Assembly (NCBI GenBank): GCA_903870245.1
Contig: CAIQCB010000050.1
Span: 1-55,300 of the forward strand
Direction: 5' to 3'
From: an uncultured Methylocystaceae bacterium
GTDB lineage: Bacteria; Pseudomonadota; Alphaproteobacteria; Rhizobiales; Beijerinckiaceae
Length of the DNA: 55,300 bases
Below, piece after piece: positions 1 through 55,300 of this stretch (the first letter of the stretch is position 1; each line of letters opens with the position of its first letter). The position numbers were made by a program, and so were the translations under genes. Below the pieces are notes generated by a model. The model did not search any database. It saw nothing but the letters and a program-made list of their open reading frames with translations, and was not told where the DNA came from.

Positions 1-90
1 CGGCAGCGGATGGCTCATATCGACGATCTGATCGAGCCGCGCCCGAAATAAATCCCTCTGCCCGCCATTCCGCCGCTCCTTCGGCCGCAT
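1..90 (-). CDS. IS5 family transposase, N-terminal 30 residues (runs off the window)
   Basis: Reading the minus strand from the ATG at 90 gives an open frame that begins MRPKERRNGGQRDLFRARLD and continues QIVDMSHPLP to the window edge. The MRPKERR...DLFRARLDQI start is typical of IS5-family (COG3039-type) transposases, which cut and join the element ends with a DDE nuclease fold. The catalytic region is not in the window. The reading frame is intact as far as it can be seen. The identical start codon context recurs at 55289 on the other strand. Confidence 0.85.
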   Translation of the reverse strand, partial: MRPKERRNGGQRDLFRARLDQIVDMSHPLP

Positions 91-262
91 CGCCAATCTC
101 CTTCGCCCGACATCGACGAAAGTAGAGAATCACAGCGCGGCCCAAGGATCAATTTGCAAGAAAACCACGCCAAACATCGGCAAAACTTGCAAAAACCACT
201 ACTTCAGCGTGGCACAAAACTATACAACTTCAATGTCTTCCGAGTTCTTCACGGAAGACTAA
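1..262 (-). mobile_element. IS5-family insertion sequence, left copy (5' end only)
   Basis: Positions 79-262 are the reverse complement of 55117-55300, with one visible mismatch (the C run at 161-163 against TGT on the other side). The element tip on this strand reads TCTTCCGTGAAGAACTCGG, starting at 258. It is preceded by TTAG (259-262), which fits the YTAR target duplication of IS5-group elements. The tip contains an internal inverted repeat, TCTTCCG/CGGAAGA. About 167 bases of untranslated leader separate the tip from the transposase ATG at 90. The rest of the element lies outside the window. Confidence 0.85.
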
Positions 263-429
263 ATCGGCGTTGTCTGGCGACTGGTCGACGCCAAAGATTT
301 CGCGGGCGTTCTCGATGATGTCCGGACTTCATAAAAAAAGCCCTGAGCTTAGATTCGGCGTCAGAGACTTTCGGTGGGTGTTGCGATCATACGCAGCGTC
401 GAGAGTTATCACTTCCGACTCCCGGCGAC

Positions 430-475
430 ATTACTATGAATAGTAATCTCTAATCGCACCACTTGCGATTAGAGA
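430..475. repeat. Two abutting perfect inverted repeats
   Basis: ATTACTA (430-436) pairs with TAGTAAT (441-447) around a 4-base loop. Directly after it, TCTCTAATCGCA (447-458) pairs with TGCGATTAGAGA (464-475) around CCACT. Both stems are perfect. They could be a transcription stop, a protein-binding palindrome or part of a small RNA. There is no T tract, so a simple intrinsic terminator is unlikely. Confidence 0.6.
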
Positions 476-675
476 GACGTTCTGCGAGATCTTTTTGATT
501 GAGATCGCGGTCCAAATGGATGACCAACGGTTGAAAGAAGAAAAGTAGTGTTAACTTACAGATTATAAGGCAAAGTTTTTGAGGTCAAAGAATTGGATTA
601 AAACAAAAAATCCACCAACCAGTATAATTTAAAGATTCAAATCTGATTATGATTCAGATCAAAAGAGGGGTCATA

Positions 676-708
676 TCCTGAAGCCTCTTGAGATAAGAGG
701 CTTCAGGA
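676..708 (-). terminator. Stem-loop downstream of the first VPEID-type gene
   Basis: TCCTGAAGCCTCTT (676-689) pairs perfectly with AAGAGGCTTCAGGA (695-708) around a 5-base loop. It lies 11 bases past the stop codon at 720 on the minus strand. The downstream strand has only a weak T-rich run (CCCCTCTTTT), so it may protect the 3' end rather than terminate strongly. Confidence 0.55.
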
Positions 709-719
709 AAGAGAAAATC

Positions 720-1280
720 TTAGGCTTCGGTCCGCTTGCCGCGACCGAAGAGCATCAGGAAGGCGCCGGCAACAAGGAAAAGGCCCTTGGGCAGGACGCC
801 GCCATCGATCTCGGGAAGCTCGCGCGGCACGAAATCGGCGCGCGAAGTGCCGCCAAGGTCGCTTCCATCAAAGGCGGCGACTTGCGGATTACCGCTGGCA
901 TATTTGATGAATGCAGTCACCACCTGGGGAGTGACTCCCAGAGAGGGGGCGGGGGTGAACTGCATGTTGAAAGACGTAATCGTGTAAGGCGGCGTGAAAG
1001 AGGTGGTCGGGGTGTAGCTACCGCCAACATTCAGGATGTTGGTGATTGGCAGTCCGCCCAGTGTCCAGGTCGGTAAAGCGCCGGTAATCACGCCCGCATT
1101 GTTGGTCGACAGGGTGCCGGTCAGGGTTCTCTGAGCGTTTGTGAGTCCACCACCACCTATGGCGGAATTCAGAACCGAGGTGAAATCGAATACCAGCGGA
1201 CCGGCGGCCATGGCGGGCAGGTTGCTGGCGGTGAGGAGTGCGACCGCGGCAGCGGTCTTTACTAGTTTTTTCGAAAGCAC
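720..1280 (-). CDS. Secreted protein with VPEID-CTERM-type sorting tail (paralogue 1)
   Basis: The product is 186 residues. I place the start at a GTG (1280), because AAGGGG lies 8 bases upstream and the position aligns exactly with the ATG of the paralogue at 2057. The N-terminus is a signal peptide (KKLVK, a hydrophobic core, then NLPAMA). The middle is rich in Thr, Gly, Pro and Asn, suggesting an extracellular beta-rich domain. The C-terminus reads LPEIDGGVLPKG, followed by a hydrophobic helix and GRGKRTEA. This tripartite end (PEID motif, membrane helix, basic cluster) matches the VPEID-CTERM class processed by exosortase E/protease fusions. No exosortase is in the window. Function is otherwise unknown. 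A stem-loop follows the gene. Confidence 0.8.
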   Translation of the reverse strand: MLSKKLVKTAAAVALLTASNLPAMAAGPLVFDFTSVLNSAIGGGGLTNAQRTLTGTLSTNNAGVITGALPTWTLGGLPITNILNVGGSYTPTTSFTPPYTITSFNMQFTPAPSLGVTPQVVTAFIKYASGNPQVAAFDGSDLGGTSRADFVPRELPEIDGGVLPKGLFLVAGAFLMLFGRGKRTEA

Positions 1281-1502
1281 TTTCGTAACCCCTTGCTTGA
1301 ACAAGTAGAATCAGTGATCGAATAGATTTTATCAGAGTATAGGCGCGAACCGCAACCTGGCATAAAACTTTTCACAAGATCATTTTATTTGTAAACAGTA
1401 AATATTTGACAGCCAGCGCCTCAACTCAAGTGTCTGCGCTCGCGGCGGGAGATCTTCTCAAGTCATTGATGGCGGGCGGATTTTGTAACGAAAGAACAAA
1501 TG

Positions 1503-2057
1503 CTAGGCCTCGGCGCGCTTGCCACGACCAAAGAGCAGCAGGAAAGTCCCGATAACGATGGTCAAGCCCTTGGGCAGAACGCCGCCATCGATCTCAGGCC
1601 AGCCGGGGGTGATTATAGCACGTGAAGCGCCGCCATTTTGAACGCCATCCTCCGCATAAATCATTGGATTTCCATGTGAATATTTTACAAAGGCTAGAGA
1701 TATTTGTGGGTTTATGCCGCTCGCTGGTGGCGGAGTGAACTGCATGTTGAAAGACGTAATCGTGTAAGGCGGCGTGAACACCGTGGTTGGGGTGTAGCTG
1801 CCGCCAGTATTCAGAATGTTGGTGATCGGTAGTCCGCCCAGCGTCCAGGTTGGCAACGCGCCGGTGATTTGGCCCGCATTGTTGGTTGTCAGGAAGCCAG
1901 TCAGCGTTCTCTCTGCGTTAGTGAGACTGCCGTTGCCGATGGCAGGGTTCAGAACAGAGGTGAAGTCGAAAACCAGCGGGCCGGCCATGGCGGGCAAGTT
2001 GATGGCTGAGAGTACTACAATTGCAGCAGCAATTTTGACAAGTTTTTTCATAAGCAT
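1503..2057 (-). CDS. Secreted protein with VPEID-CTERM-type sorting tail (paralogue 2)
   Basis: The product is 184 residues and clearly paralogous to the gene at 720-1280, along its whole length and in the same orientation 222 bases upstream. A GGGAG Shine-Dalgarno lies 8 bases before the ATG at 2057. The chain has a signal peptide (MLMKKLVKIAAA... NLPAMA), then a shared core with segments such as PLVFDFTSVLN, ALPTWTLGGLPITNIL and TPPYTITSFNMQFTP. It ends in WPEIDGGVLPKG, a hydrophobic helix and GRGKRAEA. The most variable part is the last third before the tail, which suggests diversifying surface exposure after a tandem duplication. It is probably anchored or released by an exosortase encoded elsewhere. 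The exact function is unknown. Confidence 0.8.
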   Translation of the reverse strand: MLMKKLVKIAAAIVVLSAINLPAMAGPLVFDFTSVLNPAIGNGSLTNAERTLTGFLTTNNAGQITGALPTWTLGGLPITNILNTGGSYTPTTVFTPPYTITSFNMQFTPPPASGINPQISLAFVKYSHGNPMIYAEDGVQNGGASRAIITPGWPEIDGGVLPKGLTIVIGTFLLLFGRGKRAEA

Positions 2058-2296
2058 TTCGTTAACTCCCTGACTGAATAATAACAGTTTATGATTTTAA
2101 GAGTTTCCAGAGTGGAATGAATTGCAGCCGTCCATAAAGCCTTGCGTAGGCTCATTTGATTGGCAAAGTATAAATCCTCTGCTGTGATCGCCTCAACCGA
2201 TGTCTCCATATTAACTAATCCGTACTTATACCTACGTAGTCTAAAACGCTTAGGGATTGAAAAATCTCTTTACGTTGTCGTTTCGTGCCCACATGC

Positions 2297-2452
2297 TCAG
2301 TCGTCGCTGGCAAGCAACGCGATGGCCTCTATCAGGAGATAGCGCACATCCGGCCTCTTGATCCGCGCCAACGCCCATAGAAGCACATGGAAAGCGATTT
2401 CATTCGGACTTGGTGTTTCGTCGAAGTTGGATTTTATAAATACTTCGGCCAT
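2297..2452 (-). CDS. Small hypothetical protein, 51 residues
   Basis: This minus-strand frame opens with ATG at 2452, 8 bases after AAGAGGCG. It reads MAEVFIKSNFDETPSPNEIA and then a Leu/Ala-rich helix (HVLLWALARIKRPDVRYLL) before ending LLASDD and TGA. Composition and ribosome binding site look genuine. I do not recognise a family. The flanking 2058-2296 and 2453-2886 hold no gene I can defend. Confidence 0.5.
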   Translation of the reverse strand: MAEVFIKSNFDETPSPNEIAFHVLLWALARIKRPDVRYLLIEAIALLASDD

Positions 2453-2886
2453 GGCAGCGCCTCTTGTGGATCAGAGGCCCATGCTTTCAGAACTTACGAC
2501 ATTAATAATGATATTTTGCCATAAATAATGTAGCTGTGTGATCTTGCTTCGCCCTTCCGGCGATCAGCGCAACCTCACGCCATCGGCCTGTAATCCGTCG
2601 ACGATGTGCGAGAGTGTTTGCGTCCTTGCTTTTGCGGGCCGCTCTGGTCCCTGACCTCGTCATGTTATGCGCAAAAATACAACCGAGGCGCTGCGGCCCG
2701 TCCTCGCTTTAGACTCATTGACACGATGATAAACCGCCCGCGCATTTTGTTCGAAGGTTTCGACTTTTCGAATAGCGGCGCCTTCGATGGACTCGCCAAT
2801 CTCAAGCACCGCCTTCGCTTCGGTGTTGTCGTCGGGCGGTCACGGCGCCACAATCGCTGGCATAAACCTTTCATGGAGAGACCTGA
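2453..2886. other. Gene-poor stretch, nothing recognised
   Basis: The open frames here have neither recognisable composition nor a good ribosome binding site. The first part is AT-rich and the second part GC-rich, which could mean mixed debris. A good Shine-Dalgarno (GGAGAGACCTGA) at the right edge belongs to the next gene. Confidence 0.4.
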
Positions 2887-3114
2887 ATGTTCGAAAATGC
2901 GAACCGGATCGCGCCGTGGATTATCGCCACCGGCATATGGGCGAATCTGGGTCTAGCGATTTATGGCGGCGTTGAGGCCCGGACGATCAACGCCGAATTT
3001 ACGAAAGCGCTTCAGTCAGTGGCTGCGATCAAAACCGACGTGAGGGCTCTTGAATCAGACCTTTCGAGTTTTCGCTATCTCACCTGTATTCGCCATCGCA
3101 TTTGCCCCCGCTAA
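2887..3114 (+). CDS. Small membrane protein of unknown function
   Basis: The product is 75 residues. GGAGAG lies 6 bases before the ATG. The N-terminal part (IAPWIIATGIWANLGLAIYGG) forms one likely membrane helix. It is followed by a polar, probably helical segment (TINAEFTKALQSVAAIKTD). The last 15 residues (RYLTCIRHRICPR) look unlike the rest, so the true end may have been altered by a frameshift. The arrangement of one helix plus a short coiled coil is seen in many small accessory membrane proteins. I do not recognise a family. Confidence 0.5.
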   Translation: MFENANRIAPWIIATGIWANLGLAIYGGVEARTINAEFTKALQSVAAIKTDVRALESDLSSFRYLTCIRHRICPR

Positions 3115-3285
3115 AGAATAACCTGGTCTGATTGAGTCAGGGAGGATTCTGGTCTTTTGTTAGGTTGCGATTTTTTTCGCAGAAACGGTTTCCTCTTCGG
3201 CGATAAGCGAACTCAGGCGCTGCGTTCATTTAACAATGGCTCCCGAAGATCTCGGGCGCCAGAAGCGTCAGTCGTTCTCACCCAG

Positions 3286-3316
3286 AAAAAAACCGCCCTG
3301 TCTTTGAACAGGGCGG
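3286..3316 (-). terminator. Intrinsic terminator of the 3348-3746 gene
   Basis: On the minus strand CCGCCCTG pairs with CAGGGCGG around an 8-base loop and is followed by seven Ts (the A run at 3286-3292). It lies 31 bases after the stop codon of the secreted-protein gene. Confidence 0.85.
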
Positions 3317-3347
3317 CCATCGCGTCGCGCCGGGCGGATGTTGTCGA

Positions 3348-3746
3348 CTAATGAACCTCCCCGCCAGGGCTCTTGGCGGACTCTGCGGCCTGAGCCGGAG
3401 CTTCCTTGCCGCTGGCTCCTTTACCCTTGAGCAAATTGGCCTTGAGTGACTTGGTTGATAGTGACTTCCCCTTGAGCGACTTGCTCTGCTTCAAGGACTC
3501 ACGCGCCTGTTCCAGAGCTTTCTTGCGGTTTTTAACGCTATCGACCGCATTGGGTGCAGCATCCGTCGCCGCTGTTCCTGCGTCTGTCGCGCCAGCGGCG
3601 GCTCCGGCGGCCGCTCTGGCGGCGTCGGCGCCGCCACCGCCAAACAGGTTGCCGAGGGACTCAAGCCCGGGCGTCTGGGCCAGCGCAGATGACGAAATCC
3701 ATACCAGGGCAAGTCCGACGCCCATCATCAATATTCTTCGCGACAT
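3348..3746 (-). CDS. Secreted low-complexity Ala/Gly- and Lys/Ser-rich protein
   Basis: The product is 132 residues. I start it at ATG 3746, because GGAGAT lies just upstream and the N-terminus then becomes a clean signal peptide (MSRRILMMGVGLALVWISSS, cut after ALA-Q). An upstream in-frame start would bury the signal. After cleavage come a Gly-rich patch (NLFGGGG) and an Ala-rich segment. The C-terminal half is basic and quasi-repetitive, with recurring SLK/KSL units (SKSLKGKSLSTKSLKANLLK). The composition suggests a disordered cationic exported protein, perhaps binding the cell wall or a polyanion. I recognise no family. An intrinsic terminator follows. Confidence 0.7.
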   Translation of the reverse strand: MSRRILMMGVGLALVWISSSALAQTPGLESLGNLFGGGGADAARAAAGAAAGATDAGTAATDAAPNAVDSVKNRKKALEQARESLKQSKSLKGKSLSTKSLKANLLKGKGASGKEAPAQAAESAKSPGGEVH

Positions 3747-3864
3747 GGGGCGGATCTCCAGAATTTCTCGTGCTTCAGGGGGCATCGCCGAAAACGGCAT
3801 TGCCAGGATCGTCAAATGAGACTGCTCCGGCGGGCGATTGCGCAGGCTATTGAACAAAAAATTA

Positions 3865-3896
3865 CCGCCAGCGTAAGGAACGCTGGCGGTTTTTTT
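3865..3896. terminator. Bidirectional intrinsic terminator
   Basis: CCGCCAGCG (3865-3873) pairs with CGCTGGCGG (3881-3889) around TAAGGAA. Seven Ts follow on the plus strand, and TAATTTTTTG follows on the minus strand. No plus-strand gene precedes it, so its likely client is the small peptide gene at 4027-4098. Confidence 0.75.
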
Positions 3897-4026
3897 ATTG
3901 GGCGACCTGACTCTTGAATATTCAAGAGCCATGAATTCATCTGCTACAAGATTTGTCGCCTTATAGGCGACCATGCAGCTGCATCACATCCGGTTGGTCA
4001 CCAAACCGAATGAGCCTGATCTGTGA

Positions 4027-4098
4027 TCAGAGACGCGTCAGAGTAACAGCAGCGATAACGACCATAGCGACCATAGCTGCGGGAACGAGCCAACCCAT
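4027..4098 (-). CDS. 23-residue single-helix membrane peptide
   Basis: A very strong Shine-Dalgarno (GGGAGGT) stands 4 bases before ATG 4098. The peptide begins MGWLVPAAMVAMVVIAAVTL and ends TRL before TGA at 4027. It is one hydrophobic helix with a short basic tail, the pattern of small regulatory membrane peptides and of some toxin peptides. A bidirectional terminator lies 130 bases downstream. The ribosome binding site and the terminator are the main evidence that it is expressed. No family is recognised. Confidence 0.5.
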   Translation of the reverse strand: MGWLVPAAMVAMVVIAAVTLTRL

Positions 4099-4209
4099 AG
4101 TAACCTCCCATTTAGATGCCGAAGAGCGTCGATTCTTGTTAACGGCCAAAGCCGTAGGGGCAGATTCACCGAACCCGCGAGAGTTTGTCAAGTGCTCGTG
4201 ATAAATCAT

Positions 4210-4834
4210 TGATTATAATAATTAATCTATTTGTGAGGCAGGAGCTTCGCCACCCCTCGGCGGACAGGGATTCCTTACTTCCCTGGCGGGATCGAAAAAA
4301 TCGGGTCGATAATGCGTGAACCGGTTACCGATGTTCAGGCCCATATTTTCGCCCGCGATCATGCGCCTGCGCCGCGCGAGACGCCTCGGCCGATCAGGGC
4401 GTCGGCGAAGAGATATCGACCAGAAGCAATATTCCGGGTCCCCGCGCTCCCCCGATTATTGGCTGCTTTAACGGCTGTCGCCGGGAGTCCGTTCGAGGTC
4501 CGCGGCGATGTTTTTTCCCGCAGATAAACGCATCTACTGAGTTTCGGCGCGACCGCCAATCAACAAGCCGGCATCAGCGCGGCGATTGATAATCAAATGG
4601 CCGAGATGGGCCAGAGCGCACCCGGCGGACGCTATTCAATGGCCCTTGGCTTCTGCGGATTATCGCAGGAGAAGGCTTTCTTTGGCTCTGAGAGTCGCGC
4701 TTCGCTCCGGGCGTTTGTTCGCTGGCGCAGGTTTTGGCGCATAGGCCCGGATTCGCCCTGCGATCCATCATGCTCAACAGTCACAACGCATCGGCGTTTT
4801 ATCTGTCGCGCGTCATCTCGTTTTTATGTTGCAT
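4210..4834. other. Gene-free stretch with possible decayed coding sequence
   Basis: No intact gene is supported here. On the plus strand, one frame from about 4528 to 4740 reads like protein sequence (for example AGISAAIDNQMAEM and SAPGGRYSMALGF). It opens right after a stop and has no start with a ribosome binding site. It could be the remnant of a YadA-anchor-like domain; see the findings. The remainder shows nothing I can name. Confidence 0.3.
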
Positions 4835-6196
4835 TTACGCTGGTTCGATTTTCAGAGGCAGTCCATTTTTGGCGCGCAACGTGAGATTTGTAGCCAGTTC
4901 GATCCGATGGCCGGGAAGTATCGAAAAACGAAAACTGCGCACCAGAATCGCCAGAATGACCGTCATTTCCAGCATGGCGAAGTTCATTCCGATACAAATA
5001 CGCGGACCGGCTCCAAATGGCAGATAGGCGCAACGATGACGGCTTTTCGTCCGTTCCGGCGAAAACCGGTCTGGATCGAAACCATGAGGATGATCCCAGA
5101 GCTTTTCGTGACGATGAACGCACCAGCCGGCGATGATCGCGAGTTCGCCGGCGCGCAGATGATGCGGTCCGATTTTGATGTCCTCGATGGGCGCGCGACC
5201 AACGCCAATCGCCGGCGGGAATAGTCGCATGGATTCCTGAAGGGTCTGACGCGTGAAGGTCAGATTATTGATGTTCTCGACGGTGATGTCGTGTTTGCCG
5301 ACAACGAACTCGACCTCATCGCGCAGCCGCTGTTGCGATGTCTGGTCATGCGCCAAAAGCCACAAAGTCCATGCCAGCGCCGTCGCCGAGGTTTCGTGAC
5401 CGGCGATCATGAAGGTGTACAGGTTCGAAATCAGTTCCTCATCATTCATGACGCGGCCTGTTTCCGGGTCCTGGGCGGATAACAGCAGGCTCAGTATATC
5501 ATCGGCGTCGATACCCGAGACGCGGCGCTGCGCGACAAGCCCGGATATGGCGCGATGAAGCCAGTGAACGCTTTCAGCCACGCGTCCAGATCCCGGAAAG
5601 GGCAGGAACCGCGGCGCCCCGATCCGGGCGTAGAGAAATCGCCAGGCGATAGTTGAGAGAGAGGGATTGATGGCGGCAAGAAATTTATTGCGGTCCAAAT
5701 CTTGCGCGCCCGGACCGAGCACAGCTGTCAAAATGATGTCGAAAGTGACCCGCGACATTGCCGGCGCGACATCGAAGATCGCATCGCGTGGGGCCTGTCG
5801 CCACTCTGAAACCAGTGACTCAGCGCATTTCACGAATGTCGGCGTCAACGCCCGCAGCTTGTCGTGACGGAAGGCCGGCGACGCGGCGCGACGCTGCCAG
5901 CGCCAGTCGGCCCCCTCGGCGAAGAACAAGCTTTGACGATTGACGATATTTGACAGCGCTCGCGTCTGAAAGAGATCGCGCCTGAATTTCTCCGGTCTGG
6001 CGATGAGGATTTCCTCGATCACAGACGGATCGGTCAATAAAAGCGTCCGGGGCAGGATTGGCCAGACGCCTCTCATGATCGCGTATTCGTCGCGATAGGC
6101 CTGCGGCGGCCAATTCTCGATCATGTTCGACGCCGCCGCCCGCATCGAGGGACGCTCGCGCGGTGTAAAGGGCATCAAATCCGGATGATGATACAT
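4835..6196 (-). CDS. Cytochrome P450
   Basis: The product is a full-length P450 of 453 residues. Diagnostic elements are present in order: the C-helix WxxxR region (ADWRWQRR), the I-helix oxygen-activation motif AGHETSA near residue 265, the K-helix ExxR (ESMR), and the heme-thiolate loop FGAGPRICIG with its cysteine near 401. These enzymes use molecular oxygen and two electrons to hydroxylate a substrate. The electron donor and substrate are not indicated by neighbours, since no ferredoxin or reductase gene is adjacent. No signal peptide is seen, so it is probably cytosolic. It lies 28 bases downstream of ychF on the same strand and may be co-transcribed. Overall the sequence resembles the large group of bacterial P450s related to CYP families that act on fatty acids or terpenoids, but I cannot assign a subfamily. 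Confidence 0.93.
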   Translation of the reverse strand: MYHHPDLMPFTPRERPSMRAAASNMIENWPPQAYRDEYAIMRGVWPILPRTLLLTDPSVIEEILIARPEKFRRDLFQTRALSNIVNRQSLFFAEGADWRWQRRAASPAFRHDKLRALTPTFVKCAESLVSEWRQAPRDAIFDVAPAMSRVTFDIILTAVLGPGAQDLDRNKFLAAINPSLSTIAWRFLYARIGAPRFLPFPGSGRVAESVHWLHRAISGLVAQRRVSGIDADDILSLLLSAQDPETGRVMNDEELISNLYTFMIAGHETSATALAWTLWLLAHDQTSQQRLRDEVEFVVGKHDITVENINNLTFTRQTLQESMRLFPPAIGVGRAPIEDIKIGPHHLRAGELAIIAGWCVHRHEKLWDHPHGFDPDRFSPERTKSRHRCAYLPFGAGPRICIGMNFAMLEMTVILAILVRSFRFSILPGHRIELATNLTLRAKNGLPLKIEPA

Positions 6197-6224
6197 CAGG
6201 CTTTGGCGAAGCTTGTTTCGTCTG

Positions 6225-7322
6225 TCAGGTATTGAAGCGGAAATGCATCACATCGCCATCGGCGACAAGATAGTCCTTGCCCTCCAGCCGTAGACGTCCA
6301 GCGTCGCGTGCGCCAGCCTCGCCCTTATGCGCGATGTAATCCTCATAGGCGATGGTTTCGGCCCGGATGAAGCCTTTCTCGAAATCCGTATGGATGACCC
6401 CGGCCGCTTGCGGCGCGCGGGTGCCCGTCTCGATGGTCCATGCGCGCGCTTCCTTCGGGCCGACGGTGAAATAGGTGATCAGATGCAACAGATTGTAGCC
6501 GGCGCGAATGACGCGGTTGAGACCTGGCTCGTCGAGTCCGACGGCTTCAAGATAATCCTTTTGCTCATCTCCCGGGAGCACGGCGATCTCACTCTCGATT
6601 TTCGCCGAGACCACAACCGCTGCGGCGCCTTCCTCTGCAGCGCGGGTCGAGACTTTGGCGGCATTGACATTGCCTTCAGCTGCGGCGGCCTCCTCGACGT
6701 TGCAGACATAGAGCACAGGTTTTGACGACAGCAGGCCAAGGCCAACAAAGGCGATACGCTCATCTTCGGAGACTTTCGCCAATCGGGCCGGCTTACCGTC
6801 GCGCAGCAGAACAAGGCAGCGATTCATCAGATCAACGAGTTCTTTCGCCTCTTTGTCGCCGCCCTTTGCCTTCTTCTCCAGCGATACGACACGCTTTTCA
6901 AGACCTTCGAGATCGGCGAGCATAAGTTCGGTCTCTATGGTCTCGATATCGCGCAGCGGATCGACGCCGCCCTCGACGTGGGTGACGTCGCCGTCCTCGA
7001 AACAGCGCACGACATGGGCGATGGCGTCGCACTCCCGGATGTTGGCGAGAAACTGGTTGCCGAGGCCCTCGCCCTTCGAGGCACCGCGAACGAGTCCGGC
7101 GATATCGACGAAGGTCAGGCGCGTCGGGATGATCTGCTTCGAGCCTGCGATTTCCGCCAGCGCGTCAAGACGCGGATCAGGCACCGCGACTTCACCGACA
7201 TTGGGCTCGATCGTGCAAAACGGATAATTGGCGGCCTGTGCCGCAGCCGTTTGGGTGAGAGCGTTGAAAAGCGTCGATTTTCCGACATTCGGCAGGCCGA
7301 CGATGCCGCATTTGAAACCCAT
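6225..7322 (-). CDS. ychF: Redox-regulated ATPase/GTPase YchF
   Basis: The product is 365 residues, the usual family length, when started at ATG 7322. The open frame extends further upstream, but that extension is not conserved-looking. The chain begins [19 protein letters not shown], an OBG-type G1 motif. G3 follows as [20 protein letters not shown]. The C-terminal TGS-like domain ends with [17 protein letters not shown], which is nearly invariant in the family. YchF binds the ribosome, hydrolyses ATP in preference to GTP, and negatively affects oxidative stress responses in other bacteria. The P450 gene lies immediately downstream. Confidence 0.95.
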
Positions 7323-7548
7323 GATTCGTCCCGGACATATGAGAAATATTCGCGTTGCGCGGGGTATGCGGGCGCGAGGGCCAAAAGGCAAGGGGAGTCT
7401 CAGGCAGGCCGAAAGGCGGATGCGGCGCGGCCGCGCCCTGCCCAGATATTGCGGCAGCGACTTGACCCTGCGCGTGTCGGACCCCACTAAAGCACAAAAC
7501 GTCAGTGGGGCTTGAGCGCCCATCGTCTTGCCGAAAAAGGTCCTGACA

Positions 7549-8892
7549 ATGTGGCGAATGTTCTTCGGGTTGGTTCTCCTGTCTCAAGCCATGTTAGGCT
7601 CAGGCGCCGCTTTGGCCCAATCGCCCGACTCGCCGCCGAGCGTTGCGGCTCCGCCGCCCGTTGCGCCGGCGACAACTGTTCCGCCGCAGCCGACAACCTC
7701 CGCCCCGGCGGCGTCGCCAGCTTCGTCGCCGCCTGCGACATCCGGCGGGCCGGAAGCGACGGCGACTCCGCAGGTCGTCGCGCCGAAACCGAAAAAGCCG
7801 GCGCCGCCACCCCGCGAACTGGCGTTGTCCGACGATCCGACCCCAACGCTGCAGCCGGAAACCTTTTTCACCACGGCTAAAGCCTCTGAGAGATATTTGC
7901 AGATTGTCGATCATGGCGGCTGGCCGAAAGTCGGCGCGTCGCTGAGCCCGGGCGCCAGGGGACCGGCGGTGGTCGCGCTGCGTCGGCGTCTCTCCGCCGA
8001 AGACGAAACGCTTCGCGACGTCTCCAAACCCTCATGGGACAATGAACTGACAGCCGCCGTGAAACGTTTCCAGTTTCGCATGGGGCTGAGGCAGACCGGC
8101 GTCGTCGCCGGGGCGACGCTGCGCGGACTCGATATTCCCGCCAATGTGCGGTTCCGGCAGCTCGCCTCCAGCGCGCAGCGGCTGGCCGGCGTCGAGTTTC
8201 CCTTCGGCCCCCGTTATATTGTCGTCAACATTCCCTCGACCAGCGTCGAGGCGGTGGATAACGACAGGGTAACGCGTCGTTACGCGGCGATTGTCGGCGA
8301 TCCCGAACATCATTCGCCCGAAGTGCAGGCGAAAGTCGTCGCAGTGAACATCAATCCGACCTGGACGGTGCCACAATCGATCATCAAGAACGAGATCGCG
8401 CCGAAAATGCTGCGCGACCCTTCCTATCTCACGCGCTCGAAAATTCGTGTCCTGAATGCACAGGGTAACGAGATTGATCCGCGCTCTGTCAACTGGACGA
8501 GTGAGCGCGCCGCCAACTATACCTTGCGTCAGGACTCAGGCGCCGGAAATTCGTTGGGCTCGATCCGTATTTCCATGCCCAATCCGCATTCGGTTTACAT
8601 GCACGACACGCCATCGCGTAATCTGTTCAATAAAGACTATCGTTTCCTCTCGCATGGATGCGTCAGGGTGCAAGGCGTTGTCGATCTTGCCGCTTGGTTG
8701 CTTGATGGTTCGCATGGCCCGTCTCTCGACAAGGCGGAGATCGACCGACGCATCGCACGTGGAGAGCGTGAGGAAGTGCGCCTTGCGCAATCTGTTCCGG
8801 TAATCTGGATTTACGCGACGGGATGGGCGTCTGCCGATGGAACGGTGCATTTCCGCGACGATGTCTACCATCTCGACGAAGTTGGCGAGTGA
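7549..8892 (+). CDS. L,D-transpeptidase (YkuD) with peptidoglycan-binding domain
   Basis: The product is 447 residues from ATG 7549, 8 bases after AAGG. An upstream TTG at 7528 is less likely. A signal peptide (FFGLVLLSQAML...ALAQ) is followed by about 65 residues of Pro/Ala-rich linker. Next comes a peptidoglycan-binding-1-type domain (GARGPAVVALRRRL ... TAAVKRFQFRMGL). The YkuD catalytic domain carries the HGCVR motif in FLSHGCVRVQG, whose cysteine forms the acyl-enzyme. It should make 3-3 or lipoprotein cross-links in periplasmic peptidoglycan, like the YcbB/LdtD type it resembles in domain order. The small DUF2905 gene starts 11 bases downstream and is probably co-transcribed. Confidence 0.92.
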   Translation: MWRMFFGLVLLSQAMLGSGAALAQSPDSPPSVAAPPPVAPATTVPPQPTTSAPAASPASSPPATSGGPEATATPQVVAPKPKKPAPPPRELALSDDPTPTLQPETFFTTAKASERYLQIVDHGGWPKVGASLSPGARGPAVVALRRRLSAEDETLRDVSKPSWDNELTAAVKRFQFRMGLRQTGVVAGATLRGLDIPANVRFRQLASSAQRLAGVEFPFGPRYIVVNIPSTSVEAVDNDRVTRRYAAIVGDPEHHSPEVQAKVVAVNINPTWTVPQSIIKNEIAPKMLRDPSYLTRSKIRVLNAQGNEIDPRSVNWTSERAANYTLRQDSGAGNSLGSIRISMPNPHSVYMHDTPSRNLFNKDYRFLSHGCVRVQGVVDLAAWLLDGSHGPSLDKAEIDRRIARGEREEVRLAQSVPVIWIYATGWASADGTVHFRDDVYHLDEVGE

Positions 8893-8903
8893 GGCCAAGG
8901 ACA

Positions 8904-9104
8904 ATGTCCAGGATGTTGATACTGGCCGGGGTCGCCCTGATCGTCGCAGGCTTGCTCTGGTCTGTCGCCGAACGTTTTGGTCTTGGGCGCCTTCCCGGCG
9001 ACATTGCAATCGAGCGCGGGAATGTTCGTTTTTATTTTCCCCTCACAACCTCAATACTGATCAGCGCCATACTGAGCGTGCTGGTCTGGTTTTTTCGGCG
9101 CTGA
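8904..9104 (+). CDS. DUF2905 family small membrane protein
   Basis: The product is 66 residues with two membrane helices (MLILAGVALIVAGLLW near the N-terminus, ILISAILSVLVWFF at the C-terminus). They flank the family signature GRLPGDIAIERGNVRFYFP. DUF2905 proteins are widespread and uncharacterised. The gene follows the L,D-transpeptidase by 11 bases with AAGGACA as a plausible ribosome binding site. It converges with the ABC permease gene 2 bases away. Confidence 0.85.
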   Translation: MSRMLILAGVALIVAGLLWSVAERFGLGRLPGDIAIERGNVRFYFPLTTSILISAILSVLVWFFRR

Positions 9105-9106
9105 AG

Positions 9107-9892
9107 TCAAATCGACCGGTCACGGGCGCTCTCATGCCAGTTGCGCAAGAGTAGATGTGAAAGCCAAGCCAGGGCGCCATAAATCGCGATGCCGCTCAGC
9201 GAGATCAGCGCGAGGGCGGCGAACATGCGAGGCACGTCGAGCCTAAATCCAGCCTCGACGATCCTGAACGCCAGACCCGATCCCTGACCCGAGGCGCCCG
9301 CAGCAAGCTCTGCAACTATGGCGCCGATCAGCGCCAGGCCGCCCCCTGTTCTGACTCCCGCAAGAAACTGCGGCAGCGCCGATGGCAGTCGCAGGTAAAT
9401 CAGTTTTTGCCAGCCTGTGGCGTGATACAGGTCGAAGACGTCCTGCAGACCATGATCGACCGAGGCCAGACCCAATGCCGTATTGGAGAGAATTGGGAAA
9501 AAAGCGACAAGAAAGGCGCAGACCAGAACGGCTGTCTGAGGCGTCAGATAGATCAGCAGTAAAGGCGCGATTGCGATGATTGGAGTCACCTGTAAAACGA
9601 TGGCGAAGGGCATCAGCGCGCGCTCCAGCCATTTCGATTGCGAGAGCAACAGCGCCAAAGCCACCGCGCCTATAGTGGCGGCGACAAGCGCTTCCAGCGT
9701 CACGCCGAGCGTCACCGCCAGGGAAGGCAGCAACACGCTGCGATCCTCCATAAGTTTTGCAGCGATAGCGCTTGGCGCCGGTAAAATATAGGGAGGTATG
9801 CTTTTGATGCGCACAATCGCCTCCCACGCCGCAAGCGTGAGAAGAAACACAAAAAGGGGAATGAGCGCCTCGCGCCATTTGCTTGCGGTCAT
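9107..9892 (-). CDS. ABC transporter permease (NitT/TauT/SsuC type)
   Basis: The product is 261 residues with about six membrane helices. The binding-protein-dependent permease EAA-type loop appears around YHATGWQKLIYLRLPSALP, which contacts the ATPase. It forms the membrane part of the importer with the two genes upstream; its ATG overlaps the ATPase stop codon (ATGA at 9889-9892). The family covers nitrate, sulfonate, taurine and thiamine-precursor uptake. The substrate is not deducible from the permease. It converges with the DUF2905 gene. Confidence 0.9.
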   Translation of the reverse strand: MTASKWREALIPLFVFLLTLAAWEAIVRIKSIPPYILPAPSAIAAKLMEDRSVLLPSLAVTLGVTLEALVAATIGAVALALLLSQSKWLERALMPFAIVLQVTPIIAIAPLLLIYLTPQTAVLVCAFLVAFFPILSNTALGLASVDHGLQDVFDLYHATGWQKLIYLRLPSALPQFLAGVRTGGGLALIGAIVAELAAGASGQGSGLAFRIVEAGFRLDVPRMFAALALISLSGIAIYGALAWLSHLLLRNWHESARDRSI

Positions 9893-10668
9893 ATCTCCGC
9901 GTATCCGATCTGTTGGTCAGTAGCCTCTCTCAGAGCCAGAGAGGCGCGACGGCAAATATCCGCGAACGTGGGGGTATGCCGGAAATCAGCCGTGCGCTGC
10001 AGACCGGGATCGATGGCGATCTCGTCGATCTTCTCGCCTTTTCGTCGCGACATGACGACGATGCGGCTGGACAGATAGGCGCTCTCGAAGACGGAATGAG
10101 TGACAAAAACGATTGTCGCTTTCAATTCCAGTTGTAACTCCAGCAATTCGTCATTGAGACGAAATCGCGTCACCTCGTCGAGCGCAGCGAAAGGTTCGTC
10201 CATGAGGATTACGTTTGGAACAGTTGCGAGAGCGCGAGCGATGGCGCAACGCATTTTCATGCCGCCAGAGAGTTCGCGCGGCAGGGCGTCAGCGAAATCG
10301 CTCAGTCCGACCTGTCTCAGCGCCTGACGAACCTGCGGTCCGGCGCTGTCCCGGCTGGCCCCGGCCAGGCGCAAAGGCAGATAGACATTATCGAAAACAC
10401 TGGCCCATGGCATGAGCGTCGGCTCTTGAAAAACGACGCCAAGATTTTTGCGTCGTTCCGGACTGGACCAGACTATCCGCCCGGAAGTTGGCGAAGCGAG
10501 GCCGGCGATCAATCGTAATACTGTAGATTTTCCACAGCCGGAGGGGCCGAGCAAGGTCAGCGTCTCGCCTGACCGCACATTGAGATCGAAACCCTCGATC
10601 GCCACATGTCCATTGTCGTAGGTCTTGCCGACCTGCTGCAACGATATCAGCGGCTCGTCGTAGGTCAT
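9889..10668 (-). CDS. ABC transporter ATP-binding protein (NitT/TauT/SsuB type)
   Basis: The product is 259 residues from ATG 10668, with AGGACA upstream. A longer frame runs back into the preceding gene and is not needed. Walker A is GPSGCGKST, the Q-loop is VFQEPTLMPW, the signature is LSGGMKMRCAIARAL, and Walker B is NVILMDEPFAALDE. The switch histidine is in VFVTHSVFESA. It powers the importer whose binding protein ends 4 bases upstream and whose permease start overlaps its stop. All three genes form one translationally tight unit. Confidence 0.93.
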   Translation of the reverse strand: MTYDEPLISLQQVGKTYDNGHVAIEGFDLNVRSGETLTLLGPSGCGKSTVLRLIAGLASPTSGRIVWSSPERRKNLGVVFQEPTLMPWASVFDNVYLPLRLAGASRDSAGPQVRQALRQVGLSDFADALPRELSGGMKMRCAIARALATVPNVILMDEPFAALDEVTRFRLNDELLELQLELKATIVFVTHSVFESAYLSSRIVVMSRRKGEKIDEIAIDPGLQRTADFRHTPTFADICRRASLALREATDQQIGYAEI

Positions 10669-10672
10669 CCGT

Positions 10673-11677
10673 TCATTGTCCTGAAGCAGGCTGGAGCCCG
10701 ACTTTCTTGCCGATGAATCGCAGGGTGTAGCCTTTTTTGTAATCGATGCCGGCTGGCAAAACGCCAACGTCGACCATCTTCTTGTAATAAGCAGCGAAGC
10801 GTGCGTCGTTCATCGCGCCGATGCCCTGGTTTACGGCGTCGCCGGAATCGATGATTCCATGTTCGCGGATTGAGGCGATAGAATAGGCGAGCTGCCCGTC
10901 GGTCATTTCGGGATTGTCGCGCTTGATCGCCGCGTTTGCGGCTGCGTTGTCGCCATGCAGATAATGATACCAGCCGATGATCGACGCATCGACGAAGCGT
11001 TGAACGAGGTCGGGATTTTTTTCGATCAGGTCGGCGCGGGTTTCGATGGTCGTTCCGTAACTGTCGTAACCGTAATCGATGAGGCGGAAGATATTTGGCT
11101 TGAAGCCGCCCTGAGTTTCGATAGCGTAGGGCTCTGAGGTCAAATAGGCCTGTTGTATGGATTTTTTATCGGCGATGAAGGGCGCCGAGTTAAAAGTATA
11201 GGTTCTTACTTTTTCGTCGCGGAACCCGTGGGCGCTCTTCAGCCAGCGCCATGCCGAGACCAGAAAACTGCTCGAGACGTAAGCGTTCGCCTTGGTCAAA
11301 TCCTCAAAATGGTCAAGCCCTTCGCCCGGATGCGACATCAGCGCAATCGGCTCGAACTGAAAAATGCCGGCGACCGCGACGATCGGCGCATTTTGCCGAA
11401 CGGCCTCGAAAATCTGCATGGAATTCGAGCCGAGGGCGAAATCGACGCGCCCGGCGGCAAGCAGAATTTGCGAATTGAGTTGCGGTCCGCCTTGTTGCAG
11501 CTCCACGAGGATTCCGTAACGCGCATAGGTGCCGTCCATGATCGCCTGATAAAATCCGCCATGTTCAGCCTCCGCTCGCCAATTGGTGATGAGGCGAACC
11601 TTGTCAAGCGCCAGCGCCATCGGCGGCAATATCAGCGACATCATCAAAGCGATAATAAGCGCGTAGATTCTGTTCAT
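10673..11677 (-). CDS. ABC transporter substrate-binding protein (NMT1/THI5-like)
   Basis: The product is 334 residues with a signal peptide (MNRIYALIIALMMSLILPPM, cut after ALA). The mature part begins VRLITNWRAEAEHGGFYQAI. That pattern, Trp/Arg then EHGGFY, is characteristic of NMT1/THI5-like periplasmic binding proteins, which bind pyrimidine thiamine precursors, sulfonates, nitrate or related ligands. The recurrent QxGGPQ and VDFALGSN segments form the expected ligand cleft. I favour a small heterocyclic or organosulfur ligand but cannot choose. The gene lies 44 bases behind the TldE-like gene on the same strand, so the importer may be expressed together with the TldD/TldE pair. Confidence 0.88.
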   Translation of the reverse strand: MNRIYALIIALMMSLILPPMALALDKVRLITNWRAEAEHGGFYQAIMDGTYARYGILVELQQGGPQLNSQILLAAGRVDFALGSNSMQIFEAVRQNAPIVAVAGIFQFEPIALMSHPGEGLDHFEDLTKANAYVSSSFLVSAWRWLKSAHGFRDEKVRTYTFNSAPFIADKKSIQQAYLTSEPYAIETQGGFKPNIFRLIDYGYDSYGTTIETRADLIEKNPDLVQRFVDASIIGWYHYLHGDNAAANAAIKRDNPEMTDGQLAYSIASIREHGIIDSGDAVNQGIGAMNDARFAAYYKKMVDVGVLPAGIDYKKGYTLRFIGKKVGLQPASGQ

Positions 11678-11721
11678 AAGGCGATATCCTTGAAACGCCT
11701 CCGGTTAGACTGACTTCCGGA

Positions 11722-13053
11722 TCAAATGCCACTTGATCTTGAGGAAAAATTGAACGCATCAACCATGATCGGAGGCGCCGCCGGCGCACCATCGCCCGCG
11801 GCCCGCCAGGTGCGTTCTGTCGGGCCGATAGCGGTCAGACGCGAGAACAAAGCGCCAAGACGCTGATTGAACCGCATGTTACGAACCGGCGCGACAATTC
11901 GACCGTTTTCGACAAGAAAGTTTCCGTCGCGGGTCAGGCCGGTGAGCAGAAGCGATTTCGGCTCCACCATATTGGTGTACCAGAGCCGGGTAATGAGTAC
12001 GCCACGCTTGGTCGATCGGATCATCTCTTCGCGGGTTGTCGCGCCGCCATCTACGATAAAGTTATGACCATAGGGGACTGGCTCGGCCTGGGTCTTTTGC
12101 GCCCAGACGCGCGATCTGCGCAAAGTTCTGGCCACGCCTCCTTCGATAAAGGCGCGTTTGCGGTGCGGGAGGCCTTCATGATCGAAAGCCCCCTCCGGCG
12201 CGAGCTTGTCGTTCGGATCGATCCGTATGGTGAATTTGGGATCGAAGAGATTTTCTCCGATCAGCGTACCCCCGCCAGGTTTTGAGAAATAGCTGCGGCC
12301 TTCCTCGGCGGCGCGGGCGTCCATCGCGCCGAGCAGCCAGAGAGCCAATTCCGCCGTCGCCTCCGGCTCGAGAATGACTGTGTAGAGGCCAGGCTCCAGA
12401 TCAATCGGCTCGGCGCTCCAGGCCGCTTTCTCGCAGGCGCGCTGACCCACGTTTCGCGCATCGAGACGGGCAGGGCGGTAATCATGCGCCCCGGCCCAAC
12501 CCGACCATGCGTCAGCGCGATTGCGCGCCGTGACCGAAAGATCGATTTCGCTGCGTGGTTCGTAGGCGAAAAGCCCGGCGCTTGTCGCCAGCGCCTCGAA
12601 ACGCAGGGCGCTGTTTGCGCAACCAAAGGCTTCGACTTCAAGGCGAGCGCTTTCATCAATGGCCTGCCTGGCTTGCGCCGCCAGCGAGTCAAGTTTCAGT
12701 CCGGATGTCTGGGCTTCGTATCTGTTGGTCGCTTCAAAAGTCTGGGGTCCCAGCGGCGGCGTGTAGTCGGGATCGATCGGCAACATCGCGGCAAGCTCTT
12801 CGGAACGTTGCACCGCCGCCGTCAGGGCGTCGTCATCGATGCGGGTGGTGGTCACCGATCCTATGCGTCCGCCGATATGTGAGGATATCCTGAGTCTCAA
12901 CTGCGACGCAGTGAGATTTGTCGTTGCGCTTCCGCGTGCAAAACGCAAGCTGTTATCCTCGCCGCCGTCGATCCTGACGACGCAGGCATGGGCGGAGGAG
13001 CGCGATAAGATTCTCTCGGCGAGGGTTTTCGCCTCGCTGGCTGACAGGAACAT
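11722..13053 (-). CDS. TldE/PmbA-like (TldD-related) protein
   Basis: The product is 443 residues, close to the usual length of PmbA/TldE. It has the family layout: an N-terminal alpha/beta domain (LRLRISSHIGGRIGSVTTT) and a C-terminal beta-barrel half with ALWLLGAMDARAAEEGRS. No HExxxH motif is present, as expected for the non-catalytic E subunit. In known systems TldD and TldE form a heterodimer in which TldD carries zinc and cleaves unfolded peptides threaded into the complex (microcin B17 maturation, CcdA degradation). It follows the TldD-like gene by 3 bases. The pair looks like the divergent TldD-related subfamily rather than the canonical E. coli pair. Confidence 0.85.
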   Translation of the reverse strand: MFLSASEAKTLAERILSRSSAHACVVRIDGGEDNSLRFARGSATTNLTASQLRLRISSHIGGRIGSVTTTRIDDDALTAAVQRSEELAAMLPIDPDYTPPLGPQTFEATNRYEAQTSGLKLDSLAAQARQAIDESARLEVEAFGCANSALRFEALATSAGLFAYEPRSEIDLSVTARNRADAWSGWAGAHDYRPARLDARNVGQRACEKAAWSAEPIDLEPGLYTVILEPEATAELALWLLGAMDARAAEEGRSYFSKPGGGTLIGENLFDPKFTIRIDPNDKLAPEGAFDHEGLPHRKRAFIEGGVARTLRRSRVWAQKTQAEPVPYGHNFIVDGGATTREEMIRSTKRGVLITRLWYTNMVEPKSLLLTGLTRDGNFLVENGRIVAPVRNMRFNQRLGALFSRLTAIGPTERTWRAAGDGAPAAPPIMVDAFNFSSRSSGI

Positions 13054-13056
13054 GGG

Positions 13057-14532
13057 TCAGCCGTCGTTGCTTGTGTTCAATACGCGAATGTTTCGAAAAC
13101 GCGCTGGCGGCGCACCGTGCGAAACGGGAGCCAGTTGAACCGGCTCCGCCTTACCGCATGTGAAGGTGCCGTCGAGATGGTAGGTGGCGGCGTCGCCAAG
13201 ACCGTCAAGGGCGCTCCAGAATTGCGTGGTGCGACCCTGATAGGCGACGTCGCGCAACAATTCGCCCCGCTTCCCGTTTTTGATTTCGTAAAAGAGCTGT
13301 CCGCCGAACTGAAAGTTGTCACGTTGTTGATCGATGCTCCAACTCCCGGCGCCGACGACGTAAACGCCATTCTCGACATCGGCGAAAAGATCGTCGAGCG
13401 AACATTCTTCCGGATTGGGCCGCAGCGAGATATTTGGCATGCGCTGTATAGGAAAGGCGGTTGGACTGTCGGCGTAGGCGCAGCCGTTTGAGGCGGGCAG
13501 GCCAATCAGATGCGCCTGACCCAGGGCCATCTGGAAATTCCTGAAGACTCCATTTTCGACAATGGGAAACTCGGCGGAATCCGCCGGCGCGCCATCATCA
13601 TCATAGCCGATGGTGGAGAGGCCGCCGGGCTGCGAGCGGTCGGCGACTATGGTCATTAGTTCGGAGCCGAAGCGTAATTCGTTCAGCATGTGCGGCTTGA
13701 CGAAAGATGTGCCGGCAAAATTGGCCTCCCATCCGAGCGCCCGGTCGAGTTCGGTCGAATGGCCGACCGTTTCGTGAATAGTAAGCCAGAGATTGCTGGG
13801 ATCGATAACAAGATCGCAGTCGCCGGGCGTTACAGGCTTGGCGGTAAGTTTGGCGCGCGCTTGCGCCCCGGCTTGCGACGCTTCTTCGATAAGTCCGGCG
13901 TTTTCTAAATACTCCCAGCCAGCGCCGCGCGCCGGGGTCAGGCTATCGCGCGTGGCGACTCTCCCCGCGGCGCGATCAATGGCGACGGCGGTGAAGGAGG
14001 GCGCGAGACGCGTCCGGGTTTGCGCGATGCGCGCGCCGAAACTGTTGGCGAAAAAACGTTCTTCTCGCGCAATCGAGAGCGAAGCGGTGCAAAAATCGGC
14101 GCCGGCGTCACGCGCGCTGGCGCAGATGGCGAGCAGCAAATCGGCCTTGCGGCTGGCGTCGACGGCAAAAGGGTCCTTCGCCATCGGCATGATCCATTCG
14201 GCCTCATGCGCGGGCAATTGCTCCAACTCGATGGGTTGTTTCTGGATCGAACGCATGGCGCGGGCGTTATCGAGCGCGCGGAGGGCGCCAACACGCAGCG
14301 ACTCGGAATCCAGACGTTGGGCCCCGTAAAATCCCCAGGCGCCATCGATCAGAACACGGAAGCCGAAGCCCTCTGTGAGTCTTTCGTCGAAATTTTCCAG
14401 TCGCGCGTCGCGGGCGAAGGAGAATTCGCGCCTTGTTTCTCCCAAACGTATGTCCGCATAGGTCGCGCCGGCGCGTTTGGCCGTCGTCAGGGTGAGTTCG
14501 GCGAGGTCGGCCAGCAGCGCGCGGTCAAGCAT
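13057..14532 (-). CDS. TldD-like zinc metallopeptidase
   Basis: The product is 491 residues if started at ATG 14532 (MLDRALLADLAELTLTTAKR). An upstream start would overlap the pseudouridine synthase and add low-complexity sequence. The zinc motif is HETVGHSTELDR near residue 255 (HExxxH). The glycine-rich segments GLSTIGYDDDG and FQFGGQLFYEIKNGK are also typical. The HETxGHxTELDRALG form differs from E. coli TldD (HEAIGHxLE), so this belongs to the second TldD subfamily. It should act with the TldE-like protein encoded 3 bases downstream. The native peptide substrate is unknown. Confidence 0.87.
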   Translation of the reverse strand: MLDRALLADLAELTLTTAKRAGATYADIRLGETRREFSFARDARLENFDERLTEGFGFRVLIDGAWGFYGAQRLDSESLRVGALRALDNARAMRSIQKQPIELEQLPAHEAEWIMPMAKDPFAVDASRKADLLLAICASARDAGADFCTASLSIAREERFFANSFGARIAQTRTRLAPSFTAVAIDRAAGRVATRDSLTPARGAGWEYLENAGLIEEASQAGAQARAKLTAKPVTPGDCDLVIDPSNLWLTIHETVGHSTELDRALGWEANFAGTSFVKPHMLNELRFGSELMTIVADRSQPGGLSTIGYDDDGAPADSAEFPIVENGVFRNFQMALGQAHLIGLPASNGCAYADSPTAFPIQRMPNISLRPNPEECSLDDLFADVENGVYVVGAGSWSIDQQRDNFQFGGQLFYEIKNGKRGELLRDVAYQGRTTQFWSALDGLGDAATYHLDGTFTCGKAEPVQLAPVSHGAPPARFRNIRVLNTSNDG

Positions 14533-14563
14533 CAGGCGCGCTCCGCCGGCTGCCGCAGATCGT

Positions 14564-15343
14564 TCATGGGCGTCGAGAGGTCGGGGCGAGGGGTTCGTGC
14601 TTGGCGTCATGCTGCATGTTGGGCTGTTCGTCATTGTTTTGCAAATCGGGCGTCAGACCGCACAAGGCAAGGGCGTCGCGCATGTGCGCCGGCACAGGCG
14701 CCTCGGCGCGCACCGGCGGCTTGCCGTCCTGAAGGGGCACGACAACGGCGCGGGCGTGGAGATGGAGCGGCGGCGCTCCTTCGTTCCTGCCATCGTTCCT
14801 GGTATGACCGTAAATAGGATCGCCGAGCAGCGGCCAGCCCATGGCCCGCGCATGAACGCGAATTTGATGCGTGCGACCCGTGTGCGGCGTGAATTCCATC
14901 AGGGCCAGTCGCTCGTCTGCGCTGCGACCAATCCGTCGCCAGCCGGTTCTGGCCGGCAAGCCCTGCGGATCGGGACGCATCCACCAGCCGCGGGTCGCGT
15001 CGAGACGGCCAAGCGCCAGATCGATCTCCCCTTCGTCCTCCTCCGGCTGGCCCTCGACAACGGCCCAATAGGTCTTGGCGATCCTTCCAGACTTGAAGAG
15101 TTTGCCTAGCCTGTCGAGCGCCTTGCGATGACGACCCAGCACCAGGCAGCCGGAGGTGTCGCGGTCGAGTCGATGGGCAAGCGCCGGAGGGCGCGGCAAG
15201 CCAAAGCGCAGCGGATCAAAAGCGTCCTCCAGACACGGGCCGCCTTTGGGGCCGCGATGTACGGCGACGCCGGCGGGTTTATCGATTATCAGCATCAACC
15301 CGTCGCGATGCAGTAGTCTGGGTAGAAGATCGAGCGCTGTCAT
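14564..15343 (-). CDS. RluA-family RNA pseudouridine synthase
   Basis: The product is 259 residues from ATG 15343. The frame stays open far upstream but without plausible sequence. The catalytic motif HRLDRDTSGCLVLGR holds the nucleophilic aspartate. The second conserved block is FTPHTGRTHQIRVHARAMGW, and LLGDPIYG follows. The enzyme converts uridine to pseudouridine in rRNA or tRNA. Which site it modifies is not determinable; the short form without an S4 domain resembles RluA-type enzymes. It is the first gene of a minus-strand run that continues through tldD- and tldE-like genes and the ABC importer. The next start is 31 bases away. Confidence 0.9.
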   Translation of the reverse strand: MTALDLLPRLLHRDGLMLIIDKPAGVAVHRGPKGGPCLEDAFDPLRFGLPRPPALAHRLDRDTSGCLVLGRHRKALDRLGKLFKSGRIAKTYWAVVEGQPEEDEGEIDLALGRLDATRGWWMRPDPQGLPARTGWRRIGRSADERLALMEFTPHTGRTHQIRVHARAMGWPLLGDPIYGHTRNDGRNEGAPPLHLHARAVVVPLQDGKPPVRAEAPVPAHMRDALALCGLTPDLQNNDEQPNMQHDAKHEPLAPTSRRP

Positions 15344-15421
15344 AACGGACAGATTAGCAAAAAAACGCCGCAGACGACCGCTCTCGGCTGTTAAAAGGCA
15401 CACAATTTGATAGGGAGACAC

Positions 15422-16225
15422 ATGATTTCTATTTCCTCCCCCACCGAAAGGCTGCGCCTTCACATCTCTGACGGCGTTGCGCGCCTTCTCATCGACAATG
15501 GGGCGCGTCGTAACGCCATTGATATCGGCATGTGGCGCGCCATCCCGTCCTTGATGGCGGCGCTGGCGACCCGCGATGATGTCAGGGTTTTGATTGTCTC
15601 CGGCGCCCAGGGCCTGCCCTTTTGCTCGGGGGCGGATATTTCGGAATTCGCCACCGTGCGCGCCACCAGCGTCGGGGCCGCCGCCTATGAAGCCGCCAAC
15701 ACCGCCGCCTTCGACGCGATCTCCGCCTTGCCGTTTCCAACCATCGCCGCCATTTCGGGCTTCTGCATGGGGGGCGGCATGGGCATCGCCTGCGCCTGCG
15801 ATTTGCGTGTGGCTGCGACTGACGCCGTCTTCGCGATCCCGGCAGCGCGTCTCGGCGTCGGTTATCCGCCCCGCGCCATGCGCTACGTGGTGGCGGCGGT
15901 CGGAGCCCAGCGCGCCTTCGAGATGTTTTTCACCGCCCGCCGGCTCACGGCGCAGGAAGCGTTGCAAGCCGGATTGCTGGCTCATGTCTACCCCAGCGAG
16001 ACTGTCGACGGCGCGGTCGACGATCTCGCCGCGACCATCGCTCGCAATGCGCCGCTTACCCTGAAGGCGGCCAAAGCGTCGATCCGGGCGACGATCGGAC
16101 TCCCCGGGGCGCCGTCGAGAGAAGAGTGTGAAGCCTTAGCGCTGGCCTGTTTCGACAGCGCCGACTTCACCGAAGGACGCAGCGCATTTTTGGAGAAACG
16201 CACGCCGGCGTTCAGGGGGCGGTGA
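15422..16225 (+). CDS. Enoyl-CoA hydratase/isomerase family protein
   Basis: The product is 267 residues from ATG 15422, 3 bases after AGGGAGA. The crotonase fold is clear: FCSGADISEFATV supplies the first oxyanion-hole segment, and AISGFCMGGGMGIACACDLRVA supplies the second. Conserved catalytic acids of true hydratases are not obvious: the segment after the second motif reads FAIPAARLGVGYPP, so it could be an isomerase or another crotonase. Pathway context is missing. It is divergent from the pseudouridine synthase gene (78 bases apart) and convergent with the FkbM methyltransferase gene. Confidence 0.88.
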   Translation: MISISSPTERLRLHISDGVARLLIDNGARRNAIDIGMWRAIPSLMAALATRDDVRVLIVSGAQGLPFCSGADISEFATVRATSVGAAAYEAANTAAFDAISALPFPTIAAISGFCMGGGMGIACACDLRVAATDAVFAIPAARLGVGYPPRAMRYVVAAVGAQRAFEMFFTARRLTAQEALQAGLLAHVYPSETVDGAVDDLAATIARNAPLTLKAAKASIRATIGLPGAPSREECEALALACFDSADFTEGRSAFLEKRTPAFRGR

Positions 16226-16238
16226 GGATGGATCGGCG

Positions 16239-17066
16239 TCAGTAAAGTGTTACGCCGTTCCTTTCGAGGTCTGCGAAGCTTTTGGCCTCGACAAGATCTT
16301 CCGGTTGCGGACGTTTGTGCGACACGCCGAGAATGTTAATGTCTTGCCCGGGCACCAGCCACTGGGACTCGTTGAAATTATTGCTCCTCGCACGGCGCGA
16401 ACATACCCAGTAGCACCTGTAGCCGCGGCGGCGAAGGTCACTCAGGACAGCCTCGAAATTTTGCGGCGTGTTCGCCTCAGCGAAGATCGCCGGCTGAAAT
16501 TCTTCGATCAATCCACCGGCGCCTTGCAAGACTTTGGTCTCATATCCCTCTGCGTCAATCTTGAGAAAATCGAGACGCGAAATCTTTTGCAAATGAGGAT
16601 CATCGTCGAGACGAAGCAGCAGAACCCGCTCTTTCAGGACTTCGCCAGCATAACCCGCCTCTGCGCTGAAGCCGGAGGCAAGCGAGTAGGCGCCATAATT
16701 CCATGGACGATCGTAAGCGCTCCCCTCGATCTCGATCCAGGAGTTTTCGTCGCCAACGGCGCAGGGTTGCGCCACGACATTTGTCAGATTGTTGAGCGCG
16801 AGATTGGCGCAGAGAATCTGGAAAATGACTCGTTGCGGCTCGTAACAGAACAAGCGGCCCTTTTCGCAGAAACGACCTAACGCCACGGCGTGAGCGCCGA
16901 TATTCGAGCCGACTTCAATCGCAACGCCGTTTTCAGGCAAAAGACGTCGGAAAAATTCGACCTCCCCCTCGCACCACTCGCCGTATAGGTTGATATATTC
17001 GCTGATCATGTCGCCGTGGATAAGCAGCAGTTCGCCCCAGCGGCAGCGTTTGAGATAGGTGCGCAT
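16239..17066 (-). CDS. FkbM family SAM-dependent methyltransferase
   Basis: The product is 275 residues. The FkbM fold is shown by VAIEVGSNIGAHAVALGRFC (SAM-binding glycine loop), CYEPQRVIFQILCANLALN, and LDFLKIDAEGYETKVLQGA. Members O-methylate sugars or polyketides. In proteobacteria they often decorate surface polysaccharides. No glycosyltransferase genes are adjacent, so the target is open. The gene is isolated, with SufE diverging from it and the crotonase converging on it. Its codon choice looks somewhat less GC-biased than its neighbours by eye, which would fit acquisition, but I did not compute it. Confidence 0.85.
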   Translation of the reverse strand: MRTYLKRCRWGELLLIHGDMISEYINLYGEWCEGEVEFFRRLLPENGVAIEVGSNIGAHAVALGRFCEKGRLFCYEPQRVIFQILCANLALNNLTNVVAQPCAVGDENSWIEIEGSAYDRPWNYGAYSLASGFSAEAGYAGEVLKERVLLLRLDDDPHLQKISRLDFLKIDAEGYETKVLQGAGGLIEEFQPAIFAEANTPQNFEAVLSDLRRRGYRCYWVCSRRARSNNFNESQWLVPGQDINILGVSHKRPQPEDLVEAKSFADLERNGVTLY

Positions 17067-17181
17067 GGCGAGTTCAGCCTTTGGGTGAGGGAAGTCGCGA
17101 AAAAGATGCGAGAAAGCCGGCGCGGGTGAGGGTATAGGAGAATGGCGCCCGGCGAGAGCCGGGGCTGGAGAGGATCAGGGC

Positions 17182-17610
17182 GTGATCGGGATCGATGAAA
17201 TCATAGGCAATTTTGACCTGCTGGAGGAGTGGGAGGATCGGTACAGATATCTTATTGAGCTTGGCCGAACGCTGGAGCCCTTGTCGCCGGAGGGGCATTC
17301 CGAGATCAACAAGGTGCGTGGATGCGCCAGTCAGGTGTGGCTGGAGACGACGCACAGCCGTGACGTCGCCGGCGAGCCGACCCTTTCGTTTCGTGGCGAC
17401 AGCGACGCCCACATTGTGCGTGGTCTCGTTGCGTTGGTGCTGGCGCTCTATTCCGGCAGGCCGGCGCGGGAGATCGTCGCGACCGACGCCGCGCCGCTTT
17501 TCGAGAAGATCGGCCTGGCCCAGCATCTGACGCCGCAACGCGCCAATGGTTTGCGCGCCATGGTTGAGCGCATACGGACGGAAGCACGCGCTGCGCTCGG
17601 CGAAGTTTAG
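17182..17610 (+). CDS. sufE: SufE-like cysteine desulfurase activator
   Basis: The product is 142 residues starting at GTG 17182, with AGGA 7 bases upstream. No in-frame ATG fits. The motif NKVRGCASQVWLE contains the conserved cysteine (near residue 48) that accepts sulfane sulfur from SufS and passes it to the SUF iron-sulfur scaffold. The WEDRYRYLIELG segment is family-typical. The gene stands alone here, away from sufBCDS, as is common in alphaproteobacteria. Confidence 0.92.
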   Translation: MIGIDEIIGNFDLLEEWEDRYRYLIELGRTLEPLSPEGHSEINKVRGCASQVWLETTHSRDVAGEPTLSFRGDSDAHIVRGLVALVLALYSGRPAREIVATDAAPLFEKIGLAQHLTPQRANGLRAMVERIRTEARAALGEV

Positions 17611-17929
17611 CTTCTGCGCCAATTTTTGGGCTCCCTATCCCTCTGCAAACTGAATTTAACTTTAAATATAATGACTTACACGCTTCTTTGGCTTGGACGC
17701 AGTTCCGGGGTGCGAACCGGTTTATAGAGCTTTTTGAGGCCAAGCTCCAGTTCGCGGCGGTCCTTGGCGAGATGTCGCTAAAAAATTGAAGACGCCATAC
17801 TGCCATTGCTCGCCCCCGGGGCGAGGCTGAGGGTGTTCGGGGTTTTAAGTTACGCCGAGCGTATTGATTGGATGCCCGGCGGCGACCGAAACGCTCGCCG
17901 GGAGCCCGGGGTTGATCTGGCCGCGCGTT
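17611..17929. other. Intergenic stretch, no supported gene
   Basis: Nothing recognisable. One short minus-strand frame near 17690-17785 (about 29 codons, RHLAKDRRELELGLKKLYKP) is protein-like but has a stop immediately upstream and no start codon. It could be a fragment of a lost gene. Confidence 0.4.
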
Positions 17930-18793
17930 TTATCGCCGCGGCCGATAGGACTCGTCGCCCCAGTGTCGCAGGCCACGCGATCTTTCCGGCCCCTTTGCGA
18001 CGCTTGCGATGCCGTAATGCGCGGCGAGACGGTCCAGGGCGATGCGCAGCGCCACCTTGCCCGAACGCGCCGGCCAGCCGCGTTCGCGCTCCACCGTCTC
18101 CAATCCCTTGAGGTAGCCGCAGACGTCGGTGAGCAAATCGCCGAGTTCGCCGCCCAGGGAGTCGTAGGCGCGGGTCAACCTCTTGCGGGCGTCGATGGCG
18201 AGGTCCGAGATGACGAGTCCGGCGCCGGCGTCGTGTCGGCTGGCCGCCATTGAAGCGTCCCAATTCGCCGTCACGCGCTGGAGGAGCTGCGCCTGTTCGA
18301 TGTCGCGCCGGAAACGCTCGCCGGACTCGATCTGCGCCGGGGTCAGAAAAGGCTTGCCGTCTACGCCTTTACGGCGCGCCAGCCACGCTAGCGGACTTTC
18401 CGACTCATTAATCAGAACCGCCGGCGCGGCTCGCGTTGGCGCCTGGCGCGAGATTTCGTCGTGCTGAGCACGAAAACCGTCGAGTTCGGCCCATTGTTCC
18501 GCTGCGTCGCGACGCAGAAAAGCGCGACCGGCGTCGGTGAGACGCAGCAGCTTTTCGCCACTCTCAAGCGACCATGCGGCGAGGCCTTCGGAGACAGCCT
18601 GCATCGCGACGTTAGCGGGTAGAGTTGCGCGCACGATGGTGACGCCGCGCGAGGCTGCGCAGACAACAATATTTGCGGGATCCAGCGCCCCAGGCGCAGC
18701 GCGCGCATCCCTGGGCTCCAGCGCCGTCAGCAAGCGACGCAGCAACCGTTCCGAAGAGTCGCGTTTGGCCCGGGTCGAGTGAGGCGTTTTCAT
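17930..18793 (-). CDS. DUF6456 domain-containing protein
   Basis: The product is 287 residues. The C-terminal third (RLTRAYDSLGGELGDLLTDV, then CGYLKGLETVERERGWPARS and ALDRLAAHYG) matches the compact helical domain catalogued as DUF6456, found mainly in Hyphomicrobiales. The N-terminal half contains a winged-helix-like stretch (EGLAAWSLESGEKLLRLTDA), and the layout suggests a DNA-binding or replication-related regulator. Its ATG overlaps the stop codon of the DnaA-domain gene upstream (ATGA at 18790-18793), so the two are translationally coupled and may act together. Molecular role is unknown. Confidence 0.75.
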   Translation of the reverse strand: MKTPHSTRAKRDSSERLLRRLLTALEPRDARAAPGALDPANIVVCAASRGVTIVRATLPANVAMQAVSEGLAAWSLESGEKLLRLTDAGRAFLRRDAAEQWAELDGFRAQHDEISRQAPTRAAPAVLINESESPLAWLARRKGVDGKPFLTPAQIESGERFRRDIEQAQLLQRVTANWDASMAASRHDAGAGLVISDLAIDARKRLTRAYDSLGGELGDLLTDVCGYLKGLETVERERGWPARSGKVALRIALDRLAAHYGIASVAKGPERSRGLRHWGDESYRPRR

Positions 18794-19176
18794 CGCGCCG
18801 CTCCACGCTTTTTCGTCGCGACGGCCAGCGCCAGAGCCAAATCCCGATGCGCGACCAGCGCTCGTTCCAAAATTGTCGCGCCGAAATCGAAAACCGGATC
18901 GTCGCGCATGTCTTCAATGCGGGCGCAGGCATGGCGCACCGTCGCTCGATCGCGACCGAAAAGCCTGGCGCATGCCGATAGACTCTCTCCCAGCGCGACA
19001 TGGTGGAGATAGACGGCGAATTGCCGGGCTCTTGCGATCGCGGCGCAGCGGGTCGGCGTCGCGATGTCGGAGATGGTCGCGCCGAAGACAGCCGCAGCGG
19101 CGGCGGCCGTTAATCCGGGAATGGCGTCTTGGGCGGGGACGCCGGGTTTTCTGGGGGAGGATAGGAGCGCGGACAT
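18790..19176 (-). CDS. DnaA domain IV-like DNA-binding protein
   Basis: The product is 128 residues. The core (ARARQFAVYLHHVALGESLS ... LFGRDRATVRHACARIEDMR) is the helix-turn-helix domain IV of the replication initiator DnaA, including a close match to the GRDHTTVLHA signature. The ATPase and oligomerisation domains are absent. It should bind DnaA-box-like DNA without initiating replication, perhaps as a competitor or transcription factor. GGAG lies 8 bases before the ATG. A near-consensus DnaA box lies in the divergent promoter region 70 bases upstream. It is translationally coupled to the DUF6456 gene. Confidence 0.8.
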   Translation of the reverse strand: MSALLSSPRKPGVPAQDAIPGLTAAAAAAVFGATISDIATPTRCAAIARARQFAVYLHHVALGESLSACARLFGRDRATVRHACARIEDMRDDPVFDFGATILERALVAHRDLALALAVATKKRGAAR

Positions 19177-19245
19177 GACAAAACTCCGGTTGCAGGAATG
19201 TCAACGCTAATACGGAAATAAATCCCATTCAACCGGCAAAAATAC

Positions 19246-19254
19246 TTATCCTCA
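19246..19254 (+). promoter_or_regulatory. Near-consensus DnaA box
   Basis: TTATCCTCA differs from the DnaA box TTATCCACA at one base. It lies in the 133-base divergent region between the DnaA-domain-IV gene (start 19176) and the gene at 19310. A role in regulating one or both genes is inference. Confidence 0.4.
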
Positions 19255-19309
19255 GGGTCCAATGCGCGCCGAGAGTGCTGTGTCGCTCAAACCGGACCGG
19301 AAGGATGAC

Positions 19310-19669
19310 ATGACCCAGGCCAATCCTCGCGCGCTTCGCGAACCTGCCAAATCCGCCCTGAACACCGCCATTGATGCAAGTCTTTCCGGATATAACCGTC
19401 GTCTCGCGCTCTCTCGTTTGCCGCGTCTATCCATCGAAACCATCCTGGACGAAACCGAGGACGCCGCCAAACGGGTGGTTCAGGAGATTGAGCGCGCATT
19501 GCGCCGCGAGCGCGCCCGCGCCGGGCATTGGACCTACGATCTGAATCGTCATATCGCCTTGCATGTGGCGCATCGCGCCGAGACGGCCCGACTTGCGCAA
19601 CTGCGCGCCCGTGACGCTACGGCGCGCGCTTTTCAGACACTCAAGCTTTGCATAAACTCGCCTGAGTGA
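19310..19669 (+). CDS. Hypothetical cytosolic protein
   Basis: The product is 119 residues from ATG 19310, preceded by GGAAGG at a good distance. An alternative ATG at 19262 adds 16 residues and has a poorer site. The protein is strongly helical and charged (ETILDETEDAAKRVVQEIER, RRERARAGHWTYDLNRHIAL), with no signal peptide or membrane helix. It diverges from the DnaA-domain gene and precedes another hypothetical gene by 25 bases. No family is recognised. Confidence 0.65.
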   Translation: MTQANPRALREPAKSALNTAIDASLSGYNRRLALSRLPRLSIETILDETEDAAKRVVQEIERALRRERARAGHWTYDLNRHIALHVAHRAETARLAQLRARDATARAFQTLKLCINSPE

Positions 19670-19694
19670 AAAATTCGCCAAGCGGTGCGACTAA

Positions 19695-20492
19695 ATGTTC
19701 CTGGAAAAATTGCTCACTCTGGCCGCCGGTCTGTTTCTTTCGCTCTGGCTCGGCGTTGGGCTCGTTCAAACCTATACGCTTCAGCGCTCTCCCTTCGCCG
19801 CCGCCGGTCTTCGCGGCCTCGACAAGGGCGCGGCGCGTCAGGAAATCGAAACATTGATCGCCGCGACGCCGGATTACGCGCGTTATTTTGCGCGACTGCG
19901 AGAGACCTTCACGAGCGATTATGAGCAGATCCTCGACGATTTTGCAGCGCGCTACGCTAAAAACCGTCAGAAACAATCTGTCGATTATTACCTGACCGAA
20001 ACAATGCGTCGCTTGAGACAGAGCCGCGGCGTCCTCGCCGCCAAAGCCGACAAGGAGCCGCTGACGCAGGTTTTTATCGGTCAACTGGAGGTTCTGCGCG
20101 CGCTGGGGCAGGAGGATAAAAAAACCTGCGTTGCGTTTTTGTATGGGGCGACCGATCTTGATTTCCAGAATTTCGCCGAGAAGCGTCGCATGCTGGTGTC
20201 GGACATGGCGCTCGCCGCGCTGGAGGCGATGGTCAGCGGTGCGCAACGGCAGATCGAACGAGAGCAACCGACATCGACGGATTTCCGGGTGCTGGAAGTG
20301 GCGCTCGCTGATCATGGACTGGGGCGCCAGGAAATCGATGCGCTGGTCGACGGCAAAATGACCGACCCGCCTCTCGACGATGCGCGTATGTGCGCCGCTG
20401 GCCAGACCTATCTGGAAGTGTTGCGCACCTTGCCCGAGGCGGCGCGTCTGCGAATCATGGCGCTGTCAGTGCAATTGATGGCGAAGAGTTAG
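19695..20492 (+). CDS. Hypothetical membrane-anchored protein
   Basis: The product is 265 residues. One N-terminal membrane helix (LLTLAAGLFLSLWLGVGLVQ) is followed by a soluble, mostly helical domain with two cysteines (KKTCVAFLYG, ARMCAAGQTYLEVL). The single anchor with a probably periplasmic helical domain resembles many uncharacterised alphaproteobacterial envelope proteins. It follows the gene at 19310 by 25 bases and is likely in one transcript with it. Its start has only a weak ribosome binding site, consistent with translational coupling. No family is recognised. Confidence 0.65.
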   Translation: MFLEKLLTLAAGLFLSLWLGVGLVQTYTLQRSPFAAAGLRGLDKGAARQEIETLIAATPDYARYFARLRETFTSDYEQILDDFAARYAKNRQKQSVDYYLTETMRRLRQSRGVLAAKADKEPLTQVFIGQLEVLRALGQEDKKTCVAFLYGATDLDFQNFAEKRRMLVSDMALAALEAMVSGAQRQIEREQPTSTDFRVLEVALADHGLGRQEIDALVDGKMTDPPLDDARMCAAGQTYLEVLRTLPEAARLRIMALSVQLMAKS

Positions 20493-21170
20493 AATTTTTG
20501 GAGCAATTAACAAATTGGAATAAATCAGTCTAATAACGTCATTGATAAAGGACATTCAATTATGAAAATAATAAAATTATGCACTATACTTCAATTAATT
20601 ATCTTATATGGCGATTATCAGTCGTCATATATCTAATTTCAAAACAAAACTTAACCCGCTGAGTTTTGCGGGAGCCGCAAGATTTGTATCATGCTACAAA
20701 AGCAATCTATTCAATGTTTTCAGCAGATCTTTAAGGTAATTTGGCCGTAGTCGGCAAAAATCAAAGTCATTATCGCTTTTGGACTTGTTGTGGCATTAAT
20801 GGAAATAATAATGCCGATGTTCACTTGAATTGATGCAAATATTTATGGAGGAGAAATAATTATCGAGATTGTAAGAAGAGATATTTAGCCAGCAACTACT
20901 CTCGCTTGGTAAAATTCTATTGCTTGGCAAAGCTACATGAAGACAGCCTAAAAAATAACAAACACACTGCGAATTTGTTAAAATTACATGAGGCGATGGT
21001 TCGGGCGTATATGTGCATATATCAAAACTATGAATTTATGCCCATTACAGCTTGTGACTTTTCTAATCACGCAAAATGATGAGTGTCCAAGAAAAATTCA
21101 TGGGTAGTTTGTGTAACCAATGTAATTGAACAAATCTTAGAAATAATCAGCTATCTCATAAATTTCATAA
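20493..21170. other. AT-rich gene-free island
   Basis: About 680 bases are conspicuously AT-rich compared with everything around them, with stops in all frames. No open frame reaches 60 codons, and I see no tRNA, terminator or obvious inverted repeat. It lies between a hypothetical gene and the 3' end of yidD. It may be decayed foreign DNA or a structural or regulatory spacer. Confidence 0.6.
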
Positions 21171-21485
21171 CTAGATTTCATCTGTTTCTTCGCAAATGAA
21201 TGGCCCGCGCCAGCGGGCGTAGCGCCAGGGCGTCAATGGGCTGGCGTCGGGGCGTAACATTTCCGGCACAGGATCGAACCCCTCGCCGCCGCCTGGCCGG
21301 CAGCGGCAGACGCGCGCGACGCCCATCCAGCCGCCAGCCCACAGGCCATGACGTCGGATCGCTTCGTCGGCGTATTCAGAGCAGGTTGGCGCGTAGCGGC
21401 ACGCCCGCCCGGCGATGGCCGAGAAACTCACGCGATAGAGAAAGATCAAACCCCGCGCGGCGCGGGAGACAAGACTTTCGTTCAT
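21171..21485 (-). CDS. yidD: Membrane protein insertion efficiency factor YidD
   Basis: The product is 104 residues. The signature RYAPTCSEYADEAIRRHG and the following GWMGVARVCRCRPGGGEGFDPVP are diagnostic of YidD, a small amphipathic inner-membrane-associated protein that helps YidC insert membrane proteins. It is normally near rnpA-yidC. Here it sits 68 bases behind rpoC, beyond a terminator, so it probably has its own promoter or relies on read-through. Confidence 0.93.
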   Translation of the reverse strand: MNESLVSRAARGLIFLYRVSFSAIAGRACRYAPTCSEYADEAIRRHGLWAGGWMGVARVCRCRPGGGEGFDPVPEMLRPDASPLTPWRYARWRGPFICEETDEI

Positions 21486-21500
21486 GTTATTCCCACTAAA

Positions 21501-21530
21501 GCAAAAGGCCGCCCGTTGCGGGGCGGCCTT
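21501..21530 (-). terminator. Intrinsic terminator of rpoC
   Basis: AAGGCCGCCC (21505-21514) pairs perfectly with GGGCGGCCTT (21521-21530) around a 6-base loop. The minus strand continues TTTTGCTTT. It is placed 24 bases after the rpoC stop codon. Confidence 0.85.
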
Positions 21531-21553
21531 GAAGAGTGATGCGGAGCGTCGGC

Positions 21554-25729
<4,176 letters not shown>

Positions 25730-25800
25730 CTTTTTCTCCTGGCGCGTGACGGAAGCGGGCTCTCCGCGGGAGTCACGCCTTAAAAATCTGTTCGCTCATA

Positions 25801-25909
25801 CCTTATCCCGCCTGCGCGAGAAGGAGTCGCGCGAGTGGCGACGGATAAGGGCCGCGCTCAACCCGACCCCGCTAGGCGGGGCCACCCTCTCCCGCAAGCG
25901 GGAAAGGGG
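25801..25909. repeat. Three consecutive hairpins in the rpoB-rpoC spacer (REP-like)
   Basis: CCTTATCC (25801-25808) pairs with GGATAAGG (25843-25850). Nested inside are CGCC/GGCG and GCGCGA/TCGCGC. A second stem is CCCCGC/GCGGGG (25867-25881). A third is CCCTCTCCCGC/GCGGGAAAGGGG (25885-25909). The last resembles intergenic palindromes that recur in alphaproteobacterial genomes. It lies inside the rpoBC transcript and may affect mRNA processing or the beta:beta' ratio. Confidence 0.65.
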
Positions 25910-25917
25910 CTTGTTTT

Positions 25918-28900
25918 CTACTCAGCCGCCTCCGCCGTCGGAGCGGGCTCCTCTTCTTCTTCCGGCTCAGCGTTGGTCAGTTCGACATTGAGCGCCAGCG
26001 ACCGCATTTCCTTGATAAGAACGTTGAAGCTCTCCGGAATGCCGGACTCAAAGGTGTCGTCGCCGCGCACGATCGACTCGTAAACCTTGGTGCGGCCGGC
26101 GACGTCGTCCGACTTCACGGTCAGCATTTCCTGCAAGGTGTAAGCGGCGCCATAGGCTTCGAGCGCCCAGACCTCCATTTCGCCGAAGCGCTGACCGCCG
26201 AACTGCGCCTTGCCGCCGAGGGGCTGTTGGGTCACGAGAGAGTAGGGGCCAATCGAACGGGCGTGGATCTTGTCGTCCACAAGGTGATGCAGCTTCAGCA
26301 TGTAGATGTAGCCGACCGTAACCTTGCGGTCGAAGGCTTCCCCGGTGCGGCCGTCGAACAATGTCACCTGGCCCGAGCGGTCAAGACCGGCGCGAGTCAG
26401 CATCTCGACGATGTCCTTTTCGCGCGCGCCGTCGAAGACGGGCGTTGCGATTGGCACGCCGCGCTTGAGGTCCTTGCCGATTTCGACAATCGTCTTCTCG
26501 TCGAGTTTCGCCAATTCCTCGTCAGGGCCATAGATGTCGACAAGCGCTTTGCGGAGCGGCTTGATGTCCCTTGTGCGAAGATAGGCGTCGACTGTCTGGC
26601 CAACCTGCTTGCCGAGACCGGCGCAGGCCCAACCGAGATGAGTTTCAAGAATTTGGCCGACATTCATCCGGCTCGGCACGCCGAGTGGATTGAGCACGAT
26701 ATCGACAGGCGTGCCGTCCTCAAGGAAAGGCATGTCCTCCTGCGGCACGATGCGCGACACGACGCCCTTGTTGCCGTGACGGCCAGCCATTTTATCGCCG
26801 GGCTGTATCTTGCGTTTCACGGCGACGAAGACCTTGACCATCTTCATCACGCCGGGCGGCAGCTCGTCGCCCCGCTGTAGTTTTTCAACCTTGTCGAGGA
26901 AGCGGTTTTCGAGGCCCTTTTTCGACTCATCATATTGCTTGCGCACGGCCTCGATTGAGGCCATCAGCGCGTCATCTTCGATAACGAAGGTCCACCACTG
27001 CGATCGCGGATATTCCTCAAGAATTTCCTGCGTCAGGGTTTCCCCTTTCTTGAAGCTCTTGGGGCCGGCGATGGCCTTTTTGCCGACCAGCGTTTCCGAA
27101 ATACGGGTGTAGACGTTGCGGTCGAGGATCGCGAGTTCGTCGTCACGGTCCTTGGCCAGACGCTCGATTTCCTCGCGTTCGATCGCCTGTGCGCGCTCAT
27201 CCTTCTCGACGCCGTGTCGGTTGAACACGCGCACTTCGACGATCGTGCCCTGCACGCCGGGCGGCACGCGCAACGAAGTGTCGCGCACATCCGAGGCCTT
27301 TTCGCCGAAGATGGCGCGCAGCAGCTTTTCTTCCGGGGTCATCGGGCTTTCGCCCTTCGGGGTAATCTTGCCGACCAGAATGTCGCCCGCCTGCACCTCG
27401 GCGCCGATGTAGACGATGCCGGCTTCGTCCAGATTCTTCAGCGTTTCTTCCGACACGTTGGGAATGTCGCGCGTGATTTCTTCTGGTCCGAGTTTGGTGT
27501 CGCGCGCCATCACCTCGAATTCGTCGATATGGATCGACGTGAAGACGTCATCCTTGACGATACGTTCGTTGAGAAGGATCGAGTCCTCGAAGTTGTAGCC
27601 GTTCCACGGCATGAAGGCGACGAGAACGTTGCGGCCAAGCGCCAGATCTCCCAGATCCGTCGATGGCCCGTCGGCGATGATGTCGCCTTTCTGCACCAGA
27701 TCGCCAACCCGCACGAGCGGCTTTTGATTGATGCAGGTCGACTGGTTCGAACGCTGGTATTTCATCAGACGGTAGATGTCGACGCCGGGTTTCGCAGGGT
27801 CCTGCTCTTCCGTAGCGCGGACAACGATACGCGTTGCGTCGATCTGGTCGATGACGCCGGTGCGGCGGGCAGCGATGGCGGCGCCGGAATCGCGGGCGAC
27901 AATCGGCTCCATGCCGGTGCCGACCAGCGGCGCGTCCGCCTTGACGAGCGGAACAGCCTGACGCTGCATGTTCGAGCCCATCAGCGCGCGGTTCGCGTCG
28001 TCGTTTTCAAGAAATGGGATCAGCGCTGCGGCGACCGACACGAGCTGCTTGGGCGACACGTCCATGGCGTCGACCTTCTCGCGCGGTACGAGCATCACGT
28101 CGCCGGCGTGACGACATAGAACGAGATCTTCTGTGAGCTTGCCATCCTTGTCGACAGGCGCATTGGCCTGCGCAACATGGTATTTTGCTTCCTCCATCGC
28201 GGAGAGATAGGCGACCTCGCCCGTTACCTTACCGTCGCGAACGCGTCGATAGGGCGATTCGATGAAGCCGTATTTGTTAACGCGTGCGAAGGTTGCAAGC
28301 GAATTGATCAGGCCGATGTTCGGGCCTTCCGGCGTTTCGATCGGACAGATGCGGCCGTAATGGGTGGGATGGACGTCTCGCACCTCGAAGCCGGCGCGTT
28401 CGCGCGTCAGACCGCCCGGACCCAGCGCCGAAAGGCGGCGCTTGTGGGTGATTTCAGACAGTGGATTGGTCTGATCCATGAACTGCGATAATTGCGAGGA
28501 GCCGAAGAACTCGCGCACTGCCGCCGCGGCCGGTTTGGCGTTGATCAGATCCTGCGGCATCACCGTGTCGATATCGACCGACGACATGCGCTCCTTGATT
28601 GCGCGCTCCATCCGCAGCAGTCCAAGACGATACTGATTTTCCATCAGTTCGCCGACGGAGCGCACGCGGCGGTTGCCAAGATGATCGATGTCGTCGATTT
28701 CGCCCCGGCCGTCGCGAAGATCGACCAGCGCCTTCACCACGGCGAGAATATCCTCGCGACGCAGCGTCCGCACCGTGTCCTCCGCGTCGAGATCGAGGCG
28801 CATATTCATTTTCACGCGGCCGACCGCCGAGAGATCGTAGCGCTCGGCGTCGAAGAACAGCGAGTGGAACATCGCCTCGGCGGTATCCATCGTCGGCGGT

Positions 28901-30069
28901 TCGCCCGGACGCATAACGCGATAGATGTCAAACAGCGCTTCCTCACGGTTGCTGTTCTTGTCAACCGCCAGAGTATTTCGGATGTAAGGACCGATGTTGA
29001 TGTGATCGATGTCGAGGATGGGCAGTTCGTCGAAACCCTTTTCGATCAGCAGCGGCAAAGTCTTTACGGTGATTTCATCGCCTGCTTCGGCGAAGATTTC
29101 GCCAGTGCCGGGATCGAAGAGATCCTGCGCGAGATACTGGCCGTAGAGATCCTCGGGCGGGACACGGATCGCTTTGACGCCTTTCTCGGCAAGCTGACGA
29201 GCGGCGCGTACGGCGAGCTTCTTACCAGCCTCCAGAATCACCTTGCCGGTGTCGGCGTCGATCATGTCGGCGACAGCCTTGACGCCCTTGATGCGTTCGG
29301 CGTCGAATGGCATCCGCCAGTTTTCGCCATCGGCGGCGTATGTGATCGTCTTGTAGAAGGTCGAGAGAATTTCCTCGCCGTCGAGCCCCAGCGCATATAG
29401 CAGCGAGGTCACCGGGATCTTGCGTCGGCGGTCGATGCGCGCGTAGACGATATCCTTGGCGTCGAACTCTATGTCTAGCCAGGAGCCGCGATAGGGGATG
29501 ATGCGGGCTGCGAAGAGCAGCTTGCCGGATGAATGACTTTTGCCCTTGTCGTGATCGAAGAACACGCCGGGCGAACGATGCATCTGCGAAACGATGACGC
29601 GTTCAGTGCCGTTCACGATAAAGGTGCCGTTAGACGTCATGAACGGCATATCGCCCATGTAGACGTCCTGCTCCTTGATATCCTTTACCGACTTCGCCTG
29701 CGTGTCGGGATCGACATCGAATACGATCAGACGCAGCGTCACCTTTAGCGGCGCGGCGAACGTCATGCCGCGCTGACGGCATTCGTCGACGTCGTATTTC
29801 GGCGCTTCGAACTCGTAGCGAACGAATTCGAGGAGAGAAACCTGCGAGAAATCGGAAATCGGAAATACGGATTTGAAAACGGATTGCAGACCTTCGTCGG
29901 GGCGCCCGCCTTTCGGCTCGTCGACGAGAAGGAATTGATCGTAGGAGGCCTTTTGCACCTCGATCAGATTGGGCATCACCGCAGCCTCGCGGATATGACC
30001 AAAAAATTTGCGGATACGCTTGCGACCGGTAAACTTTCGCGCCGATGTTTGGGTCATCGTCTCAGCCAT
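25918..30069 (-). CDS. rpoB: DNA-directed RNA polymerase subunit beta
   Basis: The product is 1383 residues. The rifampicin-pocket cluster [20 protein letters not shown] ... [14 protein letters not shown] is present with wild-type-looking residues. The conserved blocks [10 protein letters not shown] and [20 protein letters not shown] are also there. It forms the catalytic core with beta' and belongs to the rplJL-rpoBC transcript. The ATG at 30069 is followed by a Thr/Lys-rich leader ([20 protein letters not shown]) typical of alphaproteobacteria. The preceding 177-base gap holds hairpins that may act as an attenuator. Confidence 0.98.
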
Positions 30070-30185
30070 GTCGCTTTTCCAGCCTCTTCTTCGTAAGGGT
30101 CAACGGCTCGCCTTGAGCCGTCCGTCACCCTGTTGGCGCCTGTTTCGGCATGTCGCCTTTGCGCCCCCTCCCAACCGCGCGCGGC

Positions 30186-30239
30186 CCCGGCGCAGAGCCG
30201 GGACCACGTGTTTTCAATCTCATGCCGCCTAAAGGCGGC
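30186..30239 (-). promoter_or_regulatory. Hairpins in the rplL-rpoB spacer (possible attenuator or processing site)
   Basis: GCCGCC (30224-30229) pairs with GGCGGC (30234-30239) just 8 bases after the rplL stop. A second stem (CCCGGC/GCCGGG) lies at about 30187-30202. No T tract follows. In E. coli the same spacer holds an attenuator and an RNase III site that set the L7/L12-to-beta ratio; equivalence here is inference. Confidence 0.45.
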
Positions 30240-30246
30240 TGAGAAC

Positions 30247-30627
30247 TTACTTGAGCTCGACCTTGGCGCCGACCTTTTCGAGGATCGCCTTGATCTTCTC
30301 GGCCTCTTCCTTGGAGGCGCCTTCCTTGACCGGTTTCGGCGCGCCCTCGACGAGGTCCTTGGCTTCCTTCAGGCCGAGGCCGGTGATGCCGCGGACTTCC
30401 TTGATGACTTCGATCTTCTTGTCGCCGGCCGAGGCCAGGATGACGTTGAACTCGGTCTTCTCTTCCACAGCCGCAGCGGCGCCGCCGCCAGCAGCCGGCG
30501 CTGCGGCGACCGCCACGGCGGCGGCGGCCGAAACGCCCCACTTCTCTTCGAGGAGCTTCGCCAGTTCGGCGGCCTCAAGAACGGTAAGGGCCGAGAGTTC
30601 TTCGACGATCTTTTCGAGATTAGCCAT
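30247..30627 (-). CDS. rplL: 50S ribosomal protein L7/L12
   Basis: The product is 126 residues with the standard layout: an N-terminal dimerisation helix region ([20 protein letters not shown]), an Ala/Val/Gly-rich hinge (residues 35-55), and a C-terminal factor-binding domain ([20 protein letters not shown] ... [13 protein letters not shown]). It forms the stalk that recruits translation GTPases. It is 45 bases downstream of rplJ and precedes rpoB. Confidence 0.97.
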
Positions 30628-30672
30628 GTTTTATGTCCTTTGAATTTGGCTCTGTCTGATTTGCATGCCTGC

Positions 30673-31188
30673 TCAGGCCGCGTCTCGTTTGGCGTAGGCC
30701 CCGAAAACGCGCGCCAGCTTCGCGGCCGGCGCGGTCGAGAGCTGGGCGATCTTGGTCGCGGGCGCCTGGATGAGGCCCACGAGTTTCGCGCGCAGTTCGT
30801 CGAGGGACGGCATGGTCGCAAGCGACTTCACGCTGTCCACGTTCAGGGCAGTCGGGCCCATGGCGCCGCCGAGGATGACAAATTTGTCATGATCCTTGGC
30901 GAAGGCCACGGCGACTTTCGGCGCCGCCACCGGATCGTCCGAATAGGCGATCAGGGTTGGCCCCTTGAGAAGGGGCGCAATCGAAGCGACGTCGGTGCCA
31001 TCGAGAGCGATCTTGGCGAGACGGTTTTTGGCGACCTGGACCGTCGCGCCCGCGTCACGCGCCTGCTTGCGCAGGTTCTGTAACTGGGCCACGGTCAGGC
31101 CGGAGTAGTGGGCGACAACGACAACGCCTGTCTTGGTAAAGACTTCGCGCAGCGCCGCGACCGCTTCTTTTTTCTCCGCTCTGTCCAC
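30673..31188 (-). CDS. rplJ: 50S ribosomal protein L10
   Basis: The product is 171 residues if started at GTG 31188, which has GGAGAG 7 bases upstream and gives the expected N-terminus ([17 protein letters not shown], with V read as initiator Met). An upstream GTG at 31203 in the same frame has no ribosome binding site. Typical L10 segments are [20 protein letters not shown] and [12 protein letters not shown]10 anchors L7/L12 to the ribosome and, in other bacteria, represses its own mRNA by binding the leader. A structured leader precedes it here. Confidence 0.95.
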
Positions 31189-31204
31189 GGTTGCTCTCTC
31201 CACT

Positions 31205-31267
31205 GGCGGGATAATCCCGCCGGTTGCGACATGCCGGTTGCCGTTCCGCGGGAGCGGAGCAACCGGC
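31205..31267 (-). ncRNA. Candidate L10 leader (autoregulatory 5' UTR of rplJ)
   Basis: On the minus strand GCCGGTTGC (31267-31259) pairs with GCAACCGGC (31241-31233). They enclose TCCGC/GCGGA with a tetraloop and an asymmetric 3-base bulge, an arrangement like the L10-binding stem with its kink. A second perfect stem, GGCGGGA/TCCCGCC, follows at 31221-31205, close to the start region. Assignment as an L10 leader is by position and shape; I could not run a covariance model. Confidence 0.6.
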
Positions 31268-31680
31268 GCCGTAGATCCTGTCCCCGTTGCCCAGGGGCTT
31301 CGGTTCAGGGGGCGCGAACCAAATTCAAAGGACGCTCGCGAATAACGTCTGCGGCCCTGAAAATTCTTCCGTTTCCCCGTCTGTGCAGGCCGTTCGAGAA
31401 CCCCGGATTATCCGGCGTTTTCGAACCGATTGAGCCGCTTCGGGACAGTAAAGCCCCTGGCGTGCGCCGGCAGTCTCGGACAGGACATGGCCGGACGGGA
31501 CGCGAGGAATATCCCCGGATCCGCCGGCCTATCCGCCGCCATCCAAGCAAGTATATGATTTACCTGCGTTTCAGGCGGAAGCTTAAATTTGAGGACGAGG
31601 CCGCAATTCAGTCGTCAGCCCCGAATTGCGTTACATAATCGGATCGGCTTGTTTTGCCAAGCGTTAATTTTCGAATTGTG
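31268..31680. other. Intergenic stretch upstream of rplJ
   Basis: It lies between the leader hairpins and the stop codon of the small secreted-protein gene. I see no gene. The rplJ promoter should lie here. The expected nusG, rplK and rplA genes are not present. Confidence 0.5.
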
Positions 31681-32028
31681 TCAGCGGTCGGTTCTAAACT
31701 CCATCCGCACCCGACCTCTTCTGCCATGGCGGCCCCAGACATGATGTCGACCCTGGCCACGACCGCCGTGCGCCTGCCGGCCACCTTTGCCGCTCTCTGT
31801 CGCATTGAGAGGCGAGGCGATTTCATTTTTGTCGACGGCCTTGTCGCCCTCGCTGGCGACGCCTGGATAGCTCTTATTATGCTGGCTGCGCGTTGGGCCG
31901 AAAGAGGCAAGGCACAGATTATAAGCCTCCGGCTCCTTGATCTTTTCGCAATCGTCGATGCTGCGCGGTTCCGCTGCCGCCGGGCCGCAGATGACAGCGG
32001 CTATGGCGATCAAGAGAAGTGTTCGCAT
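31681..32028 (-). CDS. Small secreted protein, basic Arg/Gly-rich C-terminus
   Basis: The product is 115 residues with a signal peptide (MRTLLLIAIAAVICGPAAAE). The segment DDCEKIKEPEAYNLCLASFG carries two cysteines that probably form a disulfide. The C-terminal part is very basic and ends RRGRVRMEFRTDR, an ending I associate with a small exported protein family common in Hyphomicrobiales. It starts 4 bases after the pheT stop codon, so it is co-transcribed with pheST. Function is unknown. Confidence 0.7.
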   Translation of the reverse strand: MRTLLLIAIAAVICGPAAAEPRSIDDCEKIKEPEAYNLCLASFGPTRSQHNKSYPGVASEGDKAVDKNEIASPLNATESGKGGRQAHGGRGQGRHHVWGRHGRRGRVRMEFRTDR

Positions 32029-32032
32029 GATC

Positions 32033-34441
32033 CTACCTCAGGGTTGCCGCCGTTTTCTTTCCCGCCTCTGTGACAATTTTGAGAGCGATGGCCTCGATTT
32101 CCGGATCGGTGAGGGTTTTCTCGCGCGGCTGAAGGGTGACAGCGATCCCCACCGACTTTTTACCCTCCGGCACGCCGGCGCCTTCATAGACGTCGAAAAC
32201 GCTAACATCGACGATCAGCGCGCGGTCGGCCGCAGCCACCGCTTTCACCAGATCGCCAGCTGCGGTGGTTTTGTCGACAATGAAGGCGAAGTCGCGTGAT
32301 AGCGGCTGTAAATCTGAGATTTCGAGCTTGGACTTGATTTTCGTGGTCTTCGCCTTCGGAGGCGGCAACATGTCGAGAATGATTTCAAAGGCCGCAATCG
32401 GTCCCTCCACGTCCTGCTCAAGCAGGGTGCGCGGATGCAATTCGCCAAAATGACCGATTATCGCCTTCGGTCCGAACTGTAATGTCGCCGAGCGGCCGGG
32501 ATGCCACCAGTCCGGTCCGCCAGGAATGATCTGCAAGCCGCCGGTCGCGACGCCCAGCGCTTGCAGCAGAGTTATGGCGTCCTCGCGGGCGTCGAAAACG
32601 TCGGCGCGTTTCGGCTTTATCGACCAGTGACGGCCCGCGCCTGAAAGTCCGCGACGAACGCCGGCGGCGGCGAGGCGCTGTCCCTTGTCCGAGGGATCGA
32701 GGAAGATTTGTCCGACCTCGAATAACGCCTGATCGCCCAGCCCGCGCGCGACATTTCGCTGAGCGGCGGAGACAAGTCCCGGCAGAAGGCTTGGCCGCAT
32801 ATCGGAGAGATCCGCGGCGATCGGATTGGCAAGCTTGAGCGCCGTCGCGCCGCCGCCAAAGGCTTCCGCCTGCTCGCTGGAGACAAACGACCAGGTTACG
32901 GCTTCGACCAGCCCCTGACCGGCCAGCGCGCGACGCGCGGCGCGGGCGCGTTTCTGCATCAGGGTCAGAACGGCGGGCGCGACGCCGTCGGCGCGCGGCA
33001 AGGGCGTCGAGGGCACATTATCAACGCCATAAAGACGCACGATCTCCTCGACGATATCGGCCTTGCCTTCGATGTCAGGACGCCAGCCCGGCGCGGTGAT
33101 GCGGGCGCGCGTCTCATCGCCTTCAACGTTAAAACCGAGACGCTCCAGCAGCGACGCCGCCTGTTTTGGGCCAAGATCGACGCCGGCGAGGCGTTTGGTC
33201 TCGGACCACGGAAAATCGACGACGGTGCGTTCGCGCGGAACGGCGCCGACAAGAACAGGTTCGGAGGGCTCGCCGCCGCAAAGCTCCAGCACCAGTTGCG
33301 TCGCCAGTTCGAGGCCCGGCAGCGCGAAGGCAGGATCGACGCCACGCTCGAAGCGATAGCGCGCGTCGGTGACGATACCCAGCTTGCGACCGGTGTGGGC
33401 GATGTTCCGCGGGTCCCACAGGGCGCTTTCGATCAGCACGTCGGTCGTCTCTTCATCGCAGCCCGACGCTTCGCCGCCCATCACGCCGGCGATGGATTCG
33501 ACGCCATTGCTGTCGCAGATGACGACGATCGTATCGTCGAGTTCATGTGTCTTTCCATCAAGCGCGAGAAGCGATTCGCCCTTGACGGCGCGACGCACGA
33601 CCAGATCGCCCCTCACCTTTTTTGCATCGAAAACATGCAGGGGCCGGGCGCGGTCGAAGGTCAGATAATTGGTGATGTCGACCAGCGCATTGATCGGGCG
33701 CAGGCCGATGGCCCGCAGGCGCTCCTGCATCCACGCCGGGCTCGGGCCGTTTTTCACGCCGCGCACCAGACGCAGGCCGAAAAAGGGCACAAGATGTTTA
33801 TCGGCGTCCGAAAAATCCAGTTTCACGCCGACCGGGCAGGGGAATCGGCCGACAATCGGCAAGATCTCGCGCTCTTTCAGCACGCCAACGCCGGCCGCCG
33901 CCAGATCGCGTGCGATTCCGTACACCCCGGCGGCGTCGGCGCGATTGGGCGTCAGATTGATTTCGATCACCGGATCGTCGAGGCCCGCCCATTGCGCGTA
34001 GACCGCGCCGGTTGGCGCTGTCTCTGGCAGTTCGATGATGCCGTCGCTCTCGCTGGCAAGATCAAGCTCCTCGAAAGAGCAAAGCATACCGGCTGATTCG
34101 ACGCCGCGAATGACGCCCTTGGCGATCGTGATCTTCTTGGCGGGAATGTATGTGCCGGGCGGCGAGAAGACGGTCTTGAGGCCCTTGCGCGCATTGGGCG
34201 CGCCGCAGACGACCTGAACCGGAGCGCCGTCGCCTGTATCAACCATACAGACCTGGAGCTTGTCGGCGTTGGGATGGCGCTGCGCATCAAGCACATGCGC
34301 AATCCTGAAGGACGCGAGCTGCGCGGCGGGGTCATGCACATGCTCGACCTCAAGGCCGATGCGCGTCAATGTTTCGACGATCTCGGCGAGCGACGCGGAG
34401 GTATCGAGGTGATCCTTAAGCCAGGAGAGGGTAAATTTCAT
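32033..34441 (-). CDS. pheT: Phenylalanine--tRNA ligase subunit beta
   Basis: The product is 802 residues. Present are the N-terminal tRNA-binding domain ([36 protein letters not shown]), the B3/B4 editing region ([20 protein letters not shown]) and the C-terminal anticodon-binding ferredoxin-like domain ([18 protein letters not shown]). It forms an alpha2-beta2 enzyme with PheS, encoded 18 bases upstream, and attaches phenylalanine to tRNA-Phe. A small secreted-protein gene follows 4 bases later. Confidence 0.97.
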
Positions 34442-34459
34442 CTTGCTTCTCGTGGAGTC

Positions 34460-35539
34460 TTACGCGCTCAACCCGCCCGCAAGCGTCGGGAAATCGAGTG
34501 GCCGGAAGCCGTAATGCTCCAGCCAGCGGGTGTCGGCGTCAAAGAAGGCGCGCAAATCCGACATGCCGTATTTCAGCATGGCGAGACGATCGATGCCGAC
34601 GCCGAACGCGAAGCCCTGATGCACATCGGGATCGATGCCGCAGTTGCGCAGCACATTGGGATGCACCATGCCGCAGCCAAGAATCTCCATCCAATCCTCG
34701 CCTTCGCCGAAGCGGATTTCGCCGCCCTGACGCCGACACTGCACATCGACTTCCATTGATGGTTCGGTGAAGGGGAAAAAGGACGGACGCATCCGCAGCC
34801 TGACGCCCTTGACCTCGAAGAAGTTTTTAAGGAACTCCTCCAGCACCCATTTCAGGTGCCCCATGTGGGTGGTTTCGTCGATGACGAGGCCCTCCACCTG
34901 ATGGAACATCGGCGTGTGAGTCTGGTCGAAATCGCAGCGATAGACGCGTCCAGGGCAGATCACCCGGATCGGCGGTTTTTGCGCGATCATCGTTCGCACC
35001 TGCACCGGGCTGGTGTGTGTGCGCAGCAGTTTTTTCTCGCCTGCCTCCGGCGTGAGGAAAAACGTATCCTGCATCTCCCGGGCTGGATGGCCCTCGGGAA
35101 AATTGAGTTTGGTGAAGTTGAAATCGTCGCTTTCTATGTCCGGCCCTTCCGCCACCGCGAAGCCCATATCAGCGAAGATAACGCTCAGCTCCTCCATAAC
35201 CTGAGAGATCGGATGGATGCGGCCGCGCGTCAGTGGGCTGGTCGCCGTGGGGAGCGTCACGTCGAGGGTCTCGGCGGCGAGTCTCCTTTCGAGAGCTTCC
35301 TTGGCAAGCTCTGCGCGACGAGCGGCGAGCGCCTCGGTCGCTTTGTCTTTCAACAGGTTGATGCGGGCGCCTTCGGTCTTGCGCTCTTCGGGCGACATTT
35401 TGCCCAGTGTGGCGAGCAGGGCCGAAATCGCGCCTTTCTTGCCCAGAGCGGCGAGTCGCACGGCCTCAAGCGCGGCTTCGTCGGCTGCTTCGGCAATCTG
35501 GCGCAGGGTTTCCTGTTCGAGTGTCGCGATGTCGGTCAT
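34460..35539 (-). CDS. pheS: Phenylalanine--tRNA ligase subunit alpha
   Basis: The product is 359 residues from ATG 35539, matching the family length. An in-frame ATG at 35578 would add 13 residues, and neither start has a strong ribosome binding site. Catalytic class II motifs are visible: motif 2 [20 protein letters not shown] and motif 3 [14 protein letters not shown]. The N-terminal coiled coil is EEAV-type helical ([20 protein letters not shown]). It is followed directly by pheT. Confidence 0.96.
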
Positions 35540-35604
35540 TTCCGGCCAAGGGTTCGGGATTTGGCCGGGTTCTGCCATGCGGGGGGCGGGATGTCGAGAA
35601 GCGG

Positions 35605-36585
35605 CTATCCCTGCGCTCTGCTGCGATGCGCGAAGACCTGCGCCAGCGCGCAGGAGGCGACGCGCGACGCCACGTCGTCAGCGCGGCTGGTGAGCACAAT
35701 CGGCACGCGGGCTCCGAGCACCAGCCCAGCGGTGTCTGCGCCGGCGAGGAACACCAGCTCCTTGGCCAGAATATTGCCGGCTACGAGATCAGGCGCGACC
35801 AGAATGTCCGGATCGCCGGCGACATCCGAGCGGATGTTTTTTTGGTCCGCCGCCTGACGCGAGATGGCGTTGTCAAACGCCAGCGGACCATCAATGTCAG
35901 CGCCGTTTATCTGTCCGCGATCAGCCATTTTACAGAGCGCCGCCGCCTCAATGGTCGAGGGGATTTTGCCCTCAACCGTCTCCACCGCCGAGAGGATTGC
36001 AACCTTGGGGCGGGCGACGCCGATTGCTTTTGCGAGATCAATGGCGTTGCGGACAATGTCGCGTTTGTCGTCGAGCGAAGGGGCGATGTTGATCGCCGCG
36101 TCGGTAACGAGAAGCAGCTTGTGATAGCCAGGCGTGTCGATAACGAAGACATGGCTGATGCGTCTTTCGGTCCGCAGGCCGGCGCCCTCCTGGACCACGG
36201 CGCGCATCACCTCATCGGTATGAAGGGAGCCCTTCATCATGGTCTGTAGCCTGCCGCGCCGCACCATCTCGACCGCCGTCGCAGCCGCCGCATGGCTATA
36301 GGGGGCTTCGACGATCTCGACGCCTTCGAGACTCAGTCCGGCGGCCTCGGCCACCGCCTCGATCTTGCCGCGCGGTCCAATCAGCGTTGGCAAGATCAAC
36401 CTGTTTTCACCTGCCGCCAAAGCGCCCTGAAGGGAAGGGGCGTCGCAAGGGTGGACAACGCCCATGCGCACGGGCGGCAAATCTCGGGCGCGTCGCACAA
36501 TCGCCTCCAGCAGAGCGCCGGGCTTGCGCCCGGACGCTCCGGCCTGCATTTGCAAAGGCGTATTGGCGGGCGAGGACGCGGTCAT
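35605..36585 (-). CDS. Phosphate acetyl/butyryltransferase family protein
   Basis: The product is 326 residues from ATG 36585, with AGGAG 7 bases before it. Typical PTA_PTB segments are [37 protein letters not shown], and the C-terminal [20 protein letters not shown]. Such enzymes interconvert acyl-CoA and acyl phosphate; the subgroup with this Met-Lys-Gly loop is often annotated as a phosphate acetyltransferase lacking the extra domains of classical Pta. No acetate kinase gene is adjacent. It lies between the metallopeptidase (13 bases) and pheS (65 bases) in the same direction. Confidence 0.88.
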
Positions 36586-36598
36586 GACAACTCCTGCT

Positions 36599-37375
36599 TC
36601 AAGGCGATGCGCCATATTTGTGAAGGTGGGCGCCATGGGCGGCGAGCCAGGCTTCTGCTCTATCGACGGCGGGGGACAGGCGATGCGCCAGCTTCCAGAA
36701 TTTCGGCGAATGATCGAGATGGACGAGATGCGCCACTTCATGCGCGGCAAGATAGTCAAGAACGAAGGGCGGCGCGAAAATCAGACGCCATGAAAAGTTC
36801 AGCGATCCGGCGGCGGAGCAGGAGCCCCAGCGGCTGATCGGGTCTCGTAGCCCGACGCTGCGTGGGGCGAGATCGAGCGTCAGGGTATGACGCGCGACAG
36901 CAGCTTCGAGATCGCGGCGCGCCTCGCGTTTCAAATGGTCGTGGATACGACGACTGACATGTTCGGCGCGCCCTGAGACGCAGAGAGCCATTCGTGGTTG
37001 CAGGCTGTCGTTTTGGGCTTCGTTGAGCGGCTCTGTCCAAACTACGCCGCGTTTTTCCGGGTGATGCTGCAGAAGGTGATCGACGCCGCGCAGGGGCAGT
37101 ATTGATCCGTGCGCGAAGGGGATGATTTCCGGCAGCCGGTTCAGACGCACGGCGATCCAGGCGGCGTTGCGTTCGGCGAAGGCTCGCGCCTCCTGAATGG
37201 AGGCGCGAGCCGGCATAGTCAAAACCGCATCGCGCGCAGCAAATCTCACCCGTAGGGTGAAACGACGCGCGGTTGGCGCACGGCGCAAGGTTACAACAAT
37301 GGTTTCACCAGCGTGAATTAGGGTCAGTAGCGAATTACGATCAGTCGCCGGAGTTTTGTGCGGGAAGCCGAACAT
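36599..37375 (-). CDS. YgjP-like zinc metallopeptidase domain protein
   Basis: The product is 258 residues. The metallopeptidase motif is AAHEVAHLVHLDHSPKFW (HExxH plus a downstream histidine). The preceding SRWGSCSAAGSLNFSWRLIF is the other family signature of the M48/YgjP (DUF45) group, often found next to type I restriction genes in other bacteria but not here. It lacks membrane segments and is probably cytosolic. The physiological substrate is unknown. It lies 47 bases after the SCO gene and 13 bases before the phosphate acyltransferase gene. Confidence 0.88.
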   Translation of the reverse strand: MFGFPHKTPATDRNSLLTLIHAGETIVVTLRRAPTARRFTLRVRFAARDAVLTMPARASIQEARAFAERNAAWIAVRLNRLPEIIPFAHGSILPLRGVDHLLQHHPEKRGVVWTEPLNEAQNDSLQPRMALCVSGRAEHVSRRIHDHLKREARRDLEAAVARHTLTLDLAPRSVGLRDPISRWGSCSAAGSLNFSWRLIFAPPFVLDYLAAHEVAHLVHLDHSPKFWKLAHRLSPAVDRAEAWLAAHGAHLHKYGASP

Positions 37376-37422
37376 GCGGCGTATGTTAACGAAACGCCCT
37401 GTGAGTCGCGAGCCCGAAAAAC

Positions 37423-38061
37423 TCAGAGATATTTCTCAAGATCCCGCGCCGCCTCGTTGGGTTTGCGGTCGACATTGAAAGTTTTGACGAAGCTGCCGTT
37501 TTTATCCATCAAATAAACGACGGTCGTGTGATCGACAGCATAGTCCCCGCCATTGCCCGGGGCGCGCTTGGCGTAGATGCGATATTCACGCAGCATTGGT
37601 TCGAGTTGTGGGCGCGGTCCTGTCAGACCGATGATGCGTGGGTCAAAATTCGACAGATAATCCTTGAGAGTCTCGGGCGAATCACGCTCCGGATCGACTG
37701 TCACGAAGAGCCCGCCGATTTTTGCCTGCGGGCCGAGCGCTCGAAGAACCTCCGACATTTCGAAAAGCGTCGTGTGGCAGACATCCGGACAATGCGTGTA
37801 GCCGAAGAAAACCAGAAAGGGCCGGCCGAGAAAATCCTGCTCGCTGACCTGTTGGCCATTATGCGCCGTCAGTTGAAAGGGACCGCCAATAGACGCGGTG
37901 GAGGTCGTCGGGGCCCGCTCGTTGGTGAACGACACAAAAACTGCAAACATCGCCGCGAAGACCACGCCGCCGGCAACCAGCAATCCCTTCGAGACAGACG
38001 GACCTCCCTCGCCGGCGCGTTTACCGGATTTTGGGCTGCTTTTCATCGGCGATTTCGACAT
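37423..38061 (-). CDS. SCO1/SenC family copper-binding redox protein
   Basis: The product is 212 residues. A single N-terminal membrane helix (GLLVAGGVVFAAMFAVFVSF) anchors a periplasmic thioredoxin-like domain. The copper/redox motif CPDVC sits in FFGYTHCPDVCHTTLFEM, and the conserved ligand histidine is in DYAVDHTTVVYLMD. SCO proteins deliver copper to the CuA centre of cytochrome c oxidase or act as thiol reductases. A second initiator Met (residue 6) is equally possible. The upstream gene encodes a small secreted protein in the same direction. Confidence 0.93.
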   Translation of the reverse strand: MSKSPMKSSPKSGKRAGEGGPSVSKGLLVAGGVVFAAMFAVFVSFTNERAPTTSTASIGGPFQLTAHNGQQVSEQDFLGRPFLVFFGYTHCPDVCHTTLFEMSEVLRALGPQAKIGGLFVTVDPERDSPETLKDYLSNFDPRIIGLTGPRPQLEPMLREYRIYAKRAPGNGGDYAVDHTTVVYLMDKNGSFVKTFNVDRKPNEAARDLEKYL

Positions 38062-38116
38062 GCGAGGCTTTCGGGGGGCAAACAGGTCAAAAAACTATCC
38101 TAGGGCCGCCGACGTT

Positions 38117-38494
38117 TCAGTCAACGAGGACAATGTGGGCGTCGTTGCACAGATCAACATCGCCGGAGTCCTTGATGTCTTCAAAAGACCAACGGGCGAG
38201 AAACGCGCAGCCCTGAGCGCCGACCAGCGGAAAGCTTGTCGCCCCGCCGGGCGGCAGAGGTTTTTCGAGCTTGCCGACGATGACCTCCGGCTTCATATCT
38301 TTGCCGGCCATCACAATCTCGAAGCTCAACAGCGCTACAGGACGCTTGTTATCAACGTTCACCATGGGGGAGGGTTTCGGCGCCATTGCTCTGGAGGCCG
38401 CCGGTTTGGGACGCGCCATGGCTGGCCCGTTTGCAGGCGTTAGAGCCAGCAGAAGTCCAGCAACGAAAATAAACTGAGCGGAACCACCACGCAT
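38117..38494 (-). CDS. Hypothetical secreted protein
   Basis: The product is 125 residues from ATG 38494, preceded by AAGGAAGA. A signal peptide ([20 protein letters not shown]) is followed by a Pro/Ala/Lys segment, then a compact domain with two cysteines ([32 protein letters not shown]). The end at DAHIVLVD and the conserved-looking [12 protein letters not shown] hint at a small beta-rich exported domain. It precedes the SCO gene by 55 bases and could be co-expressed with it. No family is recognised. Confidence 0.7.
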
Positions 38495-38650
38495 TACCGA
38501 TCTTCCTTTGATTTTCCGCAGTTTACCTTGCCGCGCGGTAATCGCCAACCCGGCTCTTATTCCCCCCAACAAAAACAGGTTCGACTGCCGGAGCGGTATA
38601 TTTCGTGTATTTTGGCGCTCTGTGATTCCCTCAAGCGAAAGCATTCTGCG

Positions 38651-40183
38651 ATGAGTGACGCCGCGCACGCCCTTCCGGGAAAAATTCTTGTCGGCGCGAC
38701 AGCCCCCGAAGCGACACGGGCCTTCCGATACCTGACGCTTTCCCTGGGCAATCGCCATGGATTGATCGCCGGAGCCACGGGCGGGGGAAAAACCGTATCA
38801 CTGCAATTGCTCGCTGAAGGCTTCGCAAATGCCGGCACGTCGGTTTTCATGGCCGACATCAAGGGCGATCTGGCGGGCCTGTCGCAGCCCGGTGACGGCA
38901 AGCCAGCGTTTGTCAGTCGTGCGAAGGAAATCGGCCTGGATTATACGCCAGATCGTTTCCCCGTCGTCTTCTGGGATATTTTCGGCGAACAGGGACATAC
39001 GGTTCGCGCCACCACCTCCCAGATGGGGCCGTTACTGCTCGCCCGCCTGCTCGATCTCAACGACACGCAGGAGGGTGTGCTCAACATCATCTTCAAGGTC
39101 GCCGACGATCAGGGCCTGCTGATGCTTGATCTCAAGGATTTGCGCGCCGTTATCAACCATGTCCAGGAAAACGCCACTGAGATCCGCAAGGCCTATGGCT
39201 CTGTCGCCTCGGCGTCCATCGGCGCCATACAACGCCAGTTACTGGTCCTGGAGTCTCAGGGCGCCGAGAATTTTTTTGGCGAACCCGCGCTGGAAATATC
39301 CGATTTCATCCGTGTTGATCGCGACGGACGTGGCGCGATCAATATTCTTGCCGCCGACAGACTGATGCGTTCGCCCCGCCTTTACGCCACCTTCCTGTTA
39401 TGGATGCTCTCGGAATTGTTCGAAGCGCTTCCGGAGGTCGGCGACCTCGACAAGCCGAAGCTGGTGTTCTTCTTCGACGAGGCGCATCTTTTGTTCGACG
39501 ACGCGCCGAAGGCGCTGCTTGGCGCCATCGAACAGGTGGTGCGCCTTATTCGCTCCAAGGGCGTTGGCGTTTATTTCGTTACCCAGAATCCGCTCGATGT
39601 GCCCGAAACTGTGCTTGGCCAGTTGGGAAATAGAATCCAACACGCGCTACGGGCCTTTACGCCGCGCGATCAAAAGGCGGTGCGCGCGGCGGCGTCGACA
39701 TTTCGGCAAAATCCGGCTTTCGATACCGAAGACGCGATTTTGCACCTGGGCGTCGGCGAGGCGCTGGTCTCCATGCTCGGCGACAAGGGTGCGCCTGAGG
39801 TTGTTGATCGGGTGCTGATCGCGCCGCCGTCGGCGCGTGTCGGGCCGATCACGCCCGCCGAGCGCGATGCAGCGATGATCAAGAGCCCGCTCACGGGAAA
39901 ATATGATCGGATGGTTGATCGCGAATCGGCTTTCGAGGTGCTGCGGGATCGCGCTGGCGGCGGAAGCGGAAAAGGCGACGCCATGGCTGAAGCGGCTGGC
40001 GCCGGCGGACTGATCGGCGCGCTGGGCGGCATTCTTGGCGGGCTATTCGGCAAAGCCAATAAAAAACGTCTGTCGCCGGCGGAGATCGCCCTGCGGTCGG
40101 CTGTGCAGTCAGCGGCCCGATCGGCCGGCACGCAAATCGCCAGACAAATCCTGCGCGGCGTGCTCGGCGGCATGAGCCGTTAG
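38651..40183 (+). CDS. HerA-like ATPase, DUF853 family
   Basis: The product is 510 residues from ATG 38651. Walker A is [20 protein letters not shown] and Walker B is [36 protein letters not shown] and [20 protein letters not shown] are family-diagnostic. DUF853 proteins are HerA/FtsK-type hexameric ATPases, presumed to act on DNA, with no clear physiological role. The Gly-rich C-terminal region ([20 protein letters not shown]) is characteristic too. It diverges from the small secreted-protein gene and converges with pyrG 9 bases away. No NurA nuclease gene is adjacent. Confidence 0.92.
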
Positions 40184-40192
40184 AAGCGTTGT

Positions 40193-41833
<1,641 letters not shown>

Positions 41834-41939
41834 CTACCGTTTTTTGTGCCGCGTGAATAGCGGTTTATGGGGCCGGGGAAGTGACTCCCCAGCCGATCTG
41901 GATATGACTTGGTAAACCAGCGGAACCGGTCAGTTGTCG

Positions 41940-42569
41940 CTACCGGGTTGGCGCCGTCCATTTGATTGGCGGCGGCGCGGCAGGAGAAGTCGGCGTCGAT
42001 TGAGCTGCAGGCGCGGTGACTGCTGGAGCAGCTGCCCCGGGCGCTTCAACTTTCGGCGCTTCAGTTTTGGGAGCCTCCGCTTTCGGCTCCGGGGCGCGAG
42101 GGGCCTCAACCTTTGGCGGCTCAATCCCTGGCTTTACAGCGGCGGGCGCCGGAGCAGTCGGCGCGGGGGAGGGCGCAGACGACGGCGCTTGTTGCTGACG
42201 TTGCTGCTGGGCGCGTTGCAATTGATCGAAGATGCTCTCCTTGCCGGCTTCGGGGACTGGCGCAGTCTTGTCGCCCGGCTTGATCTCCTTGAGTTTAATG
42301 TCGCCCTGATTAATCGCCTTGGTCCAGTCGCCGCCATCCTCGACGCGTCTTTGCCAGGCAGGAATGACTGTGAGCGCGATACTCGTGAGGAAAAACGCCG
42401 TAGCGAGGATTCCCGTTGCCCGGGTCAGGGCGTTAGCTTGACCCCGGCCTGTGAACACGCCGCCCTGGCCACCCATTCCAAGTGCGCCGCCCTCGGATTT
42501 CTGATACAAAATAACGATGATCAGAGCGATGACCACCATCAGGTGGATCGCAAGAATAACCTGGGTCAT
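41940..42569 (-). CDS. secG: Protein-export membrane protein SecG with long Pro/Ala tail
   Basis: The product is 209 residues, against roughly 75-150 in most bacteria. The SecG core is at the N-terminus: helix 1 (ILAIHLMVVIALIIVILYQ), the conserved SEGGALGMGGQGGVFTGRGQ, then helix 2 (ATGILATAFFLTSIALTVI). After residue 80 comes a long disordered tail with a Gln-rich patch (QRAQQQRQQQAP) and repeated PKVEAP / PKAEAP / PKTEAP units. SecG is the accessory subunit of the SecYEG translocon. The tail may project into the periplasm or cytosol depending on topology. Its role is unknown. Confidence 0.93.
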   Translation of the reverse strand: MTQVILAIHLMVVIALIIVILYQKSEGGALGMGGQGGVFTGRGQANALTRATGILATAFFLTSIALTVIPAWQRRVEDGGDWTKAINQGDIKLKEIKPGDKTAPVPEAGKESIFDQLQRAQQQRQQQAPSSAPSPAPTAPAPAAVKPGIEPPKVEAPRAPEPKAEAPKTEAPKVEAPGAAAPAVTAPAAQSTPTSPAAPPPIKWTAPTR

Positions 42570-42685
42570 TTCAGTCCTTCCCTGACGCGGAGCGGCCCGA
42601 CGCCGGGCGCTCGACGCTCAATTCCGCCGCGCTTCTACACCATGACCGCCGACGCGCAAAGTCCGACCGTTGCGGACAAGTTTCC

Positions 42686-42718
42686 GCAAAAATAATCGCG
42701 CGCCAGGAGGCGCGCGAT
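42686..42718 (-). terminator. Intrinsic terminator of the 42762-43229 gene
   Basis: ATCGCGCGCC (42695-42704) pairs perfectly with GGCGCGCGAT (42709-42718) around a tetraloop. The minus strand continues TATTTTTG. Confidence 0.8.
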
Positions 42719-42761
42719 CTATGGTCCAATGGCGGCGGCCTTCTCAAGCCGGCTGTCTTCC

Positions 42762-43229
42762 TCAGTATGTGGCGCCGTCCTGACCCCTCCAGCTTCCACC
42801 GGTTTCGTCGAAACGGGTTTCATCCTTGAATTCAATAGACTTTCCTGGCTCGATGTATTGACGCTCCTTGACCATCTGGTTCTGGATCGTGGTCGAGTAA
42901 TAGGTGCTGGCGGAGCAACCTTCCTTGAGCTTTCCGTCCGCTTCGGGTTTGCAGTCGAGATTGGCGCCCTTGGGGAACTTCACCGTGGCGGTGAAGTAAA
43001 ACTCATATCCAGCGTGACCCGCGCCCTCAACGTCCAGCGGCCAGCCGCGTGTAATGTCGAATTTTTCGATTACGGCGTCCGGATCGAATTTCTTCTTGAC
43101 CAGATTTTCGAAGACCTTGCGCGCCGCCTCGGGCTTTGGTTCGCAGTTAAAGACGCAAAAAGCGCTTGCCGGCGCCGACGCTATAAAACCAACGGCGAGC
43201 GCGGCGGCGGCGATCATCAGTCTTTTCAT
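42762..43229 (-). CDS. Hypothetical secreted protein
   Basis: The product is 155 residues from ATG 43229, with AAGGAGA upstream. A signal peptide (MKRLMIAAAALAVGFIASAP) precedes a mature domain starting FCVFNCEPKPEAARKVFENL. It has two closely spaced cysteines at its start and further cysteines later (NLDCKPEADGKLKEGCSAST), so disulfides are likely. The segment YEFYFTATVKFPKGANLDC suggests a beta-rich fold. It is flanked by its own terminator and diverges from leuB. No family is recognised. Confidence 0.7.
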   Translation of the reverse strand: MKRLMIAAAALAVGFIASAPASAFCVFNCEPKPEAARKVFENLVKKKFDPDAVIEKFDITRGWPLDVEGAGHAGYEFYFTATVKFPKGANLDCKPEADGKLKEGCSASTYYSTTIQNQMVKERQYIEPGKSIEFKDETRFDETGGSWRGQDGATY

Positions 43230-43498
43230 TTTTTGCGTCTCCTTCCCTGGCGCCTGAAACAATTATTTGACCATTGACGGCTTGCGTCGCCCGGCCCCGT
43301 TTCATTGCGCATGATCCTTGCAATCTACAGTTTTCAAGCTGCACACGATCCCCTATCGCGGCAAGGGGAGAGACTGCGCGCGAATTGTCGCACAACATCG
43401 CCGCGGTCTCTAAAGCGCCTGCGGTGTTGCGTCGCGTCGGGGGGCGATCTATTGACGGCGCGATCATTTCCATCGCCAGCTCTCAAAAGAGGTTTTTC

Positions 43499-44608
43499 AT
43501 GTCCGCCCACAAGCTCCTGCTCCTGCCCGGCGACGGCATCGGTCCGGAAATCACCGCCGAAGCGGAAAAGGTTCTCGCCCTACTGAATGCTTCTGGCGCT
43601 GCGCAATTCGAGATCGAAAGAGGGTTGGTCGGCGGCGCAGCCTATGACGCTCACCGCGTAGCCATCAGCGAAGCCGATATGAAATTGGCGCATGAGGCCG
43701 ATGCCGTGCTGCTCGCCGCTGTCGGCGGCCCAAAATGGGATGGCGTGCCCTACGACCTGCGCCCCGAGGCCGGACTGCTGCGTCTGAGAAAGGACCTGAA
43801 GCTCTTCGCCAATCTGCGCCCGGCGATTTGCTACCCGGCGCTTGCGGACGCCTCTTCCCTCAAGCGCGAACTTGTCGATGGCCTTGATATCATGATTGTG
43901 CGGGAGTTGACCGGCGGCGTCTACTTTGGAGAGCCCAAGGAGATCATCGATCTCGGCAATGGCCAAAAACGCGCCGTCGACACCCAGGTCTACGAAACCT
44001 ACGAAATCGAACGTATTGGGCGCGTCGCTTTCGAACTGGCGCGCAAGCGAGGCAACAAGGTGACCTCGTCGGAAAAAGCCAATGTGATGAAATCGGGCTA
44101 TCTTTGGCGAGAAGTCATTACCGCCTTGCATCAGCGCGAATATTCCGACGTCAAACTCGAACACATGCTCGCCGATGCCCTCGCCATGCAACTTGTGCGC
44201 TGGCCCAAACAATTCGACGTCGTCGTCACAGACAATCTGTTTGGCGACATGCTGTCTGACGAGGCCGCCATGCTCACAGGATCTCTTGGCATGTTGCCGT
44301 CAGCCTCGCTTGGTGCGGCAGATGCGCAGGGAAAGCGCCACGCGATGTATGAGCCCTGTCACGGCTCCGCGCCGGACATCGCCGGAAAGGGGATCGCCAA
44401 TCCAATCGCGATGATCGGATCGCTGGGCATGGCGTTGCGCTATTCTTTCGATCTCTCCGGCGTGGCGGACGCGATCGATGCGGCGATCGCCGCTGTTCTG
44501 GCGCAAGGCTTGCGTACTGCCGATATCAAGGGTGATGCGCCGTCCGGTGTCTCTACTGGACAGATGGGCGATGCAATCGTCGCCGAATTGAAGAAGTCTG
44601 TGGGCTGA
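43499..44608 (+). CDS. leuB: 3-isopropylmalate dehydrogenase
   Basis: The product is 369 residues from ATG 43499, with AGAGG upstream. The first residues [14 protein letters not shown] are typical of the family. Catalytic and metal-binding segments include [31 protein letters not shown] and [20 protein letters not shown]. The NAD-binding end is [20 protein letters not shown]. It performs the oxidative decarboxylation step of leucine synthesis. leuC/leuD are not adjacent. A strong intrinsic terminator follows. Confidence 0.97.
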
Positions 44609-44611
44609 TTT

Positions 44612-44653
44612 TAAAAAAACGCGGCGGTCTTGGACCGCCGCGTAGTATTTTTA
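44612..44653 (+). terminator. Intrinsic terminator of leuB
   Basis: CGCGGCGGTC (44620-44629) pairs perfectly with GACCGCCGCG (44633-44642) around TTG, followed by TAGTATTTTT. A run of As precedes the stem, so it may also serve the opposite strand. Confidence 0.85.
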
Positions 44654-44700
44654 AGAAGATCAGGGCGCTGGTCGCTTGTTGAGAGAGGCTTATCGCCCTG

Positions 44701-44937
44701 TCAGCGACGCTTGCTCTTGCCCTTGCCACCGCCAAATTGCGCGCGACAGTCGGAGCTGATTTTGCCGATATTGGCGCGCAAGCATTTCTCGATCGCGTTT
44801 TCATCCGGGATGGCTGACTCGCAATAGGTGCGGGCGTCGTTTTCGCAGGCGGCCTGCTGATCGGCGGTCCCACCTGCATAGGCTGGCGCGGCTGTGAGTA
44901 GTGCCAGGAAAGCAGAAGTCCGGATTATTTTGCGCAT
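44701..44937 (-). CDS. Small secreted cysteine-rich protein
   Basis: The product is 78 residues with a signal peptide (MRKIIRTSAFLALLTAAPAYA). The mature part has four cysteines in a regular arrangement: QQAACENDARTYCESAIPDE and KCLRANIGKISSDCRAQFGG. The spacing resembles a single cysteine-rich repeat of the kind seen in Golgi apparatus protein 1-like domains, which occur in small exported bacterial proteins. The C-terminus is basic (GKGKSKRR). It is probably periplasmic. The function is unknown. Confidence 0.7.
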   Translation of the reverse strand: MRKIIRTSAFLALLTAAPAYAGGTADQQAACENDARTYCESAIPDENAIEKCLRANIGKISSDCRAQFGGGKGKSKRR

Positions 44938-45228
44938 TCAGTCGTTCCCTTCTTTCGATGCATTTCTTTAAGCGGTTACGCCGGTTTCCCGGCTCCGCTT
45001 ATCCCCTCGGGTTTAACCATACGTCATCGGCACGAGTCGATAAATGATTTTGATGGACACCGAATGCAATGGCCCAGCCCGAATTACTTCGCTGAGCGCT
45101 TATTTTAACGAAAAGCTCGAATCAGGGAATATGAAAAATATTGATATTATTGAGATATTTTTTGGATAACAGGCTGACTCGCTCTAATCTCCCGGCTGAG
45201 CGATTTCCCGGATCGCAGCTCTCCGGGT

Positions 45229-46068
45229 CTAAAGGCCCTTTCCCTGACCGGGCGTGAAAATCGCCTTAACCCGATTTCCCGATGCGCCCCCGAGGGGAGC
45301 GCCGGTCACATTCGCGGATGGGATGGGGGAAGCGCCAGAACGAACGACGCCCTGGTTTGTAGTCAGGTTATATTCCATGGCGTCGCCTCGCACGACCGTG
45401 TCTTTTTTCACATATACGACATTGCCCGTAAACAGCGCAGAGTTGGATTTTTTGTCGAAATCCATTTTTCGTCCGGTCACGGAAGTATCGCCCGAGACAT
45501 AAACGACATTATTGGTGAGAATGATTTTGTCTTTCGTCTGATCATAAACGAGTTTTTCGCCCTTCACTGTGGCGGCGCCTTTTTGAAAGACGATATTTCC
45601 GGTCAGTAAGGCTGTGCCGTTCGCCTTATCGTATTCGAGATTATCCGCCCTGGTCAGGCCATCGCTCTGCTGGATAGCGACGTTTCCATTCAAATAAATT
45701 TTATTTTTTTGCCGGTCATATTGAAGGCTGTTTCCAGAATAGGTCTCTTTACGGGTGTTGATGACGACAGGGCCGTTGGCCTCAATTCTGTTGACGCGGT
45801 CTGTCGTTGACCCCGCGCCGGACGTGGCGCTGTCGAGATGGATCGTCAGATCGGCCGATTTCAGCGTCGATGGACCATTCGTGACAAAAATGTCGCCGAA
45901 GTAGATCAGTAATTTTCTGGAGTCTTTCATATCGAGGCGATTGGCCTCAATGGTGAGCGGGTCCTGAGCGCTCGCGCCCGGCAACAAGCCATCGCCGGCG
46001 CGCAGGGGGGAGACGACAAGAAACAGACCGACGACGGTAAAAAATGCCGTCGATAATTTCCATTTCAT
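45229..46068 (-). CDS. OstA/LptA-like periplasmic protein, longer than usual
   Basis: The product is 279 residues, against about 170-200 for LptA. A signal peptide (WKLSTAFFTVVGLFLVVSPL) is followed by the OstA beta-jellyroll (DPLTIEANRLDMKDSRKLLI YFGDI). Beyond it come several more strand repeats of the type LEYDKANGTALLTGNIVFQK, LVYDQTKDKIILTNNVVYVS and MDFDKKSNSALFTGNVVYVK. LptA bridges inner and outer membrane in lipopolysaccharide transport. This gene is not with lptC, lptB or rpoN, and it lies 36 bases after a small membrane-protein gene. It may be LptA itself or a paralogue. Confidence 0.75.
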   Translation of the reverse strand: MKWKLSTAFFTVVGLFLVVSPLRAGDGLLPGASAQDPLTIEANRLDMKDSRKLLIYFGDIFVTNGPSTLKSADLTIHLDSATSGAGSTTDRVNRIEANGPVVINTRKETYSGNSLQYDRQKNKIYLNGNVAIQQSDGLTRADNLEYDKANGTALLTGNIVFQKGAATVKGEKLVYDQTKDKIILTNNVVYVSGDTSVTGRKMDFDKKSNSALFTGNVVYVKKDTVVRGDAMEYNLTTNQGVVRSGASPIPSANVTGAPLGGASGNRVKAIFTPGQGKGL

Positions 46069-46104
46069 GCGTTCAGGCCTTGCCTCGCCGGCGGTTTCAT
46101 CAAA

Positions 46105-46320
46105 TCAGGAAAGCATGTCGTCGATCTGCGTCAAAGCCTTGAGAACGTAATTCCCACCCGGCACGCCATTGAGAAACTCCTCGGTTTTTTGAGGCTCTCT
46201 GCCGGATGCGATCATCAGACCCGCCGTAACAAGAAGCAGCAGCGCAAGCAGGGGGAACAGGAACCCGGCCAAAACGCCAGCGCCAAGTATAATTCCGTAT
46301 TTCGTGCGATTCGACGACAT
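46105..46320 (-). CDS. Small membrane protein, 71 residues
   Basis: Started at ATG 46320 with AAGGA upstream. One long hydrophobic segment (GIILGAGVLAGFLFPLLALL then LLVTAGLMIASG) probably forms one or two helices. It is followed by a polar tail ending LKALTQIDDMLS. It lies 36 bases upstream of the OstA-like gene on the same strand and is likely co-transcribed with it. No family is recognised. Confidence 0.65.
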   Translation of the reverse strand: MSSNRTKYGIILGAGVLAGFLFPLLALLLLVTAGLMIASGREPQKTEEFLNGVPGGNYVLKALTQIDDMLS

Positions 46321-46669
46321 ATGCGTTTTCCTTTCGAGTGGCATGCGGTGAGCGAGTTCAGTCTGTTTGAGCCAATTCGTTGATCTTATGCGTAGCGCCG
46401 GCCACTTTTGTTTTATGCCGGCTTTGGGGTTGCTTCATATTTTGCGATTCTTTTTGTCGCCGCGAGACCCGGAGCGCATCGAGATTTCTCGATGCATCAA
46501 AAAAATGAGCGCATCGAGACCGATGTCCGAAAGAACTCTCGGATTGCGGCTGAAACACTCTCCGGACTTTGGCGCATTATCTGTCCTTTTGGCGCGCCAT
46601 CGATGATTGATCGGGACCCAACCGGCTAAAACTCAATTTGGGCGAATTAATGCGGCGGCGATCAGATAA

Positions 46670-46785
46670 TGATTGATTATGGTGCAATGCACAATTAACT
46701 TTGTCCTGCTCGAAGTGAGACTTTTTCCTCGAGCATTCCCTCCCTTGACTTGGGCCGCCGGGCGACCGGCGGTCTCTTTTTTGTC
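46670..46785 (+). ncRNA. Candidate AbcR/alpha-r15-like sRNA, copy A
   Basis: The 3' part has three elements. A hairpin TGCTCGA (46707-46713)/TCGAGCA (46729-46735) has a 15-base loop. An unpaired CU-rich stretch follows, TTCCCTCCCTTGACTTGG. Then comes a GC-rich terminator stem (46753-46774, GNRA-type loop) with a T run at 46777-46782. Copy B at 47355-47500 repeats the same order and shares the linker and terminator sequence, while the first stem differs in sequence but keeps its pairing. The 5' end is not defined; 46670 is an estimate. Confidence 0.6.
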
Positions 46786-46994
46786 CGCCGGACGAGCGCC
46801 TGATTATAGCGGCTATGACGCAGGCATCGGCCTGCCTTGTGCCTGAAGATCATTGTATTTCAATAGCTTGAATTCTTTTGTTGGGATTGTTTCGTCACAT
46901 GTCGGCCAATGACGTCTCCCGTTTGGGAAGGCAGTTTCCTTGCATGTATATAATCGATCCGCTTCGTTCTCCGATACTCCGGGAGGCCCTGCCA

Positions 46995-47333
46995 ATGCCG
47001 ATGTTCAAGCTGCCGCTCTCTGGAGACGTAACCCAGTCGATCAATCCGTGGACAGCGATCTTTAGCCCGACCGGAGGCCAGTGGAGCCTCGTCAATATTA
47101 TTATCGGCCAATCGAGCGCACCACAGATCGAGGCTGATGTGCTCACCGATGTCGCCGGCTACGGCAAGCAGCTCGGGCGCATCGGCGACGCGGTGAAGGT
47201 GCTTTTGAAGCATCTGCCGAAGGACTCCCGCCTGACGCCTGAGGAGCGCGCCGCCATCCAGGCTTTCGAGCAGATGTTTTCCGATATTGAGGCGGTGAAG
47301 CGACGGCGCCGCTGCGAAGGGTCGACGTCCTGA
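46995..47333 (+). CDS. Hypothetical protein between the two sRNA candidates
   Basis: The product is 112 residues from ATG 46995, preceded by GGGAGG about 9 bases upstream. There is no signal peptide or membrane helix. The first half is mixed (FKLPLSGDVTQSINPWTAIF), with two aromatic-rich short segments. The second half is helical and charged (DVAGYGKQLGRIGDAVKVLL, TPEERAAIQAFEQMFSDIEA) and ends in an Arg cluster (KRRRRCEGSTS). I do not recognise a family, though similar short proteins seem common in Hyphomicrobiales. The second sRNA candidate begins within about 25 bases of its stop codon. Confidence 0.7.
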   Translation: MPMFKLPLSGDVTQSINPWTAIFSPTGGQWSLVNIIIGQSSAPQIEADVLTDVAGYGKQLGRIGDAVKVLLKHLPKDSRLTPEERAAIQAFEQMFSDIEAVKRRRRCEGSTS

Positions 47334-47354
47334 GGTCGCAGACGCGCCGGTGTG

Positions 47355-47500
47355 GCAAAAAAGTCACAGGTGAACGAATTGATCGAGACATGCGGTTTTC
47401 GCCACAATTCGGCCGGGCGAGCCCGCCAATTTCCCTCCACGCCTCCTTGGCGTTCCTCCCTAGACTTGGACCGCCGGCCTGTTCGGCGGTCTTTTTCTTT
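47355..47500 (+). ncRNA. Candidate AbcR/alpha-r15-like sRNA, copy B
   Basis: Same architecture as copy A. The stem CGCCAA (47424-47429)/TTGGCG (47447-47452) encloses a 17-base CU-rich loop (TTTCCCTCC...CTCC). A linker TTCCTCCCTAGACTTGG follows. The terminator GACCGCCG/CGGCGGTC (47469-47491) ends with TTTTTCTTT. Two anti-Shine-Dalgarno-like motifs, one in the loop and one in the linker, are what AbcR-family sRNAs of Rhizobiales carry, usually in tandem copies. The 5' boundary is an estimate. Confidence 0.62.
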
Positions 47501-47546
47501 GGGGACGGGCAGTCAGGAGCCGGCAAGCAGCGGCCGGGAGGTTGGC

Positions 47547-47861
47547 ATGATTGGAAAAATCGTCGCGACGCTCATTGTGATCAGCGGTCAGGGCGGCAAC
47601 ATCGCCTCGACCTATCATCAAAGCTGGGCTGCCTGTCAGGCCGCACGCGCCGCTTTGCCTGACGGCGGATACGACAAGGTGGAGTTGACAGCGCTGAAGC
47701 CCGAAGAGGCCGCCAGCCACAAAATTTCTGATCTCCCGCCCAATGTGACGTTGTTCGTTCAGAAAAAAGACCGGCGTCCGGTTGCCTGGGCCTTTTGTGT
47801 GCCACAGGGCAATCTCTCAGAGGACGGATCGCAGAATCTCCCCTCGCAACCCGGAAAGTGA
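47547..47861 (+). CDS. Hypothetical protein downstream of sRNA copy B
   Basis: The product is 104 residues from ATG 47547, preceded by GGGAGG. The N-terminus (MIGKIVATLIVISGQGGNIA) is weakly hydrophobic and could be a signal or anchor. The remainder is polar with two cysteines (HQSWAACQAARAALPDGGYD, RRPVAWAFCVPQGNLSEDG). It begins 47 bases after the terminator of sRNA copy B, so it may depend on read-through or its own promoter. It converges with the glucan biosynthesis gene. No family is recognised. Confidence 0.65.
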   Translation: MIGKIVATLIVISGQGGNIASTYHQSWAACQAARAALPDGGYDKVELTALKPEEAASHKISDLPPNVTLFVQKKDRRPVAWAFCVPQGNLSEDGSQNLPSQPGK

Positions 47862-47923
47862 CGGTTCTTGCGGCCCCGAAACGACAGGGAACCAAAACTG
47901 CCTAGCGGGGCCCATAACCGCGA

Positions 47924-49501
47924 TCAGAACGGGTGATATTGATACAGCCAGTTTTCGCTCAGCATGACGTCGCCGTGCTTGAGATAGAGCCGCATTTCGA
48001 CGGGGTCGGGACCCTCGACGGTCAGGTCGAACTGGGCGCGCCAATGGCCGGGCACCTCATCGAAAACCGCCTCGGTGAAGACGTAGGAGAAAGTCCCGCG
48101 CGACGCCCAGAGCACCGGCTCCGGCTTCACGCCGAAAGGAAGCTTCGCAAGCGATTCTCCCAGAAACTCGACCATGAATTTCCTCACGCCCTTCGGTCGC
48201 GGAAGGCCTGGCTGGCCGCCGTTGCCAAGACGCGTCGCGACACAACGCGCCAACGGGGTCGGGTAAGGCTCGTCGGCCTGCCAATGAAGGCGATAGGAGA
48301 GTTCGAAGTTCGCGCCCGCTACGGCGGGTTTTTCGGGCACCCACATCACGACGATATTGTCGTGAATCTCGTCGTCTGTCGGTATCTCGATGAGTTGGAT
48401 CGCGCCCTTGCCCCAATCGCCTTTGGGCTCAATCCACACGCTTGGACGGCGGTCGTAAAAAACGCCGTCGAGATAGTGATCGAAATTTCGGTCGCGCTGC
48501 ATCAGTCCGAAGCCTTTGGGATTATTGTCGCCAAAGGCCGAGGCCATGACCCGGCCGGGGTTGTTGAGCGGCCGCCACAGACGCTCGCCGGTTCCTGTCC
48601 ACATACTCAAGCCATCGGAGTCGTGTACCTCCGGCCGCCAGTCGACCCCTGTCGACTTCACGGTCTCGGAGAACCAGTACATGGAGGTAAGCGGCGCCAG
48701 GCCAAAGCGTGTGAAGGCTCCGCGCAGATAGAGGGCGCAGTCGATGTCCATGACGACGCCCTTGCCTCGCGTCATCAGGAATTTATAGGCGCCGACGATC
48801 GATGGTCCTTCGAGCAGCGCGTGCAGAACGACGCCGTCGTCAGTTTCAGGGCCAACATAAATATGAGTGAAATCAGGGAATTCCTCGTTCGATCCGGATT
48901 GCCAGGTGTCGAGCGCCACTCCTCGCGCCGAGAGCCCATACTGACGCAAGGCGCCGATGGCGCGGAAATAGGACGCGCCCAGAAAGGCGACCCAATCGTT
49001 CTTTTTCCAGTCCAGCGCGCCGTTCTTGGCTTCCTGCAAGCGAAAGCCGGCAAAGCCTGCTCCGGCCGGCAACTGACGCGCAATCGAGTCGGCCGGCATA
49101 TTGAAGTAGATCGGATCGTAAACGATTTCCCGAGCTTGGCCGGCTTCAACAGCGAAAACGCGGACCGCCTTCTGGAAGAATTTGCCGAGATGGAAGAACT
49201 CGACCGGAAAGCGCTCTTTTGTGTCGGCGAAAAGCGCGTGATCCGTGTTGTAGGTGATCTTCCCCCATGCTTCGTAATCGATTTTCGAGGTGATCTCCGG
49301 CGCCGGGATATTCGGCTTGCGGTAGGGCTCCGTGATAAGTCGTTGCGCTTCCTGCTTGAGCCCCTCGAAGGAGAAGGGGCGTGGTTCGCCGAGTTTCACG
49401 GCCCTGGTTTGGGCTTGCGCGGACCCGGCGCCAACTACCCCAATAGCTCCCGTCGCCGCGGCGACTTTAAGAAAAGAACGGCGATCATGCTTGTCGAACA
49501 T
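47924..49501 (-). CDS. opgD: Glucan biosynthesis protein OpgD/MdoG family, Tat-exported
   Basis: The product is 525 residues from ATG 49501. A Tat signal (DRRSFLKVAAATGAIGVVGA, with RR-x-F-L-K) leads the protein to the periplasm. The OpgG/D fold is recognisable from FEGLKQEAQRLITEPYRKP, AIGALRQYGLSARGVALDT, and RDRNFDHYLDGVFYDRRPS. OpgD-type proteins shape the branching of periplasmic glucans made by OpgH. The Tat signal points to OpgD rather than Sec-exported OpgG. No opgH is adjacent. A 77-residue membrane-protein gene ends 67 bases upstream. Confidence 0.9.
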   Translation of the reverse strand: MFDKHDRRSFLKVAAATGAIGVVGAGSAQAQTRAVKLGEPRPFSFEGLKQEAQRLITEPYRKPNIPAPEITSKIDYEAWGKITYNTDHALFADTKERFPVEFFHLGKFFQKAVRVFAVEAGQAREIVYDPIYFNMPADSIARQLPAGAGFAGFRLQEAKNGALDWKKNDWVAFLGASYFRAIGALRQYGLSARGVALDTWQSGSNEEFPDFTHIYVGPETDDGVVLHALLEGPSIVGAYKFLMTRGKGVVMDIDCALYLRGAFTRFGLAPLTSMYWFSETVKSTGVDWRPEVHDSDGLSMWTGTGERLWRPLNNPGRVMASAFGDNNPKGFGLMQRDRNFDHYLDGVFYDRRPSVWIEPKGDWGKGAIQLIEIPTDDEIHDNIVVMWVPEKPAVAGANFELSYRLHWQADEPYPTPLARCVATRLGNGGQPGLPRPKGVRKFMVEFLGESLAKLPFGVKPEPVLWASRGTFSYVFTEAVFDEVPGHWRAQFDLTVEGPDPVEMRLYLKHGDVMLSENWLYQYHPF

Positions 49502-49568
49502 GGAGTTTTTCCCGACCGTCTTGCTTCGTGGGCGAAATAAAAACCAACGGCTCGGGGCGGGTGTCCGC

Positions 49569-49802
49569 TCAGCCGCGGATCGGTTCGTTTTTAAGGGCGG
49601 TCCGCATAAAGAAATAGAGACCGACGAAGCCCAGCACGGAGAAAAAGACCTCAAGCGCGCGGCTCACCATCGGATCAAGCTGGAACAGGCCGCCCAGCGC
49701 CCAGCCAGCGGCCCATGAGGCCCCTACAAGCTCCGTGCCCACGAGGATCGCCACTGCGACCAGCGTTGATAGATGAAGATAATTGATCGGCTTGTCGCTC
49801 AT
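49569..49802 (-). CDS. Small membrane protein, 77 residues
   Basis: AGCAGG lies before ATG 49802. Two hydrophobic segments (LHLSTLVAVAILVGTELVGA and ALEVFFSVLGFVGLYFFMRT) predict two membrane helices with a short linker (LFQLDPMVSR). It lies upstream of the glucan biosynthesis gene in the same direction and may be co-transcribed. No family is recognised. Confidence 0.6.
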   Translation of the reverse strand: MSDKPINYLHLSTLVAVAILVGTELVGASWAAGWALGGLFQLDPMVSRALEVFFSVLGFVGLYFFMRTALKNEPIRG

Positions 49803-49944
49803 CCTGCTCTACCCTGCGGGTTGCGGCTGCGCCGCACCAAAGTTGGTGCTAGCGCAAAGACCCGCGTCGCGCAATGTTTGCGATAGAACTGAACCAGGGG
49901 TGATCTTTGTCGAAATGCAAAACCGTTCACCCTGCGTAACCGAG

Positions 49945-49988
49945 AAAAAACAAACGGAAAAGTCCCAGCCTGATCTAATCAGACCGGG
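49945..49988 (-). terminator. Intrinsic terminator downstream of ssb
   Basis: The 11-bp stem CCCAGCCTGAT (49964-49974)/ATCAGACCGGG (49978-49988), with G-U pairs, has a CTA loop. On the minus strand it is followed by CTTTTCCGTTTG and a T run. Confidence 0.7.
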
Positions 49989-49993
49989 AAAGG

Positions 49994-50069
49994 CTCCAGA
50001 AAGGCATGTCTTCGTCAGAAAGGCATGTCTTCGACAGAAATGATGTCAGCGTCAGAAAGGGATGTCGTC
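49994..50069 (-). repeat. Four tandem 18-20 bp repeats covering the ssb 3' end
   Basis: Units on the plus strand lie at 49994-50012, 50013-50031, 50032-50049 and 50050-50069. The consensus is CGTCAGAAAGGCATGTCTT. The last unit contains the true end of ssb (codons for the DDIPF tip and the stop). Units one and two are identical except at their first bases, and unit three is degenerate. On the minus strand each unit can be read as an acidic D-x-PF tip. The array lies between the stop codon and the terminator. Confidence 0.8.
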
Positions 50070-50549
50070 GTCGAGTTGCTCGGACAAGCGTCCGGCGGGA
50101 GCGGCGGCCGGACGACGCTCCACCGGAGCCCGCTCCATCGGCGAAGAGCGACCGAAGGAGCCGTCGCTGTCGTAATCGCCCTCTCCGCGACCGCCGCCCT
50201 TGCTGTCCAGCAGGGTGAGCTCGCCGCGAAATCTTTGCAATACAACCTCGGTTGACTTGCGCTGATTGCCATCCTTGTCGGTGTATTCGCGAGTTTGCAA
50301 TTGGCCTTCGAGGTAGACCTTGGAGCCCTTGCGGCAATATTGCTCGGCGATTTTTCCAAGATTTTCATTGAAAATCTGCACGTTATGCCATTCGGTGCGG
50401 TCCTTGCGCTCGCCGGAGTTCTTGTCGCGCCATGACTCAGTGGTCGCCACTGAGAAGGAAACAACGCGGTCGCCGGAAGGGAAGGTTCGCACTTCCGGAT
50501 CGCGACCGAGATTGCCGATCAGGATCACCTTGTTGACGCTGCCCGCCAT
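50052..50549 (-). CDS. ssb: Single-stranded DNA-binding protein
   Basis: The product is 165 residues from ATG 50549, with GGAGAAA upstream. The OB fold is typical: VNKVILIGNLGRDPEVRTF, VSFSVATTESWRDKNSGERK, and RTEWHNVQIFNENLGKIAEQ. A Gly-rich linker leads to the acidic tip LSEQLDDDIPF, which recruits repair and replication partners. The tetrameric protein coats single-stranded DNA. A GTTC-N7-GTTC SOS box 91 bases upstream indicates LexA control. The DNA encoding the tip is repeated downstream. Confidence 0.97.
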   Translation of the reverse strand: MAGSVNKVILIGNLGRDPEVRTFPSGDRVVSFSVATTESWRDKNSGERKDRTEWHNVQIFNENLGKIAEQYCRKGSKVYLEGQLQTREYTDKDGNQRKSTEVVLQRFRGELTLLDSKGGGRGEGDYDSDGSFGRSSPMERAPVERRPAAAPAGRLSEQLDDDIPF

Positions 50550-50639
50550 AATCGTTTCTCCACCTATTTCGTAAACGCACTCTAGTCGAAACAAACTCCG
50601 GACAACCGCACCCGCCGGTCTTGTCCACAGATCATCTTT

Positions 50640-50654
50640 GTTCTATTTTTGTTC
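50640..50654. promoter_or_regulatory. LexA (SOS) box of the alphaproteobacterial type
   Basis: The sequence GTTC-TATTTTT-GTTC matches GTTC-N7-GTTC exactly. It lies 91 bases upstream of the ssb start, within the dctA-ssb spacer. No equivalent box was found upstream of uvrA. Confidence 0.8.
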
Positions 50655-50718
50655 CTAACATTCCGGTTTCAAACGCGCAAGCTGTCGATGGCGGGCAAAT
50701 GGACGGCGGCGCAGAAAT

Positions 50719-52017
50719 TCAGCCGTGGCTTTCGTCCGCATTCACGGCGGTCTCGATCCGGGGATCGAGCCCGCGGACCAGACGGGCGCGATCCAGTTCG
50801 CCCTCCCATGCGGAGATCACGATAGTGGCGACGCTGTTGCCGATGAAATTGGTCAGCGACCGACATTCGGACATGAATTTATCAATGCCCAGCACCAGCG
50901 ACATGCCCGGCGCGAGCGCCGGATCAACGGCGGCGAGAGTCGCCGCCAGAGTGACGAACCCCGCCCCGGAGACGCCGCTGGCGCCCTTCGATGTGAGCAT
51001 GGCGACGAGCAGAATAGTCGCCTGTTGCCCGATATCGAGTTCGTGGCCCATAGCGCGAGCGATGAACAACGTCGTCAAAGTCATGTAAATATTTGTGCCA
51101 TCGAGATTAAATGAATAGCCGGTCGGCACCACAAGGCCAACGACCGGCTTCGAGCAGCCCAGCCGTTCCATTTTCTCCATCAGCGCGGGCAGGGCGCTTT
51201 CCGACGACGAGGTGCCAAGCACGATGAGCAATTCTTCACGCAGATAAACCAGCAAACGGAAGATGCTAAATCCTGCCGCGCGGGCGATAAGACCAAGGAT
51301 ACAGAGGACGAACAGGCCAGAGGCCAGATAAAAAGCGCCTATCAGATAGGCCAGCGCCGCGAGCGCCGCCGAGCCATATTTGCCCACTGTATAGGCCATT
51401 GCCCCGAAGGCGCCGATTGGCGCGGCTTTCATAACGATTGCGATGACGGCGAAGACGGCATGGCCGGCGTCATCGACGAAAGCGCGCATGCCGCGACCTT
51501 TTTCCCCCAATGACTGGATCGCAAAGCCAAACAGCAGCGAGAAGAGAAGCACCTGAAGAATGTCGCCCCTGGCAAAGGCGCCGATGGCGCTGTCCGGGAT
51601 GATGTTGAGCAGGAAGTCGATGCCGCTGTGAGCCGTTGTCTGGCCTGAGTATTGGCTGACAAGGGCGGGATCGGGCGCGCCAACCAAGCCGGCGCCCGGA
51701 TTCAGCAGATTGCCGACAAGGAGGCCGATCGCCAATGCGAAAGTCGAAACAACCTCGAAATAGATCAGAGCCTTGACCCCAACTCTTCCAATCTTGCGCG
51801 CATCGTCGACATGGGCGACGCCGGAAACCACCGTGCAAAAGACGATGGGCGCGATCACCATTTTGATCAATTTGATGAAACCGTCTCCCAGCGCCTTGAC
51901 CCATGGCTGGGCGGCGAGATCGGGAGCCAGAAAACCAAATAATGCGCCCAGCGCAATGGCGGCAAGGACCTGAACGTAGAGGTGATGATGCAGGGGTTTT
52001 TTGCGGGCGGGGATCAT
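50719..52017 (-). CDS. dctA: Dicarboxylate:cation symporter DctA-type
   Basis: The product is 432 residues from ATG 52017. An alternative ATG 48 bases upstream adds an unlikely N-terminus, and neither has a strong ribosome binding site. The glutamate/dicarboxylate transporter fold is clear: [20 protein letters not shown], the serine-rich hairpin [17 protein letters not shown], the substrate motif [15 protein letters not shown] and [20 protein letters not shown]. It takes up succinate, malate or fumarate with protons or sodium across the inner membrane. It lies between ssb and uvrA, which are often neighbours. Confidence 0.93.
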
Positions 52018-52106
52018 GCGCCCGACTGATAGGCTGGGGACAGTCGCCGGGCAAGGCGCAAGCATTGATCGTAGCGGTGGATTCTACCTGCGGTCCATGG
52101 CAGGAA

Positions 52107-52124
52107 GTTAGCAGCGCCGCTAAC
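52107..52124. promoter_or_regulatory. Operator-like palindrome between dctA and uvrA
   Basis: GTTAGC (52107-52112) pairs with GCTAAC (52119-52124) around AGCGCC. The site lies 30 bases before uvrA and about 90 bases from the dctA start, in the divergent spacer. Which gene it controls, if any, is open. Confidence 0.4.
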
Positions 52125-52153
52125 GGCTCATCTATTGGACCCTATCGACAATC

Positions 52154-55111
52154 ATGGCGGGCACCAGAAAAAAAACTGCCGCTGCGGCGGTGGAGAAGGC
52201 TTTTTCCGACGCGAAAGTCATCGCGATCCGCGGCGCGCGCGAGCATAATCTGAAAAATGTCGATCTCACCATTCCGCGCGACAAATTTGTCGTTTTTACC
52301 GGTCTGTCGGGGTCGGGCAAATCGTCGCTCGCCTTCGATACGATCTACGCCGAGGGCCAGCGTCGCTATGTCGAATCCCTGTCCGCCTATGCGCGACAGT
52401 TTCTGGAGATGATGCAGAAGCCCGACGTCGACCAGATCGACGGACTATCGCCGGCGATCTCCATTGAACAAAAGACCACCTCGAAAAATCCGCGTTCGAC
52501 CGTCGGCACGGTGACGGAAATCCACGATTACATGCGTTTGCTCTGGGCGCGAGTCGGCATACCCTACTCACCCGCCACCGGTCTGCCGATTGAAAGCCAG
52601 ACGGTTTCGCAAATGGTAGATCGTGTGTTGGCGCTACCCGAGGGATCACGCTTGTATCTGCTCGCGCCGGTTGTGCGCGGCCGCAAGGGCGAATATAAAA
52701 AAGAGATCGCAGAGTATATGCGTCGGGGCTTTCAACGGCTCAAGATTGACGGCGATTACTACGACATCGCCGACCCTCCGACCCTCGATAAAAAACTCAA
52801 ACACGACATCGACGTCGTCGTCGACCGTATCGTTGTCCGCAAGGATTTGTCGGCGCGGCTGGCCGATAGTTTCGAGACCGCGCTTGATCTCGCCGGCGGG
52901 CTTGCGGTGATCGAATTCGCCGACAAGACCCCGGGGAGCGCAAGGCCATCGGCTCCAGCGGCGGGAGCGAATGTTTCTACCCATTACGCCGTAGACCACA
53001 TCGTATTCTCGTCGAAATTCGCATGTCCGGTGTCGGGGTTCACGATCCCCGAAATCGAACCGCGACTTTTCTCCTTCAACAATCCCTTTGGCGCTTGCCC
53101 GACCTGCGGCGGCATCGGCTACGAACAAAAGATTGACCCCGATCTGATCGTCCCCAATCCCAAACTGACTTTGCGCAAGGGGGCAATCGCGCCGTGGGCG
53201 AAATCTTCCTCTCCCTATTATGCACAGACGCTCGAAGCGCTGGGTAAACATTACAAGTTCCGCCTCGAAACGCCTTTCGAGGAACTCCCGAAGAAAGCGC
53301 AGAACGTTATTCTGTTTGGCTCAGGTAACGAGGAAATTCGCTTTTCCTATGACGACGGCTTCCGCGCCTATGACGTGAAGAAACCATTCGAAGGCGTCGT
53401 CATAAATCTGGAGCGCCGTTATCTCGAAACCGATAGCGAATGGGCGCGCGAGGAAATCGGTCGTTTCATGTCGGCGACGCCCTGCCTTTCCTGCGAGGGC
53501 TTCCGTCTCAAGCCCGAGGCGCTGGCGGTCAAAATCGTCGGCAAACATATCGGGGAGGCGTCGGAGCTATCGGTGCGGGCTGCGCTCGACTGGTTTACGG
53601 CGTTGCCCTCGACACTCGACAAGAAGCGCAATGAAATCGCCTCTCGTATCCTTAAGGAAATTCGTGAGCGGTTGAGTTTTCTCGTCGATGTCGGGCTCGA
53701 TTATTTGACCCTTTCCCGCAACTCCGGAACGCTCTCGGGCGGGGAAAGTCAGCGTATTCGTCTTGCCTCGCAGATCGGCTCCGGCCTTACAGGCGTGCTG
53801 TATGTTCTGGACGAACCTTCTATCGGCCTCCATCAGCGTGATAACGACCGCCTCCTCGATACGTTGCGACGGCTACGCAATCTCGGCAATAGCGTTATTG
53901 TGGTCGAACATGACGAGGACGCCATTCTCGCCGCCGATTATGTCGTGGATGTCGGGCCTGGCGCGGGCATTCACGGCGGCAAGATCGTATCGCAGGGAAC
54001 GCCGGCCGAGATCATGGCCGATCCTGCATCGCTGACAGGCCAGTATCTTACCGGCGCCAGGCAAGTCGTTCTGAAACATAAATTGCGCAAGCCGACAGCC
54101 GGTCGCTGGCTCAAGCTCTTTGGCGCGCGTGGCAATAATCTCAAAAACCTTAACGCCGAAATTCCGCTTGGTCTTTTCACCGTCGTCACCGGCGTGTCCG
54201 GCGGTGGTAAGTCGACGCTCGTAATCGAGACGCTCTATAAGGCGATCGCGCGCCGCCTCAACAATGCGCACGATCAGCCGGCCCCGTTCGATCGCATTGA
54301 GGGGCTGGAGCAAATCGATAAAATCATCGACATTGATCAATCGCCCATTGGACGCACGCCGCGCTCTAACCCGGCGACCTACACCGGCGCCTTCACGCCC
54401 ATCCGCGAATGGTTCGCCGGTTTGCCTGAGGCCAAGGCGCGGGGCTATGCGCCCGGACGTTTCTCCTTCAACGTGAAGGGCGGCAGGTGTGAGGCGTGCC
54501 AGGGCGATGGCGTGATCAAGATTGAGATGCACTTCCTGCCGGACGTCTATGTCACCTGCGACATCTGCAAGGGCAAGCGTTACGATCGTGAGACGCTAGA
54601 GGTAAAATATCGAGAAAAATCAATCGCTGATGTTCTCGATATGACGGTAGAGGAGGCGTCGACCCTGTTCAAGGCGGTGCCGTCCATTCGGGAAAAAATG
54701 GAGACGCTCAAACGCGTCGGCCTCGATTATATCCATGTTGGCCAGCAAGCGACAACGCTGTCGGGGGGCGAGGCGCAGCGCGTCAAATTATCCAAGGAAT
54801 TGTCGCGACGATCGACCGGCCGCACGCTGTATATTCTAGATGAACCCACAACCGGATTGCATTTTCACGACGTGGCGAAATTGCTTGAAGTTCTGCATGA
54901 ATTGGTCGAGCAGGGGAATACGGTGGTTGTGATCGAGCATAATCTCGAAGTCATCAAGACCGCTGACTGGATCATCGATCTGGGTCCTGAGGGCGGAGAT
55001 GGCGGCGGCGAGATTGTCGCCCAAGGGCCTCCGTCAGAGGTGGTAAAACACAAACGTAGCCACACCGGGCGGTATCTCGCACAGACTTTGGCGAAGAGAC
55101 CTCGCAAATAG
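52154..55111 (+). CDS. uvrA: Excinuclease ABC subunit UvrA
   Basis: The product is 985 residues. Two ABC ATPase halves are present: Walker [21 protein letters not shown] and [15 protein letters not shown], signatures [15 protein letters not shown] and [14 protein letters not shown]. The zinc finger is [20 protein letters not shown] ... [11 protein letters not shown]. UvrA dimerises and loads UvrB on damaged DNA in nucleotide excision repair. The start ATG follows a poor ribosome binding site. The IS5 copy begins within 10 bases of its stop codon, so any native terminator has been displaced. Confidence 0.97.
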
Positions 55112-55116
55112 CATAA

Positions 55117-55300
55117 TTAGTCTTCCGTGAAGAACTCGGAAGACATTGAAGTTGTATAGTTTTGTGCCACGCTGAAGTAGTGGTTTTTGCAAGTTTTGCC
55201 GATGTTTGGCGTGGTTTTCTTGCAAATTGATCCTTGTGCCGCGCTGTGATTCTCTACTTTCGTCGATGTCGGGCGAAGGAGATTGGCGATGCGGCCGAAG
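55117..55300 (+). mobile_element. IS5-family insertion sequence, right copy (5' end only)
   Basis: TTAG (55117-55120) precedes the element tip TCTTCCGTGAAGAACTCGG at 55121. The sequence to 55300 is the reverse complement of 79-262 with one visible mismatch. The two copies therefore face outward from the window. Insertion took place right behind uvrA. The element continues outside the window. Confidence 0.85.
55289..55300 (+). CDS. IS5 family transposase, first 4 codons only
   Basis: ATGCGGCCGAAG encodes MRPK, identical to the start of the left-hand copy at 90. Only its identity to that copy supports the call. Confidence 0.7.

Follow-up and report, generated by a model that had tools for sequence, protein, structure and literature searches.

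In Sinorhizobium meliloti, carbon and nitrogen signals enter one promoter, that of mmgR, the gene for a small RNA (sRNA) of the suhB/MmgR (alpha-r8, RF00519) family. As far as the consulted excerpts of the papers cited here go, mmgR is present there in a single copy (PMC12559287) and is bound and repressed by PhaR/AniA (PMC12542648), which in Sinorhizobium acts via a dyad between -35 and -10 (PMC8401924). Caulobacter crescentus has several siblings of this family, SisA-SisD, which have one seed, unrelated, separate promoters and dispersed genes with no common upstream motif described in the excerpts; SisA represses mRNAs using that same seed, the family 10-mer pairing upstream of the start codon and repressing translation with Hfq, and adjacent alpha-r8 genes have already been reported (all PMC12559287). 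In the case of AbcR1/AbcR2 (alpha-r15, RF02345), the siblings stand in tandem, carry anti-Shine-Dalgarno motifs and have a promoter each; their family is described in the available part of a review as partly homologous to suhB (PMC7143759).

The window analyzed here (the whole 55,300-nucleotide stretch of contig CAIQCB010000050.1, from an uncultured Methylocystaceae bacterium) contains, 0.7 kb apart and both on the + strand, the two intergenic elements that a sequence-only reading had pointed out, and the architecture it ascribed to them, i.e., a hairpin at the 5′ end, then a CU-rich linker with GACTTGG as its last letters, and a terminator that is rich in GC and has a T tract, was recovered in both copies. 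The two, hereafter A and B, are very probably tandem sibling alpha-r8 sRNA genes with terminators and, most likely, promoters of their own, A being most likely repressed by PhaR. Family membership and predicted fold are established by computation, as are the conservation of the two genes, that of two different motifs upstream of them, and the presence of both RNAs in a relative that lacks the intervening protein gene (Table 1).

Against RF00519, A scored 43.5 bits (46720-46789) and B 44.2 bits (47433-47507), which places both over the gathering score of 41, and the nine other rows of a permissive Rfam scan were each under their own cut-off (the best being anti-hemB, with 24.3 vs 49.5 bits). 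The weak 5′ hairpin, single-stranded 10-mer UUUCCUCCCU and Rho-independent terminator by which suhB/MmgR sRNAs are recognized are present in A and B, whose seeds are each one base off the 10-mer, and the two resemble MmgR in Rfam family, length class, seed and terminator. An N-formylglutamate amidohydrolase neighbor, a further mark of the family in single-copy species, was not found among the seven neighbor proteins scanned, which is not disqualifying for extra copies, because in Caulobacter the linkage holds for sisA alone, the three other siblings lying elsewhere, according to the excerpted text (PMC12559287). The pattern of cuckoo RNAs (at least three hairpins with CCUCCUCCC loops) is not seen either, there being two hairpins and no CCUCCUCCC in A or B. 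A and B are, in short, new members of a known sRNA family, suhB/MmgR, which differ from MmgR in copy number (five copies here, two of them in tandem, vs the single one in S. meliloti), in the longer, U-rich first loop of A and in the other promoter type of B.

Table 1. Features of the tandem suhB/MmgR locus and related loci (positions are those of the window unless a contig or locus is given)
Feature	Position	Strand	Basis or remark
-35-like TTGATT of A	46673..46678	+	read from sequence
Predicted PhaR (AniA) operator TGCAATGCACAA	46683..46694	+	exact match to consensus TGCRNYGCASMA (PMC6201568, excerpt)
Degenerate -10-like TAACTT of A	46696..46701	+	17 nt after -35; 3/6 to consensus
sRNA A, suhB/MmgR (alpha-r8)	46707..46785	+	Rfam match and fold; start inferred from promoter spacing and first stem base
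5′ hairpin of A, TGCTCGA/TCGAGCA, U-rich loop	46707..46735	+	folding
Seed of A, UUCCCUCCCU	46736..46745	+	9/10 to family 10-mer UUUCCUCCCU (10-mer from PMC12559287, excerpt)
Intrinsic terminator of A	46752..46782	+	terminator scan
P111, 112-aa protein gene between A and B	46995..47333	+	no match at same locus in G012
18-bp palindrome-like TGTGGCAAAAAAGTCACA upstream of B	47351..47368	+	motif scan among genus matches
TTTTCGCCACAATT, -35-like element conserved in class B promoters	47396..47409	+	upstream comparison
sRNA B, suhB/MmgR (alpha-r8)	47433..47500	+	Rfam match and fold; start taken from Rfam match
5′ hairpin of B, ACGCC/GGCGT, loop TCCTT	47439..47453	+	folding
Seed of B, GUUCCUCCCU	47452..47461	+	9/10 to family 10-mer; read from sequence
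Intrinsic terminator of B	47468..47499	+	terminator scan
Further suhB copies	G000:C43:109496-109570; G000:C57:235643-235718
phaZ-side tandem locus of G014	L092 (G014:C95), 2759-6380

Upstream of the RNAs, copy A has an exact predicted PhaR box between its -35 and -10, the placement described for mmgR (excerpts of PMC8401924 and PMC12542648), whereas copy B has none; the consensus used was derived from Bradyrhizobium (PMC6201568, excerpt), and the genome analyzed here encodes PhaR. The same exact box is found in the four orthologues of A at tandems of the A-B type, the counterpart of the -35 reading TTGAAT in one close relative (G012), TTGACT in three others (G007, G014 and G027) and TTGACA at the window genome's own copy on contig C41, while G012 reads TATATT in place of the -10-like TAACTT. 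A generic sigma-70 promoter scan returned no promoter at copy A or copy B. A survey of 61 genomes yielded 127 suhB matches (93 in 37 genus genomes and 34 elsewhere), of which 116 were taken into the promoter survey, 11 order-level ones being left out. A PhaR box lies at most 150 nt upstream of 40 of the 93 genus matches fetched, and all 40 are among the 73 scoring at least 41 bits; of the 93, none has the reversed pattern upstream, one has it downstream, and none has the box itself downstream, the corresponding figures for the 73 being 0/73 (reversed, upstream) and 0/73 (box, downstream). Outside the genus (by subtraction), the box occurs upstream of 7/23 matches and downstream of 2/23. Genome-wide, the PhaR box was matched 56 times and the reversed pattern 28 times (overlaps between opposite strands being scored separately), and three phasin-domain matches fall at two loci, each having two exact boxes upstream. 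An exact match is also present at 49828-49839 of the window, directly upstream of a minus-strand 77-aa ORF preceding mdoG.

Copy B is one of the 33 box-free matches among the 73, and upstream of it lie the 18-bp palindrome, at -82, and, at -36, a TTTCGCCAC element. The general class B pattern consists of a palindrome TGTKGY-N6-RYMACA and, downstream of it, a TTTYGCCAC element; the palindrome was found in 18/33 box-free genus matches, the element in 20/33 and both in 17/33 (one class B upstream stretch, in G019, being partly N), as opposed to 0/40 for each of the two among the box-bearing matches and 0/33 in the downstream control. As the class B patterns were drawn from these same sequences, their enrichment is partly circular, the two controls being less so. 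In a 17-base form, the palindrome matches the genome 47 times and its reversed control 16 times. The other copies of the window's genome vary in this respect: a PhaR box is present at the one on C41, a class B promoter in relaxed form at the one on C57 and neither element at the one on C43. To judge from these upstream sequences, different signals seem to control A and B. A non-exhaustive search of the literature, seen partly as excerpts, found no description of such a PhaR-box/palindrome promoter split in alpha-r8 sRNAs, and the adjacency and two recurrent promoter types seen here differ from the dispersed sis genes of Caulobacter.

At E ≤ 0.001, suhB matches were found in 56/61 genomes of the survey and in 89/101 genomes of the order, the window's own being counted in both cases, and same-strand pairs or triplets within about 1 kb occur in at least 11 of the 100 other genomes of the order (among the matches listed: G037, G054, G059, G063, G076, G082, G089, G106, G112, G119 and G122). 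Five of the six same-strand genus tandems spanning at most 1.5 kb show the A-B arrangement, in which the PhaR-type copy leads (the window's own, i.e., G000, and those in G012, G007, G014 and G027:C23); in the sixth (G027:C27), both copies are without a PhaR box and one of them, at 31.5 bits, is under the cut-off. The order varies outside the genus, the box-bearing copy coming second in G037 and neither copy having a box in G054 and G059. The gene context is not uniform: the window and the G012 locus have the order leuB-P78-LptA-like-P79-[A,B]-P104-MdoG. In the window, the closest genes on the minus strand are, to the left of the pair, the LptA-like gene and the 79-aa one (which is 90% identical in G012) and, to its right, mdoG; those on the plus strand are P111, located between A and B, and the 104-aa P104, which follows B. 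In G014, in turn, the pair is flanked by phaZ (PHB depolymerase; TIGR01849, 480 bits) and by purD, its two RNAs being separated by another small gene, and G007 and G027 have the same four proteins (phaZ 98.4/96.9% and purD 92.5/90.1% identical), so that three of the five A-B pairs adjoin phaZ and have a different small gene (of about 114-124 aa) between the sRNAs. A recurring group of weak suhB-like genus matches of 29-34 bits (e.g., G001:C83, G013:C172 and G015:C24), of the form TTTCCTCCT...CTTTTCTCCC, is possibly a separate sRNA family.

Regarding structure, the folding z-scores are -2.67 for A (46707-46788) and -4.06 for B (47424-47500), with none of 200 shuffles as stable in either case. 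Of the two first stems from which the sequence-only reading had argued for compensatory change, that of A, TGCTCGA/TCGAGCA, was borne out, but that of B was not: CGCCAA/TTGGCG (47424-47429 with 47447-47452) is present there as letters, but is, at -5.9 kcal/mol, a weaker alternative to ACGCC/GGCGT (47439-47443 with 47449-47453; -7.8 kcal/mol), and a hairpin at the latter position folds in 5/5 class B relatives shown, CGCCAA/TTGGCG not being the stem that folds there. As the stem named for the second copy is the weaker choice, comparing the first copy with the second makes no clean test of compensation, for which the orthologues of A are better suited. Among the A orthologues, taken as the first members of the A-B tandems in G012, G007, G014 and G027, the first stem reads TGCTCGA/TCGAGCA in the window, TGCTCAA/TTGGGCA in G012 and GCTCAGA/TCTGAGC in the other three, i.e., two positions are altered on both sides with the pairing kept, in five sequences that are too few for statistics. 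A stem of at least four pairs directly 5′ of the linker is found in all 73 genus matches of at least 41 bits (71 distinct sequences), with a mean score of 7.86 vs 6.55 in composition shuffles (the top of 200 shuffles being 7.13), and a CUCC-type first loop in 63/73, copy A, with its longer loop, being without it.

Three other explanations of the pair were weighed. The sequence-only reading had named the elements AbcR1/AbcR2 (alpha-r15) sRNAs repressing ABC-transporter mRNAs, for which the tandem layout, the anti-Shine-Dalgarno-like linkers and the partial homology of alpha-r15 to suhB, as given in the excerpted review (PMC7143759), can be adduced; it is this homology that accounts for the AbcR-like look of the elements. 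Its structural half, tandem structured sRNA genes with such linkers, stands, but the name had to be given up, as it is contradicted by the family's own covariance model. The Rfam scan retains only the top-scoring of overlapping clan members and suhB has a clan label, so that an ar15 row might have been hidden, and RF02345 was therefore run separately on the whole genome: the scan, which the sequence-only reading had proposed for both loci, gave nothing in the window up to E = 10, and the best match in the genome reached 15.3 bits (cut-off 40), away from the window at the C41 suhB copy. The window pair also differs in length and hairpin count (about 70-80 nt and two predicted hairpins vs 114-120 nt and three) and in gene context, since the AbcR tandem lies beside lsrB, whereas the scanned neighbors here are LeuB, the LptA-like protein, MdoG and small family-less proteins, with no LsrB or other LysR-type regulator among the seven. 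An AbcR identity is, on this evidence, highly improbable.

The idea that the hairpins are mere transcription terminators of neighboring protein genes draws on the strong intrinsic terminator ending both elements and on the position of B downstream of P111, whose transcript it could end, and that same position has made us consider B as a 3′-UTR-derived sRNA cut from the P111 transcript without a promoter of its own, its Rfam match beginning, on the same strand, 99 nt past the stop codon of P111 and no clear -10 being visible for it. The G012 locus contradicts the terminators-only reading and weighs against the 3′-UTR one: about 520 bp including P111 are missing there, yet both RNAs and both upstream motifs are kept in the alignment, B with the same palindrome and -35-like element. 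By blastn, the region 46341-47560 is collinear with that locus only in the blocks 46628-46781 (74.7%) and 47395-47500 (79.1%), each of which spans an RNA and its upstream motif (in the case of A the whole motif, in that of B the -35-like element), the only additional matches being two cross-matches between A and B. Moreover, neither the seed nor the 5′ hairpin is part of the terminator, and the likely genes directly left of A (79-aa and LptA-like) are on the minus strand, although short plus-strand ORFs are present there as well. The terminator explanation has, on balance, very little credibility; the joint occurrence of palindrome and -35-like element in half of the box-free genus matches argues in the same way against a processed B, an origin we deem unlikely, if somewhat less so.

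P111 itself is conserved in Alpha- and Betaproteobacteria with a motif YGKQLGRI, had no Pfam or NCBIfam match, no PHROGs match at E ≤ 0.1 and nothing better than E = 0.083 in a profile search of solved structures, and is patchily distributed (11/39 genus genomes, the window's own included, two of the 39 being outside the 61-genome suhB survey; 42 loci including Betaproteobacteria). Given this patchiness and its absence from the G012 locus, the insertion or loss of P111 looks incidental to the sRNAs. Links of P111 by neighborhood to suhB or to PHB were tried and rejected: 21/52 P111 loci (own left out) have only core look-alikes, at up to two mismatches, and a PhaR box occurs somewhere in 9/52. 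One of these nine is the locus of Rhizobium sp. C1 (L067), whose box, at 4895-4909, precedes the P111 homologue by 92 nt.

With A and B taken as sibling alpha-r8 genes, a mechanism may be proposed in which each copy would give rise to an RNA some 70-80 nt long that, helped by Hfq, would pair through its single-stranded UUCCCUCCCU (A) or UUCCUCCCU (B) with purine-rich ribosome binding sites and repress translation. PhaR would occupy the predicted operator of copy A and repress it until, with PHB accumulating, it moved to the granules; copy A would then be made and would damp phasin and other mRNAs, as proposed for MmgR in Sinorhizobium, and copy B would supply an almost identical seed in response to another signal, via the 18-bp palindrome. 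The tandem might accordingly constitute a conserved two-input device, its upstream sibling reading PHB via PhaR and its downstream one a second signal via the palindrome and an unusual promoter, a proposal that we put forward tentatively and at somewhat less than even odds.

As for targets, near-perfect ones for the seed were looked for as AGGGAGGAA-N(1-10)-ATG, which has no match across the genome. When predicted duplexes at phasin starts were ranked against 59 background starts, crudely called, copy B with the 119-aa phasin of contig C13 ranked 5/60, with a 7-nt match GAGGAAC over the ribosome site (4/59 background starts pair with B equally well or better, and GAGGAAC occurs in 0/59), but phasin pairing is weak otherwise, copy A ranking 27/60 with the same gene; the second C13 phasin gene ranked 39/60 (A) and 50/60 (B) and the C41 phasin 16/60 (A) and 30/60 (B). 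The ribosome sites of P111 and P104 are both GGGAGG, which 1/59 of the crudely called starts has, and their duplex ranks of 59 are 13 (A) and 4 (B) for P111 and 7 (A) and 6 (B) for P104, a pattern noticed after the fact; the P104 site is not retained in G012, and local targeting of these two genes is suggestive only. The phasin, P111 and P104 pairings, predicted as they are, may serve as leads rather than targets.

The suhB/MmgR family helps to manage stored carbon, and the pair described here is ordinary in kind, the point of interest being the input split between siblings. If the two-input device is true, two genes in this genus may do what one mmgR promoter does in S. meliloti. The link between PhaR and MmgR-type sRNAs in carbon storage would be extended to another genus, with a promoter code that is readable from the sequence, and, as many copies here fall into two promoter types, the genus offers a natural test of why bacteria retain several near-identical sRNAs.
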